DNA of 64,000 nt from Ignavibacteriales bacterium (GTDB lineage: Bacteria; Bacteroidota; Ignavibacteria; UBA10030): NCBI GenBank assembly GCA_026390595.1, contig JAPLFQ010000024.1, positions 62,001-126,000 on the forward strand. The letters are read 5' to 3'. Position 1 is the first letter of the stretch; each line of letters begins with the position of its first letter. The notes beneath the pieces are model-generated. The model made no database searches. It was not told where the DNA came from and saw only the letters and a list, made by a program, of their open reading frames with translations. Shown piece after piece: positions 1 to 64,000 of this stretch. The translations under genes were made by a program, and so were the position numbers.

Positions 1-1914
1 ATAGGGTGTGCTGTGCTCTTTGGCCTCGTGCCTCGGCTCCTGCTGCCGTCGATTTTTGCTGATCAACCATGGCGTCGACGAGCCGCGGGTTTTCTCATCG
101 CGGGCACCCTCGTTGTCGTGACTGCTCACCTGCTCGTGCTTGCGACGATGTACGACGGTGTTGCCCTTGCCACGGTCTGCCTGGGAATGTTGGTAGTGCG
201 TGTGTGGTATTCGGTTTCCCGCCGATCGGTGCACGGTTTTGAGAGCCTTTTCTCGAATCTCCTTCGAATGCTGGACGTTGTATCATGGACGTATTGTAAG
301 GAGTGGGGAAGACGCTGGTTCAAGTCTGTGGGGGAACGCATCGATGCTTTCCACGTACTTTCTGTGGTTGTCCTCGCAGCCGTCATCGCTGCGACGGGGC
401 TTATTCGATTGGTGCCGGTGTGGAGTCACGCCGCCCCATTCTCCATCGAATACTATGAGACCCTCGAACAGGTCAAACGTCTTCAGATTAACCAGATGTA
501 CGGCGGTGGATATCGCGTGCCGTTGGGGCTCGCCATGCTCGCACAGACATTAAGCTTCTTGTCGCAGGTGAATATAGCGATCGTTCTTCATTTCCTCGGG
601 GCGGTATCGTCCATGATGCTGGCCGGTTCAATTGCGTATGTGGTGTACCGTGCCACGTCGTCTTTGCAGGGCTCAATCATCGGGGCGGCTCTTTTTGGTT
701 TGTCCAGCAATTTCCTGCCGATGGATTTGCGCCATCAGGTGGAAGCGGATAGTCTCGTGCTTGCGAGCGCATTTCTGCTGCCGTCGTTGTCACTCTTTGC
801 AGAGTATTGCGTCGAGCCGCAGCTCCGTACGCTTGCCGCTGCAATCGCCGGCCTGTTCTGTGCGCTGACTATCAGCCTGTTTGTCGGGACCTTCGCTCTG
901 GTCGGGGTATTCATCATTCTTATCGGCGCATTGTTTTTCGCATACCGGCTACCGTGGCTGCGCGGCACACGGCTGTTGGCGATGATCGGCGTCGCGGTCG
1001 CGCTGTTGATCGGGGGCGCACTCTTCGTGAGAGCACTGCAGGGATATGAGGGATTCAAGAACACGGTGCAAGTGCTCATGTATGACCAGCATGTCAACAG
1101 GTACTTTTCATTGTACGAGGGTTTGCCGCATCTCTTCGTGTTGATGAGTGCAGTGCTCTTCGGTGTCACGATGCTTCTCAGCGTATGCCGTTTCTCGGAG
1201 AAGTCGCTCCATCTCCAATTGTTTTCGTGGGGGGCTCTCGGCATTGCGCTTCTGCTTCTCGCCCAATACCTTCCTGAAGAATGGGCTGCTGCTGTCCCAT
1301 TCAGTCAAATCTGTTTCCTTCTGTCGGTCGTGACGGCAATAACCTTCGGGATCACCGTGGGATGGGGCATCAGGTTTGGGAACGAAGCGCTGGGGCATCT
1401 TCGGGCCCGTGGGTGGATGAGAGACTCCTGGCGGCTGCTGGTACTCGGAGCCGCACTCTGTTGTCTATGGCTCTACTCGCCGGCGCAGCGGGTGACATTT
1501 GAATACACTGCAGAACCCGATGGTTTCGCGAAAAGCCTCTATCTCATCGAACAGAAATACATGCCGTATCAGTGGACGGTGGTTTCACACCGGGGAACCG
1601 CTCTAAGCGGGATGAACCGCGGCCGATTTCTCGATTACGGATATTTCTACAGCAGCTTCGATCCGGAAACTTACAAGCATGGGACGAAGGGGGCAGTCCC
1701 GACGCCGTTGCTCTTTATCTTTGTCGAACGAACACACGAGAAATCGAATATTGCCACTGAGTTGGCCACTGTGAACATTGGTTCAGCTGCAAACATCAAG
1801 CACTGGCTGGATACATATCAGAAAAACCATTATGATCTTAAGGTCTTCTACAGCGACGAGGAAGTAATCGTCTACAAGCTTGAAGACATGACCGTCAACG
1901 CGCTGAGAGGATAG
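1..1914 (+). CDS. Polytopic membrane protein, 5' end cut by window
   Basis: The frame is open to the first base of the window, so the GTG at 13 may be internal and the true start may lie upstream. The visible 633 residues hold many hydrophobic segments (about 10 or more), spread from residue 1 to about 500, followed by a soluble tail of about 130 residues. The arrangement resembles polytopic glycosyltransferase or polysaccharide-assembly membrane proteins, but I see no diagnostic motif. The next gene starts 30 bases downstream on the same strand, so it may lead the operon that ends with the deacetylase-TPR-barrel protein. A role in surface polymer synthesis is inferred from that context only. 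Confidence 0.7.
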   Translation: MGCAVLFGLVPRLLLPSIFADQPWRRRAAGFLIAGTLVVVTAHLLVLATMYDGVALATVCLGMLVVRVWYSVSRRSVHGFESLFSNLLRMLDVVSWTYCKEWGRRWFKSVGERIDAFHVLSVVVLAAVIAATGLIRLVPVWSHAAPFSIEYYETLEQVKRLQINQMYGGGYRVPLGLAMLAQTLSFLSQVNIAIVLHFLGAVSSMMLAGSIAYVVYRATSSLQGSIIGAALFGLSSNFLPMDLRHQVEADSLVLASAFLLPSLSLFAEYCVEPQLRTLAAAIAGLFCALTISLFVGTFALVGVFIILIGALFFAYRLPWLRGTRLLAMIGVAVALLIGGALFVRALQGYEGFKNTVQVLMYDQHVNRYFSLYEGLPHLFVLMSAVLFGVTMLLSVCRFSEKSLHLQLFSWGALGIALLLLAQYLPEEWAAAVPFSQICFLLSVVTAITFGITVGWGIRFGNEALGHLRARGWMRDSWRLLVLGAALCCLWLYSPAQRVTFEYTAEPDGFAKSLYLIEQKYMPYQWTVVSHRGTALSGMNRGRFLDYGYFYSSFDPETYKHGTKGAVPTPLLFIFVERTHEKSNIATELATVNIGSAANIKHWLDTYQKNHYDLKVFYSDEEVIVYKLEDMTVNALRG

Positions 1915-1943
1915 CGTGCCGACGAAATCCGACGTGAATCCCT

Positions 1944-3485
1944 ATGATGGTTAGCTCGCTTCTGAAAAAGCAGCTCACGGCGTTCTTGAGCAGCGTGAGC
2001 AAACACAACAGCGTCGCCTTCTGTCTGACGGATGCGCTGCTGCAGCCTGTTGTGAGCACGGAGAATTTCCATCCTGAGAGTCTTGCACGATCTGCGGCAT
2101 CCGGTGGAAGGCTGTTGAAAACCGGCTCCGGCAACAAGGAGGTTTCGTTGAGGCTCTTTGCAGAGAAAGCAGCTGGATGCCCGGACACGGTGATGGTGGA
2201 AGCCGTTGTTGATCTCGCGGCGGACGGGATCGGATACTTCGTCAAGAGCGAAGCGGAGATCCAGACGCTTTCGGAAGAACTGCTGGAACGGTACCAGGAA
2301 CTCCACGTTTTGTATGATGTGATCGAAGATGTAAGCACAGTGTTTGACAAGAATGAGATTTGCAGAATAATCCTGGCAAAGGCAGTTCATTCGCTCAACG
2401 TCGGTTTCGGCACGGTGGTGCTGATGGACGGAACCGGCCTGGCGATTCAGGCCAGGGAAACCGACCCGAAATCGACATTGGCTTTCAGTGAGGATGATTG
2501 CCTTTCCTATGCGAGAGATATCGTCTCGAGCAGAAAACATCTGATCCTCGAGCGAACGGAGCAGAACAACCAATCTGTCCTCGGTGTGCCTATCGATGTC
2601 GATAACAGGGCAATCGGCGCCATCGTCCTCCTTGCCAAAACCGGCGGAGAGATGTTCACGTCCGGCGACCGGATTTCGCTGACCGCGTTGGCCGGCTATC
2701 TCGGTGTTGCTGTGAACACGGCCCGTCTGGTGGCGGAAGCGCGCGAGGCAGAAGGGCTTCGGCACGAAATTGAATTTGCCCAGCAAATTCAGCAGAGCCT
2801 CCTGCCGGATCGTGTTCCGGAATTCGCGAGGCTCGATGTCGCAGCACTCTGCCTCCCCTCAGCCCAGGTCGGCGGAGACCTCTTCGGATTCATCAAGCTG
2901 GATTCTCAACAGTGGGCGCTTATCGTAGCTGATGTTGCGGGGCATGGCCTGGGTGCGGCATTCATCATGGCATCGTTGCGAAGCATTCTCAGGTCAGAGG
3001 CCAAACCCGGAGTCAGCGCGGCCGACATCCTCAAGAACTCGAACAACCTGCTCAATGAGGACACGCGCGGAAACGATGTCTTCGCGACGGTATTCGTTGG
3101 ATTGTATTCCGAGGAGGATAATTCTCTCAGGTATTCAAACGCCGGACATCCCCCGGCGCTTCTGTGGAAGGCGGCGACACAGGAGTTTCTCGAATTGGCA
3201 GAGGGGGGAGTTGTCCTCGGCCTTTTCAGTGATGAGACGTACGAAGAAAAACTCACGCACCTTCAAACGGACGATATCCTCGTGCTGTTCACGGATGGAA
3301 TTGTAGAATCAAAGAGTGACGACGGGCTTCTCTATGGTGACGACCGGTTGCGGGACGTCATCAAAACCAACGCGAGGTCGTCATCAGAAGAACTGATGAA
3401 GGCAATCCTTGAATCGGTTGACCGGTTTCGGAACGGCGCCCGCCAGCGTGATGATGTGACGATACTCATTTTCAAATCTCGATAA
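1944..3485 (+). CDS. GAF domain PP2C/SpoIIE-type serine phosphatase (RsbU-like)
   Basis: The 513-residue protein has an unassigned N-terminus (about 1-110), a coiled segment, a GAF-like domain (about 125-270) and a C-terminal PPM/SpoIIE phosphatase domain (about 275-512). The metal-binding acidic motifs of the family are visible: GGDLFG, DVAGHG, TDGIVES and QRDDVTI. Family members of this type dephosphorylate STAS-domain antagonists in partner-switching circuits. A STAS protein is encoded about 2 kb downstream at 5496 on the same strand, so it is the likely substrate. ATG at 1944 is followed by a second ATG; either could be used. The receiver gene follows after 16 bases, which fits an operon. 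Confidence 0.9.
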   Translation: MMVSSLLKKQLTAFLSSVSKHNSVAFCLTDALLQPVVSTENFHPESLARSAASGGRLLKTGSGNKEVSLRLFAEKAAGCPDTVMVEAVVDLAADGIGYFVKSEAEIQTLSEELLERYQELHVLYDVIEDVSTVFDKNEICRIILAKAVHSLNVGFGTVVLMDGTGLAIQARETDPKSTLAFSEDDCLSYARDIVSSRKHLILERTEQNNQSVLGVPIDVDNRAIGAIVLLAKTGGEMFTSGDRISLTALAGYLGVAVNTARLVAEAREAEGLRHEIEFAQQIQQSLLPDRVPEFARLDVAALCLPSAQVGGDLFGFIKLDSQQWALIVADVAGHGLGAAFIMASLRSILRSEAKPGVSAADILKNSNNLLNEDTRGNDVFATVFVGLYSEEDNSLRYSNAGHPPALLWKAATQEFLELAEGGVVLGLFSDETYEEKLTHLQTDDILVLFTDGIVESKSDDGLLYGDDRLRDVIKTNARSSSEELMKAILESVDRFRNGARQRDDVTILIFKSR

Positions 3486-3501
3486 GGGAGTTCCAGAAGC
3501 C

Positions 3502-3876
3502 ATGGCCGGGAAATCAATACTCATTGTCGATGATGACAGCACCATACGAAGACTGCTGATGTATCATCTGGAAAAAGCCGGATATGATGTTTCCATTGCG
3601 GAAGACGGTGTCGAAGGACTGGCGAAAGTCGAAAGCCTGAGGCCAAACGTCGTTGTCACGGACCTTATGATGGCCTTCAAGGACGGGTTCGAACTGGCGC
3701 GCGATATCCGGAGCCGCAAGGAGTTCGATGAGATCGCCATTATCGTCCTCACCGCCCGTGACCACCTGAGCGACGTCGACGAGCTGCTTGCGTCGGGGGT
3801 CAATTGCGTGATGAAGAAACCATTCAATCCACAAGAGCTGACCAAAACAGTACGGGAGCTCACCGGGGAAAAGTAG
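3502..3876 (+). CDS. Single-domain response regulator (CheY-like receiver)
   Basis: The 124-residue protein consists of one receiver domain with no output domain. The N-terminal acidic pair sits in the ILIVDDDS strand, the phospho-acceptor Asp is in VVVTDLMM, the Thr is in VLTARD and the conserved Lys is in MKKPFN. The residue normally Pro after the DxMM segment is Ala here. The gene lies between the RsbU-like phosphatase and the HD-GYP protein, so it probably passes a phosphorylation signal to one of them; the cognate kinase is not obvious in this operon. Confidence 0.92.
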   Translation: MAGKSILIVDDDSTIRRLLMYHLEKAGYDVSIAEDGVEGLAKVESLRPNVVVTDLMMAFKDGFELARDIRSRKEFDEIAIIVLTARDHLSDVDELLASGVNCVMKKPFNPQELTKTVRELTGEK

Positions 3877-3896
3877 TTGCTTCGATTCGGACCACT

Positions 3897-5432
3897 ATGT
3901 TCGACAACATGTTTTCAAAAAAACCGCAAGTAAAGCCGGCACGTCCTGAGAGCGATTTCTGGCGCAGAGTGGCGTTGTTGCCATTAGAGAGCCAGTCCGC
4001 CGAGGCGTCATACAAATTTTTGCTCAATGTGCTCGACGGCATACTCATAAGTCCGGCCTACTATGTCTACGTCGTATCATCAGGCGGTGATGTTCTTGGC
4101 CTTGAACATATGGACCTTCGGCTCGATCGTCCGGAGTCTGCGAAAGCCCTGGGAAAGGACCCTGACCTGATCGAGCTGCTCCAGAGCCCGGAAGCGCAGT
4201 TGCGGTTCGACCCCGATTTCAAGACACTTCGGTTTGTCGAAGTTTGGGCCGGTTCATTTCTCAATCTTCCGCTCATCGGCCATGACGGAAAGTATGTCGG
4301 GAGCATATTTGCGGGGCCGGCATTGGCCCGTCCGTTTGACAAAACGGCCGCCGCCCTGCTCAAAGACTACTCGCTCGCGATGGGTGCGAGCGTCCAGAAG
4401 ATTCGCTCAATCACGAGGCTTCAGGAGGATCTTCGGATCGCGGCCACACGCGCTCGTGTCACGCAGAGGGTGCTCGGATCAGCGCTTGAGGTGGATCGGT
4501 TTGTCTCGTTGCTCCTGGATCTTGCCCTGACCGCAAGCAAGACGGAGGCCGGGTTCGTTGCCATAGCAGGGAACGATATGCTGACGGTCCGGGCATCGAA
4601 AAACCTTCCCGATGCGTTCCTCTCGCAAATCAATCTTTCTTCGGAGGGAGGCCTTTTTGAATGGTCGCTGGATGCGGACGACGTTCTGATACTGCAGGAT
4701 TTCGAGTTCATCGCGAAGTTCGGCATTCGATCGATTCTTGCCGTACCTCTCGTCGAAAACAAACAGCTTCACGGTGTTTTTGCACTCATCAACTTCGCAT
4801 CGAGCAAAACGTTCGAAGAGCAGAGTCTGACGATACTCAGAAGCTTCTGTGACCAGATCAAACTCGTCATACAGAATTCCAAGTTGTTTGAGGATTTTAC
4901 CCAGAGTTATCTTGGTACCCTGAAGGCGTTGAGCGAATCCTACGATGTGCGATCACCCTACGGAGCGGGCCACTCGCACAAGGTTGCTGCAACGGCATTG
5001 GAAATCGGGAAGGCGCTTGGCCTGAAAACAGAGGACCTCGGCCATCTCGAGCTGGCGGCACGCATACACGATGTAGGCATGTGCGGTGTCGTTGAGATCA
5101 AGACGGGCTTCCGTGCCGATTTCAATCATCCCACCATCGGAGCAAGCCTGGTGGAGGTCCTGCCGATCTCTTCCGATGTCACCGAGGCCATCCGGACGCA
5201 CCACGAATGGTATGACGGCTGGGGATATCCGGAAGGATTGAAAGGGGAGGCGATTCCACTGCTCGGAAGAATCCTTGCTGTTGCGGAATATTATGAAGAA
5301 ATTCAGTCAGGGGATCTTCAGGAAAAACTTCGAACGCCTGAAGCGATGGACGAAGAATTTGATACCCGCAGCGGAACGCAGTTCGACCCCAGGGTTATTG
5401 GTGCATTGAAACAGATTCTGCAGAAGCGCTGA
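3897..5432 (+). CDS. GAF / HD-GYP-type protein with altered catalytic residues
   Basis: I place the start at ATG 3897, after the receiver stop; an earlier in-frame ATG at 3804 would overlap the receiver by 73 bases. The 511-residue product has an N-terminal sensory region (about 30-170), a GAF domain (about 195-335) and a C-terminal HD-GYP-like domain (about 345-505). Recognisable motifs are H359, the HD pair H391-D392 and HHEWYDGWGYPEG at about 435. The HDxGK lysine is Met395 and the usual final metal-ligand Asp is Glu464. HD-GYP enzymes hydrolyse cyclic di-GMP; with these changes the domain may be a binding module rather than an enzyme. It lies upstream of the STAS gene and the polysaccharide-type export protein. 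Confidence 0.85.
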   Translation: MFDNMFSKKPQVKPARPESDFWRRVALLPLESQSAEASYKFLLNVLDGILISPAYYVYVVSSGGDVLGLEHMDLRLDRPESAKALGKDPDLIELLQSPEAQLRFDPDFKTLRFVEVWAGSFLNLPLIGHDGKYVGSIFAGPALARPFDKTAAALLKDYSLAMGASVQKIRSITRLQEDLRIAATRARVTQRVLGSALEVDRFVSLLLDLALTASKTEAGFVAIAGNDMLTVRASKNLPDAFLSQINLSSEGGLFEWSLDADDVLILQDFEFIAKFGIRSILAVPLVENKQLHGVFALINFASSKTFEEQSLTILRSFCDQIKLVIQNSKLFEDFTQSYLGTLKALSESYDVRSPYGAGHSHKVAATALEIGKALGLKTEDLGHLELAARIHDVGMCGVVEIKTGFRADFNHPTIGASLVEVLPISSDVTEAIRTHHEWYDGWGYPEGLKGEAIPLLGRILAVAEYYEEIQSGDLQEKLRTPEAMDEEFDTRSGTQFDPRVIGALKQILQKR

Positions 5433-5495
5433 GCACACACCGGGACGCATCCGAAGTGCCATCGGCAGCTTTGAATTGAACAATCGAGGAACATC

Positions 5496-5834
5496 ATGGA
5501 ATTCACCGCACACCAACAAGGAGACGTCGCGATCGTCGTTCTCCATGGAGAACTTGACGTTGCGCTTGCTCCTCGGCTGAAAGCCTTGCTGAAGGATACC
5601 ATTGAACAGGGGAACAAGAAGATCGTCGTCGATATGAAGAACGTTCTCTTTGTCGACAGCTCCTGCCTCGGCGTCATGGTCAATGCACACAAATTGGCCG
5701 TCTCCCTTCACGCGGCGATAAAATTCGCCCAATCAAGCGAGCAGGTGCGGAAGATTTTCGAATTGACGCGGACGGACAAACACCTTTCTTTTCATGCGAC
5801 AATCGATGAAGCAATAAAAAGCTTTGAGTCGTGA
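5496..5834 (+). CDS. STAS domain anti-sigma factor antagonist
   Basis: The 112-residue protein is a single STAS domain of the SpoIIAA/RsbV type. The phospho-acceptor region DSSCLG is present at about residues 54-59. In partner-switching systems the unphosphorylated form binds an anti-sigma kinase; the RsbU-like phosphatase at 1944 would activate it. No RsbW-type kinase is visible in the window, so the kinase would be encoded elsewhere, or the protein may act on a different target. Its stop codon overlaps the GTG that opens the next frame, which suggests coupling with the deacetylase-TPR-barrel gene. Confidence 0.9.
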   Translation: MEFTAHQQGDVAIVVLHGELDVALAPRLKALLKDTIEQGNKKIVVDMKNVLFVDSSCLGVMVNAHKLAVSLHAAIKFAQSSEQVRKIFELTRTDKHLSFHATIDEAIKSFES

Positions 5835-8800
5835 TCAGAAGGCGGCCTTGCGCCATGCGCGTACATCGATCAATCGGCATCTGGTTCATTCTCTTCTCGT
5901 TACAATCCGCTTTCGTTTCCTGGAACCCCGGCGCGGCACAATCTCTTTCCAATTCAGGTGTCAATCGTCCGCTTAAGACCTCAGCCCTGGTGTTGTACGA
6001 CACGACGGAAGAGTACGGCATGTACTGTTTCGCTCAAACGCTGATCTCGCTTCGGTACGCACGCCTTCCTTTCCATTCCTACAACCTGGCCCGATCGAGC
6101 GACCTCCCGTCACTTGATGAATACACGTCGGTCCTTATCACAACGGAGACCGTGTGGAAGCTGAATGAACAAGCGTGTGCGAACCTGACCCGCTACGTTC
6201 GTGACGGAGGAGCAGTGGTGGTGTTGTTCCGCGGATGGAACCCGAATCTTGAAGACCTGTTCGGCATCGCCTACAGCACAGCCCCCACAGTCATCGGTGA
6301 AAGAAGCCGCGGACTTGTGTTTACGAAAGAACTCCTCCCCGGTATCAACAATATCTCGATCAATGACCGGCTGCTCACCGATATTTCGCGTTTCGATGTC
6401 CAGCTGGACAGCACGGTCAGCGTGTTTGCCAGGACCTACATCGGCGATCATCCTGCGGCCTGGTTCCGGCGTTATGGCCGGGGCAAAGTGCTCTTCTGGG
6501 ACACGTCGCTGCTCACGACGCGAATCTACAGAGGATACATCCTCGCTTCGATCGGGTGCGTTCAGCCCTGGACGTCGGCGCTGTTGTTGAATGTGTCCAA
6601 TGTCTCACTCGACGATTTCCCCCTCCCCTCGCCGAACGAAAAAATTGAGCCGATCAAATCCGAGTTTAACGAGACGGCGTCGGAGTTTTATTCCTTCCGC
6701 TGGTTCCCCGACTTGGTGAAGCTGGGGAGGCAATTTGGTCTCCGCTACACCGCCGGGCTTATCTTCAACTACAGTGAAATGACGAAGCCGCCGTACGCTT
6801 TCAACGAGTGGTCACGGAGCCAGATTACTCTCGCCGGCAAGCCGATGAATTCCTCCGTCTGGGTCGCGCGTCAGGCCTCGCGGACAATAGAGCTGGCCTT
6901 TCATGGCTATAACCATCAGCCATTGACCCTGTCGAGGTGGGGTTCAAAAGAGAACATGACGCTGGCGCTTCAGGCGGCCAGGAGGCGGTGGGAGATGGAC
7001 AACCTGGGTCCGGAACCGCTTGGTTACATTCCGCCGATGAACATCATTGATTCTGTCGGGTTGCGCGCACTTGTCGATGTCTTTCCGGGTATCCGGGTTG
7101 TCGGCGGCCAGTTCATGGGAAATTTCGATCTTGGCCAGGCGCGGGAATTTGGCCCCGATCCCTGGAACGAACATGTGATCGACGTCCCGCGGACGACGAG
7201 CGGTTACGAGATGGATGATTTCAACAAGATGATGACAATCTCGATGATTCATTCCGTCGGTGTCTGGAATCACTTTATTCACCCTGACGACGTGATTCCC
7301 ACATCGGGCCGGTACCAGGAAAGCGTCCGTGAAGATCACAATACGGATGTCGCGGGTTGGTATAATGAGCCGAAGAAAAACGGGCTCTACTATCGGTTTC
7401 AGGAGTGGTTGAAATTCGTCCGGGATTACTATCCATGGCTGCGCAGCTTTACGCTGACGGAGGCCCGTGACGCGGTGATGGAGTACGCATCCGCATCCGC
7501 TTCCGTGGCATCGGAAGGCAAGATCGTTCGCTTCACCAGCAGCCTGACCCCCGCTCACTTCATGTTCTACCTCCCGGATAACAATCCAATTGAGCACGTT
7601 GAAGGAGGAGAAATACTGCACGCTGAAAATCTTGCCTTCACAGATTACTACATCCTGAAGTCGACAAGGCCGACGATGACGCTCACGCTGAGAGATTCGG
7701 TCGGCTCGGTGACCCTGAAGGGACCGGAGCAGGGGAACCTCTACAGCATTGATCGATCGGGGCGCAATGATATCTTACCTCCGTCCCTATCCGTCGCAGG
7801 AAAGACCATTGCACCCGCAGCACCGAAAACGATGATTCAACAGGTGGACGACCTGATCGGTGCGGGCAAACAGCAGGATGCGATCGCCGTGCTGGAGACT
7901 TCGCTGCGTGACAATTCCAATGATGTTGAGTTGTGGAAAAGGCTCCGACAATTGTATGATTGGAATAATCTGTCAGACAAAGCCATCAAGTCGGGCGAGA
8001 ACATCGTCCGGCTTGCGCCAAACGACCGCGCGGCGTTGAAGAACCTTGCTCAGCGATACGTGGGGGCAAACAGGCAGAGAGAAGCTATTCCATTGTATGA
8101 AAAACTCCTGCGAGCTGATTCCAAAGACATGGCGACACTGAAAGCGCTGGCGCAGAATTATGTCTGGGCAAATCGGCAGAAAGACGCAATACCATTGTAC
8201 GAAAGACTGGTGAAGCGTGAGCCTGGAAACACCACTCTCCGCAAGACGCTGGCAGACCTTTGTTTTTGGAATTCCATGAACGACGAGGGTATCCGCCAGT
8301 ATGAGCAGATTCTGCTGATCGAAAAATCCGACACGGCGACGATGAGGCTTCTCGGGGAAAAGTACCTCGAAGCGAACCGCCAGGCCGACGCCATTCGTAT
8401 CTACGAAGGGCTCCTGCCGTACGAGCAGAGAAGCTCCGCTCTTAGGAAACGTCTGGCTCAATTGTATCTATGGAATAACGCGGGCGGCAAAGCGATCGAA
8501 CAATACGAATCGATCGTGGCCTCGAACAAAACAGATCGTGAAGCTCGAAGATCCCTTGCGCGAATGTACCTGGAGAACAGCTCGCTCGACAAGGCGATTC
8601 CTCAGTATGAACGGATCATCCATGACGAACCAAACGATGTTGCCTCGCTGAAGCGCCTCGGAGAACTCTATCTCTGGAAGGAACGCCAGCAGGAGGCGGT
8701 CCCGATCTTTCAAAGAATAGTGCAGGCCGAACCAGACAGTATTCCATCCCGCGTGATGCTGGGTCGTCTTTGTGTGTGGACGAAGAACCCCGGGGGCGGA

Positions 8801-9826
8801 AAAGCCGAGTTCGTTGAGGTGTTGCGGCGGGATCCAAGGAACAGGGAAGCGCTCACATTGCTGGCCGATATTGAGCGGGGCGAAGGGGAGTGGTACGCCG
8901 CCAGTTCGCGCTATGGCGAAATCCTCATGATCGATCCATCCAATCGGGAAGCCAGGATAGGGATCGAGGAGATTCGTCGTGACCATGGCCTTCTCCTGAA
9001 ATCATCGTATGAGCGGACCGAGGATTCGAATGATCTCGTGCGTGAACAAGTGCCTCTCGCCGCGGGAATGATTCAGGGAAAGAAATGGAACCTGGGCCTC
9101 CATGCGCTTCGGCAGAGCGTCCTTGACAGAAGACTCGCGCTCACAGAAGTCGGTTACGGCCTGGGAATGACCGGGCAGTATCTCTTGATGCAAGGGATGT
9201 CGCTTTCTGGATCTGTGATCGCCACGTCCTATGAGTCCAACTGGACCCCGGTATCGTTGTCGCTCCAGGTCGATAACGTGCTGACGCCGCGGGTCACCAC
9301 CGCGTTGAAGCTCCAGCGGTTCGAGACGACTGAAGGCGTTCAGGCAATCAGGACAAGAATCTACGTGAGCAGAGTTGCAGGTGAGTTGTTCTACCAGACC
9401 ACGGACAGGTTGAGCATCTCGGGGGCGGCGGAGGTGAATTCGTATTCTGACGACAACACCAAGACGACAGTCGCCAGCTTCATGACATATAAAGTACGTT
9501 TGGGCGCACCGTCGATCACGCTTCTCGCGAACTACGCCTATCAGGATACCAGGGTAATCTATCGTACTTCAATTCCGTACTGGACTCCATCGCTTCTCTC
9601 CACAACATCAACGGGTGTGAATGTTGTGCAGGACCTGTTTGCGGGGTTGACGGTCGAGGCCGCGTATTTGCATACACTGCAGGCGGGGGTCTTCTCCAGC
9701 AACGTCCGCGGCCGAATTACACTCAGGCCGTCGATGTTTTCGCAGATAGTGGTCGAGTACGAAAGACTCGGCTCAACAGTCTACTCACAAAACACGGTTA
9801 GAGCGGTGCTGCAGTATCGGTACTAA
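5831..9826 (+). CDS. DUF2194/NodB-like deacetylase, TPR and outer-membrane beta-barrel fusion
   Basis: This is a 1331-residue envelope protein. ATG 5855 is an alternative start that gives a cleaner signal peptide. Residues about 50-230 look like the DUF2194 N-terminal (amidotransferase-like) fold. Residues about 255-560 carry polysaccharide deacetylase-like motifs: LDDFPLP at about 260, HGYNHQ at about 358 (compare HxxxH), GYIPP, and HPDD at about 484. Residues about 675-1055 contain at least nine TPR-like repeats with repeated LYERLL and LW/LYLW elements. The last 270 residues alternate polar and aromatic residues like a transmembrane beta-barrel and end in YRY. In known exopolysaccharide systems (PgaA/PgaB, PelA/PelB) deacetylase and TPR-barrel exporter are separate. 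A fused modification and export protein is inferred. Confidence 0.82.
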   Translation: MIRRRPCAMRVHRSIGIWFILFSLQSAFVSWNPGAAQSLSNSGVNRPLKTSALVLYDTTEEYGMYCFAQTLISLRYARLPFHSYNLARSSDLPSLDEYTSVLITTETVWKLNEQACANLTRYVRDGGAVVVLFRGWNPNLEDLFGIAYSTAPTVIGERSRGLVFTKELLPGINNISINDRLLTDISRFDVQLDSTVSVFARTYIGDHPAAWFRRYGRGKVLFWDTSLLTTRIYRGYILASIGCVQPWTSALLLNVSNVSLDDFPLPSPNEKIEPIKSEFNETASEFYSFRWFPDLVKLGRQFGLRYTAGLIFNYSEMTKPPYAFNEWSRSQITLAGKPMNSSVWVARQASRTIELAFHGYNHQPLTLSRWGSKENMTLALQAARRRWEMDNLGPEPLGYIPPMNIIDSVGLRALVDVFPGIRVVGGQFMGNFDLGQAREFGPDPWNEHVIDVPRTTSGYEMDDFNKMMTISMIHSVGVWNHFIHPDDVIPTSGRYQESVREDHNTDVAGWYNEPKKNGLYYRFQEWLKFVRDYYPWLRSFTLTEARDAVMEYASASASVASEGKIVRFTSSLTPAHFMFYLPDNNPIEHVEGGEILHAENLAFTDYYILKSTRPTMTLTLRDSVGSVTLKGPEQGNLYSIDRSGRNDILPPSLSVAGKTIAPAAPKTMIQQVDDLIGAGKQQDAIAVLETSLRDNSNDVELWKRLRQLYDWNNLSDKAIKSGENIVRLAPNDRAALKNLAQRYVGANRQREAIPLYEKLLRADSKDMATLKALAQNYVWANRQKDAIPLYERLVKREPGNTTLRKTLADLCFWNSMNDEGIRQYEQILLIEKSDTATMRLLGEKYLEANRQADAIRIYEGLLPYEQRSSALRKRLAQLYLWNNAGGKAIEQYESIVASNKTDREARRSLARMYLENSSLDKAIPQYERIIHDEPNDVASLKRLGELYLWKERQQEAVPIFQRIVQAEPDSIPSRVMLGRLCVWTKNPGGGKAEFVEVLRRDPRNREALTLLADIERGEGEWYAASSRYGEILMIDPSNREARIGIEEIRRDHGLLLKSSYERTEDSNDLVREQVPLAAGMIQGKKWNLGLHALRQSVLDRRLALTEVGYGLGMTGQYLLMQGMSLSGSVIATSYESNWTPVSLSLQVDNVLTPRVTTALKLQRFETTEGVQAIRTRIYVSRVAGELFYQTTDRLSISGAAEVNSYSDDNTKTTVASFMTYKVRLGAPSITLLANYAYQDTRVIYRTSIPYWTPSLLSTTSTGVNVVQDLFAGLTVEAAYLHTLQAGVFSSNVRGRITLRPSMFSQIVVEYERLGSTVYSQNTVRAVLQYRY

Positions 9827-9908
9827 CAATGCGTTCTGCAAGTACTCACTCGAAGGCGCGAAGAAAGTCAGGACCATGCGCTTGTATCGTGAGACGATTT
9901 TCTTGCGA

Positions 9909-9964
9909 GGGGTCAGATATCGGAGGTCGGGGCACCGCTCCGACCCAGATCCTAAAGGTGCTCT
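9909..9964. repeat. REP-like repeat, copy A
   Basis: A 56-base unit starting ggggtcagatatcgg and ending aaggtgctct. It is nearly identical to copy B at 10640-10695 (about four differences). Its core is a hairpin with arms gtcgggg and ctccgac around the loop caccg, with one G-T pair. The two copies sit on either side of the transposase gene, as expected for a REP element served by a REP-associated tyrosine transposase. Confidence 0.75.
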
Positions 9965-9990
9965 ACGGACTCTGGAGAGTCTAAGTATCA

Positions 9991-10446
9991 TCAGTCCCAT
10001 ACATACCTCTCGTCGAAGTTCACTCCATATTCCTTCAGGAATGACCGATACTCATCCTGAAACGTCTTTTTCCTGTGGTGACCCTCCTGCCCAACGATGT
10101 ACTGTTTCACTCGTTCCATCTCTGACTCCCCAACCGAAAACATACCATATCCGTTCTGCCACGCAAATTTCGCAAGCATTCTTCCTTTTGTCTTTATCCA
10201 TTTGGAAGATCCACGTTTGATATCGCCGACGAACGATGCTATCGAGTGATTGCGCGAAAGAGAACAAAGAATGTGCACATGGTCGACGGCTCCGCCGACG
10301 GTTAAGACTGGGCATTCCAGTTCATTGCACGTACCGCCGAGATAGGCATGCAATTCGTCGCGAATTTTCTTGTCTGCCAGGAATGGGTATCGATTCTTTG
10401 TTGAGAAGACAATGTGGACCAATACCTTGGCGAGTGATTGTGGCAT
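9991..10446 (-). CDS. REP-associated / IS200-like tyrosine transposase (Y1_Tnp)
   Basis: The 151-residue protein matches the Y1 single-strand transposase family: the HUH metal motif appears as DHVHIL at about residues 55-60 and a candidate nucleophilic Tyr lies in the KQYIVGQE helix at about 116. The length fits IS200/RAYT proteins (about 140-180). It is flanked by palindromic repeats on both sides instead of defined IS ends, so I favour a domesticated or REP-mobilising transposase over a simple insertion sequence. The start ATG lies next to the first palindrome of the downstream repeat cluster. Confidence 0.9.
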   Translation of the reverse strand: MPQSLAKVLVHIVFSTKNRYPFLADKKIRDELHAYLGGTCNELECPVLTVGGAVDHVHILCSLSRNHSIASFVGDIKRGSSKWIKTKGRMLAKFAWQNGYGMFSVGESEMERVKQYIVGQEGHHRKKTFQDEYRSFLKEYGVNFDERYVWD

Positions 10447-10455
10447 ATGCTCCTC

Positions 10456-10734
10456 AAATATTCAACCCCTTCAGGGTTGTGGTAGTACTCGATGAGTGAG
10501 AACCGAGGGCGACGCCCTCGGTTAGAATATCTATCCCCTTCGGGGATGGTTTGAACCGATACAAGGCACGAGGCAGGCCAATCTTGGTTCCTCTTTCTCC
10601 TATGTCTCTATCTCAAACAGTGAGGTAGCCGACCCCGAAGGGGTCAGATATCGGAGGTCGGGGCACCGCCCCGACCCAGATCATCAAGGTGCTCTTCTAA
10701 CCCTGAAGGGGTTAGATATCGTCACTCCCGGTCA
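10456..10734. repeat. Cluster of palindromic REP/BIME-like hairpins
   Basis: Six short palindromes occur in about 280 bases: aaccc/gggtt (10464-10478), aaccgagggc/gccctcggtt with loop gac (10501-10523), atcccc/ggggat with loop ttc (10533-10547), gacccc/ggggtc with loop gaa (10631-10645), gtcgggg/ccccgac with loop caccg (within 10640-10695) and aaccc/gggtt (10700-10713). Several are followed by the same agatatc or agaatatc box. No coding potential is seen. The arrangement resembles bacterial interspersed mosaic elements next to a RAYT gene. Confidence 0.75.
10640..10695. repeat. REP-like repeat, copy B
   Basis: Direct repeat of copy A (9909-9964), in the same orientation and 731 bases apart, with a perfect 7-base stem gtcgggg/ccccgac around caccg. 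The preceding hairpin gacccc-gaa-ggggtc overlaps its first bases. Confidence 0.75.
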
Positions 10735-10751
10735 TACCTTTACTCTCTGAC

Positions 10752-11390
10752 CTACCGTGGCGGATTTGATTTCTCGCCTGCGAGCCGAACAATGGAAGAA
10801 ATCCGCACAAGCGGCACCAACGCCTGCCCTTCCGCCGGCGACATCTGAATCCGGCGAACGATGTCCATCCCCTGTGTCACGCGGCCAAAGGCCGCAAACC
10901 CCTGGCCATCCGGGTTTCTTTTCCCTCCAATATCAAGTTCGGGTTGATCGCCGATGCAGATAAAGAAGGAAGATGTGGCCGAGTTTGGTTCCGATCTCGC
11001 CATCGAAATTACGCCGTCGGTGTGCCGGAGTCCTGTTATGCTTGTCCGCTCGAGCGCGATCGGGGGGAAACTGCTGTTCTCTTTCCATGGATGAACAACG
11101 GCCTGGATCACCTGGATCTTCACAGGGTTCTGCTCGTTGTCGGGGCGAACTGTTCTCATGAAACATCCGCCGTTGAAGGAGCCGCTGTCCACATAGCGGA
11201 GAAAATTGGCCGCCGTTGCAGGGGCCTTGTCCGGATACAGTTCTGCAATGATCGTTCCTTCCTCCGTCTCGATACGTATCGAATATGGCAAGCCCTTGTC
11301 TTGCGCAAATACCGTGGATTGCAACACAAGCAGAGCGAGCACAAGCAGACTCTGAACATACGCTACCAGGCAGCGTCTTGTTGTCTTCAT
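10752..11390 (-). CDS. Secreted cyclophilin-type peptidyl-prolyl isomerase
   Basis: The 212-residue protein has a signal peptide (about 1-29, cleavage after VFAQ) and a single cyclophilin domain (about 37-200). The domain shows the IRIETEEGTIIAELYPDKAP opening, FMRTV with the catalytic Arg, GVISMAR, and SSFFICIGDQPELD followed by FAAFGRVTQGMD. The role is cis-trans isomerisation of prolyl bonds in the periplasm. It is convergent with the repeat cluster, and the desaturase gene lies about 115 bases upstream on the same strand. Confidence 0.93.
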   Translation of the reverse strand: MKTTRRCLVAYVQSLLVLALLVLQSTVFAQDKGLPYSIRIETEEGTIIAELYPDKAPATAANFLRYVDSGSFNGGCFMRTVRPDNEQNPVKIQVIQAVVHPWKENSSFPPIALERTSITGLRHTDGVISMARSEPNSATSSFFICIGDQPELDIGGKRNPDGQGFAAFGRVTQGMDIVRRIQMSPAEGQALVPLVRISSIVRLAGEKSNPPR

Positions 11391-11504
11391 TCGTTCTCCT
11401 CGACTAGTGCGATAGAAGTGTGCGTCATGAAATTCACAACTGATCCGGGACCGACAGAGCTCACGAATTGCCGCACAAAGTTCGCTTCACAACGTGAGCC
11501 CTCG

Positions 11505-12530
11505 CTATCCTGGCAAAGGTGCAACGTGCTGATAGCCGGGGTCTTCAACCTGCTTCCGCTGAATAGCGGCGATTTCTCTCCACGTGGCGACGATCCCGCG
11601 CGGAGCGGGGGGCATGTCGTGCAGGATTGTCCGGCGCAGCTTCGCCAGGTTGTAACACGGCACAGCTGCATACATATGATGCTCGATGTGGTAGTTCATG
11701 TGCCAGTAGAGAAACTGCACCACAGGGTTCAAGGTAAACGTACGGCAGCAGAGCCGGAAGTCGGGCACGTTGTCCTGCAAGCCGATGTGTTGAGTGTTGT
11801 TGCACAGGAAGAAGAGCCAGCTGCCGTAGAACGGGGCAAGAGTTGTCAGGACCGGCAGCAGCCACCAGCCGTAGTAGAACGAAATCACCAGGACGATGCC
11901 GTGCACGGCAAGATGTATGCGCGCCCAACGAATGACGGGGCGGCCTCTGTCGGGCTGGTCGGCGGGGAAAAGAGCTGTTTCCCATTGCCCCACGAACCTG
12001 CCGCGGGAGTGGCGCAGAGTGGTTTTCAGCGTCTCGAAGCTGCCCTTGACATTGACGAATCCGGTCTGGAAAAAATGTTTTACCGTCAACCGGATCGGAA
12101 GAACGACCTCAAGATCGTCCGGCGGATGCAGTGTAAACTGATGATGCCGCATGTGGCTGCTGTAGAATTGCTCAAAGTTGACCCAGCTGATCAACGAGAA
12201 GATCCGCACAAACAGACCGTTGAGCCACTGTGTTTCGAAAACGCACCCGTGCACCAATTCATGTACGGCGTTGATGGCGAATGAAGCCACGGTACCATGG
12301 AGAAAAAACAACAGCACGACGGTCCACCATGGCCAGGCTGACGCGGCATACAACGCCGCGCTCCCCGTCAACGTCAGGAGTCCCAGATATCTCAGCGTTT
12401 GAAGAAGACCTTTAAAATTGCTTTTGGTGTTCAGGCTCGCGAGGGTTTGAGTGTCAAGCGGTGTGCGATACCATCTGACACGTGCGATGCCTCTGCTTTT
12501 CACCGGTTGATCATTCGGCGGGCGTGTCAT
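11505..12530 (-). CDS. Membrane fatty acid desaturase family protein
   Basis: I use ATG 12530 as start (341 residues); the frame extends to an ATG at 12620 but the extra 30 residues look unlike the family. All three histidine boxes of the membrane-bound di-iron desaturases are present: HELVH at about 90, HMRHH at about 126 and HIEHH at about 281. Hydrophobic pairs flank the boxes (about 47-85 and 195-230). The family inserts double bonds or hydroxyl groups into lipids or carotenoids; the substrate cannot be told from sequence. Possible substrates include fatty acids of membrane lipids and, less likely, carotenoids made by the distant operon at 54-63 kb. Confidence 0.88.
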   Translation of the reverse strand: MTRPPNDQPVKSRGIARVRWYRTPLDTQTLASLNTKSNFKGLLQTLRYLGLLTLTGSAALYAASAWPWWTVVLLFFLHGTVASFAINAVHELVHGCVFETQWLNGLFVRIFSLISWVNFEQFYSSHMRHHQFTLHPPDDLEVVLPIRLTVKHFFQTGFVNVKGSFETLKTTLRHSRGRFVGQWETALFPADQPDRGRPVIRWARIHLAVHGIVLVISFYYGWWLLPVLTTLAPFYGSWLFFLCNNTQHIGLQDNVPDFRLCCRTFTLNPVVQFLYWHMNYHIEHHMYAAVPCYNLAKLRRTILHDMPPAPRGIVATWREIAAIQRKQVEDPGYQHVAPLPG

Positions 12531-12674
12531 GTGCTTAAACGGGTTCTCGAAAATGCCATGGTCACTTGCGGAATGTGGGATGGGAGAGTTCTTGCTGAGA
12601 AGATCTCGCGCGATCACCATTGGGAAATATTCTACATCTCAACGCAGAGGCGCGGAGATTGCTCAGGCCTGCAC

Positions 12675-14300
12675 CTAGCTCTTTCCCCACTGACTGATGC
12701 TCTGAACCACGTCTGTATCGGTCTTGAACTCCGATGTAAGATGAAACTCAATCTCGGGGAACATTTCCCTTGCGGACTTGATCGACCAGGTTCCCTCGGC
12801 GAGGTAAACGGGATGATCATCTTTGTCATATGCGATGTGGTGGTCCTGGAGTGAGAGGAATCGGCGCAATTGCTCGCGGTTTGCAGACGTGAACCAGAAA
12901 GCTTTGTAGATGTTCATTGGACGCAAATCGCAATCCGCTCCGTACTCGTGGAGCAATCTGAACTTGATCACCTCAAATTGCATTTCGCCGACGGCGCCGA
13001 CGATTTTTGTATGGCCGTGCTGCTGGATGAAAAGCTGGGCAACACCTTCATCGGTGAGCTGCCGGATACCCTTGTCGATTTGCTTGGCTTTGAACGGATT
13101 CCTGTTGATAAGTTGCCTGAATATTTCCGGAGAAAATCTCGGGATTCCTCTGAAACTGAACTGTTCCCCCTCTGTCAGCGTATCGCCTATCTTGAACGTG
13201 CCGGTATCGTAGAGTCCCACCACGTCTCCCGGCCACGCCTCCTCGATGACACTCTTCTCGTTCGCCATGAAACTTGTGGGGTTGGTGAACCGAAGTTCTT
13301 TGTTGAGGCGCGTGTGATAGTAATAGCTGTTCCGCTTGAACGTACCCGAGCACACCCGGCAAAATGCCATGCGATTACGGTGATTGGGATCGAGATTCGC
13401 GTGGATTTTGAATACAAATCCGCTGAATGTGTTCTCCGCCGGTTGTACTTCTCTTGTGGTTGTCTGCCTTGGCTGCGGAGGAGGAGCAAGCGCAACGAAC
13501 GTATCAAGCAACTCCTTGACCCCGAAATTATTGAGAGCGCTTCCGAAGAACACCGGCGCAAGGTACGCCGAGCGGTAATGCCCTTCGTCGAACGGTTCGT
13601 AGGCGCCTTCGATCAGCGTAATGTCCTCGCGGAGCCGGGCGGCAGAGGTCTCACCAAGATGCTCGTCCAGGAGCGGACTCGCAAGATCGTTCACGGCGAC
13701 TAATGAATCCGAAATGCCTGTCTCGTTGGGAGAGAAGAGTTCCAGTGTGTTTTCATGCAGGTTGTATACCCCCTGAAAGCGCGACCCCATGCCGATGGGC
13801 CACGTGAGCGGCCGCGTGTGGATGCCGAGTTCACGCTCGAGTTCGTCAAGAAGCGAGAACGGGTCCCGGCCTTCCCTGTCCATCTTGTTGATAAACACGA
13901 TCACCGGTGTGCTCCGCATCCGGCAGACGTCCATGAGCTTGCGCGTCTGTTCTTCGACTCCCTTCGCGCAATCGATCACGAGGATCACGCTGTCCACGGC
14001 CGTGAGGGTCCTGTAGGTGTCTTCGGCGAAGTCCTTGTGACCCGGCGTATCCAGAATATTGACCTTGTACCCTCCGTATTCGAAGCCCATCACCGAGGTC
14101 GCTACAGAGATGCCCCGCTGCTTCTCGATTTCCATGAAGTCGGAGGTGGCCGTCTTCCTGATCTTGTTGCTCTTCACAGCGCCTGCCGTGTGGATCGCGC
14201 CGCCAAACAACAATAGTTTTTCCGTGAGCGTGGTTTTGCCAGCGTCCGGGTGACTGATAATACCGAAAGTTCGTCGTCGGTTAAGTTCGCTCTGATTCAT
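12675..14300 (-). CDS. prfC: Peptide chain release factor 3
   Basis: From ATG 14300 the product has 541 residues, close to the usual 525-530 for RF3; the longer frame to 14357 adds 19 residues with no similarity to family N-termini. GTPase motifs are clear: SHPDAGKTT (G1) at about 16-24, DTPGHKDF (G3) and NKMDREG (G4). Elongation-factor-like domain 2 and the RF3 C-terminal domain follow. RF3 is the GTPase that recycles RF1/RF2 after peptide release. No operon partner is evident. Confidence 0.96.
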
Positions 14301-14555
14301 CAATGTCGGTTTGGGATATGGAACAGAATGTTCAATGGATCGATACAATGCGGGCACACATCGTGCCCGAAAGCCGGAGGAAACACTACGTTGGAGTAAG
14401 AGCTCTGTGTAACGAAGAAGTGGTCATCTGTTTACAAGATACGGAGAATTCAGCAGAGAGCCAAGCTACCGCGCTTTCGTTACGATACTCAATGGGGAGA
14501 AGATATCTCAACAAAGCCGATAAATCTCCGCTCCCTCCTCTAAGGGTCGCTGACT

Positions 14556-16772
14556 CTATTTGCGATCCCCAGGCTTGCGCGGCCCGATTTGCTCGAACGG
14601 AATGCGCTTAAATCCTGGCAGCTCTTTGTATACCACGGAGTTGTCTTTCAGCCGGAAGTCCAGCTGCGCCGCATCGACAAATCCCGGGTCCTTGTCGGTG
14701 ATGTAGTTCTCGCCAAACTCGGTCTGCGCGTATTGTCCGACCAGGCGGAATGTCTCTTCGTGCTTCACGAGCACGTTGTTGCCAAACACGTTGCGCCGCG
14801 GACGCATTCCCACGTATGTGCGCCCGTCGGGAAGGAGGTCGAGCCAGTCCTTCAACAGCGGATACCGCTCGCTGTAGGGAGGCTTACGTATATCCACGTC
14901 CTTGGTAAGTCGACGCGTGTATATTCCCTTCTCTCCGAAGAAGTAGGGGATTGAGCTGATGCCGAAATCGTACCACATGGATTTGAGCTGGTATGCCGGC
15001 CCGTATCCTTCTATGAAAATGTTGTTCTTCACCACAATGTCGTGCCCGCCGTTGCTGTAGACGGTACCGTACGAGGCGACCCTATAGAAGATATTTCCTT
15101 CGATGCGAACGTCGCAGGTGGCATCGTCGCAATAGACCCCCATCATCCACTTGCGGTCCGGCCGGCCGACATGATGGAAGAAATTCCATCGCACGACATT
15201 CCCCTGATCGCTGGGATCGCGGCCCAGGTACCAGGCTGATGCGTCGTTGGAGTTGAGAGCGACATGATGGATGTGGTTGTATTCGAATACATGATCGTTG
15301 CCGTGGACCAGCATCGCCTGGAGGTCGGCGTTGTATATCTCGTTGTGAGCTACCAGATTACCGCAGCCGTCCACGATCACACCGGCCGCTCCTGCCTTGT
15401 TTCTGCGGTTGAAATCGTGAATGCGGCAATCCGTCACCACGTTCCCGCCGGGCACAAGGTTCTTCTTGCTCCCGCCGCCGAGTATGATCCCTCCGGATCC
15501 GGTATTGTACACCTCGCATCCTTCGATGACATGGTGCTCGCCGGCATTCCGGTCCCAAACGGTATTGCGGTACATGTGCGAATGGAAACTCCCGACCTCG
15601 CGTGAGGACGGAACACCCTCATAGTCGTCGGCAGTGATGTGCGGGAACGTCTGCCGCGCACCCTGCCCCAGCATGATGCCTACAGTCCCGACATTGCGGA
15701 CGACACAATTCACGATCCGGTTGTTGGTTCCTCCCTCAAGAGAGACCCCGAGCCCTCTCCCGTTTTCGATGACGAGGTCCCGCAGAGTACAATACGAAGT
15801 GTTGTCGAGGGCGATCAACGGCTGTTCCAGGATCGAGACTGTCACCCGTGTTGCAGCGATGTCACCCGGGGGCCAGAGGAACAGCATCCCGGAAGCCGTA
15901 TCAACATACCATTCGCCCCGTTGGTCCAGTTCTTCAAGCACGTTGAGAGCGACGTACTGGTTGAAGTTTTGCCCGCTGGCAAGACTGTACATGTGAGGAG
16001 AACTAAGTGTCACTTCTTGCTGCACCGTATCGATGGAAGCAATGCGGATCTTGTCATCGGAGAACCCGTGGTTGAAGAACCCCTGCAGCCAGACATCGGA
16101 AACACCGGCCCAGCGCGCATGCCGTTTGTCAGTGTAGCGGAATTTCCCGCCGCGGTTCGAGTAGTCTCCGTCTCGGGGCATCGAGCCCGGGTCGATGATG
16201 GTGCCGAGATCAATTGCGCCTGTGTTGGGATAGCGCGCCAACTGCATTACGGAATCGTTCCAGAAAAGCTCCATCGGTGCCGGGACCACCGGGAGTCCAT
16301 GACCGAATTGCCGATGTTTGCCGAAGTCGCGAATGCCCAACGCGCGGAGGTCTGCCTGGAGAACATGCTGCCGCGATTCAACCGGCAGACGCCGAAGTGT
16401 ACCAGGATCAGACGCAGGGTGAAAGGACGAAGAAGGGATGGTGATGCCGCCGGAGAGGCGCACCGGCTCGATACCATATGCGGCGTATGTCACGGGGGCG
16501 CCGGGCGAGCCGGCGTCGTCCCTGGTGAGTTCGAATGTGCTTGCCAGGGAATACGTGCCGTCGCGGAGCCAGACGATGAAGGCCCGGCGTGTCGCTGCCG
16601 GCGTTGACTGGTGATATGTGCGGGCTGCAGTCCGCCCGCGCTCGAGAGTTTGGAACGGCCTCTCAATGCTGCCTGGGTTGCCGTCATCCCCTTTGGGAGA
16701 GACAAATACTTCCTGGGCATGAACGCGTGCTGCTATGAATAAGGAAAGAAGAAGCGAGAAAAAAAGTCTCAT
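14556..16772 (-). CDS. Secreted right-handed beta-helix protein
   Basis: The 738-residue protein has a signal peptide (1-19, cleaved after VHAQ) and starts with FVSPKGDDGNPGSIERPF, the typical opening of pectate-lyase-like surface proteins. Repeated turns with asparagine and valine ladders (for example IVNCVVRNVG, VVTDCRIHDF, NLVAHNEIYN) across about residues 320-600 indicate a parallel beta-helix. Such folds occur in polysaccharide lyases, epimerases and glycoside hydrolases. I cannot assign a substrate or catalytic residues. There is no T9SS sorting domain at the C-terminus. Confidence 0.88.
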   Translation of the reverse strand: MRLFFSLLLSLFIAARVHAQEVFVSPKGDDGNPGSIERPFQTLERGRTAARTYHQSTPAATRRAFIVWLRDGTYSLASTFELTRDDAGSPGAPVTYAAYGIEPVRLSGGITIPSSSFHPASDPGTLRRLPVESRQHVLQADLRALGIRDFGKHRQFGHGLPVVPAPMELFWNDSVMQLARYPNTGAIDLGTIIDPGSMPRDGDYSNRGGKFRYTDKRHARWAGVSDVWLQGFFNHGFSDDKIRIASIDTVQQEVTLSSPHMYSLASGQNFNQYVALNVLEELDQRGEWYVDTASGMLFLWPPGDIAATRVTVSILEQPLIALDNTSYCTLRDLVIENGRGLGVSLEGGTNNRIVNCVVRNVGTVGIMLGQGARQTFPHITADDYEGVPSSREVGSFHSHMYRNTVWDRNAGEHHVIEGCEVYNTGSGGIILGGGSKKNLVPGGNVVTDCRIHDFNRRNKAGAAGVIVDGCGNLVAHNEIYNADLQAMLVHGNDHVFEYNHIHHVALNSNDASAWYLGRDPSDQGNVVRWNFFHHVGRPDRKWMMGVYCDDATCDVRIEGNIFYRVASYGTVYSNGGHDIVVKNNIFIEGYGPAYQLKSMWYDFGISSIPYFFGEKGIYTRRLTKDVDIRKPPYSERYPLLKDWLDLLPDGRTYVGMRPRRNVFGNNVLVKHEETFRLVGQYAQTEFGENYITDKDPGFVDAAQLDFRLKDNSVVYKELPGFKRIPFEQIGPRKPGDRK

Positions 16773-17501
16773 GGCATGTCCTGTTCGAAGACTGAGGAAG
16801 TGGAGCGGCAGATCAATGTATGGGGAAGGCGTTGGGAAATCAAGATGAGTCGACCGGCGCGTCCGCCTGTTTCACAGGATAGGAGATCCAGATGAGGAGC
16901 GATAGATCAAAGAGCCGACCCGGTATCGGTCGCCTTTGTCGCATAGCTCATCATTGCCCGTCGATAGCTTGGAAGTGGTCAAAACACTCCGAAAGAGAGC
17001 CTCGCTCAGACATCGAACATGTACATCCGAACATAAAGCGTGGCTGCCTTGCAATTGAAGCGGAAAGGGTCTAAACTGTAAACAGAGGATTTTCCCCCTG
17101 TTCTCGCCATCGACTGAAGGGCGAGGCTTCTTAGGCTCGCAGGGGTCGTCCCGTCAAACAGCGCACGTCGTAAGCCTACCTCGAGTCCCGCACCTACGCT
17201 GCATTTCCACTGGTCCATGGCCAGTCACCAGTCTTTTATGTCCTCGTCTCGCAACTGCAAAGGCATTTCGTTATGTCTCAACGCAGGTGACGCGGACCTT
17301 ACACCGGGTTCATTGAAAAGAGGCGGATTGCCCTTGAAGCCCAAAAGAAATCTCTACACCGCTAGTTTGAGCACGGCCGATTGGGGGAAACAGGCATGGC
17401 TTTTCCTTGCACATCTTCGTCCCCACGCCAGACCGGGGTGGTGGACGCTGAAGCGATGGGTTGAAATCATGTGGTTCAGGAAGTTGGGTGTGTGATCAAT
17501 T
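16773..17501. other. Gap without supported gene
   Basis: About 730 bases between the beta-helix gene and a small possible gene. Short open frames exist on both strands but overlap each other and none has a recognisable protein or good start site. No repeat, RNA gene or terminator stands out. Confidence 0.5.
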
Positions 17502-17747
17502 ATGAATGAATCCATTGTAATATTAAGGGCAGCAGGCTGTTTCATAGAGCTCATCCACCGCAATTCAAATCCGACTGTATGGGTCGTCAGGCAATGGAAG
17601 AAGAGCCTCTGGTTCAAAACGCTCATCTCATCTGATTGGTTTATCGATGCCGAACAAGCGATGTCGTTCGCGAAAAAAATGAAGCGGGATCACGACACAC
17701 AGGGTGGCTCTTCTGTCGCAAAGGAGATACTTCGACGTGCGAAATAG
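17502..17747 (+). CDS. Small hypothetical protein
   Basis: An 81-residue frame with balanced composition, a hydrophobic beta-like first half rich in Trp and Ile (VWVVRQWKKSLWFK) and a basic helical C-terminus (AMSFAKKMKRDHD). The composition looks like a real compact protein rather than a shadow frame, and no better frame covers it. I recognise no family. The start has no strong ribosome binding site. Confidence 0.4.
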   Translation: MNESIVILRAAGCFIELIHRNSNPTVWVVRQWKKSLWFKTLISSDWFIDAEQAMSFAKKMKRDHDTQGGSSVAKEILRRAK

Positions 17748-17950
17748 CGATTTTCAACCGAAACTCCATAGGGGGAGTACACCCCACGAGGAAATGCAGC
17801 TGGGATCTGAAGGCAGACCGGGCGATCGATTGGCCGCAATGGCAATGGAGGCCTCAGGTTTCTCTGTTCTGGCGGTTATAGAGAAGCTCCGGTCTCCTGA
17901 CCGGTTGCCTGTATTTCCATAACGAAGCAACCCGTTGACGATGGATGTAT

Positions 17951-17957
17951 GAGAGGA
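17951..17957 (+). promoter_or_regulatory. Ribosome binding site deciding the start of the repeat protein
   Basis: The purine-rich gagagga ends five bases before ATG 17963 and fixes that start over the in-frame ATG at 17945. Confidence 0.55.
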
Positions 17958-17962
17958 GAAGC

Positions 17963-18250
17963 ATGAGTAGATTTGAAATGCGCGGTCCTGATCTTTACGA
18001 TTCGCATCACCGCATTGTAGCTACGACGAGGGGCAGGGCGATTTACGACGGCAACAACCAGAGAGTCGGATCAATTCGCGGCGACACTCTGCTCGATACG
18101 GACGACAGGATCATGGCCACCATTCGAGGTTCAGATATCTACGATTCAGACAGCACCAAGGTTGGTTCGCTCTCTGACGTTCAGGCGTCGATCAAAGGGG
18201 CAGTGGCAGGAATTCTCCACGTCGCAATTTGGTACTGCTTCGTACGGTAG
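17963..18250 (+). CDS. Beta-flower-like tandem repeat protein
   Basis: The 95-residue protein contains four tandem 16-residue repeats (about residues 7-70) with the pattern RG-x-x-I-Y-D-x5-V-x-x-I. This resembles the small 5-fold beta-flower family. The last 20 residues are hydrophobic and could be a membrane anchor. A purine-rich site precedes ATG 17963. The function is unknown. The gene is followed by a strong terminator-like hairpin and appears to be a single-gene unit. Confidence 0.75.
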   Translation: MSRFEMRGPDLYDSHHRIVATTRGRAIYDGNNQRVGSIRGDTLLDTDDRIMATIRGSDIYDSDSTKVGSLSDVQASIKGAVAGILHVAIWYCFVR

Positions 18251-18344
18251 CTCGGTTTATTCTTCCATTGTGAGAAAGGACGCTCGCCCCGGAAGGCAGG
18301 GTCCACCTCTTTCGTGCCTTGATAGTGTCCTCTGCGTTGTTCTG

Positions 18345-18378
18345 AAAATGCCGATCGACCAATGTTGATCGGCATTTT
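18345..18378. terminator. Strong hairpin terminator, usable in both directions
   Basis: A perfect 12-base stem (aaaatgccgatc paired with gatcggcatttt) with a 10-base loop. It has A tracts on the left and T tracts on the right, so it can end transcription from either side. It separates the beta-flower gene from the rhodanese gene. Confidence 0.8.
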
Positions 18379-18483
18379 CTGTTCCTGCGCGCATGGAGTC
18401 CTTCCACAAAACAACGAATAGGGGCACCCTATTCTCGGTTTGTGTGTTATATTGGAAATGCAGTCCTGACCAGAGAGGCTCCC

Positions 18484-19377
18484 ATGAAGATCATTCCACT
18501 CGTTTTTCTTTCTGTCATGTTCTTTGCTGTTGCAGCACATTGCGCTTCAACGGGGCCCTCGGAAGAACCCGGCCTGCTTGTCCGCACGGAGTGGTTGGCA
18601 CAACATCTCGGCGACAAAGACATAGTAATTCTTCATGCCCACTGGACAAACAGCAGCTACAAGCAGGGGCACATCCCCGGCGCGCGGTTCCTCTGGCTCT
18701 ATGCGCTCGCAAAGAACACTCCGGAGCGAAGCACCGAACTTCCTTCCATTCAGGAGGCACGTGCGGTACTCAAAGATCTTGGCATTACACGGAAGTCCAG
18801 GATCGTCGTCTATGTTGAAGGGCAGAATACGGCGATGGCCAGCAGGATGATTCTTACCCTTGCCTATTTCGGACTCGAAGATCGTGTCGTGCTCTTGGAC
18901 GGAGGACTTGACGCATGGAAGAAAGAAGGGCGACCTGTCTCGAAAGAGATCCCGAAGTTCAAGCCAGGGACCTACGTCCCCAAACCGCACACCGGCGTCG
19001 TGCGGGACGCGGAATGGGTGCGCGCTCATCTAACTGATCCGAACGTCACGATTATTGATGCGCGGGCCCGGCGATACTACGATGGTTCAACCGGTACTTC
19101 TCCCGGCCACCTGCCGCATGCCGTGAGCATTCCGGCCTCGAGCGTCGCTGATTCGACGAACCGGATGATCAGTCTGGATTCGCTGCGATCAGTCTTTGGA
19201 AGGGCGGGAGTCAAACCCGGCAGCCGCCTCGTCGCCTATTGTCATGTCGGTCAGTCAGCGACCCTGGTGTACTTAGCCGCGCGAATGATTGGATATGATG
19301 TCAGCGTGTACGATGGTTCTTTTGAGGATTGGGCCGACCGTGAGCTCCCGGTCGAAGCACCTCCTGCGAAGAAGTAG
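18484..19377 (+). CDS. Exported double-rhodanese sulfurtransferase
   Basis: Start ATG 18484 follows an agagagg site and gives a signal peptide of about 20 residues. Two rhodanese domains follow (about 30-150 and 165-290 of 297 residues), as in SseA-type thiosulfate or mercaptopyruvate sulfurtransferases. The second domain has the active-site loop CHVGQSA. The first has YVEGQNTA at the equivalent place and no Cys, so it is the structural, non-catalytic repeat. The predicted role is sulfane-sulfur transfer outside the cytoplasm. Confidence 0.92.
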   Translation: MKIIPLVFLSVMFFAVAAHCASTGPSEEPGLLVRTEWLAQHLGDKDIVILHAHWTNSSYKQGHIPGARFLWLYALAKNTPERSTELPSIQEARAVLKDLGITRKSRIVVYVEGQNTAMASRMILTLAYFGLEDRVVLLDGGLDAWKKEGRPVSKEIPKFKPGTYVPKPHTGVVRDAEWVRAHLTDPNVTIIDARARRYYDGSTGTSPGHLPHAVSIPASSVADSTNRMISLDSLRSVFGRAGVKPGSRLVAYCHVGQSATLVYLAARMIGYDVSVYDGSFEDWADRELPVEAPPAKK

Positions 19378-19419
19378 TTGCTCTTACTCAAAGACCAAGG
19401 ATGAAGATCAAGGCGTTCT

Positions 19420-19773
19420 ATGGAAGAGAAATCACAGAAGACCCGGAAGACACTCACGTCGCTTTCTGATCTCGGGCAGATCCTTACGGAGGCTGAACGG
19501 AAACAGTTCTCTGCCGAAGTCAAAAAGCCCGAGCACGACGGACGAAACAAGACCGTTCGGGTCAGGCTGGACACGAAGGGAAGGAAGGGAAAAGCCGTAA
19601 CGCTCGTGGAAGGGCTCCAGCACAATCCGACAACGATGGAGGAGATAGCAAGGGTCCTGAAACAGCATTGTGGCGCCGGAGGTACGATGAAGAAGGGAAA
19701 CATTGAGATCCAGGGAGATCAGCGCGAGAGAGTGGCGCAAAAACTCCGGGAAATGAATTACGTTGTCAGGTAG
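19420..19773 (+). CDS. yciH: SUI1/eIF1-like translation factor (YciH family)
   Basis: The 117-residue protein ends in a full SUI1 domain (about 40-115): KTVRVRLDTKGRKGKAVT, then LKQHCGAGGTMKKGNIEIQGD, then a VAQKLREMNY helix. Bacterial YciH proteins resemble eukaryotic eIF1 and have been linked to start-site fidelity. The N-terminal 35 residues are polar. The gene follows the rhodanese gene by 42 bases and may be co-transcribed with it. Confidence 0.92.
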   Translation: MEEKSQKTRKTLTSLSDLGQILTEAERKQFSAEVKKPEHDGRNKTVRVRLDTKGRKGKAVTLVEGLQHNPTTMEEIARVLKQHCGAGGTMKKGNIEIQGDQRERVAQKLREMNYVVR

Positions 19774-19873
19774 CTGGCGAACCAAAGCCGTCCAGCCTTT
19801 GGGCTCTAAGATTCCCCGCGCTCGTCACGAGCTCCGCTCCTGACTCCAAGATCGTGAACGAATCCGCCCACCC

Positions 19874-20980
19874 TCATCGCAAATCCCTGCAATTGTATTC
19901 GATATCCACAAGATCGAATTTCGCGTAGGAAAACTCCCCGCCGGGTGTATGCCAGATTGCTTCTCCGTACGATGCGACCTTCCTGCCGTCAAAATCTTTG
20001 TAGTTCCGCACGGGAGTCGACCAGGGATAACTGAGATAGGTCTTCCCGTCGCCCGAGAGAAACCTGTCGTTCGAAATGAAATTGACCAACGCGCCCGCCT
20101 CGTTGAATGAGAGCATGGCGGCAATTGTATACCCCTGGTTCGTGAAGAACGCCTTCACAGTCAGTGAATCGATCTCTTCCCACTGAATGGTCGTGTCGAT
20201 GAGCGCGGCCGGCGCCAGGATGCACATGTCGTTGAACATCGTCACCGTTTCTCCCTGGTTCATCTTCTCGCCTCGTGCATCCACCACCTGAATCGCGGAA
20301 GCGACCTTGATCTGCATGGTCGCGCTGTTCCCGATATAGGCATGCAGTCCGTCAAAAGCAATTCCGAACAAGGTCGATTCGATGTAGAAGAGCCGCGCGG
20401 GGTCATCATAGAAGTTGTGTTGTCGCACAGAGACGTCCGTCCAGGAACTCTCAAGGGTCCTCCGCATGGAGCCATGGTTCACCGCCCTGAAATTGAAAAC
20501 CTTCGGTTTGCCGACCGCACCGGCGTAACGCAAGTACTTCTGAACAGGTGCCGGCACGTGACGCATGTCCATTTCGGTGAGCAGCGATGTCTCGTGCCGG
20601 ACGCCTACCCTCGTCAGTACCTCGGCTTTGTAGCGATTCAGATAGCTGGTAGGAAGGCTGTTCAGGAACGAAATGATTACCGGCACCAGGATGATGACGT
20701 TCATGATCGTGCCGAATTTCGCATCAGTCCAGCTCAGGACGATCAGAAATTGCGAAAGGGCAATTGCAGCGGCTGACACAATCCACCACGATTCCAGGCG
20801 AAGAAGAAGGCAGGCAAACGCACCGATGAACAACAGGGCTGTCACGAGCCAGAATGCCCCTGCGGGCTTCGAAATGTCCTGTGTGAGCTGGCTGACGTCT
20901 GCCAGTTGAAACGCTTTGGAAAATCCGAGGAGGTGGATCAGGCCGTGGATGATGAGGAGAGAAAACAAGAACAGTCTCAT
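19874..20980 (-). CDS. DUF6544-family membrane protein
   Basis: The 368-residue protein begins with four hydrophobic segments (residues about 1-112) and continues with a soluble domain (about 145-360) containing repeated beta-strand patterns and WTDVSVRQHNFYDDPARLFY. The four-segment N-terminus with a soluble tail is typical of the DUF6544 family, as I recall it. Function is unknown. It is convergent with the SUI1 gene. Confidence 0.75.
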   Translation of the reverse strand: MRLFLFSLLIIHGLIHLLGFSKAFQLADVSQLTQDISKPAGAFWLVTALLFIGAFACLLLRLESWWIVSAAAIALSQFLIVLSWTDAKFGTIMNVIILVPVIISFLNSLPTSYLNRYKAEVLTRVGVRHETSLLTEMDMRHVPAPVQKYLRYAGAVGKPKVFNFRAVNHGSMRRTLESSWTDVSVRQHNFYDDPARLFYIESTLFGIAFDGLHAYIGNSATMQIKVASAIQVVDARGEKMNQGETVTMFNDMCILAPAALIDTTIQWEEIDSLTVKAFFTNQGYTIAAMLSFNEAGALVNFISNDRFLSGDGKTYLSYPWSTPVRNYKDFDGRKVASYGEAIWHTPGGEFSYAKFDLVDIEYNCRDLR

Positions 20981-21514
20981 TGCAGCATTCCTTCATGAGT
21001 TATAGAGTAGCGCGGAGGAAAAAATATACAGGTCAATGTCACCAACGTCAATTGGTTTTCCAGGATGGAGAGGAAATACGCAGGGACGTATCGGCTGAAG
21101 CCGCCTAAAAAGTAGAACGCGGCAGGGCCAGGTGTCCAATGAGCACCGTGGTTCTGAACCAGCCCACCACATCAAAAAAAGTGTGAGACGGCTGTAAACA
21201 AAGCCGGCACCAACTCACGGTTTGAACTGGTCTTGGACAGCGATGTTGTAGTGTACCTGACAGGGGAAAATGCGCCTGATTTCCCTGCGTTTGACCAACG
21301 ACACAATTCTGGCAAAACCGGTTTGCGCTGAGATTACTTCACAAGTTGAATATGCCTCAAAGGGTTGTTCACCGATTGTCCGGCGCTTGCATTTCCGGCG
21401 ATACTCCTGTACTATTTTTCAAAGCAATTCCCGGTAGGTCCCTCTGTCGTTTGATGTCCAGATTGTCGGTTTGACGTCGCACGTTCGAATATCCACGAGT
21501 TTCGGAGTCCAACC
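20981..21514. other. Intergenic gap, nothing recognised
   Basis: About 530 bases between divergent genes. It should contain the promoters of both, but I could not point to convincing -33/-7 elements. No RNA gene or repeat was seen. Confidence 0.5.
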
Positions 21515-22456
21515 ATGCACCCCACCACCGTATCCAAGTTTCGGGTCTTGCTGAGACCGTTGATGTTCGCCGGCTTCATTGCCATCATTGCTCCGTCCTT
21601 GCTGTTCGGCGGCGATACGCTCCGCGTGTTGATCATCGTTGGTCATCCTGATGAAGCCGAAGAGTACGCGGGAGGCACCGCCGCCATGATGTCTCAGGCC
21701 GGACATCGGGTCAAGTTCCTTTCTATCACGAACGGCGATGTGGGTCACTGGAGCATGACAAAAGAGCAACTTGCCAAACGCCGCCATGCAGAAGCCCTCG
21801 AAGCAGGCAGGATTCTCGGCGTGTCATACGAGATCTTTCCCTATCACGACGGCGAAGTTGAGAACTCAGTTGAGTTGAGGAAGCGGGTCGTGCGTGCCAT
21901 CCGGGAATGGCGCGCGGACGTTGTGATGAGCATTAAGCCGATGTTCGGAGGAGGACACCCGGACGAAATGGCGTCTGGCATCGCTGTGCAGCAGGGGGCT
22001 GGACTCGCGTCTGCCCCTTTGTTCATGCCTGAGGTTCCCGCTCTGAAGAAGAGGCCGTTGTATATTCACATTCGCGACTATTACAGTAAGACCTTTCCGC
22101 ACAAACCAGATCTGGTGATTCCGATCGATGCGACCCTTGAACTGAAACTCAAGTCATTCGATGCTCACGCGTCGCAATTCTATGAGTTCGCTCCATGGCA
22201 AAAGGGAATTCTCAACGAGGTGCCAATAGGGTGGGAGGGAAAGAGAGAATTTCTCAAGAAGCACTATCTTGATGACCTGGCGATCAGCGACGAGATGCGC
22301 GAGTGGCTGATCAAGTGGTACGGGCGTGAGCAGGGGCAGTCGTTTCAGTACGCGGAAGAATTTGAATTTCCCCACTACAGCCGGAAGACGGACAAAGCGG
22401 AGTTGATGAGGATCTTTCCTGTCCTGAACTCGGGGATTGCGAAGGAAAGTAAATAG
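21515..22456 (+). CDS. Secreted PIG-L family deacetylase
   Basis: The 313-residue protein has an N-terminal hydrophobic export signal (about 8-35). The PIG-L metal site appears as VGHPDEAEEYAGGTAAMM near residue 45 and GGGHPDEMASG near residue 148. The first motif is HPDE where the family usually has HPDDE. Members remove acetyl groups from N-acetylglucosamine-type substrates (GlcNAc-PI, BshB, MshB) or from drug-like molecules. The export signal suggests an extracytoplasmic glycan substrate. It stands alone. Confidence 0.9.
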   Translation: MHPTTVSKFRVLLRPLMFAGFIAIIAPSLLFGGDTLRVLIIVGHPDEAEEYAGGTAAMMSQAGHRVKFLSITNGDVGHWSMTKEQLAKRRHAEALEAGRILGVSYEIFPYHDGEVENSVELRKRVVRAIREWRADVVMSIKPMFGGGHPDEMASGIAVQQGAGLASAPLFMPEVPALKKRPLYIHIRDYYSKTFPHKPDLVIPIDATLELKLKSFDAHASQFYEFAPWQKGILNEVPIGWEGKREFLKKHYLDDLAISDEMREWLIKWYGREQGQSFQYAEEFEFPHYSRKTDKAELMRIFPVLNSGIAKESK

Positions 22457-22974
22457 CACATGATATCTGATGGGCTGGTTGTGAGCTTCGGAGCGATCGG
22501 AAAGATGCTATTGATTGCAGGGGATTGAGAGAAGAAATTGCCCTTTGCTACTTCGCCGTTCCCCTGCCCGATCTCGGAGGGCAGATCGAGTTGCAGCTCC
22601 GTTTCTCACGGACTGTCGATCTGAGAATCTGAGCGATTCTCCGTTTTCGTCACTTCCAATAAACGATAGTAAGTTGTCAATCGTGCGAATTTGGGCCAAA
22701 AGTCTCACCTGAAGCGGCCCGCGAACTACGGATTTGTGGGTCTCTGTCGGGTTTTTCCGTCCCTCGTGGTTGGCACAGGCGTTGTAGGAAGTCCCTAATC
22801 ATCCTTTTACGAAATGCCAGGCCGACGAACTCAAATGCCGGCTATTCCAGCGAATTGACAGAATGACCTGGCGATCACATCGTTCCCACCTGACTAGTGT
22901 GCTGGTCCGAATTGAAAACGAGTTCCAGAACCGACAATCCCCCATTTCCTGAATCCCAAAAGGCAGGTATTCCA
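22457..22974. other. Intergenic gap before the surface-protein operon
   Basis: About 520 bases with no supported gene. It probably carries the promoter of the four-gene surface module. No hairpin or repeat stood out. Confidence 0.45.
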
Positions 22975-24183
22975 ATGCTTTCCTTCTCCAGAGCAACAAC
23001 ATTTCTGTTTCTTGCCGCCCTCGGACTTCTGTTTCTGAGCAGCTGCACGAAAACGGAGGACTTTAGTCTGTACGATTCGAATGCTTCGTACAATCCCCAA
23101 CCGACGATCACTGGCATCACCCCCGCCGGGGGCGCGGTTGCAGGTATGGATACAGTTGTCGTGCAAGGCTCAAACTTCTCCGCCTCGGTGTCGGAGAACT
23201 CGGTATTCTTCAATGCATCTCCTGCCGCGCTCCTGAGCTCGACGAGCACGCAGATTATGCTCCGAGCGCCGCTGGTGCCGAGCGACAGTATCGGTGTCAG
23301 GGTCGCGGTCTCAAGTTCCGTTCAATTCAGCAACACGTATCTCTTCTCCTTGAAAGCAGGGGTGAAGACGTGGGGGAGTCTTCAGGCGACTGAGACCTCT
23401 ACATCGATAGCGACTGACGCGTCAGGGAATCTCTACTCGGGAATTTCGCTCACCGCAGTCGAAGGTGGCATTATCAAGATCACGCCTGCGGGTGTCCGAT
23501 CAACCTACACTCCTCCCACGTCGGGTGTGGTTTCGTGGACGAGCCTGAAAATGGGACCAGGCGGATATCTGTACGCTGCACGAAATTTCAGGGCGTTGTA
23601 TCGCTTCTCGCCTGGAGGCGGATCATCAGGAGCAGTGTGGCAGGCTTTCCCGGTCGGCGTCGCAATCAATGATATTGATTTTGACCAAAGCGGAAACGTG
23701 TGGGGAGGCGGCAACAATTCCAACATTTACTGCGTCACACAAGCCAAGGTGATCACAACTACTCCGTTTGTCGGGACCGTGCGCTGCGTGCGGGTCTACA
23801 ACGGCTCCCTTTACTTCTCAGCCAAGACGGAAGCAGGGGAAAAAATCTGGCGGGCGCAGATCTCAGGTACCACGCTGGGAACACCTGAAGTCTATTTCGA
23901 TTTCGCAGCCACTTATCCGGCTAACATACCTCTATCAATCACGTTCTCTTCTGATGGTATCATGTATGTGGGAACAGATTCTCAGGAGGGCCTCCTGATC
24001 GTGAACGCCAGCAAGACAGTGAGTGCTCCGTTTGGAGCCTACAAGGCCATGTTTGGAACCGGGCTCGCCTATCTCACATGGGGGAGTTCAGATGATCTTT
24101 ATGCAAGCACCTCCAACGGACTTCTCGTGAAGTTCTATGTGCGGGGAAAGAAAAGCGCACCGTACTACGGCAGTACGCTGTAA
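22975..24183 (+). CDS. IPT/TIG-domain lipoprotein with propeller-like repeats
   Basis: ATG 22975 gives a lipoprotein signal with lipobox LSSC (Cys24); the upstream GTG at 22897 would hide it. A TIG/IPT domain (about 40-125) follows with PTITGITPAGG, a typical opening. The rest (about 135-400) shows repeated NLYSG, YLYAARN, VWGGGN and IMYVGT units, like the blades of an SMP-30/NHL propeller. It probably sits in the outer membrane as a binding protein of the receptor encoded two genes downstream. It overlaps the next open frame by one base. Confidence 0.85.
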   Translation: MLSFSRATTFLFLAALGLLFLSSCTKTEDFSLYDSNASYNPQPTITGITPAGGAVAGMDTVVVQGSNFSASVSENSVFFNASPAALLSSTSTQIMLRAPLVPSDSIGVRVAVSSSVQFSNTYLFSLKAGVKTWGSLQATETSTSIATDASGNLYSGISLTAVEGGIIKITPAGVRSTYTPPTSGVVSWTSLKMGPGGYLYAARNFRALYRFSPGGGSSGAVWQAFPVGVAINDIDFDQSGNVWGGGNNSNIYCVTQAKVITTTPFVGTVRCVRVYNGSLYFSAKTEAGEKIWRAQISGTTLGTPEVYFDFAATYPANIPLSITFSSDGIMYVGTDSQEGLLIVNASKTVSAPFGAYKAMFGTGLAYLTWGSSDDLYASTSNGLLVKFYVRGKKSAPYYGSTL

Positions 24184-24233
24184 TGCACACAGACGTTTCT
24201 ATGCCAAAGCGACATCAAGTGAGGACATTCTCA

Positions 24234-25268
24234 ATGAGACAACTTGCGTTTATTCTTGTGTTGGTTCTTCTCGTCTGCTGCGGTTTCGTCCAGAACATTT
24301 TTGCCCAGCAGAAACTGGCCCAGACAGGATTCAATTTCCTGAACGTGGGCACCGACGCCCGCGCGACGGCAATGGGAGAAGCGTTCACGACCGTCCAGGG
24401 GTCGTCGACAGCCCTCTTCTACAATCCTGCCGGACTCGCAGGGATCAGCAAGTTCATGGACTTTTCCACGAACCAGCTGAAGTGGATCGCAGACATCAAG
24501 TACCTTTCCGGTGCCGTCGCTGTTGCCCCCTACGGAGGGGAATACGGCGTGGTGGGTATCAGCGTTATGACCATCAACTACGGGAATTTCAAATTCACCC
24601 GTGTTGCTAACAATGAGCAAGGGTATGAGGACGTCGACAGCTATCCCATGCCCAACGCATACGTCGTGGGAATCGGGTATGGTAAAGAACTCTCGAACCA
24701 GTTTTCAGTCGGCGGCCAGGCAAAATATGCCTATCAGAGCCTTGGCAAGAGCCTGGTTCCGGTCTACAAACAGACAACAACGAGCTCTGGCGTGGTCAAG
24801 ACCGATACATCATACGACCTGCGTGACTACAATGTGGGAACGATTGCGTTTGATTTCGGGACAATCTACAAGACCGGTCTCAAGAGCCTTGCGTTCGGGG
24901 TATCGATCAACAATTTTTCGCGTGAAATCCGATATGAGCGCGAGAGCTTTCAGCTGCCGCTAACGTTCAAGATCGGCCTTTCCATGAACCTGATGGACCT
25001 GGTTCCGGACCTGGCAGACGATCATTCGCTCTTTGTCTCCATCGATGCGGTTCATCCGCGTGCATACGTTGAGTATCTGAATATTGGCGGAGAGTATGTG
25101 TTCGGGAAGACTGTCGCCCTGAGGGCTGGCTACATAAGTCACCATGCGGATTACAGCCTGACGGCCGGTATTGGCGTACAGAAATTCGGGGTTGCTGTGG
25201 ATTACTCGTTCATGCCCCACAAAGTTTTCAGCGATATCCAACGGATTTCTGTGAGGTTTTCCTTCTAA
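24234..25268 (+). CDS. PorV/PorQ-type outer-membrane beta-barrel protein
   Basis: The start at ATG 24234 gives a clear signal peptide ending in NIFAQQ. The N-terminal GFNFLNVGTDARATAMGEA followed by STALFYNPAGLAG is characteristic of the PorV/PorQ (UPF0164) branch of the FadL-like barrels. Length is 344 residues, ending in a C-terminal Phe (VRFSF). PorV shuttles T9SS cargo to the attachment complex; many paralogues occur in each genome, so a direct T9SS role is not certain. It is the second gene of a four-gene surface operon. Confidence 0.88.
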   Translation: MRQLAFILVLVLLVCCGFVQNIFAQQKLAQTGFNFLNVGTDARATAMGEAFTTVQGSSTALFYNPAGLAGISKFMDFSTNQLKWIADIKYLSGAVAVAPYGGEYGVVGISVMTINYGNFKFTRVANNEQGYEDVDSYPMPNAYVVGIGYGKELSNQFSVGGQAKYAYQSLGKSLVPVYKQTTTSSGVVKTDTSYDLRDYNVGTIAFDFGTIYKTGLKSLAFGVSINNFSREIRYERESFQLPLTFKIGLSMNLMDLVPDLADDHSLFVSIDAVHPRAYVEYLNIGGEYVFGKTVALRAGYISHHADYSLTAGIGVQKFGVAVDYSFMPHKVFSDIQRISVRFSF

Positions 25269-25329
25269 GGTTGCTGCCGGGCATGCCGGAGCAATTCAAT
25301 CGGGTGTTACGTATTAGAGGAGTGCTACC

Positions 25330-28300
25330 ATGAGGAAAGGTACATTGATAGTGATAGCGACAATGCTCTGTGTCGCCGCGACGCTTACTGCCGGGCAGCA
25401 TGGCAAGATCGCCGGTCGTGTGACCGATGCGGAAAACGGGCAACCGCTCCCCGGCGTCGATGTCATGATCGAGGGAACGACGGTCGGGACGGCGACCAAT
25501 GTCGACGGCTACTACATGATCCTGAATGTCCCCCCGGGGCAGTATTCGCTCCGGTTCAGCATGATTGGTTATGCGAAGACCACGATCAAAAATGTCCGCG
25601 TCGAGATTGATATCACGACGACCATCGATACGAAGCTGAGCGCGACGGCTCTCGTCACCGGGGAAATTGTCGTTACAGCGCAGCGGCCGATCGTGACGAA
25701 GGACGTCTCAGCGAGCCGGTTCAACATTGAGACCAAGACCGTCGAGGCCATGCCGATTCAGACGGTTACGGAGGTACTGGTGCTGCAAGCGGGGATTAAG
25801 AAAGGAGATGACGGAATTGTCGTTCGCGGCGGTGGAACGAATCAGACAATTTTTGTCGTCGACGGCTTCATCATGAACGACGAACGGTCAAACGTTCCCT
25901 ATGCAGCCGTCGGGCTATCGGCTACAAAAGAGCTGCAGGTTCAGACAGGAGGCTTCAATGCGGAGTACGGTAACGTCCGGTCGGGTGTTGTCAATGTCGT
26001 GACCAAGGACGGAGACCGGAGCCGGTACAATGGCACAGCCAACGTCCGGTACAAGCCAGCCGCACCGAAGCATTTCGGGCTCTCACTCTATGATCCGAAT
26101 TCATTTTTCAACCGCCCGTACACAGATCCGACGGTGTGCTGGACCGGCACGAAAAACGGCGCCTGGGATCTTGACACGCAGAGCGAGTACCCGTACTTCC
26201 AGGGGTGGAACGCCGTGTCCCTCGCGACCTTGCAGGACAAGGATCCAAAGAACGACCTTACTCCCGAAGGCGCAAAGCGATTGTGGGAGTGGCAGCGACG
26301 CCGCTCAGGCGAGATCACGAAACCGGACTACACCATCGATGTCGGCTTTGGCGGCCCGATGCCTGTGGTGAGTGAAATGCTCGGCAATCTCCGGTTCTAC
26401 CTGTCGCATTTCAACGAGCGGGAAATGTTCATCTATCCTCTCTCGAGGGATGCGTACACCGACAATCACACGCAAGTGAAACTGACGTCTGATATTACCT
26501 CCACAATGAAGCTCACAATGATGGGACTCTACGGTGAATCGAATTCTGTGTCGCCGTATGAGTGGACAACAGCTCCGACCGGGTATCTCATGCGAAGCCA
26601 GTATGAAGTGGCGAGTCTTCTCAGCAGCAGCGACGGGATGAACGCATTGTATATGCCTGATCGGTACAGCCCCAGCTCTGTCTACCGCACCACATTCGGC
26701 GCAACACTGACGCATATGCTCAGTCCGGTGACCTTTTACGAAGTGGCAGTCCAGCGCAACCAGAGCAGATACAACACATTTCAGTCGGCCACACGCGACA
26801 CTTCAAAAGTCTACCAGCCGGTTCCGGGCATCTACGTGGATGAGTCGCCCAACGGGTACTGGGGCTATAGCACGGGCGCGATCGACGGCGTCATGAGCAC
26901 AGGCGGATGGATGAACCTCGGACGGGACAAGAGCGTGAACTCCACGACTTCGATACGGGGGAGCATCACAACACAGTTCGACAAGTACAATCAGGTGAAG
27001 GCGGGATTTCAGTGGACGTACGACGATCTCGACATCAACTCCGGCACCTACAGTCCTTCGATGTCGACCTGGACGAGGAGTATGATCTATCATGTGTTCC
27101 CGTGGAGAATCGGCGTCTATGCACAGGATAAGCTCGAGTTCCAGGGTTTCATTGCGAATGTCGGACTTCGACTCGACTATTCGAATCCCAACAGCGACGC
27201 TTTTGATCTTTCCCCGTACGATATGCTCCTGAGTCAGGGACTGGGCAACGGGATCGAACAGAATGCTGCGAAGGAGAAAGCGAAAGCCGAGTTCTACATA
27301 AGCCCGAGGCTTGGAATTTCCCATCCGATCACCGAGAATTCAAAGTTGTACTTCAACTACGGCCACTTCCTCTCCGAGCCGTCCTCAACGTTCCGTTTCC
27401 GTCTGCAGAGGGAGTCGAATGGCCTCGTGACGTATATGGGCAATCCGAACATGAAACTCGAGAAGACGGTTTCGTACGAACTTGGGTTTGAGCAGAATGT
27501 TCTCGATATGTTCCTCGTGAACCTGGCGGCGTACTATAAGGACATTACCAATCAGCCTGGATGGATCTACTACCAGAACATCAACAGCTCGGTGCACTAT
27601 TACCAGGCCACAAACAACAACTACGCTGATATCCGAGGATTTGAAGTGACACTCACGAAGATCGGCGGCTCGTGGATTACAGGATTCATCAATTACACGT
27701 ATGACGTCGGATCGTCGGGGTATTTCGATCTTACATCCTATTACCAGGATGTAAACCAACAGCGGGCCTATTTACAGCTGAATCCGTACCAATCGAGGCC
27801 TCACCCGCAGCCGTACGCGAGGGCCAACTTGACGCTGCGCACGCCGGACGATTTCGGTCCCTCAGTTCTCGGCATGCGCCCGCTGGAAGGGTGGAGCGTG
27901 AATATCCTCGCAGGCTGGACAGCAGGGAGCTACGGCACGTACAATCCAAACTCCATCCCCGGCGTTGTCGACAACGTGCAATGGAAAGACAACTTCAACA
28001 GCGATGTGCGCTTCATGAAGAGCATCCGCATGTATGATCTCGAGTTCCAGGTTTATCTCGACATCCAGAATGTCTTCAATATCAAGCAGCTCAGCTACGC
28101 GGGCTTCGTGAACTCGTACGATTACCAGGACTACCTTGCCTCACTGTGCTTCCCGTGGATGGAAGGCGACAAGAGCGGAAGCGACCGGATCGGCACTATT
28201 CGGCCCGATGACGTTCGGTACGAACCTCTTGAACCGAATCCGAACAATGATCCGGCAGTGTCGGCCCGCAACCAGGTACGGAAAGACAAGAAATCGTATA

Positions 28301-28377
28301 TCGACATGCCTAACAACACGTCGGTGACATTCCTGAATCCACGAAGCTATATGTTTGGCGTCAGAGTCAGTTTCTGA
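25330..28377 (+). CDS. TonB-dependent outer-membrane receptor
   Basis: The 1015-residue protein has a signal peptide (about 1-22), a carboxypeptidase-regulatory-like domain (GKIAGRVTDAENGQPLPGVD; about 24-110), a plug domain (about 115-235, with VVRGGGTNQTIFVVDG) and a 22-strand-type barrel ending in Phe (FGVRVSF). This matches the SusC-like/CirA organisation of Bacteroidota, but no SusD partner is present; the lipoprotein at 22975 may replace it. The substrate is unknown. A gaggag ribosome binding site precedes ATG 25330. Confidence 0.93.
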   Translation: MRKGTLIVIATMLCVAATLTAGQHGKIAGRVTDAENGQPLPGVDVMIEGTTVGTATNVDGYYMILNVPPGQYSLRFSMIGYAKTTIKNVRVEIDITTTIDTKLSATALVTGEIVVTAQRPIVTKDVSASRFNIETKTVEAMPIQTVTEVLVLQAGIKKGDDGIVVRGGGTNQTIFVVDGFIMNDERSNVPYAAVGLSATKELQVQTGGFNAEYGNVRSGVVNVVTKDGDRSRYNGTANVRYKPAAPKHFGLSLYDPNSFFNRPYTDPTVCWTGTKNGAWDLDTQSEYPYFQGWNAVSLATLQDKDPKNDLTPEGAKRLWEWQRRRSGEITKPDYTIDVGFGGPMPVVSEMLGNLRFYLSHFNEREMFIYPLSRDAYTDNHTQVKLTSDITSTMKLTMMGLYGESNSVSPYEWTTAPTGYLMRSQYEVASLLSSSDGMNALYMPDRYSPSSVYRTTFGATLTHMLSPVTFYEVAVQRNQSRYNTFQSATRDTSKVYQPVPGIYVDESPNGYWGYSTGAIDGVMSTGGWMNLGRDKSVNSTTSIRGSITTQFDKYNQVKAGFQWTYDDLDINSGTYSPSMSTWTRSMIYHVFPWRIGVYAQDKLEFQGFIANVGLRLDYSNPNSDAFDLSPYDMLLSQGLGNGIEQNAAKEKAKAEFYISPRLGISHPITENSKLYFNYGHFLSEPSSTFRFRLQRESNGLVTYMGNPNMKLEKTVSYELGFEQNVLDMFLVNLAAYYKDITNQPGWIYYQNINSSVHYYQATNNNYADIRGFEVTLTKIGGSWITGFINYTYDVGSSGYFDLTSYYQDVNQQRAYLQLNPYQSRPHPQPYARANLTLRTPDDFGPSVLGMRPLEGWSVNILAGWTAGSYGTYNPNSIPGVVDNVQWKDNFNSDVRFMKSIRMYDLEFQVYLDIQNVFNIKQLSYAGFVNSYDYQDYLASLCFPWMEGDKSGSDRIGTIRPDDVRYEPLEPNPNNDPAVSARNQVRKDKKSYIDMPNNTSVTFLNPRSYMFGVRVSF

Positions 28378-28412
28378 CCACGCTCTTTGAATCGACAATA
28401 GGGAGAACCGCG

Positions 28413-30551
28413 ATGTTTCGCAATCGTACATACCTACTCATCCTCGCATGCCTGCTGTATTCGACAACCTCTTTGGTGTCGCAGGTGCCGGAGACCCAGA
28501 AGCGCTACGTCCGCGTCGGAACTTTGCAGAGCCGCTTCACCGCCTATGGTTCGGAGCGCGCCTGGAACGACGTGTTCTATGAAGGGCTCATGTGGCCCGC
28601 AGACTACGCGTATCAGGACAATGCCGTGATCGAACGGCAGTGGATCGGGTGTATGGATTTCACCGATTCCAAGGGACAGCGCTGGGACAATTACGGCGTC
28701 TATTTTGCCCAGACCTATGCCGGCAGCGCCTTGTTCCCGATGGTCCACAAGCAGACTGCGAAGATCGATCTTCCGACTGTCTACGTGGACGGCACAGACA
28801 TCAACGCCCCGTACAAAGGAGAAATTGACGAGATCGACCCGAACCAGATTCCCGACCGCATTGTGACCAACATCATCAATACCTCGATGGGCGTTACGAT
28901 GACGCGCCGGATCCTGGCATTCAGCCAGCAATACCACGACAACTACTTCATCAAAGAATATACGTTCAAGAATACCGGCTATGTCGACGCAACGAACAAG
29001 AAGGTCCTGAACGCACCTGTGAAGGGGCTCAGGTTCGGTCTCGGTGTCCGCTACAGTGTCGGCCGCGAAGGATCGTTCAAAATCGCCGACGGCCAGGACT
29101 GGGGCAAGCATACATGGGTGACGAAACGCGGCGAGGATTACGCGGCGCACGCGACCGAAAAGTTGACCGAATCCAGCCCCATCCCTCAATGGCTCCGCGC
29201 GGGCTATGCCTGGGCAGGCCAATCGGCGATCAACACATTTGATAATCTTGGTGGGCCCGACAGGAACGGAAGCGGCCGGCTCTGTGCTCCGCAGTTCGCC
29301 GGTATGGTTGCCCTCCACGTCGACAAGAGCGCGACCAACAAGGCTGATGACCCTGCCCAGCCCGGCACACTCGGCTGGCACGCGGGAGACACCTATCCGA
29401 GTCTCGGCGATATGACAATCGGGACCGCGACGTTTCATACCGATCTCTACAAGATGCTGAGCGGAATTCCCTACAAAGGTCTCGGAAGTCCGACCGAACG
29501 CATGGACGAGGTGTACATGGCCACCAAGCCTGACCCGTGGATCATCCACGGAGACGGCGGCGGCACAAACGTATGGACCAATTACGGACCGTTCGATTTG
29601 AATCCGGGCGACAGCGTTGTGATCGTTATCGCCGAAGGAGTTGCCGGATTGAGTCGGGACGCGTGCTGGCAAATCGGCATGCGCTGGAAGAAGGCGTACG
29701 ACAACACGAGCGACAAGGGGCCGTTCACGCTGCCAAACGGATCGACGACCACAGACAAAGATATTTATAAGGACACCTGGTTCTACACAGGCAGAGATTC
29801 CATCATGCAGACGTTCAGCCGGGCGAAGCGCAACTACGAACTGGGTTATCAGATTCCTCAACCGCCTTTGCCGCCCCCGCTGTTCAATATCGTTTCAGGC
29901 GGCGACAGGATCTCGCTCTCGTGGGATCATAGTCCGTCAAAGAACGCCGCCGGCTTCGGCGGATACAAGATATTCCGAGCAACCGGGAAGCCCGACACGA
30001 CGTTCAAGGAAATCGCGAGCCTGGGAGCGACGGCGACCAGTTTCGACGACGTCACGGCGCAGCGGGGATTCAGCTACTACTATTACATCTCCGCCTTCAG
30101 CGACGGGAGCAACAATACGTCAGGAGGGCCGAATCCAACCGGTCGGCTTCTGAGCAGCAGGTTCTACACAAAGACGAATCAACCTGCGTACCTGCGGAGG
30201 AAAGCCGGGGAGAGCTTGGCTGGAATCCGAATCGTTCCGAATCCATATAACATCGCGGCTCCCGGTATGCAATATCCGGGTGAGCCCGACAAGATCATGT
30301 TCCTCAATATCCCGGGTCACTGCACGATCAAGATCTATACCGAGAACGGAGACCTCGTCAATACGATCAATCACGAGAACGGCAGCGGAGACGAGACATG
30401 GAATTCAATTACATCGTCCCGCCAGGTGGTCGTGAGCGGCGTCTACATCGTCCACTTCACCGTGACGGCCGACTTTCTCGATCCCGTAACAAATGAGCTG
30501 AAGTACAAGCAAGGGGACACCTCGTATCAGAAACTCGTGATTATTCGTTAG
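28413..30551 (+). CDS. Secreted FN3-containing protein with C-terminal sorting-like domain
   Basis: The 712-residue protein has a signal peptide (about 1-23). A large N-terminal region (about 25-480) is of unknown fold and is rich in aromatic and Asp residues. A fibronectin type III domain follows (about 490-590: PPLFNIVSGGDRISLSWDHS). The C-terminal 110 residues start with IRIVPNPYN, have a beta-sandwich pattern (TIKIYTENGDLV, SGVYIVHF) and end KLVIIR, like T9SS type A or FlgD-like domains. It ends the operon begun at 22975 and is followed by a terminator. The N-terminal domain is not recognised. Confidence 0.85.
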   Translation: MFRNRTYLLILACLLYSTTSLVSQVPETQKRYVRVGTLQSRFTAYGSERAWNDVFYEGLMWPADYAYQDNAVIERQWIGCMDFTDSKGQRWDNYGVYFAQTYAGSALFPMVHKQTAKIDLPTVYVDGTDINAPYKGEIDEIDPNQIPDRIVTNIINTSMGVTMTRRILAFSQQYHDNYFIKEYTFKNTGYVDATNKKVLNAPVKGLRFGLGVRYSVGREGSFKIADGQDWGKHTWVTKRGEDYAAHATEKLTESSPIPQWLRAGYAWAGQSAINTFDNLGGPDRNGSGRLCAPQFAGMVALHVDKSATNKADDPAQPGTLGWHAGDTYPSLGDMTIGTATFHTDLYKMLSGIPYKGLGSPTERMDEVYMATKPDPWIIHGDGGGTNVWTNYGPFDLNPGDSVVIVIAEGVAGLSRDACWQIGMRWKKAYDNTSDKGPFTLPNGSTTTDKDIYKDTWFYTGRDSIMQTFSRAKRNYELGYQIPQPPLPPPLFNIVSGGDRISLSWDHSPSKNAAGFGGYKIFRATGKPDTTFKEIASLGATATSFDDVTAQRGFSYYYYISAFSDGSNNTSGGPNPTGRLLSSRFYTKTNQPAYLRRKAGESLAGIRIVPNPYNIAAPGMQYPGEPDKIMFLNIPGHCTIKIYTENGDLVNTINHENGSGDETWNSITSSRQVVVSGVYIVHFTVTADFLDPVTNELKYKQGDTSYQKLVIIR

Positions 30552-30580
30552 CAGGAACAACCTCTGTTATCAATAATGCC

Positions 30581-30610
30581 AGCGCCTCCGGAAGGGGGCG
30601 CTTGTGTTTT
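30581..30610 (+). terminator. Rho-independent terminator of the surface-protein operon
   Basis: Stem agcgcctcc paired with gggggcgct (one wobble pair) around ggaa, then tgtgtttt. It lies 30 bases after the stop of the FN3 gene. Confidence 0.8.
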
Positions 30611-30750
30611 GGTGTGAAAGCCCGAAAAGAGCCGTACAGCCTGCATAAGGATGATGTTGCAGGAGAGGAAACTGACAGCTACTATTCGGTCAACCATCAC
30701 GGGGGAAACAGTTCTTGAAACTTCCACAACCACACGCTTTCTGACGCGCA

Positions 30751-33246
30751 ATGCGAACACGATCCTGGTTTGTCACAATTCTGATACTTCTGGCACTCTG
30801 CAGCTACCTGCTCTACTACTTCTATGATGTGGAACGGGGCCGTGCCATTGAGGGGGTCGTCAGCCACCAGAGAATTTATGCGCGGCAAGCAGCAAACAGC
30901 CTGAACGAGTTGGTCGACAAATGGAATAGTGTGCTCTCGTACCTTTCCCACGACAGGAACATCATTCTCATGAACGAAGAGGGAAAGGATGAACTCACGA
31001 AGTTGAGGGGAGTGCTGCGGGTCGAGATGAAGAGTATCACGCGTGTCGACAGCAGCGGGACCATCACCTATACCGCCCCGTACTACCCCAACTCAGTGGG
31101 CGCCAACATCTCCAAGCAGAAACACATTGCAAAAATTCTCGCCGATCACAAGCCTGTCGTGAGCGATGTGTTTGACGCTGTTCAGGGTTTTCAGGCAATA
31201 GCGATTCACTACCCCGTCTTCAAAGGCGGTGTGTTCGACGGTACGATAGCACTCGTGGTGGACTTTGGAGAGGTTGGGAGACGCATTCTTGGAGATATCG
31301 AGATGAGTGGCTCGGGATATGCGTGGATGTTGAGCAGTGAAGGGATCGAGCTGTATTGTCCGGTGACCGGGCATATCGGAAAGTCGATCCGCGAGACGGC
31401 GAAGGGATTTCCAGACCTGTTGCGTGTGGCCGACAGTATGCTCGCCGGCAAGGAGGGGATGGCGACCTATGTGTATGACGCGTCTGTCGGCAAAGTGCGG
31501 GCTGGAAAAAGGATAGCCTATTATCTCCCGGTTCATATCAATGATACCATCTGGCCGCTGGCCGTCGTATACTCCGAGGAGGAAATCACCACATCTCTGG
31601 CCGAGTTCAGCAAGAAGTTGGCGATCATCGTCGGTTGTATTTTTGTTGGCGGAGTATTCATTTCATATTTCGGTATCAAGGCCTGGGTAGTTGTAAAGGA
31701 ATCGGAAGCCCGACGGAAAGCCGAGGAGCAACTCAAGGAGAGCGAAGAGCGGTACCGCAATCTGTACGCAAACGCTGCGATCGGCATTTGCCGTTTGACA
31801 CCGCAGGGGAAGATCCTCTTCGCAAATCCGCATCTTGTCCGTATGCTCGGCTTTGAGACGTTTGAAAACCTCGCCGCATCCGATACCGAGGAGGGGGGAT
31901 CCTCGTTGGGTCAGGATCGTCAGTCATTGTTGAATCTGCTTCACGGCACACAAGAGGTGCGGGGCCTTGAATCGAAGTGGCATAAAAAGGATGGTGCGGA
32001 AATATTCGTCCGTCAAAACGTCTGGTTGGTGTACAACGACGACGGGTCAGTTGCATACTATGATATCACCGCTGAGGATATCACGGAGCAGAAGAGGCTC
32101 CAGGAACAATTGCTTCAATCGCAGAAAATGGAAGCAATTGGGCAACTGGCTGGCGGAGTGGCGCATGATTTCAACAACATGATCGGCGTTATTCTCGGCT
32201 ATGCCGCGATGATCGGAAAAGGCCTCAAGCCATCCGACCCGGCGCACCGAAGCATACAGTCAATCATCGCAGCGGCCGACCGCTCTGCAAACCTGGCAAA
32301 GCAACTGCTTGCATTTGCCCGGAAGCAGGTCATCACACCTGTTGCCCTCAACCTGAACGATGAACTCGTATCGATCGAGAGAATGGTGGGGCGGCTGATC
32401 GGCGAAGACGTCACGATCAAGCTCATTCTCGCCGAGGACCTGTGGACTATCAAAATGGACCCGGGTCAGATAGATCAGGTTGTTACGAATCTCTGCACGA
32501 ACGCCCGCGATGCCATACAAAATACCGGTACCATCACGATAGAAACGTCCAACCTCTCCATCGTGAGCGACTCGAGGAACGATCACAGCGCCGTGACGCC
32601 GGGAGAGTATGTTGTCTTGACATGTTCCGACACCGGGGAGGGTATTGATCCGGCTTTACTGGAGCACATCTTCGAACCGTTCTTTAGTACGAAGCCCAAA
32701 GGCAAAGGCACCGGGTTGGGTTTGGCGACGGTCTTCGGCATCATCAAACAGAACAACGGCACTATCGATGTTCGGAGCGAAAAGGGGAAGGGGACCGTAT
32801 TCAAAGTACTTTTGCCTCGCTTCATCGGTGAAGTGGAAATACAGAAAGAAGCTGTGAGTGAATTGTCGATTGATGGAAGCGAAACCGTCCTCGTCGTCGA
32901 AGATGAAGAAGACCTTCTCGCTATCATCGTTTCGGCATTGCAGTCGCATGGCTATGCGACATTCTGCACCTCGTCGCCCCGACGGGCACTCGAGATCTGT
33001 GCCGATCAGAAAGGGAAGATTGATTTGCTGGTGACCGACGTGATCATGCCGGAAATGAACGGGAAACAGCTGCAGAAGCGAATTAAAGAAGTGGTCCCTG
33101 CGATTCAAACCCTCTTTATCTCAGGATACACTGCAGATATCGTTGCCGAAAGAGGAATTCTGGAAAAAGAGACGAATTTTCTCCAGAAACCCTTCACTCC
33201 CGACACGCTTGTCAGGAAGGTTCGGTCGATTCTGACTCAATCGTGA
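30751..33246 (+). CDS. Cache/PAS hybrid histidine kinase with receiver
   Basis: The 831-residue membrane kinase has a first transmembrane helix (about 5-25), an extracellular double-Cache-like sensor (about 30-285), a second helix (about 290-312), a PAS domain (about 330-450), HisKA with GGVAHDFNNM (His472), an HATPase with N-box NLCTNARDAI and DTGEGID plus GTGLGLA, and a receiver (about 708-830) with phospho-acceptor Asp763. Cache domains bind small organic ligands. The receiver has no output domain, so phosphate must pass to another regulator. Confidence 0.95.
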   Translation: MRTRSWFVTILILLALCSYLLYYFYDVERGRAIEGVVSHQRIYARQAANSLNELVDKWNSVLSYLSHDRNIILMNEEGKDELTKLRGVLRVEMKSITRVDSSGTITYTAPYYPNSVGANISKQKHIAKILADHKPVVSDVFDAVQGFQAIAIHYPVFKGGVFDGTIALVVDFGEVGRRILGDIEMSGSGYAWMLSSEGIELYCPVTGHIGKSIRETAKGFPDLLRVADSMLAGKEGMATYVYDASVGKVRAGKRIAYYLPVHINDTIWPLAVVYSEEEITTSLAEFSKKLAIIVGCIFVGGVFISYFGIKAWVVVKESEARRKAEEQLKESEERYRNLYANAAIGICRLTPQGKILFANPHLVRMLGFETFENLAASDTEEGGSSLGQDRQSLLNLLHGTQEVRGLESKWHKKDGAEIFVRQNVWLVYNDDGSVAYYDITAEDITEQKRLQEQLLQSQKMEAIGQLAGGVAHDFNNMIGVILGYAAMIGKGLKPSDPAHRSIQSIIAAADRSANLAKQLLAFARKQVITPVALNLNDELVSIERMVGRLIGEDVTIKLILAEDLWTIKMDPGQIDQVVTNLCTNARDAIQNTGTITIETSNLSIVSDSRNDHSAVTPGEYVVLTCSDTGEGIDPALLEHIFEPFFSTKPKGKGTGLGLATVFGIIKQNNGTIDVRSEKGKGTVFKVLLPRFIGEVEIQKEAVSELSIDGSETVLVVEDEEDLLAIIVSALQSHGYATFCTSSPRRALEICADQKGKIDLLVTDVIMPEMNGKQLQKRIKEVVPAIQTLFISGYTADIVAERGILEKETNFLQKPFTPDTLVRKVRSILTQS

Positions 33247-33295
33247 GAAGTCGTTCAATGTGAGAAATGAGAATCGTTGACCTCATAACTTCAGG

Positions 33296-34621
33296 ATGGT
33301 TCTCCGCTCCGGCGACAAGATGAAAGATCCCCCGTCCTTAGCGGTGATGCATCCAGGGTCTATTCTGTCGGCGTTGTTCATCGTTCTTTGTCTGTTGGGC
33401 CTCTCTGCAGCTGTTGCGCAGGGTCCCGTACAGACGCAGGGGATGAGGAGTATTCGCGAATTTGGTGTCCTGCCGACAAACACACCCGAAAAGAACCGCG
33501 CAGCGTTGCAGGCAGCGATCGACTCGGCATCAGCGCTGGGGGCTGCACTGTTTGTTGAACCCACTGACGAGCCGTACCCTGTTGCCAGCGGACTCGTGCT
33601 ACGCAAAAACGTTTCGCTTGTTGGTGTCCATGGACCGGTGGGGAGAGGGACGCGCCATGCAGGCAAGCCTCAGCCGGTCGGCAGTGTATTCCGGATCGAA
33701 GACGGCGAAAAACCGTTTATCACTGTGGAATCCGCTGCACAGCTCCGGGGGCTACAGTTCTGGTACCCGGATCAGACTCTGACAGATCCGGCCAGGATTA
33801 TCAAATACCCGCCGACGATACAAGTCTCCCAAACCCATCCGGCGCAGGGCGTGACTCTCTCCTGTCTCACGTTCTTCGGGGAGTACATCGCGATGGACTT
33901 CAACGCTGCCGCCAGTGTCCCGTGCGAGCAGATTCTTTTCGAACACTGCTACGGGTATCCGCTCAGCGGTGAGTTCATCCGCATCGACCACTGCTATGAC
34001 ATCCCGCGCATCCTGCATTGTCATGTGAATCCTGCTAATCAGCGTTTGATCCAAGGTGATTACAGCCGGGCTGTCATCGATGCGGTGGTGGCTTCGGGGA
34101 CTTTCTCGTACGCAATAAATCACACCGACAATGCCGTCTTGATGGATGTCTTCACGTTCGGCGTGTACGGCGGTGCCTATCTTGGTCCCCAAACCTACGG
34201 ACAGATGACGAGCTTCAACTTCGACTGCGTCACTATCGGAGTTCATAAGGTGGGAGAAGGATCGTTCAACCGGACTTGGCTGATTTCTCAGGGTTCAATC
34301 ATTGCCAATGTCGGTCGCGCGGTGAGGGAAATTCATCCATTCGTTGTCGAGGGGGAGGGGCACACGTCGGTCTCGAATGTCGAGGCGTTCTCGGGCCCCA
34401 ACGGTGCACTGACCACGATCGGTAAGTCCATGGACTTCCTGCTTGTCAGGGGAAGCAAGAAACTGACGATAAGCATGTCAGGCTGCCGGATGCGCAATTA
34501 TGTATCGGACGAGCCAATCACAATGTTGAACAGGCGGGCTGTCGTCCAGGCGGTCGGGTGCATCGACAAGCACGAACAGCCGTTCAATGTGAGAGGTGAT
34601 AGCGGAAGTCCCGGACGCTAG
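33296..34621 (+). CDS. Secreted pectate-lyase-like (beta-helix) protein
   Basis: The 441-residue protein has a signal peptide that is clearest from Met18 (33347). IREFGVLPTNTPEKNRAALQAAIDSASALG is the N-terminal signature of the Pectate_lyase_3/GH28-like superfamily (phage tailspike type). The body has repeated beta-turn patterns of a right-handed helix (for example ILFEHCYGYP, RILHCHVNPA). No catalytic residues can be assigned. Three starts (33296, 33320, 33347) are possible. Confidence 0.8.
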   Translation: MVLRSGDKMKDPPSLAVMHPGSILSALFIVLCLLGLSAAVAQGPVQTQGMRSIREFGVLPTNTPEKNRAALQAAIDSASALGAALFVEPTDEPYPVASGLVLRKNVSLVGVHGPVGRGTRHAGKPQPVGSVFRIEDGEKPFITVESAAQLRGLQFWYPDQTLTDPARIIKYPPTIQVSQTHPAQGVTLSCLTFFGEYIAMDFNAAASVPCEQILFEHCYGYPLSGEFIRIDHCYDIPRILHCHVNPANQRLIQGDYSRAVIDAVVASGTFSYAINHTDNAVLMDVFTFGVYGGAYLGPQTYGQMTSFNFDCVTIGVHKVGEGSFNRTWLISQGSIIANVGRAVREIHPFVVEGEGHTSVSNVEAFSGPNGALTTIGKSMDFLLVRGSKKLTISMSGCRMRNYVSDEPITMLNRRAVVQAVGCIDKHEQPFNVRGDSGSPGR

Positions 34622-34694
34622 TCTGCAAAAGGGAGATAGACAAGTTCTTGAGAAGGCGTAAGGACGCACGCAGTGGTGATTGTGACATCAGGAT

Positions 34695-37091
34695 TTATTT
34701 GAGCAGAAGCGCCTTCTTTGTGAGAATTGTTTTATCCGCTTTCAATCGGTAGAAGTAGATACCGCTGGGCAATCCCGCCGCATCCCAGCATACCGTGTAG
34801 GTGCCGGGATTTTGCACTGTCCTTACCAGGGTCGTCACTTGCCTGCCAAGAACATCGAAGACCGAAATCTCAATGAAGTCCCTGGCTGACAGCTGATAGC
34901 TGACGGCTGTTCGCGGATTGAATGGGTTCGGGTAGTTCTGTGAAAGTTCAATGCTCTGCGGCAGGTCGGCAAAGGTACCCTGAATGCTTGTCGCAAGTGC
35001 CGTAAATTCGTAGATGTCACCTGACCGAATCGGCTTGATCGTCTTCAGCGTGAACACACTGCCCGCCGCCGGGAGAATCGCCCTATCATCTCCCGAAAAG
35101 AATATCTCCCAGGTGATTATCAACTGGCCGCGTTGGTTCTTCTCCAGGATGTACACCTCATCGAAACGGCTGATCCTCCCGTCGCCATCCAACTCGCCGA
35201 GCACCACATCAGACCGATGGCTTTCGGTAGTGTTCCATACGGTGAAGTACAACGGCGTCGCGGCCGACCCGAGGTACGAGCTTGATGTATCCACAACCTG
35301 GTTCGCGATCCTGATCTCGTAATCCGACGGGTAGGCGACCCCCTTGATCGTATCGGATCCTGCGTACACCGTTGGAACTGAGATAAGAGATGTGAGCGTG
35401 CTCGCCCCCTTCGTCCATCGCGTCGAATCCCTGTTGTTCACCACACTCGGTGGATCGTAAACAGAGAGCCTCAGTCCGTCAAACGAAGGCCCCTCGGTTC
35501 CGTCGCCGACGTAGGCGATTTTCTGAAGGGCAACAGAGTTTTTCGAAACATCGAAGACGCTGTACGCCTTCTGCGATCCGGATGAGTCGTCAAATACTAC
35601 GCGATACACATGGCCTGTCAATTGGCCCGGGTTCACCACGTTTGCAGTGACTTTCCCGTCGCTCACTCCGGCGACGTGCTTCGCCGTGCCGATCGATTGC
35701 CGGTCGTTCTGAACCCGAACCGGAGGCGAGACAATCTGAGACGAGAGAGTTCCGTCTGAACAGGTAATCTTCAACAGATATGAGAGCGCATTGGCCGTCG
35801 CCTGCGAGTTCCAGGAGTATGATCCCGTGTTGGGCAGGTCGGAGGCGATTGCCTGCCACGATCTGCCATCGTCACTGCTCCCGAAGATCGAAGCCCGGAT
35901 TGGATCTCCCTCCGGATCTTCGGCACTCCATGTAACACGGTATGTACCGGAGATTGTCTCGCCTTTCTGTGGAGCGAGAAATACAATATCCGGCGGGCTG
36001 TTGCCCGGGTTATCGACGATGATACGCTGTGATTGAACGACCCCGTACGAGGTGTCGCCGAAGATCTGCGTGCGGACAAGATATCGCGTCCCGTCTCGGA
36101 ACGCCCGGGTATTCCAGTCGTACACCGAGTCCCTGCCGGCTGTAAAGAGCAGCGTCTGCCAGGAAACTCCGCCATCGCTGCTGCATTCCACCATCGTCTT
36201 CAGAGTATCCGGCGCCTGTCCGCCGGACCAAGCCAAGCGGACGGTTCCTGCAGCCTTGCCAGGTATGGAAGAGCTCCAACGAACGGAAATGCTCTTCGAC
36301 GGAATCTGGAACTTCGACCAGTGAAGCGGCAGCGCACGGATCATGTGTTCGTCTGCATTCCACCAATTGTGCTGGGACGTTGTTGAGAACAGCAGATCCG
36401 GGAAGGCGTTTCGGATCCCGATGGAGTTCAAGAAAACTTCGAATTGGCGGTTGGAGCTGAGGTTGCTTGGCGAGATCGCAGCGCTGTGCAGCAAAAATTG
36501 GATCGGACGTATGCGGGCGAAATATGGTTCGCCGGCGGCGATCATCTGATTGAAGTTGAACATGGAGACCGTTCCGTCATACGAACCGGCGGAGGAGAAC
36601 CGTTCGGGGTTTCGCCAGATCAGGTTCACCATATGGAGGCCCCCGAGCGAGAACCCGTCTACGCCTCTGAACCATCGCCCCGGCAGTGTTCGATACTGCT
36701 GATCGATAAAAGGAATCAGCGTATTCAGGACAAACGAATAGTCTGCTTCGCTTGCCGGTCCGGACATCGCCGTAAACCCCGGCATCACGAGGATCAGCTT
36801 TCCCATGACGTTTTGTGCGACCAGGGTGTCCGCAATGCCCTGAATGTTCCTCCCGCCGCGGCTGGCATCTTCTGTTCGGTCCATCCATTCATCGACCGCA
36901 CCACGAAACAAATAGACCACCGGGTATCGCTGGCTCGACTGGTCGTAGCCGTCCGGAAGATAGACATTGAATTGCCAGCTGCCAACGCCCGGCACAGAGA
37001 GCGACCGCAGTTCGACGTGACTCGTTTGAGCGTACAGCGAACAGGCCAACAGCATCGCCATCAGAATACTGGTTCTTCGTGTTGTCTTCAT
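34695..37091 (-). CDS. T9SS-exported esterase with C-terminal sorting domain
   Basis: ATG 37091 gives a 798-residue protein with a signal peptide (about 1-22). The esterase-D/feruloyl-esterase-like domain (about 25-270) has nucleophile Ser148 in GFSLGG and a His in QHNWWNADEH. Two domains with WSGG-Q and WSAEDPEGDPI patterns (about 275-470) look like Ig/FN3-like modules. The end carries a T9SS type A sorting domain beginning LSQNYPNPFNP and ending KKALLLK. Likely function is hydrolysis of carbohydrate esters at the cell surface. The frame extends upstream to 37406, but only the shorter start has a signal peptide. Confidence 0.9.
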   Translation of the reverse strand: MKTTRRTSILMAMLLACSLYAQTSHVELRSLSVPGVGSWQFNVYLPDGYDQSSQRYPVVYLFRGAVDEWMDRTEDASRGGRNIQGIADTLVAQNVMGKLILVMPGFTAMSGPASEADYSFVLNTLIPFIDQQYRTLPGRWFRGVDGFSLGGLHMVNLIWRNPERFSSAGSYDGTVSMFNFNQMIAAGEPYFARIRPIQFLLHSAAISPSNLSSNRQFEVFLNSIGIRNAFPDLLFSTTSQHNWWNADEHMIRALPLHWSKFQIPSKSISVRWSSSIPGKAAGTVRLAWSGGQAPDTLKTMVECSSDGGVSWQTLLFTAGRDSVYDWNTRAFRDGTRYLVRTQIFGDTSYGVVQSQRIIVDNPGNSPPDIVFLAPQKGETISGTYRVTWSAEDPEGDPIRASIFGSSDDGRSWQAIASDLPNTGSYSWNSQATANALSYLLKITCSDGTLSSQIVSPPVRVQNDRQSIGTAKHVAGVSDGKVTANVVNPGQLTGHVYRVVFDDSSGSQKAYSVFDVSKNSVALQKIAYVGDGTEGPSFDGLRLSVYDPPSVVNNRDSTRWTKGASTLTSLISVPTVYAGSDTIKGVAYPSDYEIRIANQVVDTSSSYLGSAATPLYFTVWNTTESHRSDVVLGELDGDGRISRFDEVYILEKNQRGQLIITWEIFFSGDDRAILPAAGSVFTLKTIKPIRSGDIYEFTALATSIQGTFADLPQSIELSQNYPNPFNPRTAVSYQLSARDFIEISVFDVLGRQVTTLVRTVQNPGTYTVCWDAAGLPSGIYFYRLKADKTILTKKALLLK

Positions 37092-37251
37092 ATCAAGCAG
37101 AATGTATGCATTCTTTCTCAAAGCACAAAGCGTGGGATCGATCGGCCCGATGCTCGTGTCAGATTTGCGACAGTTCTCTTGTTTCGCTATGTTAACTTCT
37201 GATACAGCACACGGGACGTCGGTAACGATCGGGTTTTCTTCAGCGCCACCT

Positions 37252-38106
37252 ATGAATCGAAACACAAACAAATCCTTGGTATATTTTTTTATTGTCCTCG
37301 TTCTCGCCGGATGCAGTTGGCGGGAGGAGAAAACTTCGTCGTATCCCAACGGCCAGATAAAAATCAGGTGGTACGAACGTATGATCGGACCGTACCGGAC
37401 GATCAAGGATGGAAAGTACGAGTCATTCTATCCGACGGGTGCCCGGCAGGCTGCCGGCGAATTCAAGAATGGCGACAGCGTTGGTGTGTGGGAGGAATGG
37501 TATCTCTACGGAGGAAAGCGGTTCGAGAAAACGTACGGTCCCCGGGGAAGAGTCACCGGAAGGAGCGTGGCGTGGATGCCAAACGGCGACACGCTCGAAG
37601 TACACACTTGCAATGAATCGGGAGAGCTGGAGGGAAGGCATGTCGTGTACTGGCCCGACACAGGCGAGATGCGGGAGGAGGGGGAATTCAGAGGGGGAAA
37701 GCGCCAGGGACTTTGGCAGGCGTGGTATCGCAACGGGCGAAGCAAATACGCGCGAGAGTACGAAGCGGGTCGGAGTGTCGGGACCTGGACAGAGTTCGGA
37801 CAGGATGGTCATGTCGCGTCTCTTCGCGAATACCAAAGAGATCTGCCACCAGAGCTGGCACGCGTGTGGAGATCAGCAGCGGTGGAAGGAGTGCCCATCG
37901 GTACCTCCAGGGATTTCCAGCGCCGCGAGCGCACGGTTGATACCATACCGGCACAAGAACGTGTCTATGGTGAGCTGAGACAGCGCGGTCAGGAATGGAT
38001 AGTTCCGTTCAAGTGGATTTCGCCTCGTTTTGAGGCCTTCTACAAACCACGCCTCGACACGCTCATAGTCTGGAAACCCGCTCCACCTCCGGAGTTGTTG
38101 CACTAA
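37252..38106 (+). CDS. MORN-repeat lipoprotein (YwqK-like)
   Basis: From ATG 37252 the 284-residue protein has a lipobox LAGC (Cys21). Residues about 30-190 hold YwqK/MORN-type repeats of the form SYPNGQIKIRWYE, FYPTGARQAAGEF, YWPDTGEMREEGEF and WYRNGRSKYAREY. The C-terminal 90 residues are unrelated. MORN-like repeats are thought to bind membranes or proteins; the function here is unknown. It is divergent from the esterase gene, with about 160 bases between the two starts. Confidence 0.85.
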   Translation: MNRNTNKSLVYFFIVLVLAGCSWREEKTSSYPNGQIKIRWYERMIGPYRTIKDGKYESFYPTGARQAAGEFKNGDSVGVWEEWYLYGGKRFEKTYGPRGRVTGRSVAWMPNGDTLEVHTCNESGELEGRHVVYWPDTGEMREEGEFRGGKRQGLWQAWYRNGRSKYAREYEAGRSVGTWTEFGQDGHVASLREYQRDLPPELARVWRSAAVEGVPIGTSRDFQRRERTVDTIPAQERVYGELRQRGQEWIVPFKWISPRFEAFYKPRLDTLIVWKPAPPPELLH

Positions 38107-38234
38107 CGTGTTGCCTTTCAGAGGCGACTAGCGTAGCTTTGGAGCGTGGTTGAGGTCAGCATTGCTGTTCGCGGCAGCCATGAATGTCTCACGGGGTCTG
38201 TACTATCAGAGTTCCAAAGCTGAGGAGGAGCCAG

Positions 38235-38600
38235 ATGGCGACGATCCTTATCATCGAAGACGACGAAGCACAACGCCTGGGTCTCCAGAAATCGCTCAGA
38301 AGTGCCGGCTACACTGTTGTTGCGGCGGCGGATGGCGCATCCGGAATCGAAATGGCGAAGGACCTTTCGCCCGACCTGATTATTTGCGATATCGATATGC
38401 CCGGACTCAACGGATTCCAGACACTCCAGGCACTGAAAGCCGATGATCAGACCAGGGACCTTCCGTTCGTTTTCCTGACCGGGAGCTCGGACGCAATGGC
38501 AGGGAGGCTTGGGAGAAAGCTCGGGGCCGAAGAGTTCATCGAGAAACCGTTTTCCTTCTCCAAGCTGCTCGCCGTTGTCACGACGAGGCTGAAGCACTGA
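38235..38600 (+). CDS. Single-domain response regulator
   Basis: The start at ATG 38235 is preceded by gaggaggag. The 121-residue receiver contains IIEDDE, the phospho-acceptor Asp in ICDIDMPGLNG, the switch Thr in FLTGSS and the Lys in EKPF. It has no output domain. The neighbouring hybrid kinase genes (30751 and 39603) are possible partners. Confidence 0.93.
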   Translation: MATILIIEDDEAQRLGLQKSLRSAGYTVVAAADGASGIEMAKDLSPDLIICDIDMPGLNGFQTLQALKADDQTRDLPFVFLTGSSDAMAGRLGRKLGAEEFIEKPFSFSKLLAVVTTRLKH

Positions 38601-38632
38601 AGACCCCTTGAGTTTTCTCCTCGAAGGGTCTC
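38601..38632 (+). terminator. Hairpin terminator after the receiver gene
   Basis: Imperfect stem agacccc-ttgag with ctcgaagggtct around ttttct, directly after the stop codon; the T tail is weak. Confidence 0.5.
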
Positions 38633-38695
38633 TGTTCCGGCAATCCTTGTTCAAAACAGAAAACCTAACCAGAACGTGCACAACGCGGAAGCAGC

Positions 38696-39556
38696 ATGCT
38701 CATCCTGAAAGCGATCCTTCTCGGCGTGGTTCAAGGCCTCACAGAATTCATCCCGATCTCAAGTTCCGCGCATCTTGTCATCATCCCGTGGATGTTCCGG
38801 TGGGATGACCCTGCACTCGAAAGCCTGACGTTCGATGTGGCCCTTCACCTTGGAACATTGGCGGCCTTGCTCGCATTCTTCGCAAAGGATTGGGCGCGGA
38901 TCATCCGGGCAGGGGTTTCGAGCATTGCAGAGAGAAGAATCGGTGAGGACATCGATCGGCGGCTTGCCTGGTTCCTCGTCATTGCGACAATACCAGGCGG
39001 ATTTGTCGGACTGCTGCTCGAAAAGAAGATTGAGCACTGGTTCCACCCAGCCGAGGGTCCCATCCAGAGCACCGCGATGATTGCCATGGCCGTGCTCATC
39101 GCATTGCTCGGTGCTTTTCTGTTTATTGCCGAGAAGCTGGCCGCCCACCGGCGGAGAATGAATCAGGTGACATTCAGGGACTCGATCATCATCGGGTTGG
39201 CTCAGGCGATGGCGATATTTCCGGGCGTGTCGCGTTCCGGAAGTACCATCACGGCGGGAATGGCCCTGGGGTTGGAGCGCGAGACCGCAGCCCGGTTCTC
39301 ATTTCTGCTGTCTGCCCCGATCATTGCGGGTGCGGGAATGAAGAGCCTCTACAAAATCTACCAGGGGATGCAGGACGGTTCGATTTCGGGTTCAGACTTT
39401 AATCTCTTCATCATCGGCTTTGCCGCGGCGGCTCTCAGCGGGTACGTCTGCATCAAATATCTTCTCCGCTTTCTCCAGAATCATCCGACGAACGTGTTTG
39501 TGTACTACAGGTGGGTGTTGGCGCTCGTGGTACTCATTGTTGCGTTGATGACGTGA
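38696..39556 (+). CDS. uppP: Undecaprenyl-diphosphatase
   Basis: The 286-residue polytopic protein has the two signature motifs of the BacA/UppP family: QGLTEFIPISSSAHL near the N-terminus (with the preceding GVV) and PGVSRSGSTITAGM near residue 176. About eight membrane segments fit the family. It hydrolyses C55 isoprenyl diphosphate to the monophosphate lipid carrier for peptidoglycan and surface glycan synthesis, and confers bacitracin resistance when overproduced. It is a stand-alone gene convergent with the large hybrid kinase. Confidence 0.97.
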   Translation: MLILKAILLGVVQGLTEFIPISSSAHLVIIPWMFRWDDPALESLTFDVALHLGTLAALLAFFAKDWARIIRAGVSSIAERRIGEDIDRRLAWFLVIATIPGGFVGLLLEKKIEHWFHPAEGPIQSTAMIAMAVLIALLGAFLFIAEKLAAHRRRMNQVTFRDSIIIGLAQAMAIFPGVSRSGSTITAGMALGLERETAARFSFLLSAPIIAGAGMKSLYKIYQGMQDGSISGSDFNLFIIGFAAAALSGYVCIKYLLRFLQNHPTNVFVYYRWVLALVVLIVALMT

Positions 39557-39602
39557 GTGGCAGGTCAGATGCTCCGACCGTCGTGCTGCTGCGAAGTGCT
39601 TG

Positions 39603-42600
39603 TCACGAACGGGCAAGTGCTTTCTGTATCCTCTTCAGCAGTGTCTCCGCTGTGAACGGCTTCTGTATCAGGGCTACGCCTTCTTCAAGAATTCCGCTGT
39701 GGCTGATGACTTCGTCGGAGTATCCGGACATGTAGACGACTTTGAGATCGGGGAACTCGCGCGCCAGCGTCGCGTACAGCTCACGGCCATTCATCACCGG
39801 CATGACGACGTCGGTCAGCATGAGATCGACGTGGATGCCGGATTCTCTGAAAAACTTCAGGCACTTGTCCACCGTCGCGAATTCCTGAACGTTGTAGCCG
39901 CTTTCATCCAGGATCGTGTGCGCGAACTGGCGAACGAGATCATCATCCTCCATGACGACGATTGTCGCCGTTCCCGTGAGCATTGTTTCTTGCGCGGGAA
40001 CGGTATCGCTCTTCGCAGGCAGAGATGCCTCAGCGGCCGGGAAATAGATCGTGAAGGATGTCCCAACCCCTACGGTGCTGTCCACCCAGATATGTCCGTT
40101 GTGCTGCTTGATGATTCCATAAACAGTCGCGAGGCCGAGCCCTGTTCCTTTGCTCTTGTCTTTCGTTGTGAAAAAAGGCTCGAAAATGTGATCAACCACT
40201 TCAGCGGGAATTCCCTTGCCTGAGTCGGTGACCACCAGCGCGGCGTAGTTACCTGGCTTCAGGGCTCCATACGCACCTGTTTCACCCGGCGACACCGAGG
40301 CGTTGGTAGTCTCGACGGTCACGACACCGCCATCGGCCATTGCGTCCTGAGCGTTCACCAGCAGGTTGATCAGGATTTGATCGATCTGGGATGCGTCTCC
40401 TCTCATATTGCAGAGATCATCGCTGAGTTCGTAGCGTATCTCCACGTCCTCCCTGATTGTCCTCTGGAGGATGGGGGAAAAATCGGCAATAATCCGGTTC
40501 AGATTCATGACTCTCGACTCCATGACCTGACGCCGGCTGAAGGAGAGGAGCTGTTTTGTCAGGAGCGCCGCTTTTTCCGCTGCCCGCCTGATTGTTGTGA
40601 TTCGCTTGAGCGGCACTTCCTTGGCCGCGAGTTCCTTCTGCAGCATTTCTGCGTAACCAAGTATCGGAATCAGCAGGTTGTTGAAGTCGTGGGCGATCCC
40701 CCCTGCGAGCTGTCCGACAGCCTCCATTTTCTGTACCTGACGCAGTTCCTCCTCCACGCGGCGATGTTCCCGCTCAGTCTTCTTTTGATCGGAAACGTCC
40801 GCGACCATCGCGAGCGAACCCTGGTATTCCCCGCCCTCATCGAGAATCGGCGTTGCGGATATCACAGTCGAGACTCTCGAACCATCCGGCCGGATAAACT
40901 CAAGCTCATACCTGGCTCCCAATCCATCCCGGTGACGTTTTCTCGTCTCGGCAAGAGCCGCCTTGCTCGATTCGTCAAGGAATACGAGAATGTCTGATCC
41001 GATCAGGCTCTCAACCGGGCAACCGAGGATTTCGGCCATCTTTGGATTTGCAAAGACCGTGACGTTGCCAGCATCTGTCATCCAGATGCCTTCCTGCGCG
41101 GTATCGACGATTTTCTGGTATTGCTCGCGGCTTCTGCGAAGGTCCTCCATCGCAGAGCTCAACTGCATCGTCCGCTCTTCAACCCGTTGTTCCAGGTTGC
41201 TCTGGATGATGCGCAGCTCCTCTTCTGTCCCCTTGCGAATTTCGATCTCTTCCTTCAATGCTCCTGTCTTTTCATACACGATCTTCTGGAGAAATTCCTG
41301 CCTCGCATGCAGCGTCGCCGTTCGCCACCGGTAGCCTGCGATGATGAGAGAAATGACAAGCAGCGAGGAAAGAAGCGTGAACAGTTTCGTCTCATAGAAA
41401 TACGGCAGGACGGTGAATGAGAGAGATGCCCCTTCGTGATTCCAGATACCCTCAGCATTGGCAGCGATGACCCTGAATCGATAGGTGCCGTGATCGATGT
41501 TTGCGAAGGAAATGCTCCGACGAAGGAAGGGGAGGTCGCGCCAGTCTTCGTCGATTCCATCCAATCGATAGCGCATTTTCACCTTCGGAATAGACTCAAA
41601 CGTCAATGCACTGAAGCCGATGTCAATGCTCTTTGTTCCAGCCGGTATCTCCACCGGTTCCGCATATGGTACCTCCCTTCCATCGACGACCAGGTGCTCG
41701 ATTCGAACAGGAGGCGCGTGGGAACTCGTCGGTACCAGTGTTGGCGCGACTACGACCAGGCCATTCATCGATGCATAGAGGATTGTGCCGTCGTCGCCGC
41801 GCGAGGATGAATGCATTCCGGCGCCGTTGAATTCTATGTCGTTGAGTCCGTCCAATGGTCCGTAGACCCGTGGGTCGATCCTCGTTTTCTTTCCGGCGAC
41901 CGCGTCCAGAAGCTCCTGTTTGCTGATTGACTGAAGCTCGTGCTCGGCGTTAATCCAGAGCTTTCCTTTCGCGTCTTCCATGATGCTCAGGATATTCGGT
42001 CCAAGTTCCATCGAGTACCGCTCGAAACTAATCACCGAGTCCCCTTGGATGAGATGAAGTCCGCTTCCGTACGATCCAAACCAAACCCTGCCGGTGTCAG
42101 CGTACATCGACCAGGCAGAAAACTTGCCGGCGGTACCTGCTCCCCTGAAGGCCCGCAGGGAATCCCCCCGAACTCTGAAAATGGATCCGGCGCAGACCCA
42201 GATATCCCCATTGGTATCCTCTTGAATCGAGTTCACCCGCCGATTTGCCTGCGCTGTGAATTCTGGGAATTGAGTGAATTTGGTTCCATCGTAACAAGTG
42301 AGCCCATTAGTTGTCCCGACCCACACGCGTTGTTGGTGATCCTCAAGAATCGCGCGGGGAGAACCGCCCGGATACCCGCTTTCGTGACTGAGGTCCTGGT
42401 ACGTGCGTCCCGACATGCGAACAAGCCCGCCAGGGTTTCCACCAAACCATGTGCTGCCATCCGACATCTCCCGTACGGCGGTGATCAATTCCGACGGCAT
42501 CCCGTCCCTTTTTTTCAGAATGGTCCGGACCGTTCCGTGCTGAAGGTTGACCGTTGGTCCGGCTTCCGTGCCCACCCAAATCGAACCGTCGCGTACGCGT

Positions 42601-43607
42601 GTGACAGACCAGACGTGATTGTCGGGAATCCCTTCTGCCTTGCCGATTGTCCATGTGAAGGACCTCCGTAAGCGCAACAGTCCTCCGCCTGTGGCTATCC
42701 AGATTTCCTTTTCCTGACCGGCGGCGATCTGGCGCGAGTTAAGAAACGCTCCCTGCAATCTCTCCAGGCCGCGAACCGGTGTCAAGAGACCGCGCTCCAG
42801 CCGCTCGACACCGTATCCGTACGATGTGAGGAGGAAGACGCCGGGTGATTCCTCATAAAACATGGTAACTCGACGTCTGTAATCATACTTTCTTGACTTC
42901 CATCGCAGGTTGTTCGGATTCACTGTGACCTTGTAGATCAACTCGTCTCCTCCGATCATCAAAGTCCCATCGGTCCCGATACCAATCCTTCCGATGCTCT
43001 TCGGCGATTCTCCAACGAGGATCGCCTTCTTCACGCCTTCATCTGTGACTATGTAGAGAGAACTGCTAGCCAGTAAGATTCTCCCCGGTCGATCCTGACA
43101 GATGTCGTTGACTACGCCCTGAAATGATTTGACCTTGGTGAGTGGCCCTCCGTCAGAGACGTAAAGTCCTTCGGTTGATCCAACCCAGAATCTACCTCTG
43201 TCGTCTAGAAACGTTTTGCGAATGAGGCTGTAACGCAATTCGGGGGGAACATCTTTGACGGAAAACACTCCGTCTTTGTACCAAACAAGTCCACCGAAGT
43301 CGACGCCGAACCAGATCCGTCCGTCCTTATCTTCACAGAGATTGCTGATGATATCTCCGCTCATCTCTGGCGTGTTCACCGAATTGAAGAAGCGAAACGT
43401 CGCGCCGTCGAACCGTGCAAGTCCTTTGACCGTGGCAACCCAGACGTAGCCGTCGCGTGTCTGGAGGACCGAACGTATGTCGTTGTTCGGCAGCCCGTTA
43501 TCTGTTCGCCAGCTCTCGTAGACGTAGGCTGGGCCGGAACTGTTCGCGTCCTGAGCGCGAAGGATGACCGCCAGAAGGGTTAATATGATGAGAATGGATT
43601 GTCGCAT
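39603..43607 (-). CDS. Reg_prop/Y_Y_Y hybrid histidine kinase with PAS and receiver
   Basis: From ATG 43607 the product has about 1334 residues. A signal peptide is followed by about 640 residues of Reg_prop blades (TRDGYVWVATVKGL, EDKDGRIWFG, DDRGRFWVGSTEG and others), a Y_Y_Y domain (about 665-730), one transmembrane helix (about 737-757), a coiled coil, a PAS domain (about 815-930), HisKA with GGIAHDFNNLL, HATPase (about 1050-1185) and a receiver (about 1215-1334). Related Bacteroidota hybrid sensors sense oligosaccharides in the periplasm, but those usually end in an AraC-type HTH. Here the HTH is absent, so it must signal through another protein. Confidence 0.94.
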   Translation of the reverse strand: MRQSILIILTLLAVILRAQDANSSGPAYVYESWRTDNGLPNNDIRSVLQTRDGYVWVATVKGLARFDGATFRFFNSVNTPEMSGDIISNLCEDKDGRIWFGVDFGGLVWYKDGVFSVKDVPPELRYSLIRKTFLDDRGRFWVGSTEGLYVSDGGPLTKVKSFQGVVNDICQDRPGRILLASSSLYIVTDEGVKKAILVGESPKSIGRIGIGTDGTLMIGGDELIYKVTVNPNNLRWKSRKYDYRRRVTMFYEESPGVFLLTSYGYGVERLERGLLTPVRGLERLQGAFLNSRQIAAGQEKEIWIATGGGLLRLRRSFTWTIGKAEGIPDNHVWSVTRVRDGSIWVGTEAGPTVNLQHGTVRTILKKRDGMPSELITAVREMSDGSTWFGGNPGGLVRMSGRTYQDLSHESGYPGGSPRAILEDHQQRVWVGTTNGLTCYDGTKFTQFPEFTAQANRRVNSIQEDTNGDIWVCAGSIFRVRGDSLRAFRGAGTAGKFSAWSMYADTGRVWFGSYGSGLHLIQGDSVISFERYSMELGPNILSIMEDAKGKLWINAEHELQSISKQELLDAVAGKKTRIDPRVYGPLDGLNDIEFNGAGMHSSSRGDDGTILYASMNGLVVVAPTLVPTSSHAPPVRIEHLVVDGREVPYAEPVEIPAGTKSIDIGFSALTFESIPKVKMRYRLDGIDEDWRDLPFLRRSISFANIDHGTYRFRVIAANAEGIWNHEGASLSFTVLPYFYETKLFTLLSSLLVISLIIAGYRWRTATLHARQEFLQKIVYEKTGALKEEIEIRKGTEEELRIIQSNLEQRVEERTMQLSSAMEDLRRSREQYQKIVDTAQEGIWMTDAGNVTVFANPKMAEILGCPVESLIGSDILVFLDESSKAALAETRKRHRDGLGARYELEFIRPDGSRVSTVISATPILDEGGEYQGSLAMVADVSDQKKTEREHRRVEEELRQVQKMEAVGQLAGGIAHDFNNLLIPILGYAEMLQKELAAKEVPLKRITTIRRAAEKAALLTKQLLSFSRRQVMESRVMNLNRIIADFSPILQRTIREDVEIRYELSDDLCNMRGDASQIDQILINLLVNAQDAMADGGVVTVETTNASVSPGETGAYGALKPGNYAALVVTDSGKGIPAEVVDHIFEPFFTTKDKSKGTGLGLATVYGIIKQHNGHIWVDSTVGVGTSFTIYFPAAEASLPAKSDTVPAQETMLTGTATIVVMEDDDLVRQFAHTILDESGYNVQEFATVDKCLKFFRESGIHVDLMLTDVVMPVMNGRELYATLAREFPDLKVVYMSGYSDEVISHSGILEEGVALIQKPFTAETLLKRIQKALARS

Positions 43608-43929
43608 TGTGAGACAAGCAGTAAATGAAAAAACAAATCTTTTGTCTGGCATGCAAGATCACTCGCGCGCAATTCCCGATCTGGGACGGATTGCAGATGA
43701 AACACGAAGGGGCAAACATATGAGGAGTGATTCTGTCAAGAGTGCGGATCCCATTGGCGGGGGATGCGCCTGCACGGGATGTATTCCTGCCCTGCCGCAA
43801 GCATGGTGGAATTGATTCTTCTCGTCAAGATTGACTTTCCTCCGCAGGTTCGCTATGTTCGCGGGTCCCGGATTGGAAGCAATCAATGGGTGCGCAGAGA
43901 AAACAGGCAGCGAAACTGAAGAAAAACCT

Positions 43930-44616
43930 ATGAACCTGAGCCCGCAACCGGTCCCGCTGGAAGACCCACCTGCAGAATCAAATATGCTGGCCGAGATCGG
44001 CGTGTTCGTCGGAACGCTTGCTCTCGCCTACTGGTCGGGCTGGTCAACGAAAGATCTGATCTGGAGCCTCTGGCTTTCCAGCCTGTGTCTCGGATACCTG
44101 GCCGTAGCTGTGAACGGAGTGCGTCGGGCTATGCGTCCCGGGCTCACAACTCTCGAACGTACGTTCTCAGTGATGGGCCTGATTGGAGCGCTTCTTGTCT
44201 TTTCGATACACTTCGGCCCATTCCATTATATCTACGCATCGATACTCGACCTTCTCATGCCGCTGATGGATCATCCGGGCAGGGTCTACATTGGAAAGCT
44301 CACATGGAGGGGAGGGGTCTGGTTCTCGTTCTGGGAAACTCTGGGTATCGCGATCGTACGCTATTGGCCGATTGCGGCGATGAACGCGTGGCGTGATCGA
44401 TCGATTTTTCTGTCAGACACCGCGGCAAATACCAACCTTGGTCCCTACAAGGCAATTCTCCGGCTTCATTTTCTTGTAATGGGCTTGGGAGCTTGCTACG
44501 GACTGGGTCTGGATTCATTCCCTGTCTATGCCCTTGTCTTCACCGTACTCTACTCGCCTGCAATCCTCTGGAAGAAGATCTTCAACAGACGCCCGCCGAC
44601 GAAGAAATCTGAATGA
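43930..44616 (+). CDS. Integral membrane protein, DUF6498-like
   Basis: A 228-residue protein from ATG 43930 (the frame extends to 43831). About six hydrophobic segments are present, with short polar loops and a Lys-rich tail. The pattern of paired helices around GGVWFSFWETLG resembles DUF6498-containing proteins, but this is a weak identification. The function is unknown. Confidence 0.7.
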   Translation: MNLSPQPVPLEDPPAESNMLAEIGVFVGTLALAYWSGWSTKDLIWSLWLSSLCLGYLAVAVNGVRRAMRPGLTTLERTFSVMGLIGALLVFSIHFGPFHYIYASILDLLMPLMDHPGRVYIGKLTWRGGVWFSFWETLGIAIVRYWPIAAMNAWRDRSIFLSDTAANTNLGPYKAILRLHFLVMGLGACYGLGLDSFPVYALVFTVLYSPAILWKKIFNRRPPTKKSE

Positions 44617-44642
44617 GTATTCCTGCCTGCGAGTGACCTGCT

Positions 44643-45785
44643 TTACTTCACCTCCGTCACCAGGGGCAGGTCGATCCACGCAAGACCGACATCCCGGTGC
44701 ATGTGACTGGCCGCTCCATCGGGTATCCCTTTGCCGGCGTAGCCATCGTAGAACAGGGCGAGTCGGTTCCCCGCTCTGACCACCGATGGAAGACCGATGA
44801 TCTCTTTTGACCAGGTGCAATTCGATCCGTCCAGGACCACTGCTTTGTCGTCCGGATTCCACTTCTCGGGGTCCTTCGTCCAGTAAACCCAGATAGCATC
44901 CGTGTATTCCAATCCGTTTTTCAATCCGACATGATTGGTGAAAAGGAACCACGTTCCTGTTTGTTCCTGGTAAAACAGGGATGTATTCTCGATCTGCTCG
45001 GTCTGCGGGAGAATCGGCTGAAGGTCAATCGACCAAGGTTTGTCGAGATCTCGTGTCCGGGCAATTCCGACAGTGCGCAGAATGGGGCTGTCCGTCGAAG
45101 CGCTGAAGAACATCAGGAATTCTTTCTTGCCCGGGATAACGTGTCCGGGACTGGCGGTGGCGGAGTAATAAGTCTCCGGTCTCGGACTGAACGGTGTGAT
45201 GTCGTAACGTTTTTTCCAGGGACCGTCAGGAGCGGAGCCTTCGGCTTTCATAGTGAGATACGGAAATGCCGGCACAAGGTCCGGCGGGGGAGAAGTGTGC
45301 GGCGTGCCCAGATAGAACATGTGCCACCTCTTCCCATTGAAGAATGTCACGCCATAAGAGGCTGAGGCTGCGTCGTTCCGGCCCGCGGCGCCGAAGTCCA
45401 AGGCGGGCCCCCGTGCTTTCCATTCCGTTGCATTGGAACTGGTGGCAAGGCAGGCGAGCCACCCTTGGGCTCCCGCTCCGTCGTAATGCATATAGTATGT
45501 CCCTTTATGCTGCCAGACCCAGATGTCGCGTGCACCCAGAGAATCGCAACCTCGGGGGCCGCGTCCGTGCTTGAAGACAATCCCTTGATCTTTCGCCGCG
45601 AGCAGATGGCGAGCAGAGGGGCGGCTGTCAGGATAGAGAATTGGCTGATTGATAATGCTGATGCTCGTTCCGGGCGTTCCCTTCGCAGCTGCTGGCTGAG
45701 CAGGGCATCGAACGACAATGAAGATGAGAACGAAACTGAGAGCACTTAACGAGCAGAGTGAATTCCTTCGGTGTGACGTTGTCAT
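44643..45785 (-). CDS. Secreted five-bladed beta-propeller glycosidase-like protein
   Basis: ATG 45785 gives a 380-residue protein with a signal peptide (about 1-31). The core carries repeating blades with motifs of the GH43/GH32/GH117-like superfamily: ARDIWVWQHKGTYYMHYDG, KRWHMFYLG, EFLMFFSAST and NRLALFYDGYAG. Acidic residues that could be catalytic (ARD and later D/E) are present but not assigned. It is likely a glycoside hydrolase or a binding protein of that superfamily. The U32 gene follows upstream on the same strand. Confidence 0.8.
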   Translation of the reverse strand: MTTSHRRNSLCSLSALSFVLIFIVVRCPAQPAAAKGTPGTSISIINQPILYPDSRPSARHLLAAKDQGIVFKHGRGPRGCDSLGARDIWVWQHKGTYYMHYDGAGAQGWLACLATSSNATEWKARGPALDFGAAGRNDAASASYGVTFFNGKRWHMFYLGTPHTSPPPDLVPAFPYLTMKAEGSAPDGPWKKRYDITPFSPRPETYYSATASPGHVIPGKKEFLMFFSASTDSPILRTVGIARTRDLDKPWSIDLQPILPQTEQIENTSLFYQEQTGTWFLFTNHVGLKNGLEYTDAIWVYWTKDPEKWNPDDKAVVLDGSNCTWSKEIIGLPSVVRAGNRLALFYDGYAGKGIPDGAASHMHRDVGLAWIDLPLVTEVK

Positions 45786-45829
45786 TTTGCACCTTCCGGG
45801 AAGTCCCACGGTGGCGGGAGGTCGGCAAT

Positions 45830-47650
45830 TCAGGGTGATATGATTTTCATGACGCAGTTGTCGCAATCAAACTCCAGCTTGTACTTTGTTCTTCCGTCAG
45901 AAAGAAAAAGTTCTTCTGCGCTTCCTCGTTCTCCGCGGCACAGATCAAATTGATACTTGAGGCAGTGCCGTGTCGTCATGAGGACTTTCCCCGAAGCATC
46001 GGTCTGAAGCTCAACTCCCTTTTCGATTCCCTTCACGCCGTGACGACTGTAGAATTGAGCAGCTTTCTCATTGACGACATTCGCTGAGTAGTCGAGCTTC
46101 TGAGCGGGATAGGGGACGTCGTTGGGCACGATGGACAAGGACAAACGGGGACGCTGTTCCGCGCGTTTCGATACCAGCGAGCCCATGCAGTCTCTTCTCA
46201 GCTGGTTCAATACTGCGATCGGAAGAAAGAAGACTTCACCCGATGCAAGCATGACTTCGGCGGCCGTGAAATCGGTCTCCCCGAGTTTGGAAAGCTGAGT
46301 ATGTATGGTTTGTCTTGCCGCTTCAGGGTTTCTCGCCTCTTCCTTCGCGTGCGCCAGATACGCTACGGCTTCAATCCCGTCCTCATCGATAGCACGGAGC
46401 TGAAAGCCCTTCTCGTTCTCTTCGAACAAGAGCCTGACAGCGATCTTTCTCGCCGACGTATCTGACTTAAGCTGCTGGATGAATTCATGGTCGAAGTTAC
46501 GGTACAACACCACGCCGGGTTGAATCCCTTCCATGGAATCTGGGGCTACCCGGTTCCCATTTACGCTGTTAATCCGGACTCCCATGAGCTCATCATCATG
46601 ATCGAAGAAACAGACACCGTCACCATTGTGCAGATCGCAGGACGCCTCCAGAACAAACGAGCCTTTGTCGGCGGATGTAATAGTCCCAACGAGTTTGCCC
46701 ACTGATTTCGGTGTATGGAGGGAGACGATTTCGGGCCTGCGACCACGGATGAAATAGTCTGTGCTCCCGCGGCTGAATGTTTTTTCCGGATCGGCGTCGA
46801 AGAAAAAGGTCGTCTTGCCGGAGGACTGGCGAGACAGCGAGCCGCGTCCTTCAATGACTTCGTCCAGTTTGGAGCGGTAGAATGCCGTGATGTTCTTTAC
46901 ATACGAAGCCTCCTTCAGTCTGCCTTCGATCTTGAAGGAGGTCACTCCGGCATCCACAAGCTCAGTGAGGTAAGCTGACAAGTTGAGGTCTTTGAGCGAG
47001 AGTACGTGCTGGTTATCCGCAAGCACATTCCCGCGGCTGTCGGTCAACGTGTATGGGAGCCGGCACATCTGCCCGCATTCTCCCCGGTTCGCGCTCCTTC
47101 CCTGAGCCACCTGACTGAAATAGCAGAGTCCGCTAAGACTTACACAGAGCGCCCCATGAACAAAGAACTCCAGATCAATGGTTGTGGCTTTCCTGATGTC
47201 GCGGATTTGCTTGAGTGACAGCTCCCGTGCGAGGATGACACGCTGCAAGCCCACCTGTTCGAGGAAACGGATTTTCTCGACGTCGTAATTATGGGTCTGT
47301 GTGCTGGCGAAGAGAGGGATGGGGGGAAGACCGAGCTCCAGCAATCCCATGTCCTGAATGATGAGGGCGTCGGCGCCGCAATCGTGGAGTTGCTGTATGA
47401 GACTGCGGGCTTCTTCGAGCTCGTTGTCGTACAGGATCGTGTTGAGTGTGATATAGACACGCGCCCAGTACTTGTGGGCATAGGAAATCAGCTCGGCGAT
47501 ATCGCTCAAAGTATTGCCGGCGGCGGCACGTGCGCCGAATTTGGGCGCGCCGATGTAGACGGCGTCGGCGCCATGATTGACAGCAGCGCGACCGCACTCG
47601 AGGTCACGGGCGGGAGCCAGGAGCTCCAGGGGTATTCGAACAGCGCTCAC
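45830..47650 (-). CDS. U32 peptidase family protein (RlhA/YdcP-like)
   Basis: The 606-residue protein starts with LELLAPARDLECGRAAVNHGADAVYIG, typical of U32 family proteins, and contains the family signature FEFFVHGALCVSLSG-LCYFSQ with the Cys cluster GECGQMCRLPY. Length and C-terminal extension (CDNC near the end) fit RlhA, which hydroxylates 23S rRNA C2501, or the related TrhP group, rather than a true protease. It overlaps the TrmO gene by four bases, which supports a tRNA/rRNA modification operon. Confidence 0.9.
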   Translation of the reverse strand: MSAVRIPLELLAPARDLECGRAAVNHGADAVYIGAPKFGARAAAGNTLSDIAELISYAHKYWARVYITLNTILYDNELEEARSLIQQLHDCGADALIIQDMGLLELGLPPIPLFASTQTHNYDVEKIRFLEQVGLQRVILARELSLKQIRDIRKATTIDLEFFVHGALCVSLSGLCYFSQVAQGRSANRGECGQMCRLPYTLTDSRGNVLADNQHVLSLKDLNLSAYLTELVDAGVTSFKIEGRLKEASYVKNITAFYRSKLDEVIEGRGSLSRQSSGKTTFFFDADPEKTFSRGSTDYFIRGRRPEIVSLHTPKSVGKLVGTITSADKGSFVLEASCDLHNGDGVCFFDHDDELMGVRINSVNGNRVAPDSMEGIQPGVVLYRNFDHEFIQQLKSDTSARKIAVRLLFEENEKGFQLRAIDEDGIEAVAYLAHAKEEARNPEAARQTIHTQLSKLGETDFTAAEVMLASGEVFFLPIAVLNQLRRDCMGSLVSKRAEQRPRLSLSIVPNDVPYPAQKLDYSANVVNEKAAQFYSRHGVKGIEKGVELQTDASGKVLMTTRHCLKYQFDLCRGERGSAEELFLSDGRTKYKLEFDCDNCVMKIISP

Positions 47651-48381
47651 GATTTCCTCCGTTTGTCCGCTGCACGATCAACACCGATGATCCGGACCGC
47701 CTTTCCCTCAATTCGATATTGAAATCTCCACCTCTTCACTGCAATCACCGCTGAGCCGTCGTCGATGATTTTGATCCTTCTATATACATGTGGATGTGGA
47801 TCGTGCGATAGTATCCCGGTCAGGTAGCTTGTGAGTTCGCTGCTTTCGCTCTCCTTCAACCGGAGAAGCTGGTCCCGGACATCTTGTGAGAACGAGACCT
47901 GGAAAAGGGGTGCACTTTGCTCGTTTGATTCTTGAATCCATCCGGCGCGCGCTGCCGGTTGCGATTCGGCGTGTGGAAGGTACGGTTTGATGTCGAGGAC
48001 CGGCGTTCCGTCAAGCATGTCAGGATTCTCAATTCGCACAGTTCGTCCCTTGATACTCAAGAGTCTGCAAAGAGACAAGCCGATGGGATTTGGACGGTGA
48101 GGCGTGCGGGTCGCGAAAAGGCCGCGTTTTGTCCTGCCTCCGTGAGGTGGAAGGACTTTCGGTTTCCAATTCTTGTTTTTGTGGAACCAGAAGAGCACCC
48201 AGATATAGTCGAAGCCCGAGAGATCTTCGAGGGCCTGTTCGAAATTGCAGCCCTCGTTGAGAGTGATGATTCCGACGGTGTTCTCCTTCGCCGTGGCAGG
48301 TTGTCGGGGCGCCCCGTACTTGGTTTTGAACGGAGTACGAATGACACCAATTGGCTTTGTCTGGAGTGTCGGCTGATGCAT
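47647..48381 (-). CDS. trmO: tRNA (t6A37) N6-methyltransferase TrmO
   Basis: The 244-residue protein belongs to the TrmO/YaeB family: IGVIRTPFKTKYGAPRQP at the N-terminus, FDYIWVLFWFHKN, RTPHRPNPIGLSLCRL and LDGTPVLDIKPYLP. It methylates N6 of threonylcarbamoyladenosine-37 of tRNAs for ACY codons using S-adenosylmethionine. It is transcribed with the U32 gene, whose start overlaps its stop. Confidence 0.95.
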   Translation of the reverse strand: MHQPTLQTKPIGVIRTPFKTKYGAPRQPATAKENTVGIITLNEGCNFEQALEDLSGFDYIWVLFWFHKNKNWKPKVLPPHGGRTKRGLFATRTPHRPNPIGLSLCRLLSIKGRTVRIENPDMLDGTPVLDIKPYLPHAESQPAARAGWIQESNEQSAPLFQVSFSQDVRDQLLRLKESESSELTSYLTGILSHDPHPHVYRRIKIIDDGSAVIAVKRWRFQYRIEGKAVRIIGVDRAADKRRKS

Positions 48382-48610
48382 ACAATCAAGATAAGAGAAA
48401 ATGGTCTGGATATCGAGCCCTCAGCATATTCGTTACTCTGATCCTGAGAGTCGATTTGTCGTCTTTGGCGGGTCGTGGAATTTCAATGTTTCTTGCTTCC
48501 TGCTCAGGGTAGCGACTTGTTGCCTTTCTGTCTGAACTGCTGTAGCTTTGAGGTGCTCACTTTGGGCGAGAGTGAAAAACAACTGTGGTACACGGATTGT
48601 ACAAATCGAC

Positions 48611-48615
48611 GGAGG
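48611..48615 (+). promoter_or_regulatory. Ribosome binding site deciding the GTG start of the acylase
   Basis: A ggagg box ends seven bases before GTG 48623, which begins a signal peptide (KKPAIPAALLLTLACLL). The upstream ATG at 48548 lacks such a site. Confidence 0.75.
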
Positions 48616-48622
48616 TGTTGCC

Positions 48623-51241
48623 GTGAAAAAGCCAGCGATTCCGGCCGCGCTACTGCTCACCCTGGCATGCCTTCTTACTACGAACGCAGGCGCAGGAGAA
48701 CTTTCTACCGGAGCGGATAGTGTCCTGGTTGTGCGCGACAAGTGGGGGATTCCTCACATCATCGCTGGGAACGAGCAGTCGCTTTTCTATGGAGCGGGAT
48801 TTGCTGCGGCTGAAGATCGGTTGTTGCAGATGGTTCTTGTCCGATATTCAATTCAGGGTCGACTCGCGGAATTTTTCGGCTCAGGCTTCGTCGTCCGGGA
48901 CAAAAGAATCCGGACTCTTGGTTACTACCGCCACGCGGAGCAATCACTGCCATTCTTGTCAGATACAACGCGCCTTCTGCTTCAAGCATATGCTGACGGA
49001 GTCAATGCGTACATCGCGACGCATCCGGAACACATGGCGGAGGTGTTTCAGAAGTACGGGATGCGTCCCGAGAAATGGACGGCAGCCGATGGAATCGCGT
49101 GTCTTCTTCGAATGGCCGAGAGGTTCGATGGGGGTTGGGCCGGCGAAGTGGATGCGTTGCGAGGATATGAGGAACTGGAGAAAACGCTCGGGAGAGAACA
49201 AGCTCTTCGTCAACTGGAACAGTCGCGAAAGCGCGTCGATGATTCTTCTGCCGTCGTCTCACGTGAGGAGTACAATCGATACTCTCCTGCCCTCCTGAAA
49301 CCGCCTGCAACGAACGCACTCCGGAAAGGAGCCGGCGACCCCTCCGCAGGCTGGACGCCACCAAACATGAGCCACAATTGGTGCGTTGATGGATCGAGAT
49401 CGACGACAGGATTCCCTATTCTCGAGTCAGATCCTCAAATCACCGTTGAGTCTCCGGCGACCTGGTACGAGTTTCATCTGCAGGGGGGGCGGTTCAATGT
49501 GCGAGGGATCGGCATGCCCGGCTCACCCGCGATGCTGATCGGGTACAACGACCAGGTGGGGTGGGGGCTCACAGCTCTCGGATCTGACAATGCTGACCTT
49601 TTTCAGGAGCAGATGAGGGAAGGGAGTACAACCGAATACAAATGGAAGGACACGTTCGAGAAGTTCGAAGAGCGGAGTGAAGTCGTGAAAGTGAAGAATG
49701 CCGCCAACATCGTACTCGTGGTCAAATCCACCCGGCACGGCCCGGTCGTGAATGAGTTCTTCACCGGTTTGAAGAGGAACGAGGTGTTTGCTCTGCGCTA
49801 TGTCGTGACGGCGGAGCCTGCAACCGATGTGGAGGGCTTGCTGGAAATGATGGCAGCACACGGCTGGACGGCATTCAGACGTGGAATGGCAAAATACCGA
49901 TCGCCGGGCGCTCATCTTATTTACGCCGACAAGTTTGGGAACATCGCCTACCAGACCCTCGCGCGACTTCCTCTCAGGGCTCATGAAGCAGGGATCCCGT
50001 TCCGGGGTTGGACCGGTGATGAAGAATGGAAGGGAGTCATTCCGTTTGATCAGATGCCGAGGATGCTCAATCCGCTTGCGGGATTCATCAGCACCGCGAA
50101 CAATTGCCCCATAGGGTCGTGGTTCCCGTACTACGTCGGTGGCAGCATCGGAGACAACGCCCGCAGCTGGCGATTGAAGGAACTGCTCGGCGGCGACAAG
50201 CAATTCTCTCCGGGGGATTTTTTCGAGTTACACCGTGACGCAATCAATCCGATTGCACGCGATTTTGTATTCTTCGCTCTCATGGCCGTGAAAGAGGAGA
50301 AGCCGACGAGCCCCGATGTTCTAGACGCGGCGCGTCTTCTCTCGGGCTGGGACTATCAGATGCATACTTCCTTTGCCGGATACTTGTTGGTGTCCAGCAT
50401 CCCTACGCTGATCAACAGGAGCTTGAGGGGGACACCACTTGAAAACAAATACCTGGGAGCAAGTGCGGGCCTCATCCAGCTCTTTCGGGATCTTGAAGCC
50501 CACTACGATACCACACACGCACTCTTGCCCGATACAAGTGTGCGCTCATGGCTAGTTACGCAACTCGGCGAGTGTTATCGGAATAGCGGAATCGCGGCGA
50601 GCGGTTCACGCCCCTTCACTCTTACACATTCGATGCCGTATCAGGGGAACCTGGAGGGGTTGGGATCTCTCTGGCCGGCGTACGACCTTACGTCGCCCCC
50701 CCTGACGTGCGGTGTGGTTGAAACGATCTGGTCTCAGTTGGGGAACAGCTATTCCCAGCTAGTCAACTTTGCCCAGATCGACTCTTCGTTCTCGTTCATT
50801 CCCCCCGGCAATTCCGAGGTACCCGCCTCCCGGCATTTCAATGACCAGATCGGCTTGTGGGTGGCAGGTTCAATGCACGCTGCCCCGCTTACGCTCGCTG
50901 CGGTACTCCCACTCAAGGAAACCCAATACTACGTTCGCTCTACGCCTACCTCTATTCCTCGGGCGGCGAGCGAGGTGCCGCTGGCCCATCACATGGAGGA
51001 CAGTTACCCCAATCCTTTCAATGCGAGCACGACGATTCGATACCAGGTAGCCGAAGCCATTCACGTGGAGATAAAGATCTTCAACGGTCTGGGCCAGCAA
51101 GTTGACCTGCTGGTAAATATGAACAAGCAACCGGGCGAGTACCTTGTCCGATGGACTGCTGATTTGCCCAGCGGAGTCTACTATTCACGAATGACCGCGG
51201 GGAATTACACTCAGACGAAAAAACTCATTCTGCTCAGATAA
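48623..51241 (+). CDS. T9SS-exported penicillin acylase family protein
   Basis: GTG 48623 gives an 872-residue precursor with a signal peptide (about 1-24). The Ntn-hydrolase family is shown by RDKWGIPHIIAGNEQSLFYGAGFAAAEDR near the N-terminus and NMSHNWCVDGSRSTTG, where autoprocessing before Ser250 would create the nucleophile of the beta subunit. ESDPQI, HLQGG and NDQVGWGLT are also typical. The last 90 residues are a T9SS type A sorting domain (EDSYPNPFNASTTIRY ... KKLILLR). Family members cleave penicillins, acyl-homoserine lactones or other amides; substrate unknown here. Confidence 0.92.
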   Translation: MKKPAIPAALLLTLACLLTTNAGAGELSTGADSVLVVRDKWGIPHIIAGNEQSLFYGAGFAAAEDRLLQMVLVRYSIQGRLAEFFGSGFVVRDKRIRTLGYYRHAEQSLPFLSDTTRLLLQAYADGVNAYIATHPEHMAEVFQKYGMRPEKWTAADGIACLLRMAERFDGGWAGEVDALRGYEELEKTLGREQALRQLEQSRKRVDDSSAVVSREEYNRYSPALLKPPATNALRKGAGDPSAGWTPPNMSHNWCVDGSRSTTGFPILESDPQITVESPATWYEFHLQGGRFNVRGIGMPGSPAMLIGYNDQVGWGLTALGSDNADLFQEQMREGSTTEYKWKDTFEKFEERSEVVKVKNAANIVLVVKSTRHGPVVNEFFTGLKRNEVFALRYVVTAEPATDVEGLLEMMAAHGWTAFRRGMAKYRSPGAHLIYADKFGNIAYQTLARLPLRAHEAGIPFRGWTGDEEWKGVIPFDQMPRMLNPLAGFISTANNCPIGSWFPYYVGGSIGDNARSWRLKELLGGDKQFSPGDFFELHRDAINPIARDFVFFALMAVKEEKPTSPDVLDAARLLSGWDYQMHTSFAGYLLVSSIPTLINRSLRGTPLENKYLGASAGLIQLFRDLEAHYDTTHALLPDTSVRSWLVTQLGECYRNSGIAASGSRPFTLTHSMPYQGNLEGLGSLWPAYDLTSPPLTCGVVETIWSQLGNSYSQLVNFAQIDSSFSFIPPGNSEVPASRHFNDQIGLWVAGSMHAAPLTLAAVLPLKETQYYVRSTPTSIPRAASEVPLAHHMEDSYPNPFNASTTIRYQVAEAIHVEIKIFNGLGQQVDLLVNMNKQPGEYLVRWTADLPSGVYYSRMTAGNYTQTKKLILLR

Positions 51242-51502
51242 TGGTCTCTCTCGTCGTCTGAGGTCGGAACGATGTGTCGTAAGAATGAGCGTTGATGTCT
51301 GCTTCCTGATGTCGATGAACCTCGACGTTCGTCACACACCCGTTGCCTTTCTCGCGAATCTGAAGTAGCTTTGCCGAGGCAATGATTCTTGCCAGTTGCA
51401 TCCCTCAGCACCGTAACCGATTCAGCGCGATGCCTGCCCGCGCGCCCGAATGATCAAGGATCGCTTTCTGGCAGAATGCCCGGATTGACTCTCTCTATAG
51501 AT

Positions 51503-51507
51503 GGAGG
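51503..51507 (+). promoter_or_regulatory. Ribosome binding site deciding the DUF362 start
   Basis: ggagg lies five bases before ATG 51513 and inside the four-codon extension that an ATG at 51501 would add, so 51513 is the likely start. Confidence 0.7.
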
Positions 51508-51512
51508 TTGTC

Positions 51513-52694
51513 ATGCACCCTCAAAAGCCCAGACACATCGATCGCCGCGAATTCGTCAAAATGGTCACCGTAGGAGGTATCGCGGCTGCGATTCCGGCAG
51601 TCACGCCCGGTGGCCTGTTGGCTCAGCAGAAGACACCTCCCCCAAAACCATCCACGAACATCAAGGATGCGCTGAAAGTCCCGCGCAATGCTGCTTCGAT
51701 GCCCGGAAAAATGCCCGGAGCCGTCGTGCAGGCATATCATGATCGGTCAATAGCGAACGACAAGGTCGATCTTCAGGTGGTCGATGCGATGGTGCAGAAG
51801 GGGCTGATGGAACTAACAGGCGCTTCAACGGCAGCAGCGGCATGGAAAATGTTCGTGACCCCCGAAGATGTGATTGGGTTGAAGGTGAATCCCGTCGCCG
51901 GGAAGACTCTGTCGACGAGCCTGGAGATTACACACGCGATCATTCGTCAGCTGGAAGAGGCGGGCGTTCCGAAAAAGAACATCGTCATATGGGACCGCAG
52001 AGAGTTTGAGCTCGAAGATGTTGGTTTCACGGCGGCGAATTTCCCCGGGATCAGGATCGTCGGTACGGAGCGGAAGGATGCAAAGGGGTCGTATACGGAC
52101 GACAAGGGTGTGTTGTACGGCAAACAGATGATTGATGAATCGTGGTACTACTGGGCGGATGTCGACGGAAAGTACGACGCCGAAACTTTGCCGTATTTGG
52201 TGAATGAAGGGAAGTTCTCGTACTTCGGAACGATCTGCACGAAGGACGTCACGAAAATCATCAACATCCCGATTCTCAAGAACGCCGGACCGACGGTGAC
52301 GCTCGCCCTGAAAAACCTCGCGTTCGGATGTATTTCAAATACCGGCAGGCTTCACAAGGACCTTTGGGCCGAAACGTGCGCGGAAGTGCCGGCATTTGCT
52401 CCGGTTCGCGACAAGGTTGTGCTCAATATCGTCGACGGGATCAAAGGATGCTACAATGGCGGCCCCGGAGCCGATCCGAAGTTCTTCACGGAGTACAAGA
52501 CTGTGCTCGTCGGCACCGACCCCGTCGCCGTTGACAGAATCGGATACGAGATCGTCCTGAAAAAAAGGCTCGAGGAAAAAGTCCAGAAGGCTGAATCGCC
52601 GAACGGTCGAAGATTTATGGAGCTTGCCCGTGATCTTGGTCTCGGCGTTGCTGACCTCGAAAAGATCACGCTTCAGAAACTGAATCTCTCGTGA
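51513..52694 (+). CDS. Tat-exported DUF362 protein
   Basis: From ATG 51513 the 393-residue protein begins with a twin-arginine signal (DRREFVKMVTVGGIAAAIPAV). The rest matches the DUF362 family: GLKVNPVAGKTLSTSLEITHAI, KNIVIWDRREFELEDVGF, then DVTKIINIPILKNAGPTVTLALKNLAFG, and GTDPVAVDRIGYEIV near the C-terminus. DUF362 proteins are often iron-sulfur linked; I see no ferredoxin-type Cys cluster here. The stop codon overlaps the GTG start option of the DUF6599 gene, so the two proteins are probably made together. Confidence 0.9.
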   Translation: MHPQKPRHIDRREFVKMVTVGGIAAAIPAVTPGGLLAQQKTPPPKPSTNIKDALKVPRNAASMPGKMPGAVVQAYHDRSIANDKVDLQVVDAMVQKGLMELTGASTAAAAWKMFVTPEDVIGLKVNPVAGKTLSTSLEITHAIIRQLEEAGVPKKNIVIWDRREFELEDVGFTAANFPGIRIVGTERKDAKGSYTDDKGVLYGKQMIDESWYYWADVDGKYDAETLPYLVNEGKFSYFGTICTKDVTKIINIPILKNAGPTVTLALKNLAFGCISNTGRLHKDLWAETCAEVPAFAPVRDKVVLNIVDGIKGCYNGGPGADPKFFTEYKTVLVGTDPVAVDRIGYEIVLKKRLEEKVQKAESPNGRRFMELARDLGLGVADLEKITLQKLNLS

Positions 52695-53569
52695 GCATGA
52701 CATTCCTGCGTTCCACGACACTTGTTGGATTTCTCACAGTTGCGGCGGGCATCTGCTTCGCGGAGGACGTGCCTGTGCTCACGCCGCGGGATTTTCCCTC
52801 TGGCGTCATCGTCAAAACCGAATACTATTCGGGGAAGGCGCTCTTCGGATACATTGACGGGGGAGCGGAGCTGTACCTTGAGTACAAGTTCCAGAAGCTC
52901 GGCAGGCAGGAAATCAGACTGAGAAATGAATTGATCGTTGCAGAGATCTATCAGATGGCAGGACCGTACGAGGCGTTCGGGATTTTTTCCATCCAGCGCT
53001 TTAAATGCATCCCTGTCGACTCCGCTTCTCCATATACATGCCAATCCCGGTACCAACTTCAGGCTGTTCTCGGCGATTGCTACCTGAGCATCGTCAATGA
53101 GAGCGGTTCCACCGCGGCACAGCGTGCGGCCGTGGAAATATTCAAATCCTACAAGGCGAAAATCAAACCCCAGACAATCCCGCTGCCTTCATTATTCCAT
53201 TCTGCAATTCTGGCCAAAAACCTCAGCAAACTGACTGTAATATGCGGGACACTGGGAATACAGAATGGAATCTCTGAATGGGAGCCGCTTTTTCAAGGAG
53301 TTTCCAGATTTTCTTTGACGTTTCTGCCAATCGAACGGGGAAACGACCGTTTGACGATTGTTCATATTCGTTTTCCTACCGCACGTGACGAATCGGAGTT
53401 CCGCCGTCTCTCCGGCTTCGGTGATTCGCCGATCGGGTCAATTCAGAGCCGGCAAACCGGGGATACTCTCCGGACGATTCGACGAGTGAATGAAGTGGAA
53501 GTCATGCTCGTAGAATCCCCGGTTTCTTTCCCGGACCGTGAATCCTTCGTGCGGCTGCTTGCTCAATAA
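52691..53569 (+). CDS. Exported DUF6599-family protein
   Basis: The 292-residue protein has a signal peptide (cleavage near AGICFAED). GYIDGGAELYLEYKFQKLGRQEI and YQMAGPYEAFGIFSI are typical of DUF6599 proteins. It may start at GTG 52691 (overlapping the DUF362 stop) or ATG 52697. Function unknown; the coupling suggests a shared role with the DUF362 protein outside the cytoplasm. Confidence 0.85.
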   Translation: MSMTFLRSTTLVGFLTVAAGICFAEDVPVLTPRDFPSGVIVKTEYYSGKALFGYIDGGAELYLEYKFQKLGRQEIRLRNELIVAEIYQMAGPYEAFGIFSIQRFKCIPVDSASPYTCQSRYQLQAVLGDCYLSIVNESGSTAAQRAAVEIFKSYKAKIKPQTIPLPSLFHSAILAKNLSKLTVICGTLGIQNGISEWEPLFQGVSRFSLTFLPIERGNDRLTIVHIRFPTARDESEFRRLSGFGDSPIGSIQSRQTGDTLRTIRRVNEVEVMLVESPVSFPDRESFVRLLAQ

Positions 53570-53781
53570 AAAGTTCTCTCTTAGCCCGCCAGTGGAGAGG
53601 TCTGCCCGATGAACTGGAAGCCGGGGGCGAAGACGTCGATACCGGGACTCGATTTGGTTGGAAAGATCTCACGAGGGCAAGTCACTTCGAAACAAGATCC
53701 CCGCCCGAACGCAATCGCAACACGTTTCGGGTGGGGATTAGTGTATTGGGGTTCGACCCGTTTTGCAGTTTGCGAAGTCTG

Positions 53782-54414
53782 TCAGTGGAGTTCTTTCGGC
53801 TCAGTCCCCGGCTTCGCATACGAGAGGCGGGCAATTCTATTTGTGCTGTGGTATCCATCCAGGCCGCTCACGGCAATGCTGCCCGCTTTTTCAAGATCGA
53901 TATAACCATCCTCACCCACCATGCCTTCGGGGATCATGATCTCGACGATCTCGCCGACCACGAAGACCGTGCCGTTTGCCGCGATCTCATGTTCCTCCCG
54001 ATATGCAGCCCCGATCCTGATTGCGGCCTCGTTCACATAAGGGGCCGTGTGATTTCCTGAAAACTCCGGTGTGAGTCCACAGGCGTCGAATTCGGAAACA
54101 TCTTCGGGATACCGCGCTGACGTCTGATGAGCTTTTCGAAATATTCCCTCAGTGACATGGTTCACTGTGAAACAACCGGTGCGCCTGATGTTGCGATAGG
54201 TATGCCGTTCGTCGGGGAGGGGACGCATAAGGAGCGCGAGCAACGGAGGATTTGCCCCGACGTGGATCACCGAGCTGAAGAGTGAGAGGTTTGTTTTTCC
54301 TTCGGCGTTGATCGTGCCGATCAACGAGGCGCTCTTGAATCCTGAAACCGAATTGATCAGGTTTGCCCTGAACTGCTTCTCATACCCCAGTATGTCGTCT
54401 GTTCGAATGTGCAT
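53782..54414 (-). CDS. Flavin reductase family protein
   Basis: The 210-residue protein shows the FMN-binding split barrel of flavin reductase-like proteins: KSASLIGTINAEGKTNLSLFSSVIHVGANPP near the N-terminus and RRTGCFTVNHV. These proteins reduce FMN or bind it in other redox roles. It is the last gene of the minus-strand cluster that starts at 62912, 20 bases after the preceding gene. Confidence 0.9.
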   Translation of the reverse strand: MHIRTDDILGYEKQFRANLINSVSGFKSASLIGTINAEGKTNLSLFSSVIHVGANPPLLALLMRPLPDERHTYRNIRRTGCFTVNHVTEGIFRKAHQTSARYPEDVSEFDACGLTPEFSGNHTAPYVNEAAIRIGAAYREEHEIAANGTVFVVGEIVEIMIPEGMVGEDGYIDLEKAGSIAVSGLDGYHSTNRIARLSYAKPGTEPKELH

Positions 54415-54434
54415 GGCCGAGCTGCCTCTCTGCG

Positions 54435-55043
54435 TCAGAAATTCCAGGTCATCCCAACACCGACGGACCCGCCCATAAGGTTTCCGATCTGCGGGTAGAG
54501 ATTGATCGACGCATTGTTCTCATGGATGAAATACATGGCTGTATCGAACACCAGCAGGAACGCTCCTTGAAGCAGCAAACTGTTTCCATATCCCCGCAGC
54601 CGCTCTCCGTTCTCGGAACTCTTTGCGCGCTCTTTCAAATAGAGTGCAGTGGCCATATATGCAGCATCGAGTCCGGCATTCAGCAGGAGGAGGTTCTGAA
54701 GTGAGCCGAACTCTTTCAGAATGTCCCGGTTCGACATTGCAGAAGGATCCAATGCTGCCGCATTAAGGTATCCGAAGGTGGCAATCCCAAGATTGACGAC
54801 GTTCCACATTGCATTGAATTGATGAACATACCTAGCTTCACCGGTCGCCTTCTGATTTCCATAGGCGCCCAGAAGTATATTCCCCACCGCCCAGGAACCG
54901 AGGACAATCATTCCGCTCTTGTTGATGGTGTTTCTCTCCTGTTGAAATGATTGCATCGCAATGGAGCTCTGCGCCGCGGCCGGAACTGCCACGAAGAGAA
55001 AAAGCAAAGCGATCGCGCTCATGAACGTACGATTATTCTTCAT
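54435..55043 (-). CDS. Exported hydrophobic protein (DUF6992-like)
   Basis: The 202-residue protein has a signal peptide ending VPAAAQ and about four hydrophobic segments (about 45-65, 75-95, 112-135 and 150-175), ending in an amphipathic GVGMTWNF. The final aromatic residue suggests an outer-membrane protein, but the helices argue for the inner membrane. The family name is a tentative recognition. It belongs to the carotenoid operon by spacing. Confidence 0.7.
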   Translation of the reverse strand: MKNNRTFMSAIALLFLFVAVPAAAQSSIAMQSFQQERNTINKSGMIVLGSWAVGNILLGAYGNQKATGEARYVHQFNAMWNVVNLGIATFGYLNAAALDPSAMSNRDILKEFGSLQNLLLLNAGLDAAYMATALYLKERAKSSENGERLRGYGNSLLLQGAFLLVFDTAMYFIHENNASINLYPQIGNLMGGSVGVGMTWNF

Positions 55044-55055
55044 GCTTTCCTTTCG

Positions 55056-55862
55056 TTAAGACTTCCCCTTTTTCTCAAGCTTCCGCTCCAGAGGGGAGAG
55101 AAACATTTCGTGGATCCATTGTGCTCGCGGCTCGGCCGACAGAGCCTTGAGATAGCTCGCTCGTGCTTCGGCTGGTCTGTCGGTCTGTTCGCACGCCCAC
55201 CCGGCCCAGACGAGTGCGTCAAGGTATCCCCAGTCGGGTCGGCTCCACACTTCTTCTGTCAGACCTTCGAAGAGCATGATGGAGCGTTTGAGACTGGCAA
55301 GGGCCTCGTTTTTGTCACCTCCGAAAATCGACGGCGTGTTGAGCTTTGCGATGCCGCGTACCAGCCAGGCACGCGGGTTGGCGGAATCGAGCCGGACGGC
55401 TTCCTCGGCGCTGGATTTCGCCCTCGGTCCGGCGGTGATGGCATTCAGCGGATTCCGGGCGATCCGATACCCCTGGACCATCGAAAACAGCGCCTGGCCT
55501 TCCGACCATTGCTTGTGCTCATCCATGATTGACTCGACTTTCTCGAGAGCAGGATCGAGAAATCGATCGTACAGTCCGCTTTCCTTGTCCCCAACACCAA
55601 GCCGAACAAGCTCGTACTCCGACTGCGCGAGGAAATACAGCGTTTCTCTCCCCGGAGATTGCAGATGGGCGGACTTGAGCATCTCGTGCGCTCTGGTCAC
55701 CATCGCTTTGTCGTTGAGAGCGTTGCCATCGCGAAGCAGAATCTTGGCTTGTGTAATAGCTGTGCGAATGTCGGCTTGTGCGGCCGCGATTCCCCCCGGA
55801 ACAGCGACGAACAGCAATGCCATGAACAGGTGAGCGAGCAGAAAGAGAACTCTAGCCTTCAT
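55056..55862 (-). CDS. Exported TPR-like protein
   Basis: The 268-residue protein has a signal peptide (about 1-29) and repeated helix pairs of TPR type (for example ARASYLKALSAEPRAQWIHEM and EEAVRLDSANPRAWLVRGIAKL). The arrangement resembles small TPR lipid-transport or trafficking proteins. It overlaps the cruF gene by 11 bases, so it is translated from the same transcript. Function unknown. Confidence 0.75.
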   Translation of the reverse strand: MKARVLFLLAHLFMALLFVAVPGGIAAAQADIRTAITQAKILLRDGNALNDKAMVTRAHEMLKSAHLQSPGRETLYFLAQSEYELVRLGVGDKESGLYDRFLDPALEKVESIMDEHKQWSEGQALFSMVQGYRIARNPLNAITAGPRAKSSAEEAVRLDSANPRAWLVRGIAKLNTPSIFGGDKNEALASLKRSIMLFEGLTEEVWSRPDWGYLDALVWAGWACEQTDRPAEARASYLKALSAEPRAQWIHEMFLSPLERKLEKKGKS

Positions 55863-56628
55863 GCTTCAATCCCCGACTCTGCAATTGAGAAACGAGAGAC
55901 TGTGCATCGGTTGCCATGTGAAGCCATTCATCTTTAAAGAGCCCTAGGTCGAGCATCGTCAGCGCTGCGCCGATGAGAGCGGGCAGCCACAATCCGTTTA
56001 CGGCGGCGACGAACGTGAAGAAGACAATAACGCTCAAACCGCTTTTCTTCGCCCACGCGCTGTTCATAGGCCGCTGATGCAGGAAAAGAAGAAGAACGAG
56101 ACTGATACCGAACCAGCCGGCGAAATTCGAAAGCGGGATTCCATAGTACCATCCCCCGCCTTGCCAGTGCCAGTACGACAGGGGCCCCGCAGCAAGAGGA
56201 TCAATCACGAGATCGATTGACGTCATCCAGGCAGCTCCGAGGATCGCCCGGGTCACGAGGCCAAGCTTGAGCCGTGAGGTCGAGTGCCAGACATACGCAA
56301 GGAGAATAATCCACGCGGCAGAGATCGCAATCGGCACATTGAAGAGAGCGAACCCGAGGGCGCCGGTGTATTGATACGATCCAAATACCAATCCTGTGGC
56401 GACGCCGAGGACCTCAGCCATGAAAGCGGCAACAGACGCGCATCCAAGGACCAGCGCGTGCGTTCGCTCTGCACTGAGCAGCGAAATCAGCGCCGCAACC
56501 CAGAGGAATGCCGCGGCCGTCCATCCGTCGCCAGGGGAAGGGGCCGAACTGATGCTGTAGGTCGCAACTCCGCCGATCCAGAGCACGATGTAGAAGACCA
56601 CGAGGGCTGTCAATGCCCGACTACGCAT
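55852..56628 (-). CDS. cruF: CruF-family carotenoid 1',2'-hydratase (DUF422)
   Basis: From ATG 56628 (56643 is an alternative) the product is a 258-residue polytopic protein of the Caroten_synth family: FMAEVLGVATGLVFGSYQYTG, GAAWMTSIDLVIDPLA and YYGIPLSNFAGWFG are characteristic. The family adds water at the psi end of acyclic or monocyclic carotenoids, giving a 1'-hydroxyl for glycosylation. Adjacent desaturase and glycosyltransferase genes support this. Confidence 0.85.
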   Translation of the reverse strand: MRSRALTALVVFYIVLWIGGVATYSISSAPSPGDGWTAAAFLWVAALISLLSAERTHALVLGCASVAAFMAEVLGVATGLVFGSYQYTGALGFALFNVPIAISAAWIILLAYVWHSTSRLKLGLVTRAILGAAWMTSIDLVIDPLAAGPLSYWHWQGGGWYYGIPLSNFAGWFGISLVLLLFLHQRPMNSAWAKKSGLSVIVFFTFVAAVNGLWLPALIGAALTMLDLGLFKDEWLHMATDAQSLVSQLQSRGLKHEG

Positions 56629-58093
56629 AGCCGTCTCCTGCAATCATTCTGCAAGTGATCTTTGCCGAAAGAAGCACCATGGGAGTACCTCCGCCCGGAT
56701 GCGAGCTGCCGCCCACGTAGTAGAGACCTCTGACGCTCCGATCACGGTTCGCAGGGCGGAAGAACGCTGATTTCCATCCGTGTGACGCCAAACCATAAAT
56801 TGACCCGCCGGGCATCGCGTAGCGTTCGGCGAACCGCGCCGGGGTCCAGGCTTCGCGGAATGCGATATGATCTTCGAGGCGCGGGAAGCCGCTGGAAAGA
56901 AGCCGACCATAGACGCGCGCCCACGCTTGCTCTGTCGCCTCACTATCCCATCGAGCGCCTTCAACCGCAGGCGCATTGGCCATGATAAAGAGGCTTTCGC
57001 CGTTTGCAGGAGCGACCGTCGGGTCCGTCCGGCTTGGAATGTTGACGTAGACCGTCGGGTCATCCGGAAACCGCTGCCCGTCGAACAACTGGCTGAACTC
57101 CTGCTTGTAGTCCGAGGAGAAGTAGACGTTGTGATGGTGAAGGTCAGGGAGCTTCTTCTTCAATCCGACGAGGAACACCAAACCGGAAAGCGATCGCTTG
57201 TGCTGCGGTGTGGGAAGAGATTTCGCCCGGCCAAGCAATTGTGGGGCGGTGGAAGCGTCGCCGTTCATGATGACGATGTCGGCCGTGAGGGTTCTGCCGT
57301 CCGAGAGTTCCACTCCTTTGACCTCGCCCGATCTCTCTTCAATGTGTACTACCTGAGAGGATGTAAAGAGCTCCACGTTGTGCTTGCGAAGAAGCTCCGT
57401 AAGTGCACGGACCAGCATGTACAATCCCCCCTTGAAGTACCACCCGCCAAATGCGTGTTCGATGTACGGTATAACCGCAAGTGTTGCCGGCGCACGATAC
57501 GGGGATGAGCCAACATATGTCGGATATCGGTTGTAAAGCTGCTGCAAGTGTGGACTGTGAAAATGGGCCTTCATCGTACGGTCGTAGTTCCCCCATCCGT
57601 ACCGGACCGGGAAATGGCGTAATGCCTTGAGCTGCGCGAACTCTGGCTTCTCGTAGGGGCTTCTCGAGAGAAAAGTTTCACGCGAAAGCTCGTACAACCG
57701 GGCGCCGAGTCCGAGGAATCTCCAGAATCCGTCGATGTCGCGTCGATCGAGATTTCTCACCGTTGAAAGCCATTCCGGAAGGGAGGTGGAGTGGGCGAAC
57801 TTCGTTCCGTCCGGGTAAACATAATTCGCGTGGGGTGCAATCCTTTCCAGCGTGACATGATCGGAAAGCCGGGATCCTGCCACGGCAAAGAGCTCTTCAA
57901 AAATCTCCGGCATCGTGACGAGTGAAGGGCCGGTGTCGAAGCGATAGCCCTCCTTCTCGAACACGTTCATTTTTCCGCCGGGTGTGGGTCCCTGTTCGCA
58001 CACCCTCACCTGCCATCCCTGCGCGGCGAGCCGGAGCGAGAGCGCGAGTCCACCCAATCCTGCTCCGATCACAATGGCATGTCGTTGTTTCAT
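56621..58093 (-). CDS. Second phytoene-desaturase-type carotenoid oxidoreductase (CrtI/CrtD-like)
   Basis: The 490-residue protein has the FAD-binding Rossmann motif VIGAGLGGLALSLRLAAQGWQV, the CEQGPTPGGKM step, DTGPSLVTMP and the C-terminal signature LYYVGGSSHPGGGTPMVLLSAK. It differs from the enzyme at 59784, as in clusters with two CrtI-type proteins. By analogy it may be a 3,4-desaturase (CrtD) acting after CruF, or a partner desaturase. It overlaps the glycosyltransferase gene by four bases. Confidence 0.9.
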   Translation of the reverse strand: MKQRHAIVIGAGLGGLALSLRLAAQGWQVRVCEQGPTPGGKMNVFEKEGYRFDTGPSLVTMPEIFEELFAVAGSRLSDHVTLERIAPHANYVYPDGTKFAHSTSLPEWLSTVRNLDRRDIDGFWRFLGLGARLYELSRETFLSRSPYEKPEFAQLKALRHFPVRYGWGNYDRTMKAHFHSPHLQQLYNRYPTYVGSSPYRAPATLAVIPYIEHAFGGWYFKGGLYMLVRALTELLRKHNVELFTSSQVVHIEERSGEVKGVELSDGRTLTADIVIMNGDASTAPQLLGRAKSLPTPQHKRSLSGLVFLVGLKKKLPDLHHHNVYFSSDYKQEFSQLFDGQRFPDDPTVYVNIPSRTDPTVAPANGESLFIMANAPAVEGARWDSEATEQAWARVYGRLLSSGFPRLEDHIAFREAWTPARFAERYAMPGGSIYGLASHGWKSAFFRPANRDRSVRGLYYVGGSSHPGGGTPMVLLSAKITCRMIAGDGYA

Positions 58094-59151
58094 GGTTTTG
58101 CAGTCCCTTCTGTGACAGCTCCGCGTGTGATGTGTGATGAATAAGTCCGGCCTTTCCAGTCAACGCCCCCGTGCGACCAGCGCCACCATGAGCGAATCCC
58201 GACAGCGAGGAGAAACGATTCGGCGACCGGATGAAGGAGAAACGACCAGACGGGGTCACCGAAGCGAATCGCGAGCAGCAATCGCATCCCGAGCACAAGA
58301 AGAGCTGCTCCAAGCACCGCTCCGCCTCCAGGTCCCGACCCGGCAAATGGAAGTGCAAGAAAAGGGAGTAGGTAGAGCGCAAAGTGAAGGGAAAGGAAGA
58401 TCCAGAATACTGCTTTGGACCGGAATCCGGGATAGAAATTCTTTTGAAATCCCTGCCAGATCGCGCCCAGGCCGTCGTACATACGAACGCGGACGATTTC
58501 AGAGCCGTCAAGACCAAGTCCTCGTTCTCCCAGCTCGCGCCATCTGCGGGCGAGGGCTGTGTCCTCAAACAATTCCTGCCGCACCAAGGAATGACCGCCG
58601 AGTCGCCGGTACGCGGCGCGTTCGACAAGGATGCACGCTCCGTGAGCGAGTCCGAGCCGGGGATTGTTCGAGATCAGTGATCCGGGCGAAGGAAACAGTG
58701 TGAAGACGAAAAAATTGAGCATCGGCATGAGGAGCCGTTCAGCGAAATCGTTCAGTTCAAACTCCGGCCAGGCGGAAAGGAAAGTGAGTCTTCGCTTTCT
58801 CGCGGTTTCCACCAGTGCGAGCGCTCCGTTCGGTTTGAGCCGCGCATCGGCGTCGAGGAAAAGCATCCACGGAGCCTGCGCTCGTTCTGAGAGCCGCATA
58901 CATGCATGTGGTTTACCGCACCAGCCTGCGGGGAGCGGAGAGCCGCTGATGAGCTGCACCCGTTGATCTGATTGTGAAAGAGCCCGCACAATATCCGCTG
59001 TGCCATCCTCAGAGCCATCATCGTAGACGAGCACTTCCTGCACGACAGGGCCCTGCTGCAGCACACTCCGAACGCATTCTGTAATAGTCAGGGCTTCGTT
59101 CCGGGCAGGTATCAGGACCGAGAGCGAATTTCCTGAACCTCTCTGCTCCAG
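58090..59151 (-). CDS. GT2 glycosyltransferase, CruC/CrtQ-like, with non-canonical start
   Basis: The usual starts give only a truncated protein from GTG 59064. The same frame is open back to a stop at 59185-59187 and encodes NSLSVLIPARNEA upstream, the conserved first strand of GT2 enzymes, so the gene must begin earlier. No ATG, GTG or TTG exists there; CTG 59151 is one candidate start. Further motifs are YDDGSEDGTA, FLDADARL, ELFEDTALARRW and a C-terminal membrane part with about four hydrophobic segments. Likely function is glycosylation of the hydroxylated carotenoid. Confidence 0.75.
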   Translation of the reverse strand: MEQRGSGNSLSVLIPARNEALTITECVRSVLQQGPVVQEVLVYDDGSEDGTADIVRALSQSDQRVQLISGSPLPAGWCGKPHACMRLSERAQAPWMLFLDADARLKPNGALALVETARKRRLTFLSAWPEFELNDFAERLLMPMLNFFVFTLFPSPGSLISNNPRLGLAHGACILVERAAYRRLGGHSLVRQELFEDTALARRWRELGERGLGLDGSEIVRVRMYDGLGAIWQGFQKNFYPGFRSKAVFWIFLSLHFALYLLPFLALPFAGSGPGGGAVLGAALLVLGMRLLLAIRFGDPVWSFLLHPVAESFLLAVGIRSWWRWSHGGVDWKGRTYSSHITRGAVTEGTAKP

Positions 59152-59794
59152 GCCAAAGCATGGTCCAGAGGTCGATTGATCGTTTCACTGCGGCGAAGGT
59201 CCGCTCTCCCTGAACGAGGGTGATGGGGACGTTCACATCCGCAAACTGGCGGTAGTTGTTGTTCTCATCGAGCATCTGGAGGTAACGGTAGACAGTATCG
59301 TGATTCACCCCGGCAAAAGAAGAAGTGAGATGTGAATCGACTGTCCGCTTGTGCTGCAGAGCGCTGTTTGTAAGAGATCGACCCAGATGTGAAGCGAATG
59401 TTGCGTCATAGGCGCGTCGGCCGAATTGTCCCCGCAGGAAGAGTCCGAAGTACCACGGCATATAGGCGAATGGATCGATCATCACGAGCCGGTCGATGCT
59501 CTGCTGCATCCTGCGAGCAAGGTGCAGACCCACGATAGCGCCGCTGCAATTGCCGACGAGCGTGAACCTGTCTAAATGTAGTTCGCGCAGAGCGTTGGCG
59601 ACCTGTTCTGCGACAGCATCAAGTGTCCAAACGCGTGGCGCCGGTGATTGGCGATAGCCCGGCAGGTCCAGGCTCCAGAATGAAATCGAGTCCGGCCGAA
59701 ATCGCTGAAGAGGTTGAAATGTCCGATGATCGCCGGCCCATCCATGGAGGCCGACAACGGTCTTCGGTCCTGAGCCGTACCGTTCAGACAGCAT
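59018..59794 (-). CDS. Alpha/beta hydrolase with Cys nucleophile position and divergent C-terminus
   Basis: The 258-residue protein shows the alpha/beta fold: VVGLHGWAGDHRTFQPL (oxyanion hole), LVGNCSGAIVGLHL (nucleophile elbow, Cys in place of Ser), MIDPFAYMP. The C-terminal part from about residue 215 has no His that could complete the triad and overlaps the glycosyltransferase by about 130 bases in another frame. It begins 11 bases inside the end of the crtI gene. Possibly an acyltransferase-like step in carotenoid ester formation; this is speculation. Confidence 0.75.
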   Translation of the reverse strand: MLSERYGSGPKTVVGLHGWAGDHRTFQPLQRFRPDSISFWSLDLPGYRQSPAPRVWTLDAVAEQVANALRELHLDRFTLVGNCSGAIVGLHLARRMQQSIDRLVMIDPFAYMPWYFGLFLRGQFGRRAYDATFASHLGRSLTNSALQHKRTVDSHLTSSFAGVNHDTVYRYLQMLDENNNYRQFADVNVPITLVQGERTFAAVKRSIDLWTMLWPGAERFRKFALGPDTCPERSPDYYRMRSECAAAGPCRAGSARLR

Positions 59795-61259
59795 GAGCCT
59801 TGATCCTCTCTGCTGTCATTGCGCCGCCGAGGACAACCATCGGCATACCTGTTCCCGGCGTCGTGCTCGCGCCGACGAAATACAATCCCTTGATGTCAGG
59901 GGCGTAGTTCTTCGCCCGGAAGGGTCCCATCTGGAAAAGAGTGTGCGCAGCCCCGAAGGCAGAGCCGTCATACAATCCGAACCGGTTTCGCCACTCCTCA
60001 GGAGTCCACACTTCCTCGACGAGAAAGTCCGATTCACTGAGCCGAATGTTGTGTGACGCCAGCCGCCGGAAGACCTCTGTCCGGGATTCACGAGTAACTT
60101 GAGCCCAATCCACGCTGCCGATCTGGCTCAGCACCGGCGTCGGCACAAGAACGAAGATGAGCGTTGTGCCCGGGGGAGCGAGCGACGGATCGCTTTTTGA
60201 AGGTGCGCTCACATAGAATGGAAGATCAGTCGGCATCTCTCCCGTGTCCAGGAGCTGTGCGAATCCCAAACGTGAGTCGTTAGGAAGGTAAATACTATGA
60301 TGGGGGAGATTGGGAATCTCACCCAGAACGCCCCAGTAGAACGTGATCACGCCGGGAGTCATGCGCCATTTCTTTGCCGCTGAATCGTTTTTCTCCTCGT
60401 TTTCCAGGAGACGCGTGAGGGTTGTCGGGACATCGACATTCGAAACGACCGTTCCGAACGGAAGAAACTCCCCCCCCTGCGTGAGAATGCCTGTCACCCG
60501 GCCGTTCTCCACCTGGATTTTCTTCACGGGTGTTGAGCACCGGATATCGACTCCGATTTCTTCTGCGAGTTTGCATGTGGCTTCGACGAGCGCATAGATG
60601 CCTCCTTTTGGGAGCCAGAGTCCGTATGCGAGTTCGCCGAACGGGAGAATCGAAAACAATCCGGGGAGTTGGAACGGTGACCCTCCGAGGTACATGGCGT
60701 ATGAACCAAGGGCCTGTCGTACGCGCGGGTTCTTGAAGTACTTCCTCAGCTCACCTTCGAACGAGCGGAACAACGAGAGTTTTGAGAGGTCGCGCCATTT
60801 CAGTGACCCAAACCAGCCCAGCGGGGAGTCAGCGTTGTTGGTCACGAGACCTTCGAACGAGACACGGAACTGTTCAGAGGCATTCCGAAGAAAGCGCGTC
60901 AGGGCAGGACCGGATCCCGGTTCAATCCGCTCAATTTCGCGGACCAGGGCGTCGAACTGGCTCGAGAGGGTAAATCGTTCCCCGTCCCGCCAGAGAAATG
61001 TGATCGACGGATCGATGGGAAGGAGCGTCACATAATCTTCGAGCTTCCGGCCCGCAGCGCGAAACAGGTCTTCAAAAACCCAGGGGTAGTTCAGCAGCGA
61101 GGGGCCTGTATCGAACGAGAAACCATTCCGTGCGAGGCGGTTGGCGCGGCCCCCGGCACTCTCCTGCGCCTCGAAGATCGTGACATCATGGCCGTCCAGC
61201 CGCAGATGAATCGCGGTGCTCAGTCCGCCAAGTCCCGCACCGATTATTGCGATCTTCAT
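59784..61259 (-). CDS. crtI: Phytoene desaturase (CrtI family)
   Basis: The start at ATG 61259 gives 491 residues. N-terminal FAD motif IIGAGLGGLSTAIHLRLDGHDV with FEAQESAGGRAN and DTGPSLL matches CrtI. The C-terminal GLYFVGASTTPGTGMPMVVLGGAM completes the family signature. Such enzymes desaturate phytoene stepwise to lycopene. It lies 40 bases downstream of crtB in the same operon. Confidence 0.92.
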   Translation of the reverse strand: MKIAIIGAGLGGLSTAIHLRLDGHDVTIFEAQESAGGRANRLARNGFSFDTGPSLLNYPWVFEDLFRAAGRKLEDYVTLLPIDPSITFLWRDGERFTLSSQFDALVREIERIEPGSGPALTRFLRNASEQFRVSFEGLVTNNADSPLGWFGSLKWRDLSKLSLFRSFEGELRKYFKNPRVRQALGSYAMYLGGSPFQLPGLFSILPFGELAYGLWLPKGGIYALVEATCKLAEEIGVDIRCSTPVKKIQVENGRVTGILTQGGEFLPFGTVVSNVDVPTTLTRLLENEEKNDSAAKKWRMTPGVITFYWGVLGEIPNLPHHSIYLPNDSRLGFAQLLDTGEMPTDLPFYVSAPSKSDPSLAPPGTTLIFVLVPTPVLSQIGSVDWAQVTRESRTEVFRRLASHNIRLSESDFLVEEVWTPEEWRNRFGLYDGSAFGAAHTLFQMGPFRAKNYAPDIKGLYFVGASTTPGTGMPMVVLGGAMTAERIKAHAV

Positions 61260-61299
61260 CGTGGACTCCCGTATTTCAAGACAACGTTCAGCATGTAGT

Positions 61300-62376
61300 T
61301 CAGAACATGAATGCGAGTGGTATTCTCCAGTACTTGCTCGGAGGCAACGCACGCAGTTTCTGCATCAGCGGAACGGATTCGCGATGGTAGAGGCTTCGGT
61401 CCGATGAATCGAGTCGGCGGTTGAGAGCCCGGTAGACTTCGATGCATGCCCTGATTGCGGGAATGCAATCGGGGGAGAAGGCTGAAAGATCCCGTTCTGC
61501 TTCGGTGTAATATCCATCGGCGATCTGAGCGAAGCGGCTGAGCGCCCGCCGGACAGAGGACGCGCGATGCGGTTCATACAATGTGTCTGGCGTCAGCCCC
61601 TCGGCAGAGAGCATGTCGATGGGCAGATACAATCGGCCGCGCCTCTTGTCGTCGCCGACGTCACGGAGAAAGTTCGTCAGCTGCAAAGCGATGCCGAGGT
61701 TTCGGGAAGCCTTGAGCGCTCTGGCAAATTCCGAATGTTCGGAGGGACCATACACGTAGGCCAGAAAATAACCGACGACGGTCGCGCTTCCGTAAACATA
61801 TGATTCGATGAGGTCGTCCATCGTTTGGAACGGTTCCGGCTCGGCGTCACGCTTCATAGCGTCGAGAAAAGACCGATAATATTCTGGCGGTATGCCGTAC
61901 CGCTGGACGACGTGTCCAAACGCTGCGGCAAAAACGGGAACTCCGTCAGCGAGCGCCTCGCGGAGGGTCGGGTACTCGAGCGAGCGTTCATACGCCTCCG
62001 CCCAGAGGTTGAGCCGTTCGAGGCGCTCCGCCGGACTCAGCCTGAATGTGTCCACGATCTCGTCCGGATACCGGACGGCGGCATAGATCACTTCCACCGC
62101 CCGCCGTTTTTCGCGCGGGAGGAAGCGGGTGACGATGAAGAAGCTCGAGCTGTACCGGCGCAGGACGTTGCGCGCGCCGTTGGCAACCGTCAGCCAGAGC
62201 GATCGATCATCGCTGCGGGCCAATGCTGCAGTGCGCAGCCGGTTGTCGAGCTGCTCCCATGCCAGCTCCGTCCATTCAGCCTGAGAATTGGAGGAAGTGC
62301 TCTGCGGGATATCCTCGTGGATGGAATGGCGAGTGGAGGCTTGAGTCCCGTGAATATACATGTTCGGCGTTGTCAT
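61300..62376 (-). CDS. crtB: Phytoene synthase (CrtB family)
   Basis: The 358-residue protein has the two Asp-rich motifs of squalene/phytoene synthases: RYPDEIVD near residue 102 and NFLRDVGDDKRRGRLYLP near residue 233. The N-terminal about 70 residues are extra compared with the family. It condenses two geranylgeranyl diphosphates to phytoene. The ATG at 62376 overlaps the stop of the SRPBCC gene by four bases. Confidence 0.93.
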   Translation of the reverse strand: MTTPNMYIHGTQASTRHSIHEDIPQSTSSNSQAEWTELAWEQLDNRLRTAALARSDDRSLWLTVANGARNVLRRYSSSFFIVTRFLPREKRRAVEVIYAAVRYPDEIVDTFRLSPAERLERLNLWAEAYERSLEYPTLREALADGVPVFAAAFGHVVQRYGIPPEYYRSFLDAMKRDAEPEPFQTMDDLIESYVYGSATVVGYFLAYVYGPSEHSEFARALKASRNLGIALQLTNFLRDVGDDKRRGRLYLPIDMLSAEGLTPDTLYEPHRASSVRRALSRFAQIADGYYTEAERDLSAFSPDCIPAIRACIEVYRALNRRLDSSDRSLYHRESVPLMQKLRALPPSKYWRIPLAFMF

Positions 62377-62912
62377 GATGCTTTCTTTCTCCTGGAGGCA
62401 CGAATGGTACGGCGGTTTGTGGAACGCGTGGGAGCCGCGATGGTGTCCGGAACAGGGGCGTCCGGAAAGATCTTTTCGAGAGTCGCCCTGCGGAATGCGA
62501 AGATGGTGTCGAGCTGCCGCTTCACGAACAACGCGTGGGCGATCGTACCGAAGATTCCGAACGGCAGGGCATAGTGAACCTCGTCTGTCATGATGGTTCC
62601 GTCGTCGGTTTCTGTGAATGAATGCGTATGATGCCAGTAGGCGTAGGGCCCGCGCAGCTGGAGATCGGCAAACCGGCGATTCGGCTCATATGCCGTGATC
62701 AGCGTCGTCCACCGCAGCGGTATTCCTGATACACTGATGGTGTAGTCGATGACCGCCGATTCTTTCATGACGATCGGGGAAGGAGTGATCAGTTGAAACC
62801 GAAGGGACGACGGTGTCATCGTCGCAAGGTTCTCCGGCCGGGAGAAAAACGCGAACAGTTCGTCACTCGATTGGCGGAACAGCTGCTGCCGTTTCAGATG
62901 GTGGATTGTCAT
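62373..62912 (-). CDS. SRPBCC (START-like) family protein
   Basis: The 179-residue protein has the hydrophobic-ligand-binding fold: FAFFSRPENLATMTPSSLRF, then RWTTLITAYEPNRRFADLQLRGPYAYWHHTHSF and MTDEVHYALPFGIFG. A basic tail follows. The family binds lipids, polyketides or other ligands. It is the first gene of the carotenoid operon; a purine-rich region (agaaagagag) precedes the ATG. It may help substrate handling. Confidence 0.9.
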   Translation of the reverse strand: MTIHHLKRQQLFRQSSDELFAFFSRPENLATMTPSSLRFQLITPSPIVMKESAVIDYTISVSGIPLRWTTLITAYEPNRRFADLQLRGPYAYWHHTHSFTETDDGTIMTDEVHYALPFGIFGTIAHALFVKRQLDTIFAFRRATLEKIFPDAPVPDTIAAPTRSTNRRTIRASRRKKAS

Positions 62913-63443
62913 GCTCTCTTTCTACGGTGGTTTCAAATATCTTTCAGGATTGGCCCGAGCGCTCTACATAAACGTTATGCACGATTTGCACGATTTAAGA
63001 TACGGAGAGGGGAGGACAAAGGCAAGTGTTTTTGCGGGGAACGGGCCGGCCTGCAATCCCGGCCGTGGGTTGTGGGGGTCGATATGGACCCATCCTTTCA
63101 GAATAGCCCTGATTCAGGCGCAATGCAGGCACCTCTGCTTTTCGGTGTGCAATACTGCCGGATTCTCGATTTCGACATTCACTTCCTGAACAAATGGCAG
63201 CGATATTTCTTCGTTCCACGCTTGCCAGTTTGTTCTTTCCCGCGTATTTTGGCGTCGCAGATCCAGCGGATTTGTCCCTTCGCAGCACCGTATTCAGTTT
63301 TCTCACAAATAGCCTGGTGACCCTCCTACCGACCGTCAACAACGGGATGCCTGAATCCGTACGGTCTGTTCGGGAACTGATCATCAACAAGTAATGCCAC
63401 AATACAGCCAACAAGTGAATCGGTTCAGTCAAGGAGCTTCGAC
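62913..63443. other. Intergenic region between divergent carotenoid and protease genes
   Basis: About 530 bases without a supported gene; small frames on both strands lack recognisable products. It probably contains the promoters of both directions. Confidence 0.5.
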
Positions 63444-64000
63444 ATGAACGCACGATCCCTTTTCTTCGCAATCCTTGTTACCTCCTTCTTCGCGCAAGCC
63501 CAGTCACAACAATTAAAGACGATGATGATCGACGGGAAAGAAGCTGTCGCCGGTGAGCTGATCATCAAACTCAAACCTCAGAATGCTGCAGCAAAAACAC
63601 CACAGGTCGCAGCCAAGGCAAACCTCCTGCTGCAGTGCGGCGCTGTGATAAAGACGGAGTGGATGACGGGCACTGAGTTGTGGAAGGTGAGCCAGGAGGA
63701 CATGGAGAGAGTGCTCGACCTGCTCAAGAACAATCCCCTCGTTGAGTATGTCTATCCTAACTACATGTGCGTGAAAGGCACGGGGAATCCGGGAATAATC
63801 CCAAATGATCCGGAGTTCAACAAGCAGTGGCACCTGCTCAATACGGGACAAAACGGAGGAAATCCGGGAGCGGACATCCGCGCAACGGAGGCGTGGACCA
63901 TCACGACGGGAGATTCAACTGTCGTTGTCGCTGTCCTCGACTCCGGTGTTGACATCGATCATCCTGACCTGAAGAAGAACATCTGGGTAAACAAGAAGGA
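63444..64000 (+). CDS. Subtilisin-like (S8) serine protease, 3' end beyond the window
   Basis: ATG 63444 follows aaggag with a seven-base spacing. The partial 185-residue product has a signal peptide (about 1-22), an inhibitor-type prosegment, [13 protein letters not shown] and the catalytic-Asp strand [16 protein letters not shown]. The His and Ser motifs would lie outside the window. T9SS-linked proteases of this type are common in the group; the C-terminus cannot be seen. Confidence 0.85.

Follow-up and report, generated by a model that had tools for sequence, protein, structure and literature searches.

The closest described relatives of the locus analysed here are the pel operons of Pseudomonas aeruginosa (pelABCDEFG) and Bacillus cereus ATCC 10987 (pelDEADAFG). 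In P. aeruginosa, PelB is a 16-stranded barrel preceded by TPRs, and PelA was reported to bind the TPR region of PelB (PMC12141448). In the Gram-positive B. cereus, the deacetylase PelADA comes without the hydrolase, is membrane-anchored and carries neither TPRs nor a barrel; its catalytic and activating residues are D262, D263, H350, H354, P405, R458, H488 and D491. PelD of this organism binds c-di-GMP, and no partner switch is part of the operon as described (PMC13254593). Partner switches are known from SiaABCD, HsbA-HsbD and BgrSTUWV, where a c-di-GMP enzyme is controlled by a STAS or STAS-like protein whose state is set by a phosphatase and a kinase. The pairs concerned are SiaC-SiaD, HsbA-HsbD and BgrV-BgrR, each with a diguanylate cyclase as target, and BgrR drives a beta-glucan (PMC8457831). 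In Vibrio fischeri, the STAS protein SypA is under serine kinase/phosphatase control and is needed for polysaccharide-dependent biofilm; this system uses one bifunctional regulator (SypE) and belongs to another polysaccharide locus, and the target of SypA is unknown (PMC4517449).

The DNA analysed here (the window; 64,000 nucleotides, contig C24 positions 62001-126000) contains at 1944-9826 the downstream part of a longer operon that starts 6.8 kb upstream of the window. We consider it probable that this operon is for a Pel-type exopolysaccharide and includes a complete partner switch of its own, which would act locally through an HD-GYP protein. The arrangement occurs in at least two distant bacterial groups and is apparently not yet described; a literature search that covered few subscription journals returned neither a Pel operon with a partner switch nor a DUF2194-TPR-barrel protein. 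With the P. aeruginosa operon the locus shares PelF, PelG, PelA-type hydrolase and deacetylase functions and a TPR-barrel exporter. It differs from P. aeruginosa in having hydrolase and deacetylase on separate proteins, with a CE26-like deacetylase joined to the exporter, in encoding two PelF and a GT-C-like protein, and in including the partner switch and the HD-GYP protein in the operon. Neither PelC nor PelD was seen in the cluster. The deacetylase is of the same family as B. cereus PelADA and likewise without hydrolase. Whereas the Sia, Hsb and Bgr switches act on diguanylate cyclases, the candidate target here is the HD-GYP protein, and the switch lies inside the Pel operon.

Feature coordinates are listed in Table 1. 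Positions upstream of the window refer to the extended locus L009 (window position = L009 position minus 18000). The five reading frames that the initial annotation had placed in this region were recovered at their positions, and Pfam searches gave the domains proposed. Intergenic gaps are small or negative with two exceptions, 202 nt in front of the listed PelG start and 63 nt in front of the STAS gene. The STAS frame and that of the 1331-residue protein had been described as coupled by overlap, which holds with 4 nt if GTG at 5831 is the start; ATG at 5855 is a possible alternative. In the uncultured member of Ignavibacteriae G049 (CAISDA010000083.1), the two genes are 6 nt apart. Promoter scans at the locus gave matches at chance level, terminator scans were uninformative, and an Rfam search of the 64-kb window gave no match. 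An IS200-like Y1 transposase gene (window 9991-10446, minus strand; Pfam Y1_Tnp 7.1e-27) is located just 3' of the operon. Upstream of the operon (L009 3183-8890), apparent polysaccharide-degrading enzymes are encoded, which by reading only were alpha-L-fucosidase-like, GH97-like and heparinase-like.

Table 1. Features of the operon in gene order.
Feature	Position	Strand	Basis or remark
GH114 hydrolase domain, then in-frame RsbW/SpoIIAB-type HATPase	L009 11229-12527	same strand as window genes	
PelF, first copy	L009 12524-13729	same strand	
Sugar epimerase	L009 13740-14654	same strand	
PelF, second copy	L009 14651-16165	same strand	
PelG	L009 16368-17870	same strand	followed by the membrane protein ending at window 1914
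Polytopic membrane protein, 3' part	window 1-1914	+	start about 150 nt before window
RsbU-like PPM phosphatase, GAF-SpoIIE	1944-3485	+	Pfam GAF + SpoIIE 1.4e-51
Stand-alone receiver (response regulator) protein	3502-3876	+	Pfam Response_reg 1.8e-25
GAF/HD-GYP protein	3897-5432	+	Pfam GAF + HD_5 3.6e-23; ATG 3897 probable start
STAS anti-sigma-factor-antagonist-like protein (RsbV/SpoIIAA type)	5496-5834	+	Pfam STAS 4.4e-16
Fused PelA-type deacetylase/PelB-type exporter, 1331 aa	5831-9826	+	Pfam DUF2194 3.5e-74 + TPRs
DUF2194 region, CBM114-CE26 deacetylase homologue	5960-7627	+	PDB 9zau match, residues 58-576
TPR solenoid, about 11 repeats	7823-8983	+	Pfam TPR_19 7.4e-29; AlphaFold2 helices, model residues 6-392
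C-terminal 16-stranded outer-membrane beta-barrel	8984-9823	+	AlphaFold2 model, structure matches

The N-terminal part of the 1331-residue protein was homologous to the solved structure of PelADA (E 8.6e-54), and this homology speaks for a deacetylase fold. In the alignment (chain offset 25), the PelADA catalytic residues correspond to D261, D262, H358, H362, the MT3 proline (P401/P402), R454, H484 and D487, and D486 is also among the matching residues. Thus Asp-Asp, HxxxH, the MT3 Pro, Arg and His-Pro-Asp-Asp of the CE26 signature are all kept. Residues 660-1331 were modelled with AlphaFold2 from an input of seven sequences. The model (mean pLDDT 86.9) shows a TPR solenoid followed by the predicted 16-stranded barrel, with strands at protein residues 1052-1330, which is the order of PelB, PgaA and BcsC. 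With a pTM of only 0.55, the model does not fix how solenoid and barrel are angled to each other. The barrel was best matched by PgaA (4y25, Z 27.1 over 268 residues at 2.0 A), PelB (9h80, Z 25.2) and BcsC (6tzk, Z 24.2). The protein is predicted to be located outside the cytoplasm. The initial proposal of deacetylase, TPRs and barrel in one chain is thus borne out by homology to the characterised PelADA, by the confidence of the model and by the conservation of neighbouring genes. The accompanying suggestion of exopolysaccharide modification and export was right in kind, whereas its PgaA/PgaB parallel gives way to a specifically Pel-type assignment through PelADA homology, PelF and PelG. A Pga system was ruled out: the barrel is marginally closer to PgaA than to PelB, but PelADA is the nearest match of the deacetylase, and PelF and PelG are encoded in its operon. 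The protein offers a naturally occurring PelA-PelB modification-export contact within one chain and would be useful for structures of deacetylation feeding export.

Both PelF proteins scored above the NF038011 cut-off (282 and 180 bits versus 100). The PelG orthologue of G049 reached 29.9 against a Pfam cut-off of 29; the focal protein is below the cut-off (E 0.007) but is the syntenic orthologue. The GH114 part matched the PelA hydrolase structures 5tcb and 9cgy, so that PelA-type hydrolase and deacetylase (9zau) are both present, on two separate proteins. A search for PelD found none in four genomes, and control genomes gave no match either. The polytopic membrane protein had no Pfam match. 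Its AlphaFold2 model (pLDDT 65.9, moderate confidence) matched OST/STT3, PglB and ArnT (Foldseek E 7e-7 to 3e-3, Z up to 19.5), and with moderate confidence the predicted fold is GT-C-like. A divergent alignment of nine sequences contained no invariant acidic residue. The gene is a regular neighbour of pelG and DUF2194 genes and is syntenic in Bacteroidota, Balneolota, KSB1/Calditrichota and Chloroflexota. In the proposed pathway, the two PelF-type glycosyltransferases would polymerise a hexosamine, for which the epimerase gene may supply sugar nucleotide, and PelG would move the polymer through the inner membrane. Polymers of Pel type are partially deacetylated alpha-1,4-GalNAc. The fused protein would perform the last periplasmic steps, namely de-N-acetylation by the CBM114-CE26 part, guidance along the TPR scaffold and exit through the 16-stranded barrel. 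The PelA-type hydrolase (GH114) is encoded separately from the deacetylase.

Two frame irregularities were found in the focal copy. pelG contains an in-frame TAG (L009 16350-16352, 1.65 kb upstream of the window) in a conserved N-terminal region, at a position that is Trp in most aligned orthologues. Hydrolase and kinase form one open frame, whereas they are separate genes in G049 and Kryptonia. A putative lipoprotein signal was seen by eye in the hydrolase part; the kinase of a true fusion would therefore lie outside the cytoplasm, and its translation from an internal in-frame GTG at L009 12114 is the more plausible reading. Given the pelG stop and the missing stop between hydrolase and kinase, the focal copy may be imperfect, through decay or assembly errors; assembly error, decay and re-initiation are each possible causes. 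That the focal copy is a decaying remnant which makes nothing, with working copies in relatives, appears unlikely to us. The two irregularities and the absence of the locus from congeners (five had neither the HD-GYP gene nor DUF2194) would agree with decay, but all other frames are open with key residues intact, translation could be recovered from a start codon 3' of the pelG stop and from the GTG preceding the kinase, and single-base assembly errors are possible.

The partner-switching module noted in the initial annotation is present and more complete than noted there, since an RsbW-type kinase is encoded upstream of the window; the set comprises a PPM phosphatase, a STAS protein with a phosphorylatable Ser and a GHKL kinase. 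The phosphatase metal-site aspartates D312, D330, D451 and D503/D504 are invariant in five orthologues. The receiver has the acidic residues of D10-D12 as well as D54 and K106. The STAS protein scored above the TIGR00377 cut-off, and its D54-S55 is invariant in nine homologues. The N-box E/N and the G-boxes of the kinase are invariant in the sequences aligned. SpoIIAB and RsbW are the named families closest to this kinase, and sigma-70-family genes with partial SigBFG similarity occur in the genomes, as would suit a classical anti-sigma circuit in which RsbW holds back a sigma factor whose gene lies elsewhere until the STAS protein releases it, and polysaccharide is affected through transcription. 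We regard this circuit as improbable: in the genomes read, the cluster contained no recognisable sigma factor gene, no SigB/F/G protein exceeded the curated cut-off in the four genomes tested, and the STAS domain is fused to the HD-GYP protein in many relatives. The focal genome has a single GGDEF protein alongside three strong RsbW-type kinases; therefore c-di-GMP may exist in it, but as a small network.

The HD-GYP protein matched the HD-GYP phosphodiesterases 5z7c and 4mcw in PDB profile searches. It had been called degenerate, which is correct for HDVGM in place of HDIGK and VAE in place of the final VAD, so that the full consensus is not present, but not for H364, H396-D397, H416 and HHEWYDGWGYP, which are kept in the alignment. 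The consensus used (HDIGK, VAD) is general knowledge together with 5z7c and 4mcw. The focal protein has GYP where the Kryptonia and KSB1/Calditrichota rows of the alignment have GFP. In Kryptonia and several KSB1/Calditrichota genomes a C-terminal STAS domain is part of the HD-GYP protein. Between the two domains lies a cysteine-rich linker (CWxFKGEPxxVCxxCP...C..HGD..C..CF; L028 8999-11050, L048 7857-10004 and orthologues) that is suggestive of a metal or redox site. From these fusions and by analogy with known partner switches, the HD-GYP protein is the most likely target of the switch, and the fusions point to regulation at this protein rather than at the deacetylase-exporter.

In a partner-switching module, binding partners are exchanged according to phosphorylation. 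Under the local-switch reading, the RsbU-like phosphatase and the RsbW-like kinase would set the phosphorylation of STAS Ser55, and the receiver and the GAF domains would feed signals into the switch. In its unphosphorylated form, the STAS protein would bind the GAF/HD-GYP protein, with which it forms one polypeptide in relatives, and control it; the GAF/HD-GYP protein would in turn gate the synthesis machinery locally, via c-di-GMP or direct contact. The analysis shows the families, the catalytic residues, the predicted fold, the synteny and the fusions, and from it we infer polymer identity, phosphorylation chemistry, binding partners, direction of control and regulatory output. We consider the regulatory idea plausible and better founded than it first looked. 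Control of the operon would apparently pass not through a PelD receptor but through protein phosphorylation and an HD-GYP protein, and because the STAS-HD-GYP fusion recurs, the output of the switch is open to direct test. More tentatively, the locus could stand for a distinct class of Pel operon, in which the switch acts on a pseudo-HD-GYP protein by direct contact, not by c-di-GMP hydrolysis, and one polypeptide combines deacetylation with outer-membrane export; we would rather doubt this.

The order RsbU-REC-HD-GYP(-STAS)-DUF2194 was kept in 15 genomes of Ignavibacteria/Kryptonia and KSB1/Calditrichota, as far as contigs and fetched stretches reach (some are cut by contig ends). This is far beyond chance, and the neighbours called for by the initial annotation are thus conserved together. 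STAS is fused to HD-GYP in 10 of the 15, while the focal order and G738/G739 have it as a gene of its own; RsbW is encoded upstream of PelF in the eight genomes with the upstream part read. HD-GYP homologues are patchy, with 9 of 391 genomes in the class and 6 of 82 in the KSB1/Calditrichota group. A Chloroflexota genome (G699, L134 212-6708) carries SpoIIE, HD-GYP, two STAS and an RsbW-type kinase beside PelF, arranged differently; its PelG and DUF2194 genes are on a separate contig. These data bear on the view that an ordinary Pel operon lies beside an unrelated regulatory cassette, the HD-GYP protein being a plain c-di-GMP phosphodiesterase and the fusion protein having no link to the switch. 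Most metal-site residues of the HD-GYP protein are indeed present, and Flavobacteriaceae and Balneolaceae commonly encode a protein of about 1300 residues starting with DUF2194 together with PelF, PelG and GH114 in loci without RsbU, STAS or RsbW (Balneola retains an HD-GYP-like protein). This view is nevertheless very unlikely, as the cassette lies inside the operon, its kinase gene at one end and its phosphatase and STAS genes at the opposite end, an order shared by 15 genomes, and the Chloroflexota genome keeps the association in its rearranged form.

The fusion was present in three genomes of one order, the focal genome (G000), G049 and G097 (Bacteroidota GS28 3892). In six KSB1/Calditrichota genomes the TPR-barrel has its own gene beside DUF2194, incomplete at some contig ends. 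In six Kryptonia genomes DUF2194 forms a protein by itself, which resembled a lipoprotein wherever its N-terminus was read, and the neighbourhoods read contained no recognisable adjoining barrel gene. Restriction of the fusion to the focal locus was ruled out by many Bacteroidota and Balneolota proteins with DUF2194 and about 700 further residues, which were read as TPR-like plus barrel by eye, with DUF2194 the only Pfam call. In the tree, the focal three group with the separate-gene KSB1/Calditrichota proteins, and a single origin of all fusions as one clade was weakly rejected (AU p 0.038); this weakly suggests that focal and flavobacterial fusions arose apart. In the DUF2194 protein of the Kryptonia genome G140 (L029 8021-9892), IDN stands in place of the catalytic Asp-Asp and FLGYNH in place of HGYNH, and because of these replacements the protein is probably catalytically inactive.
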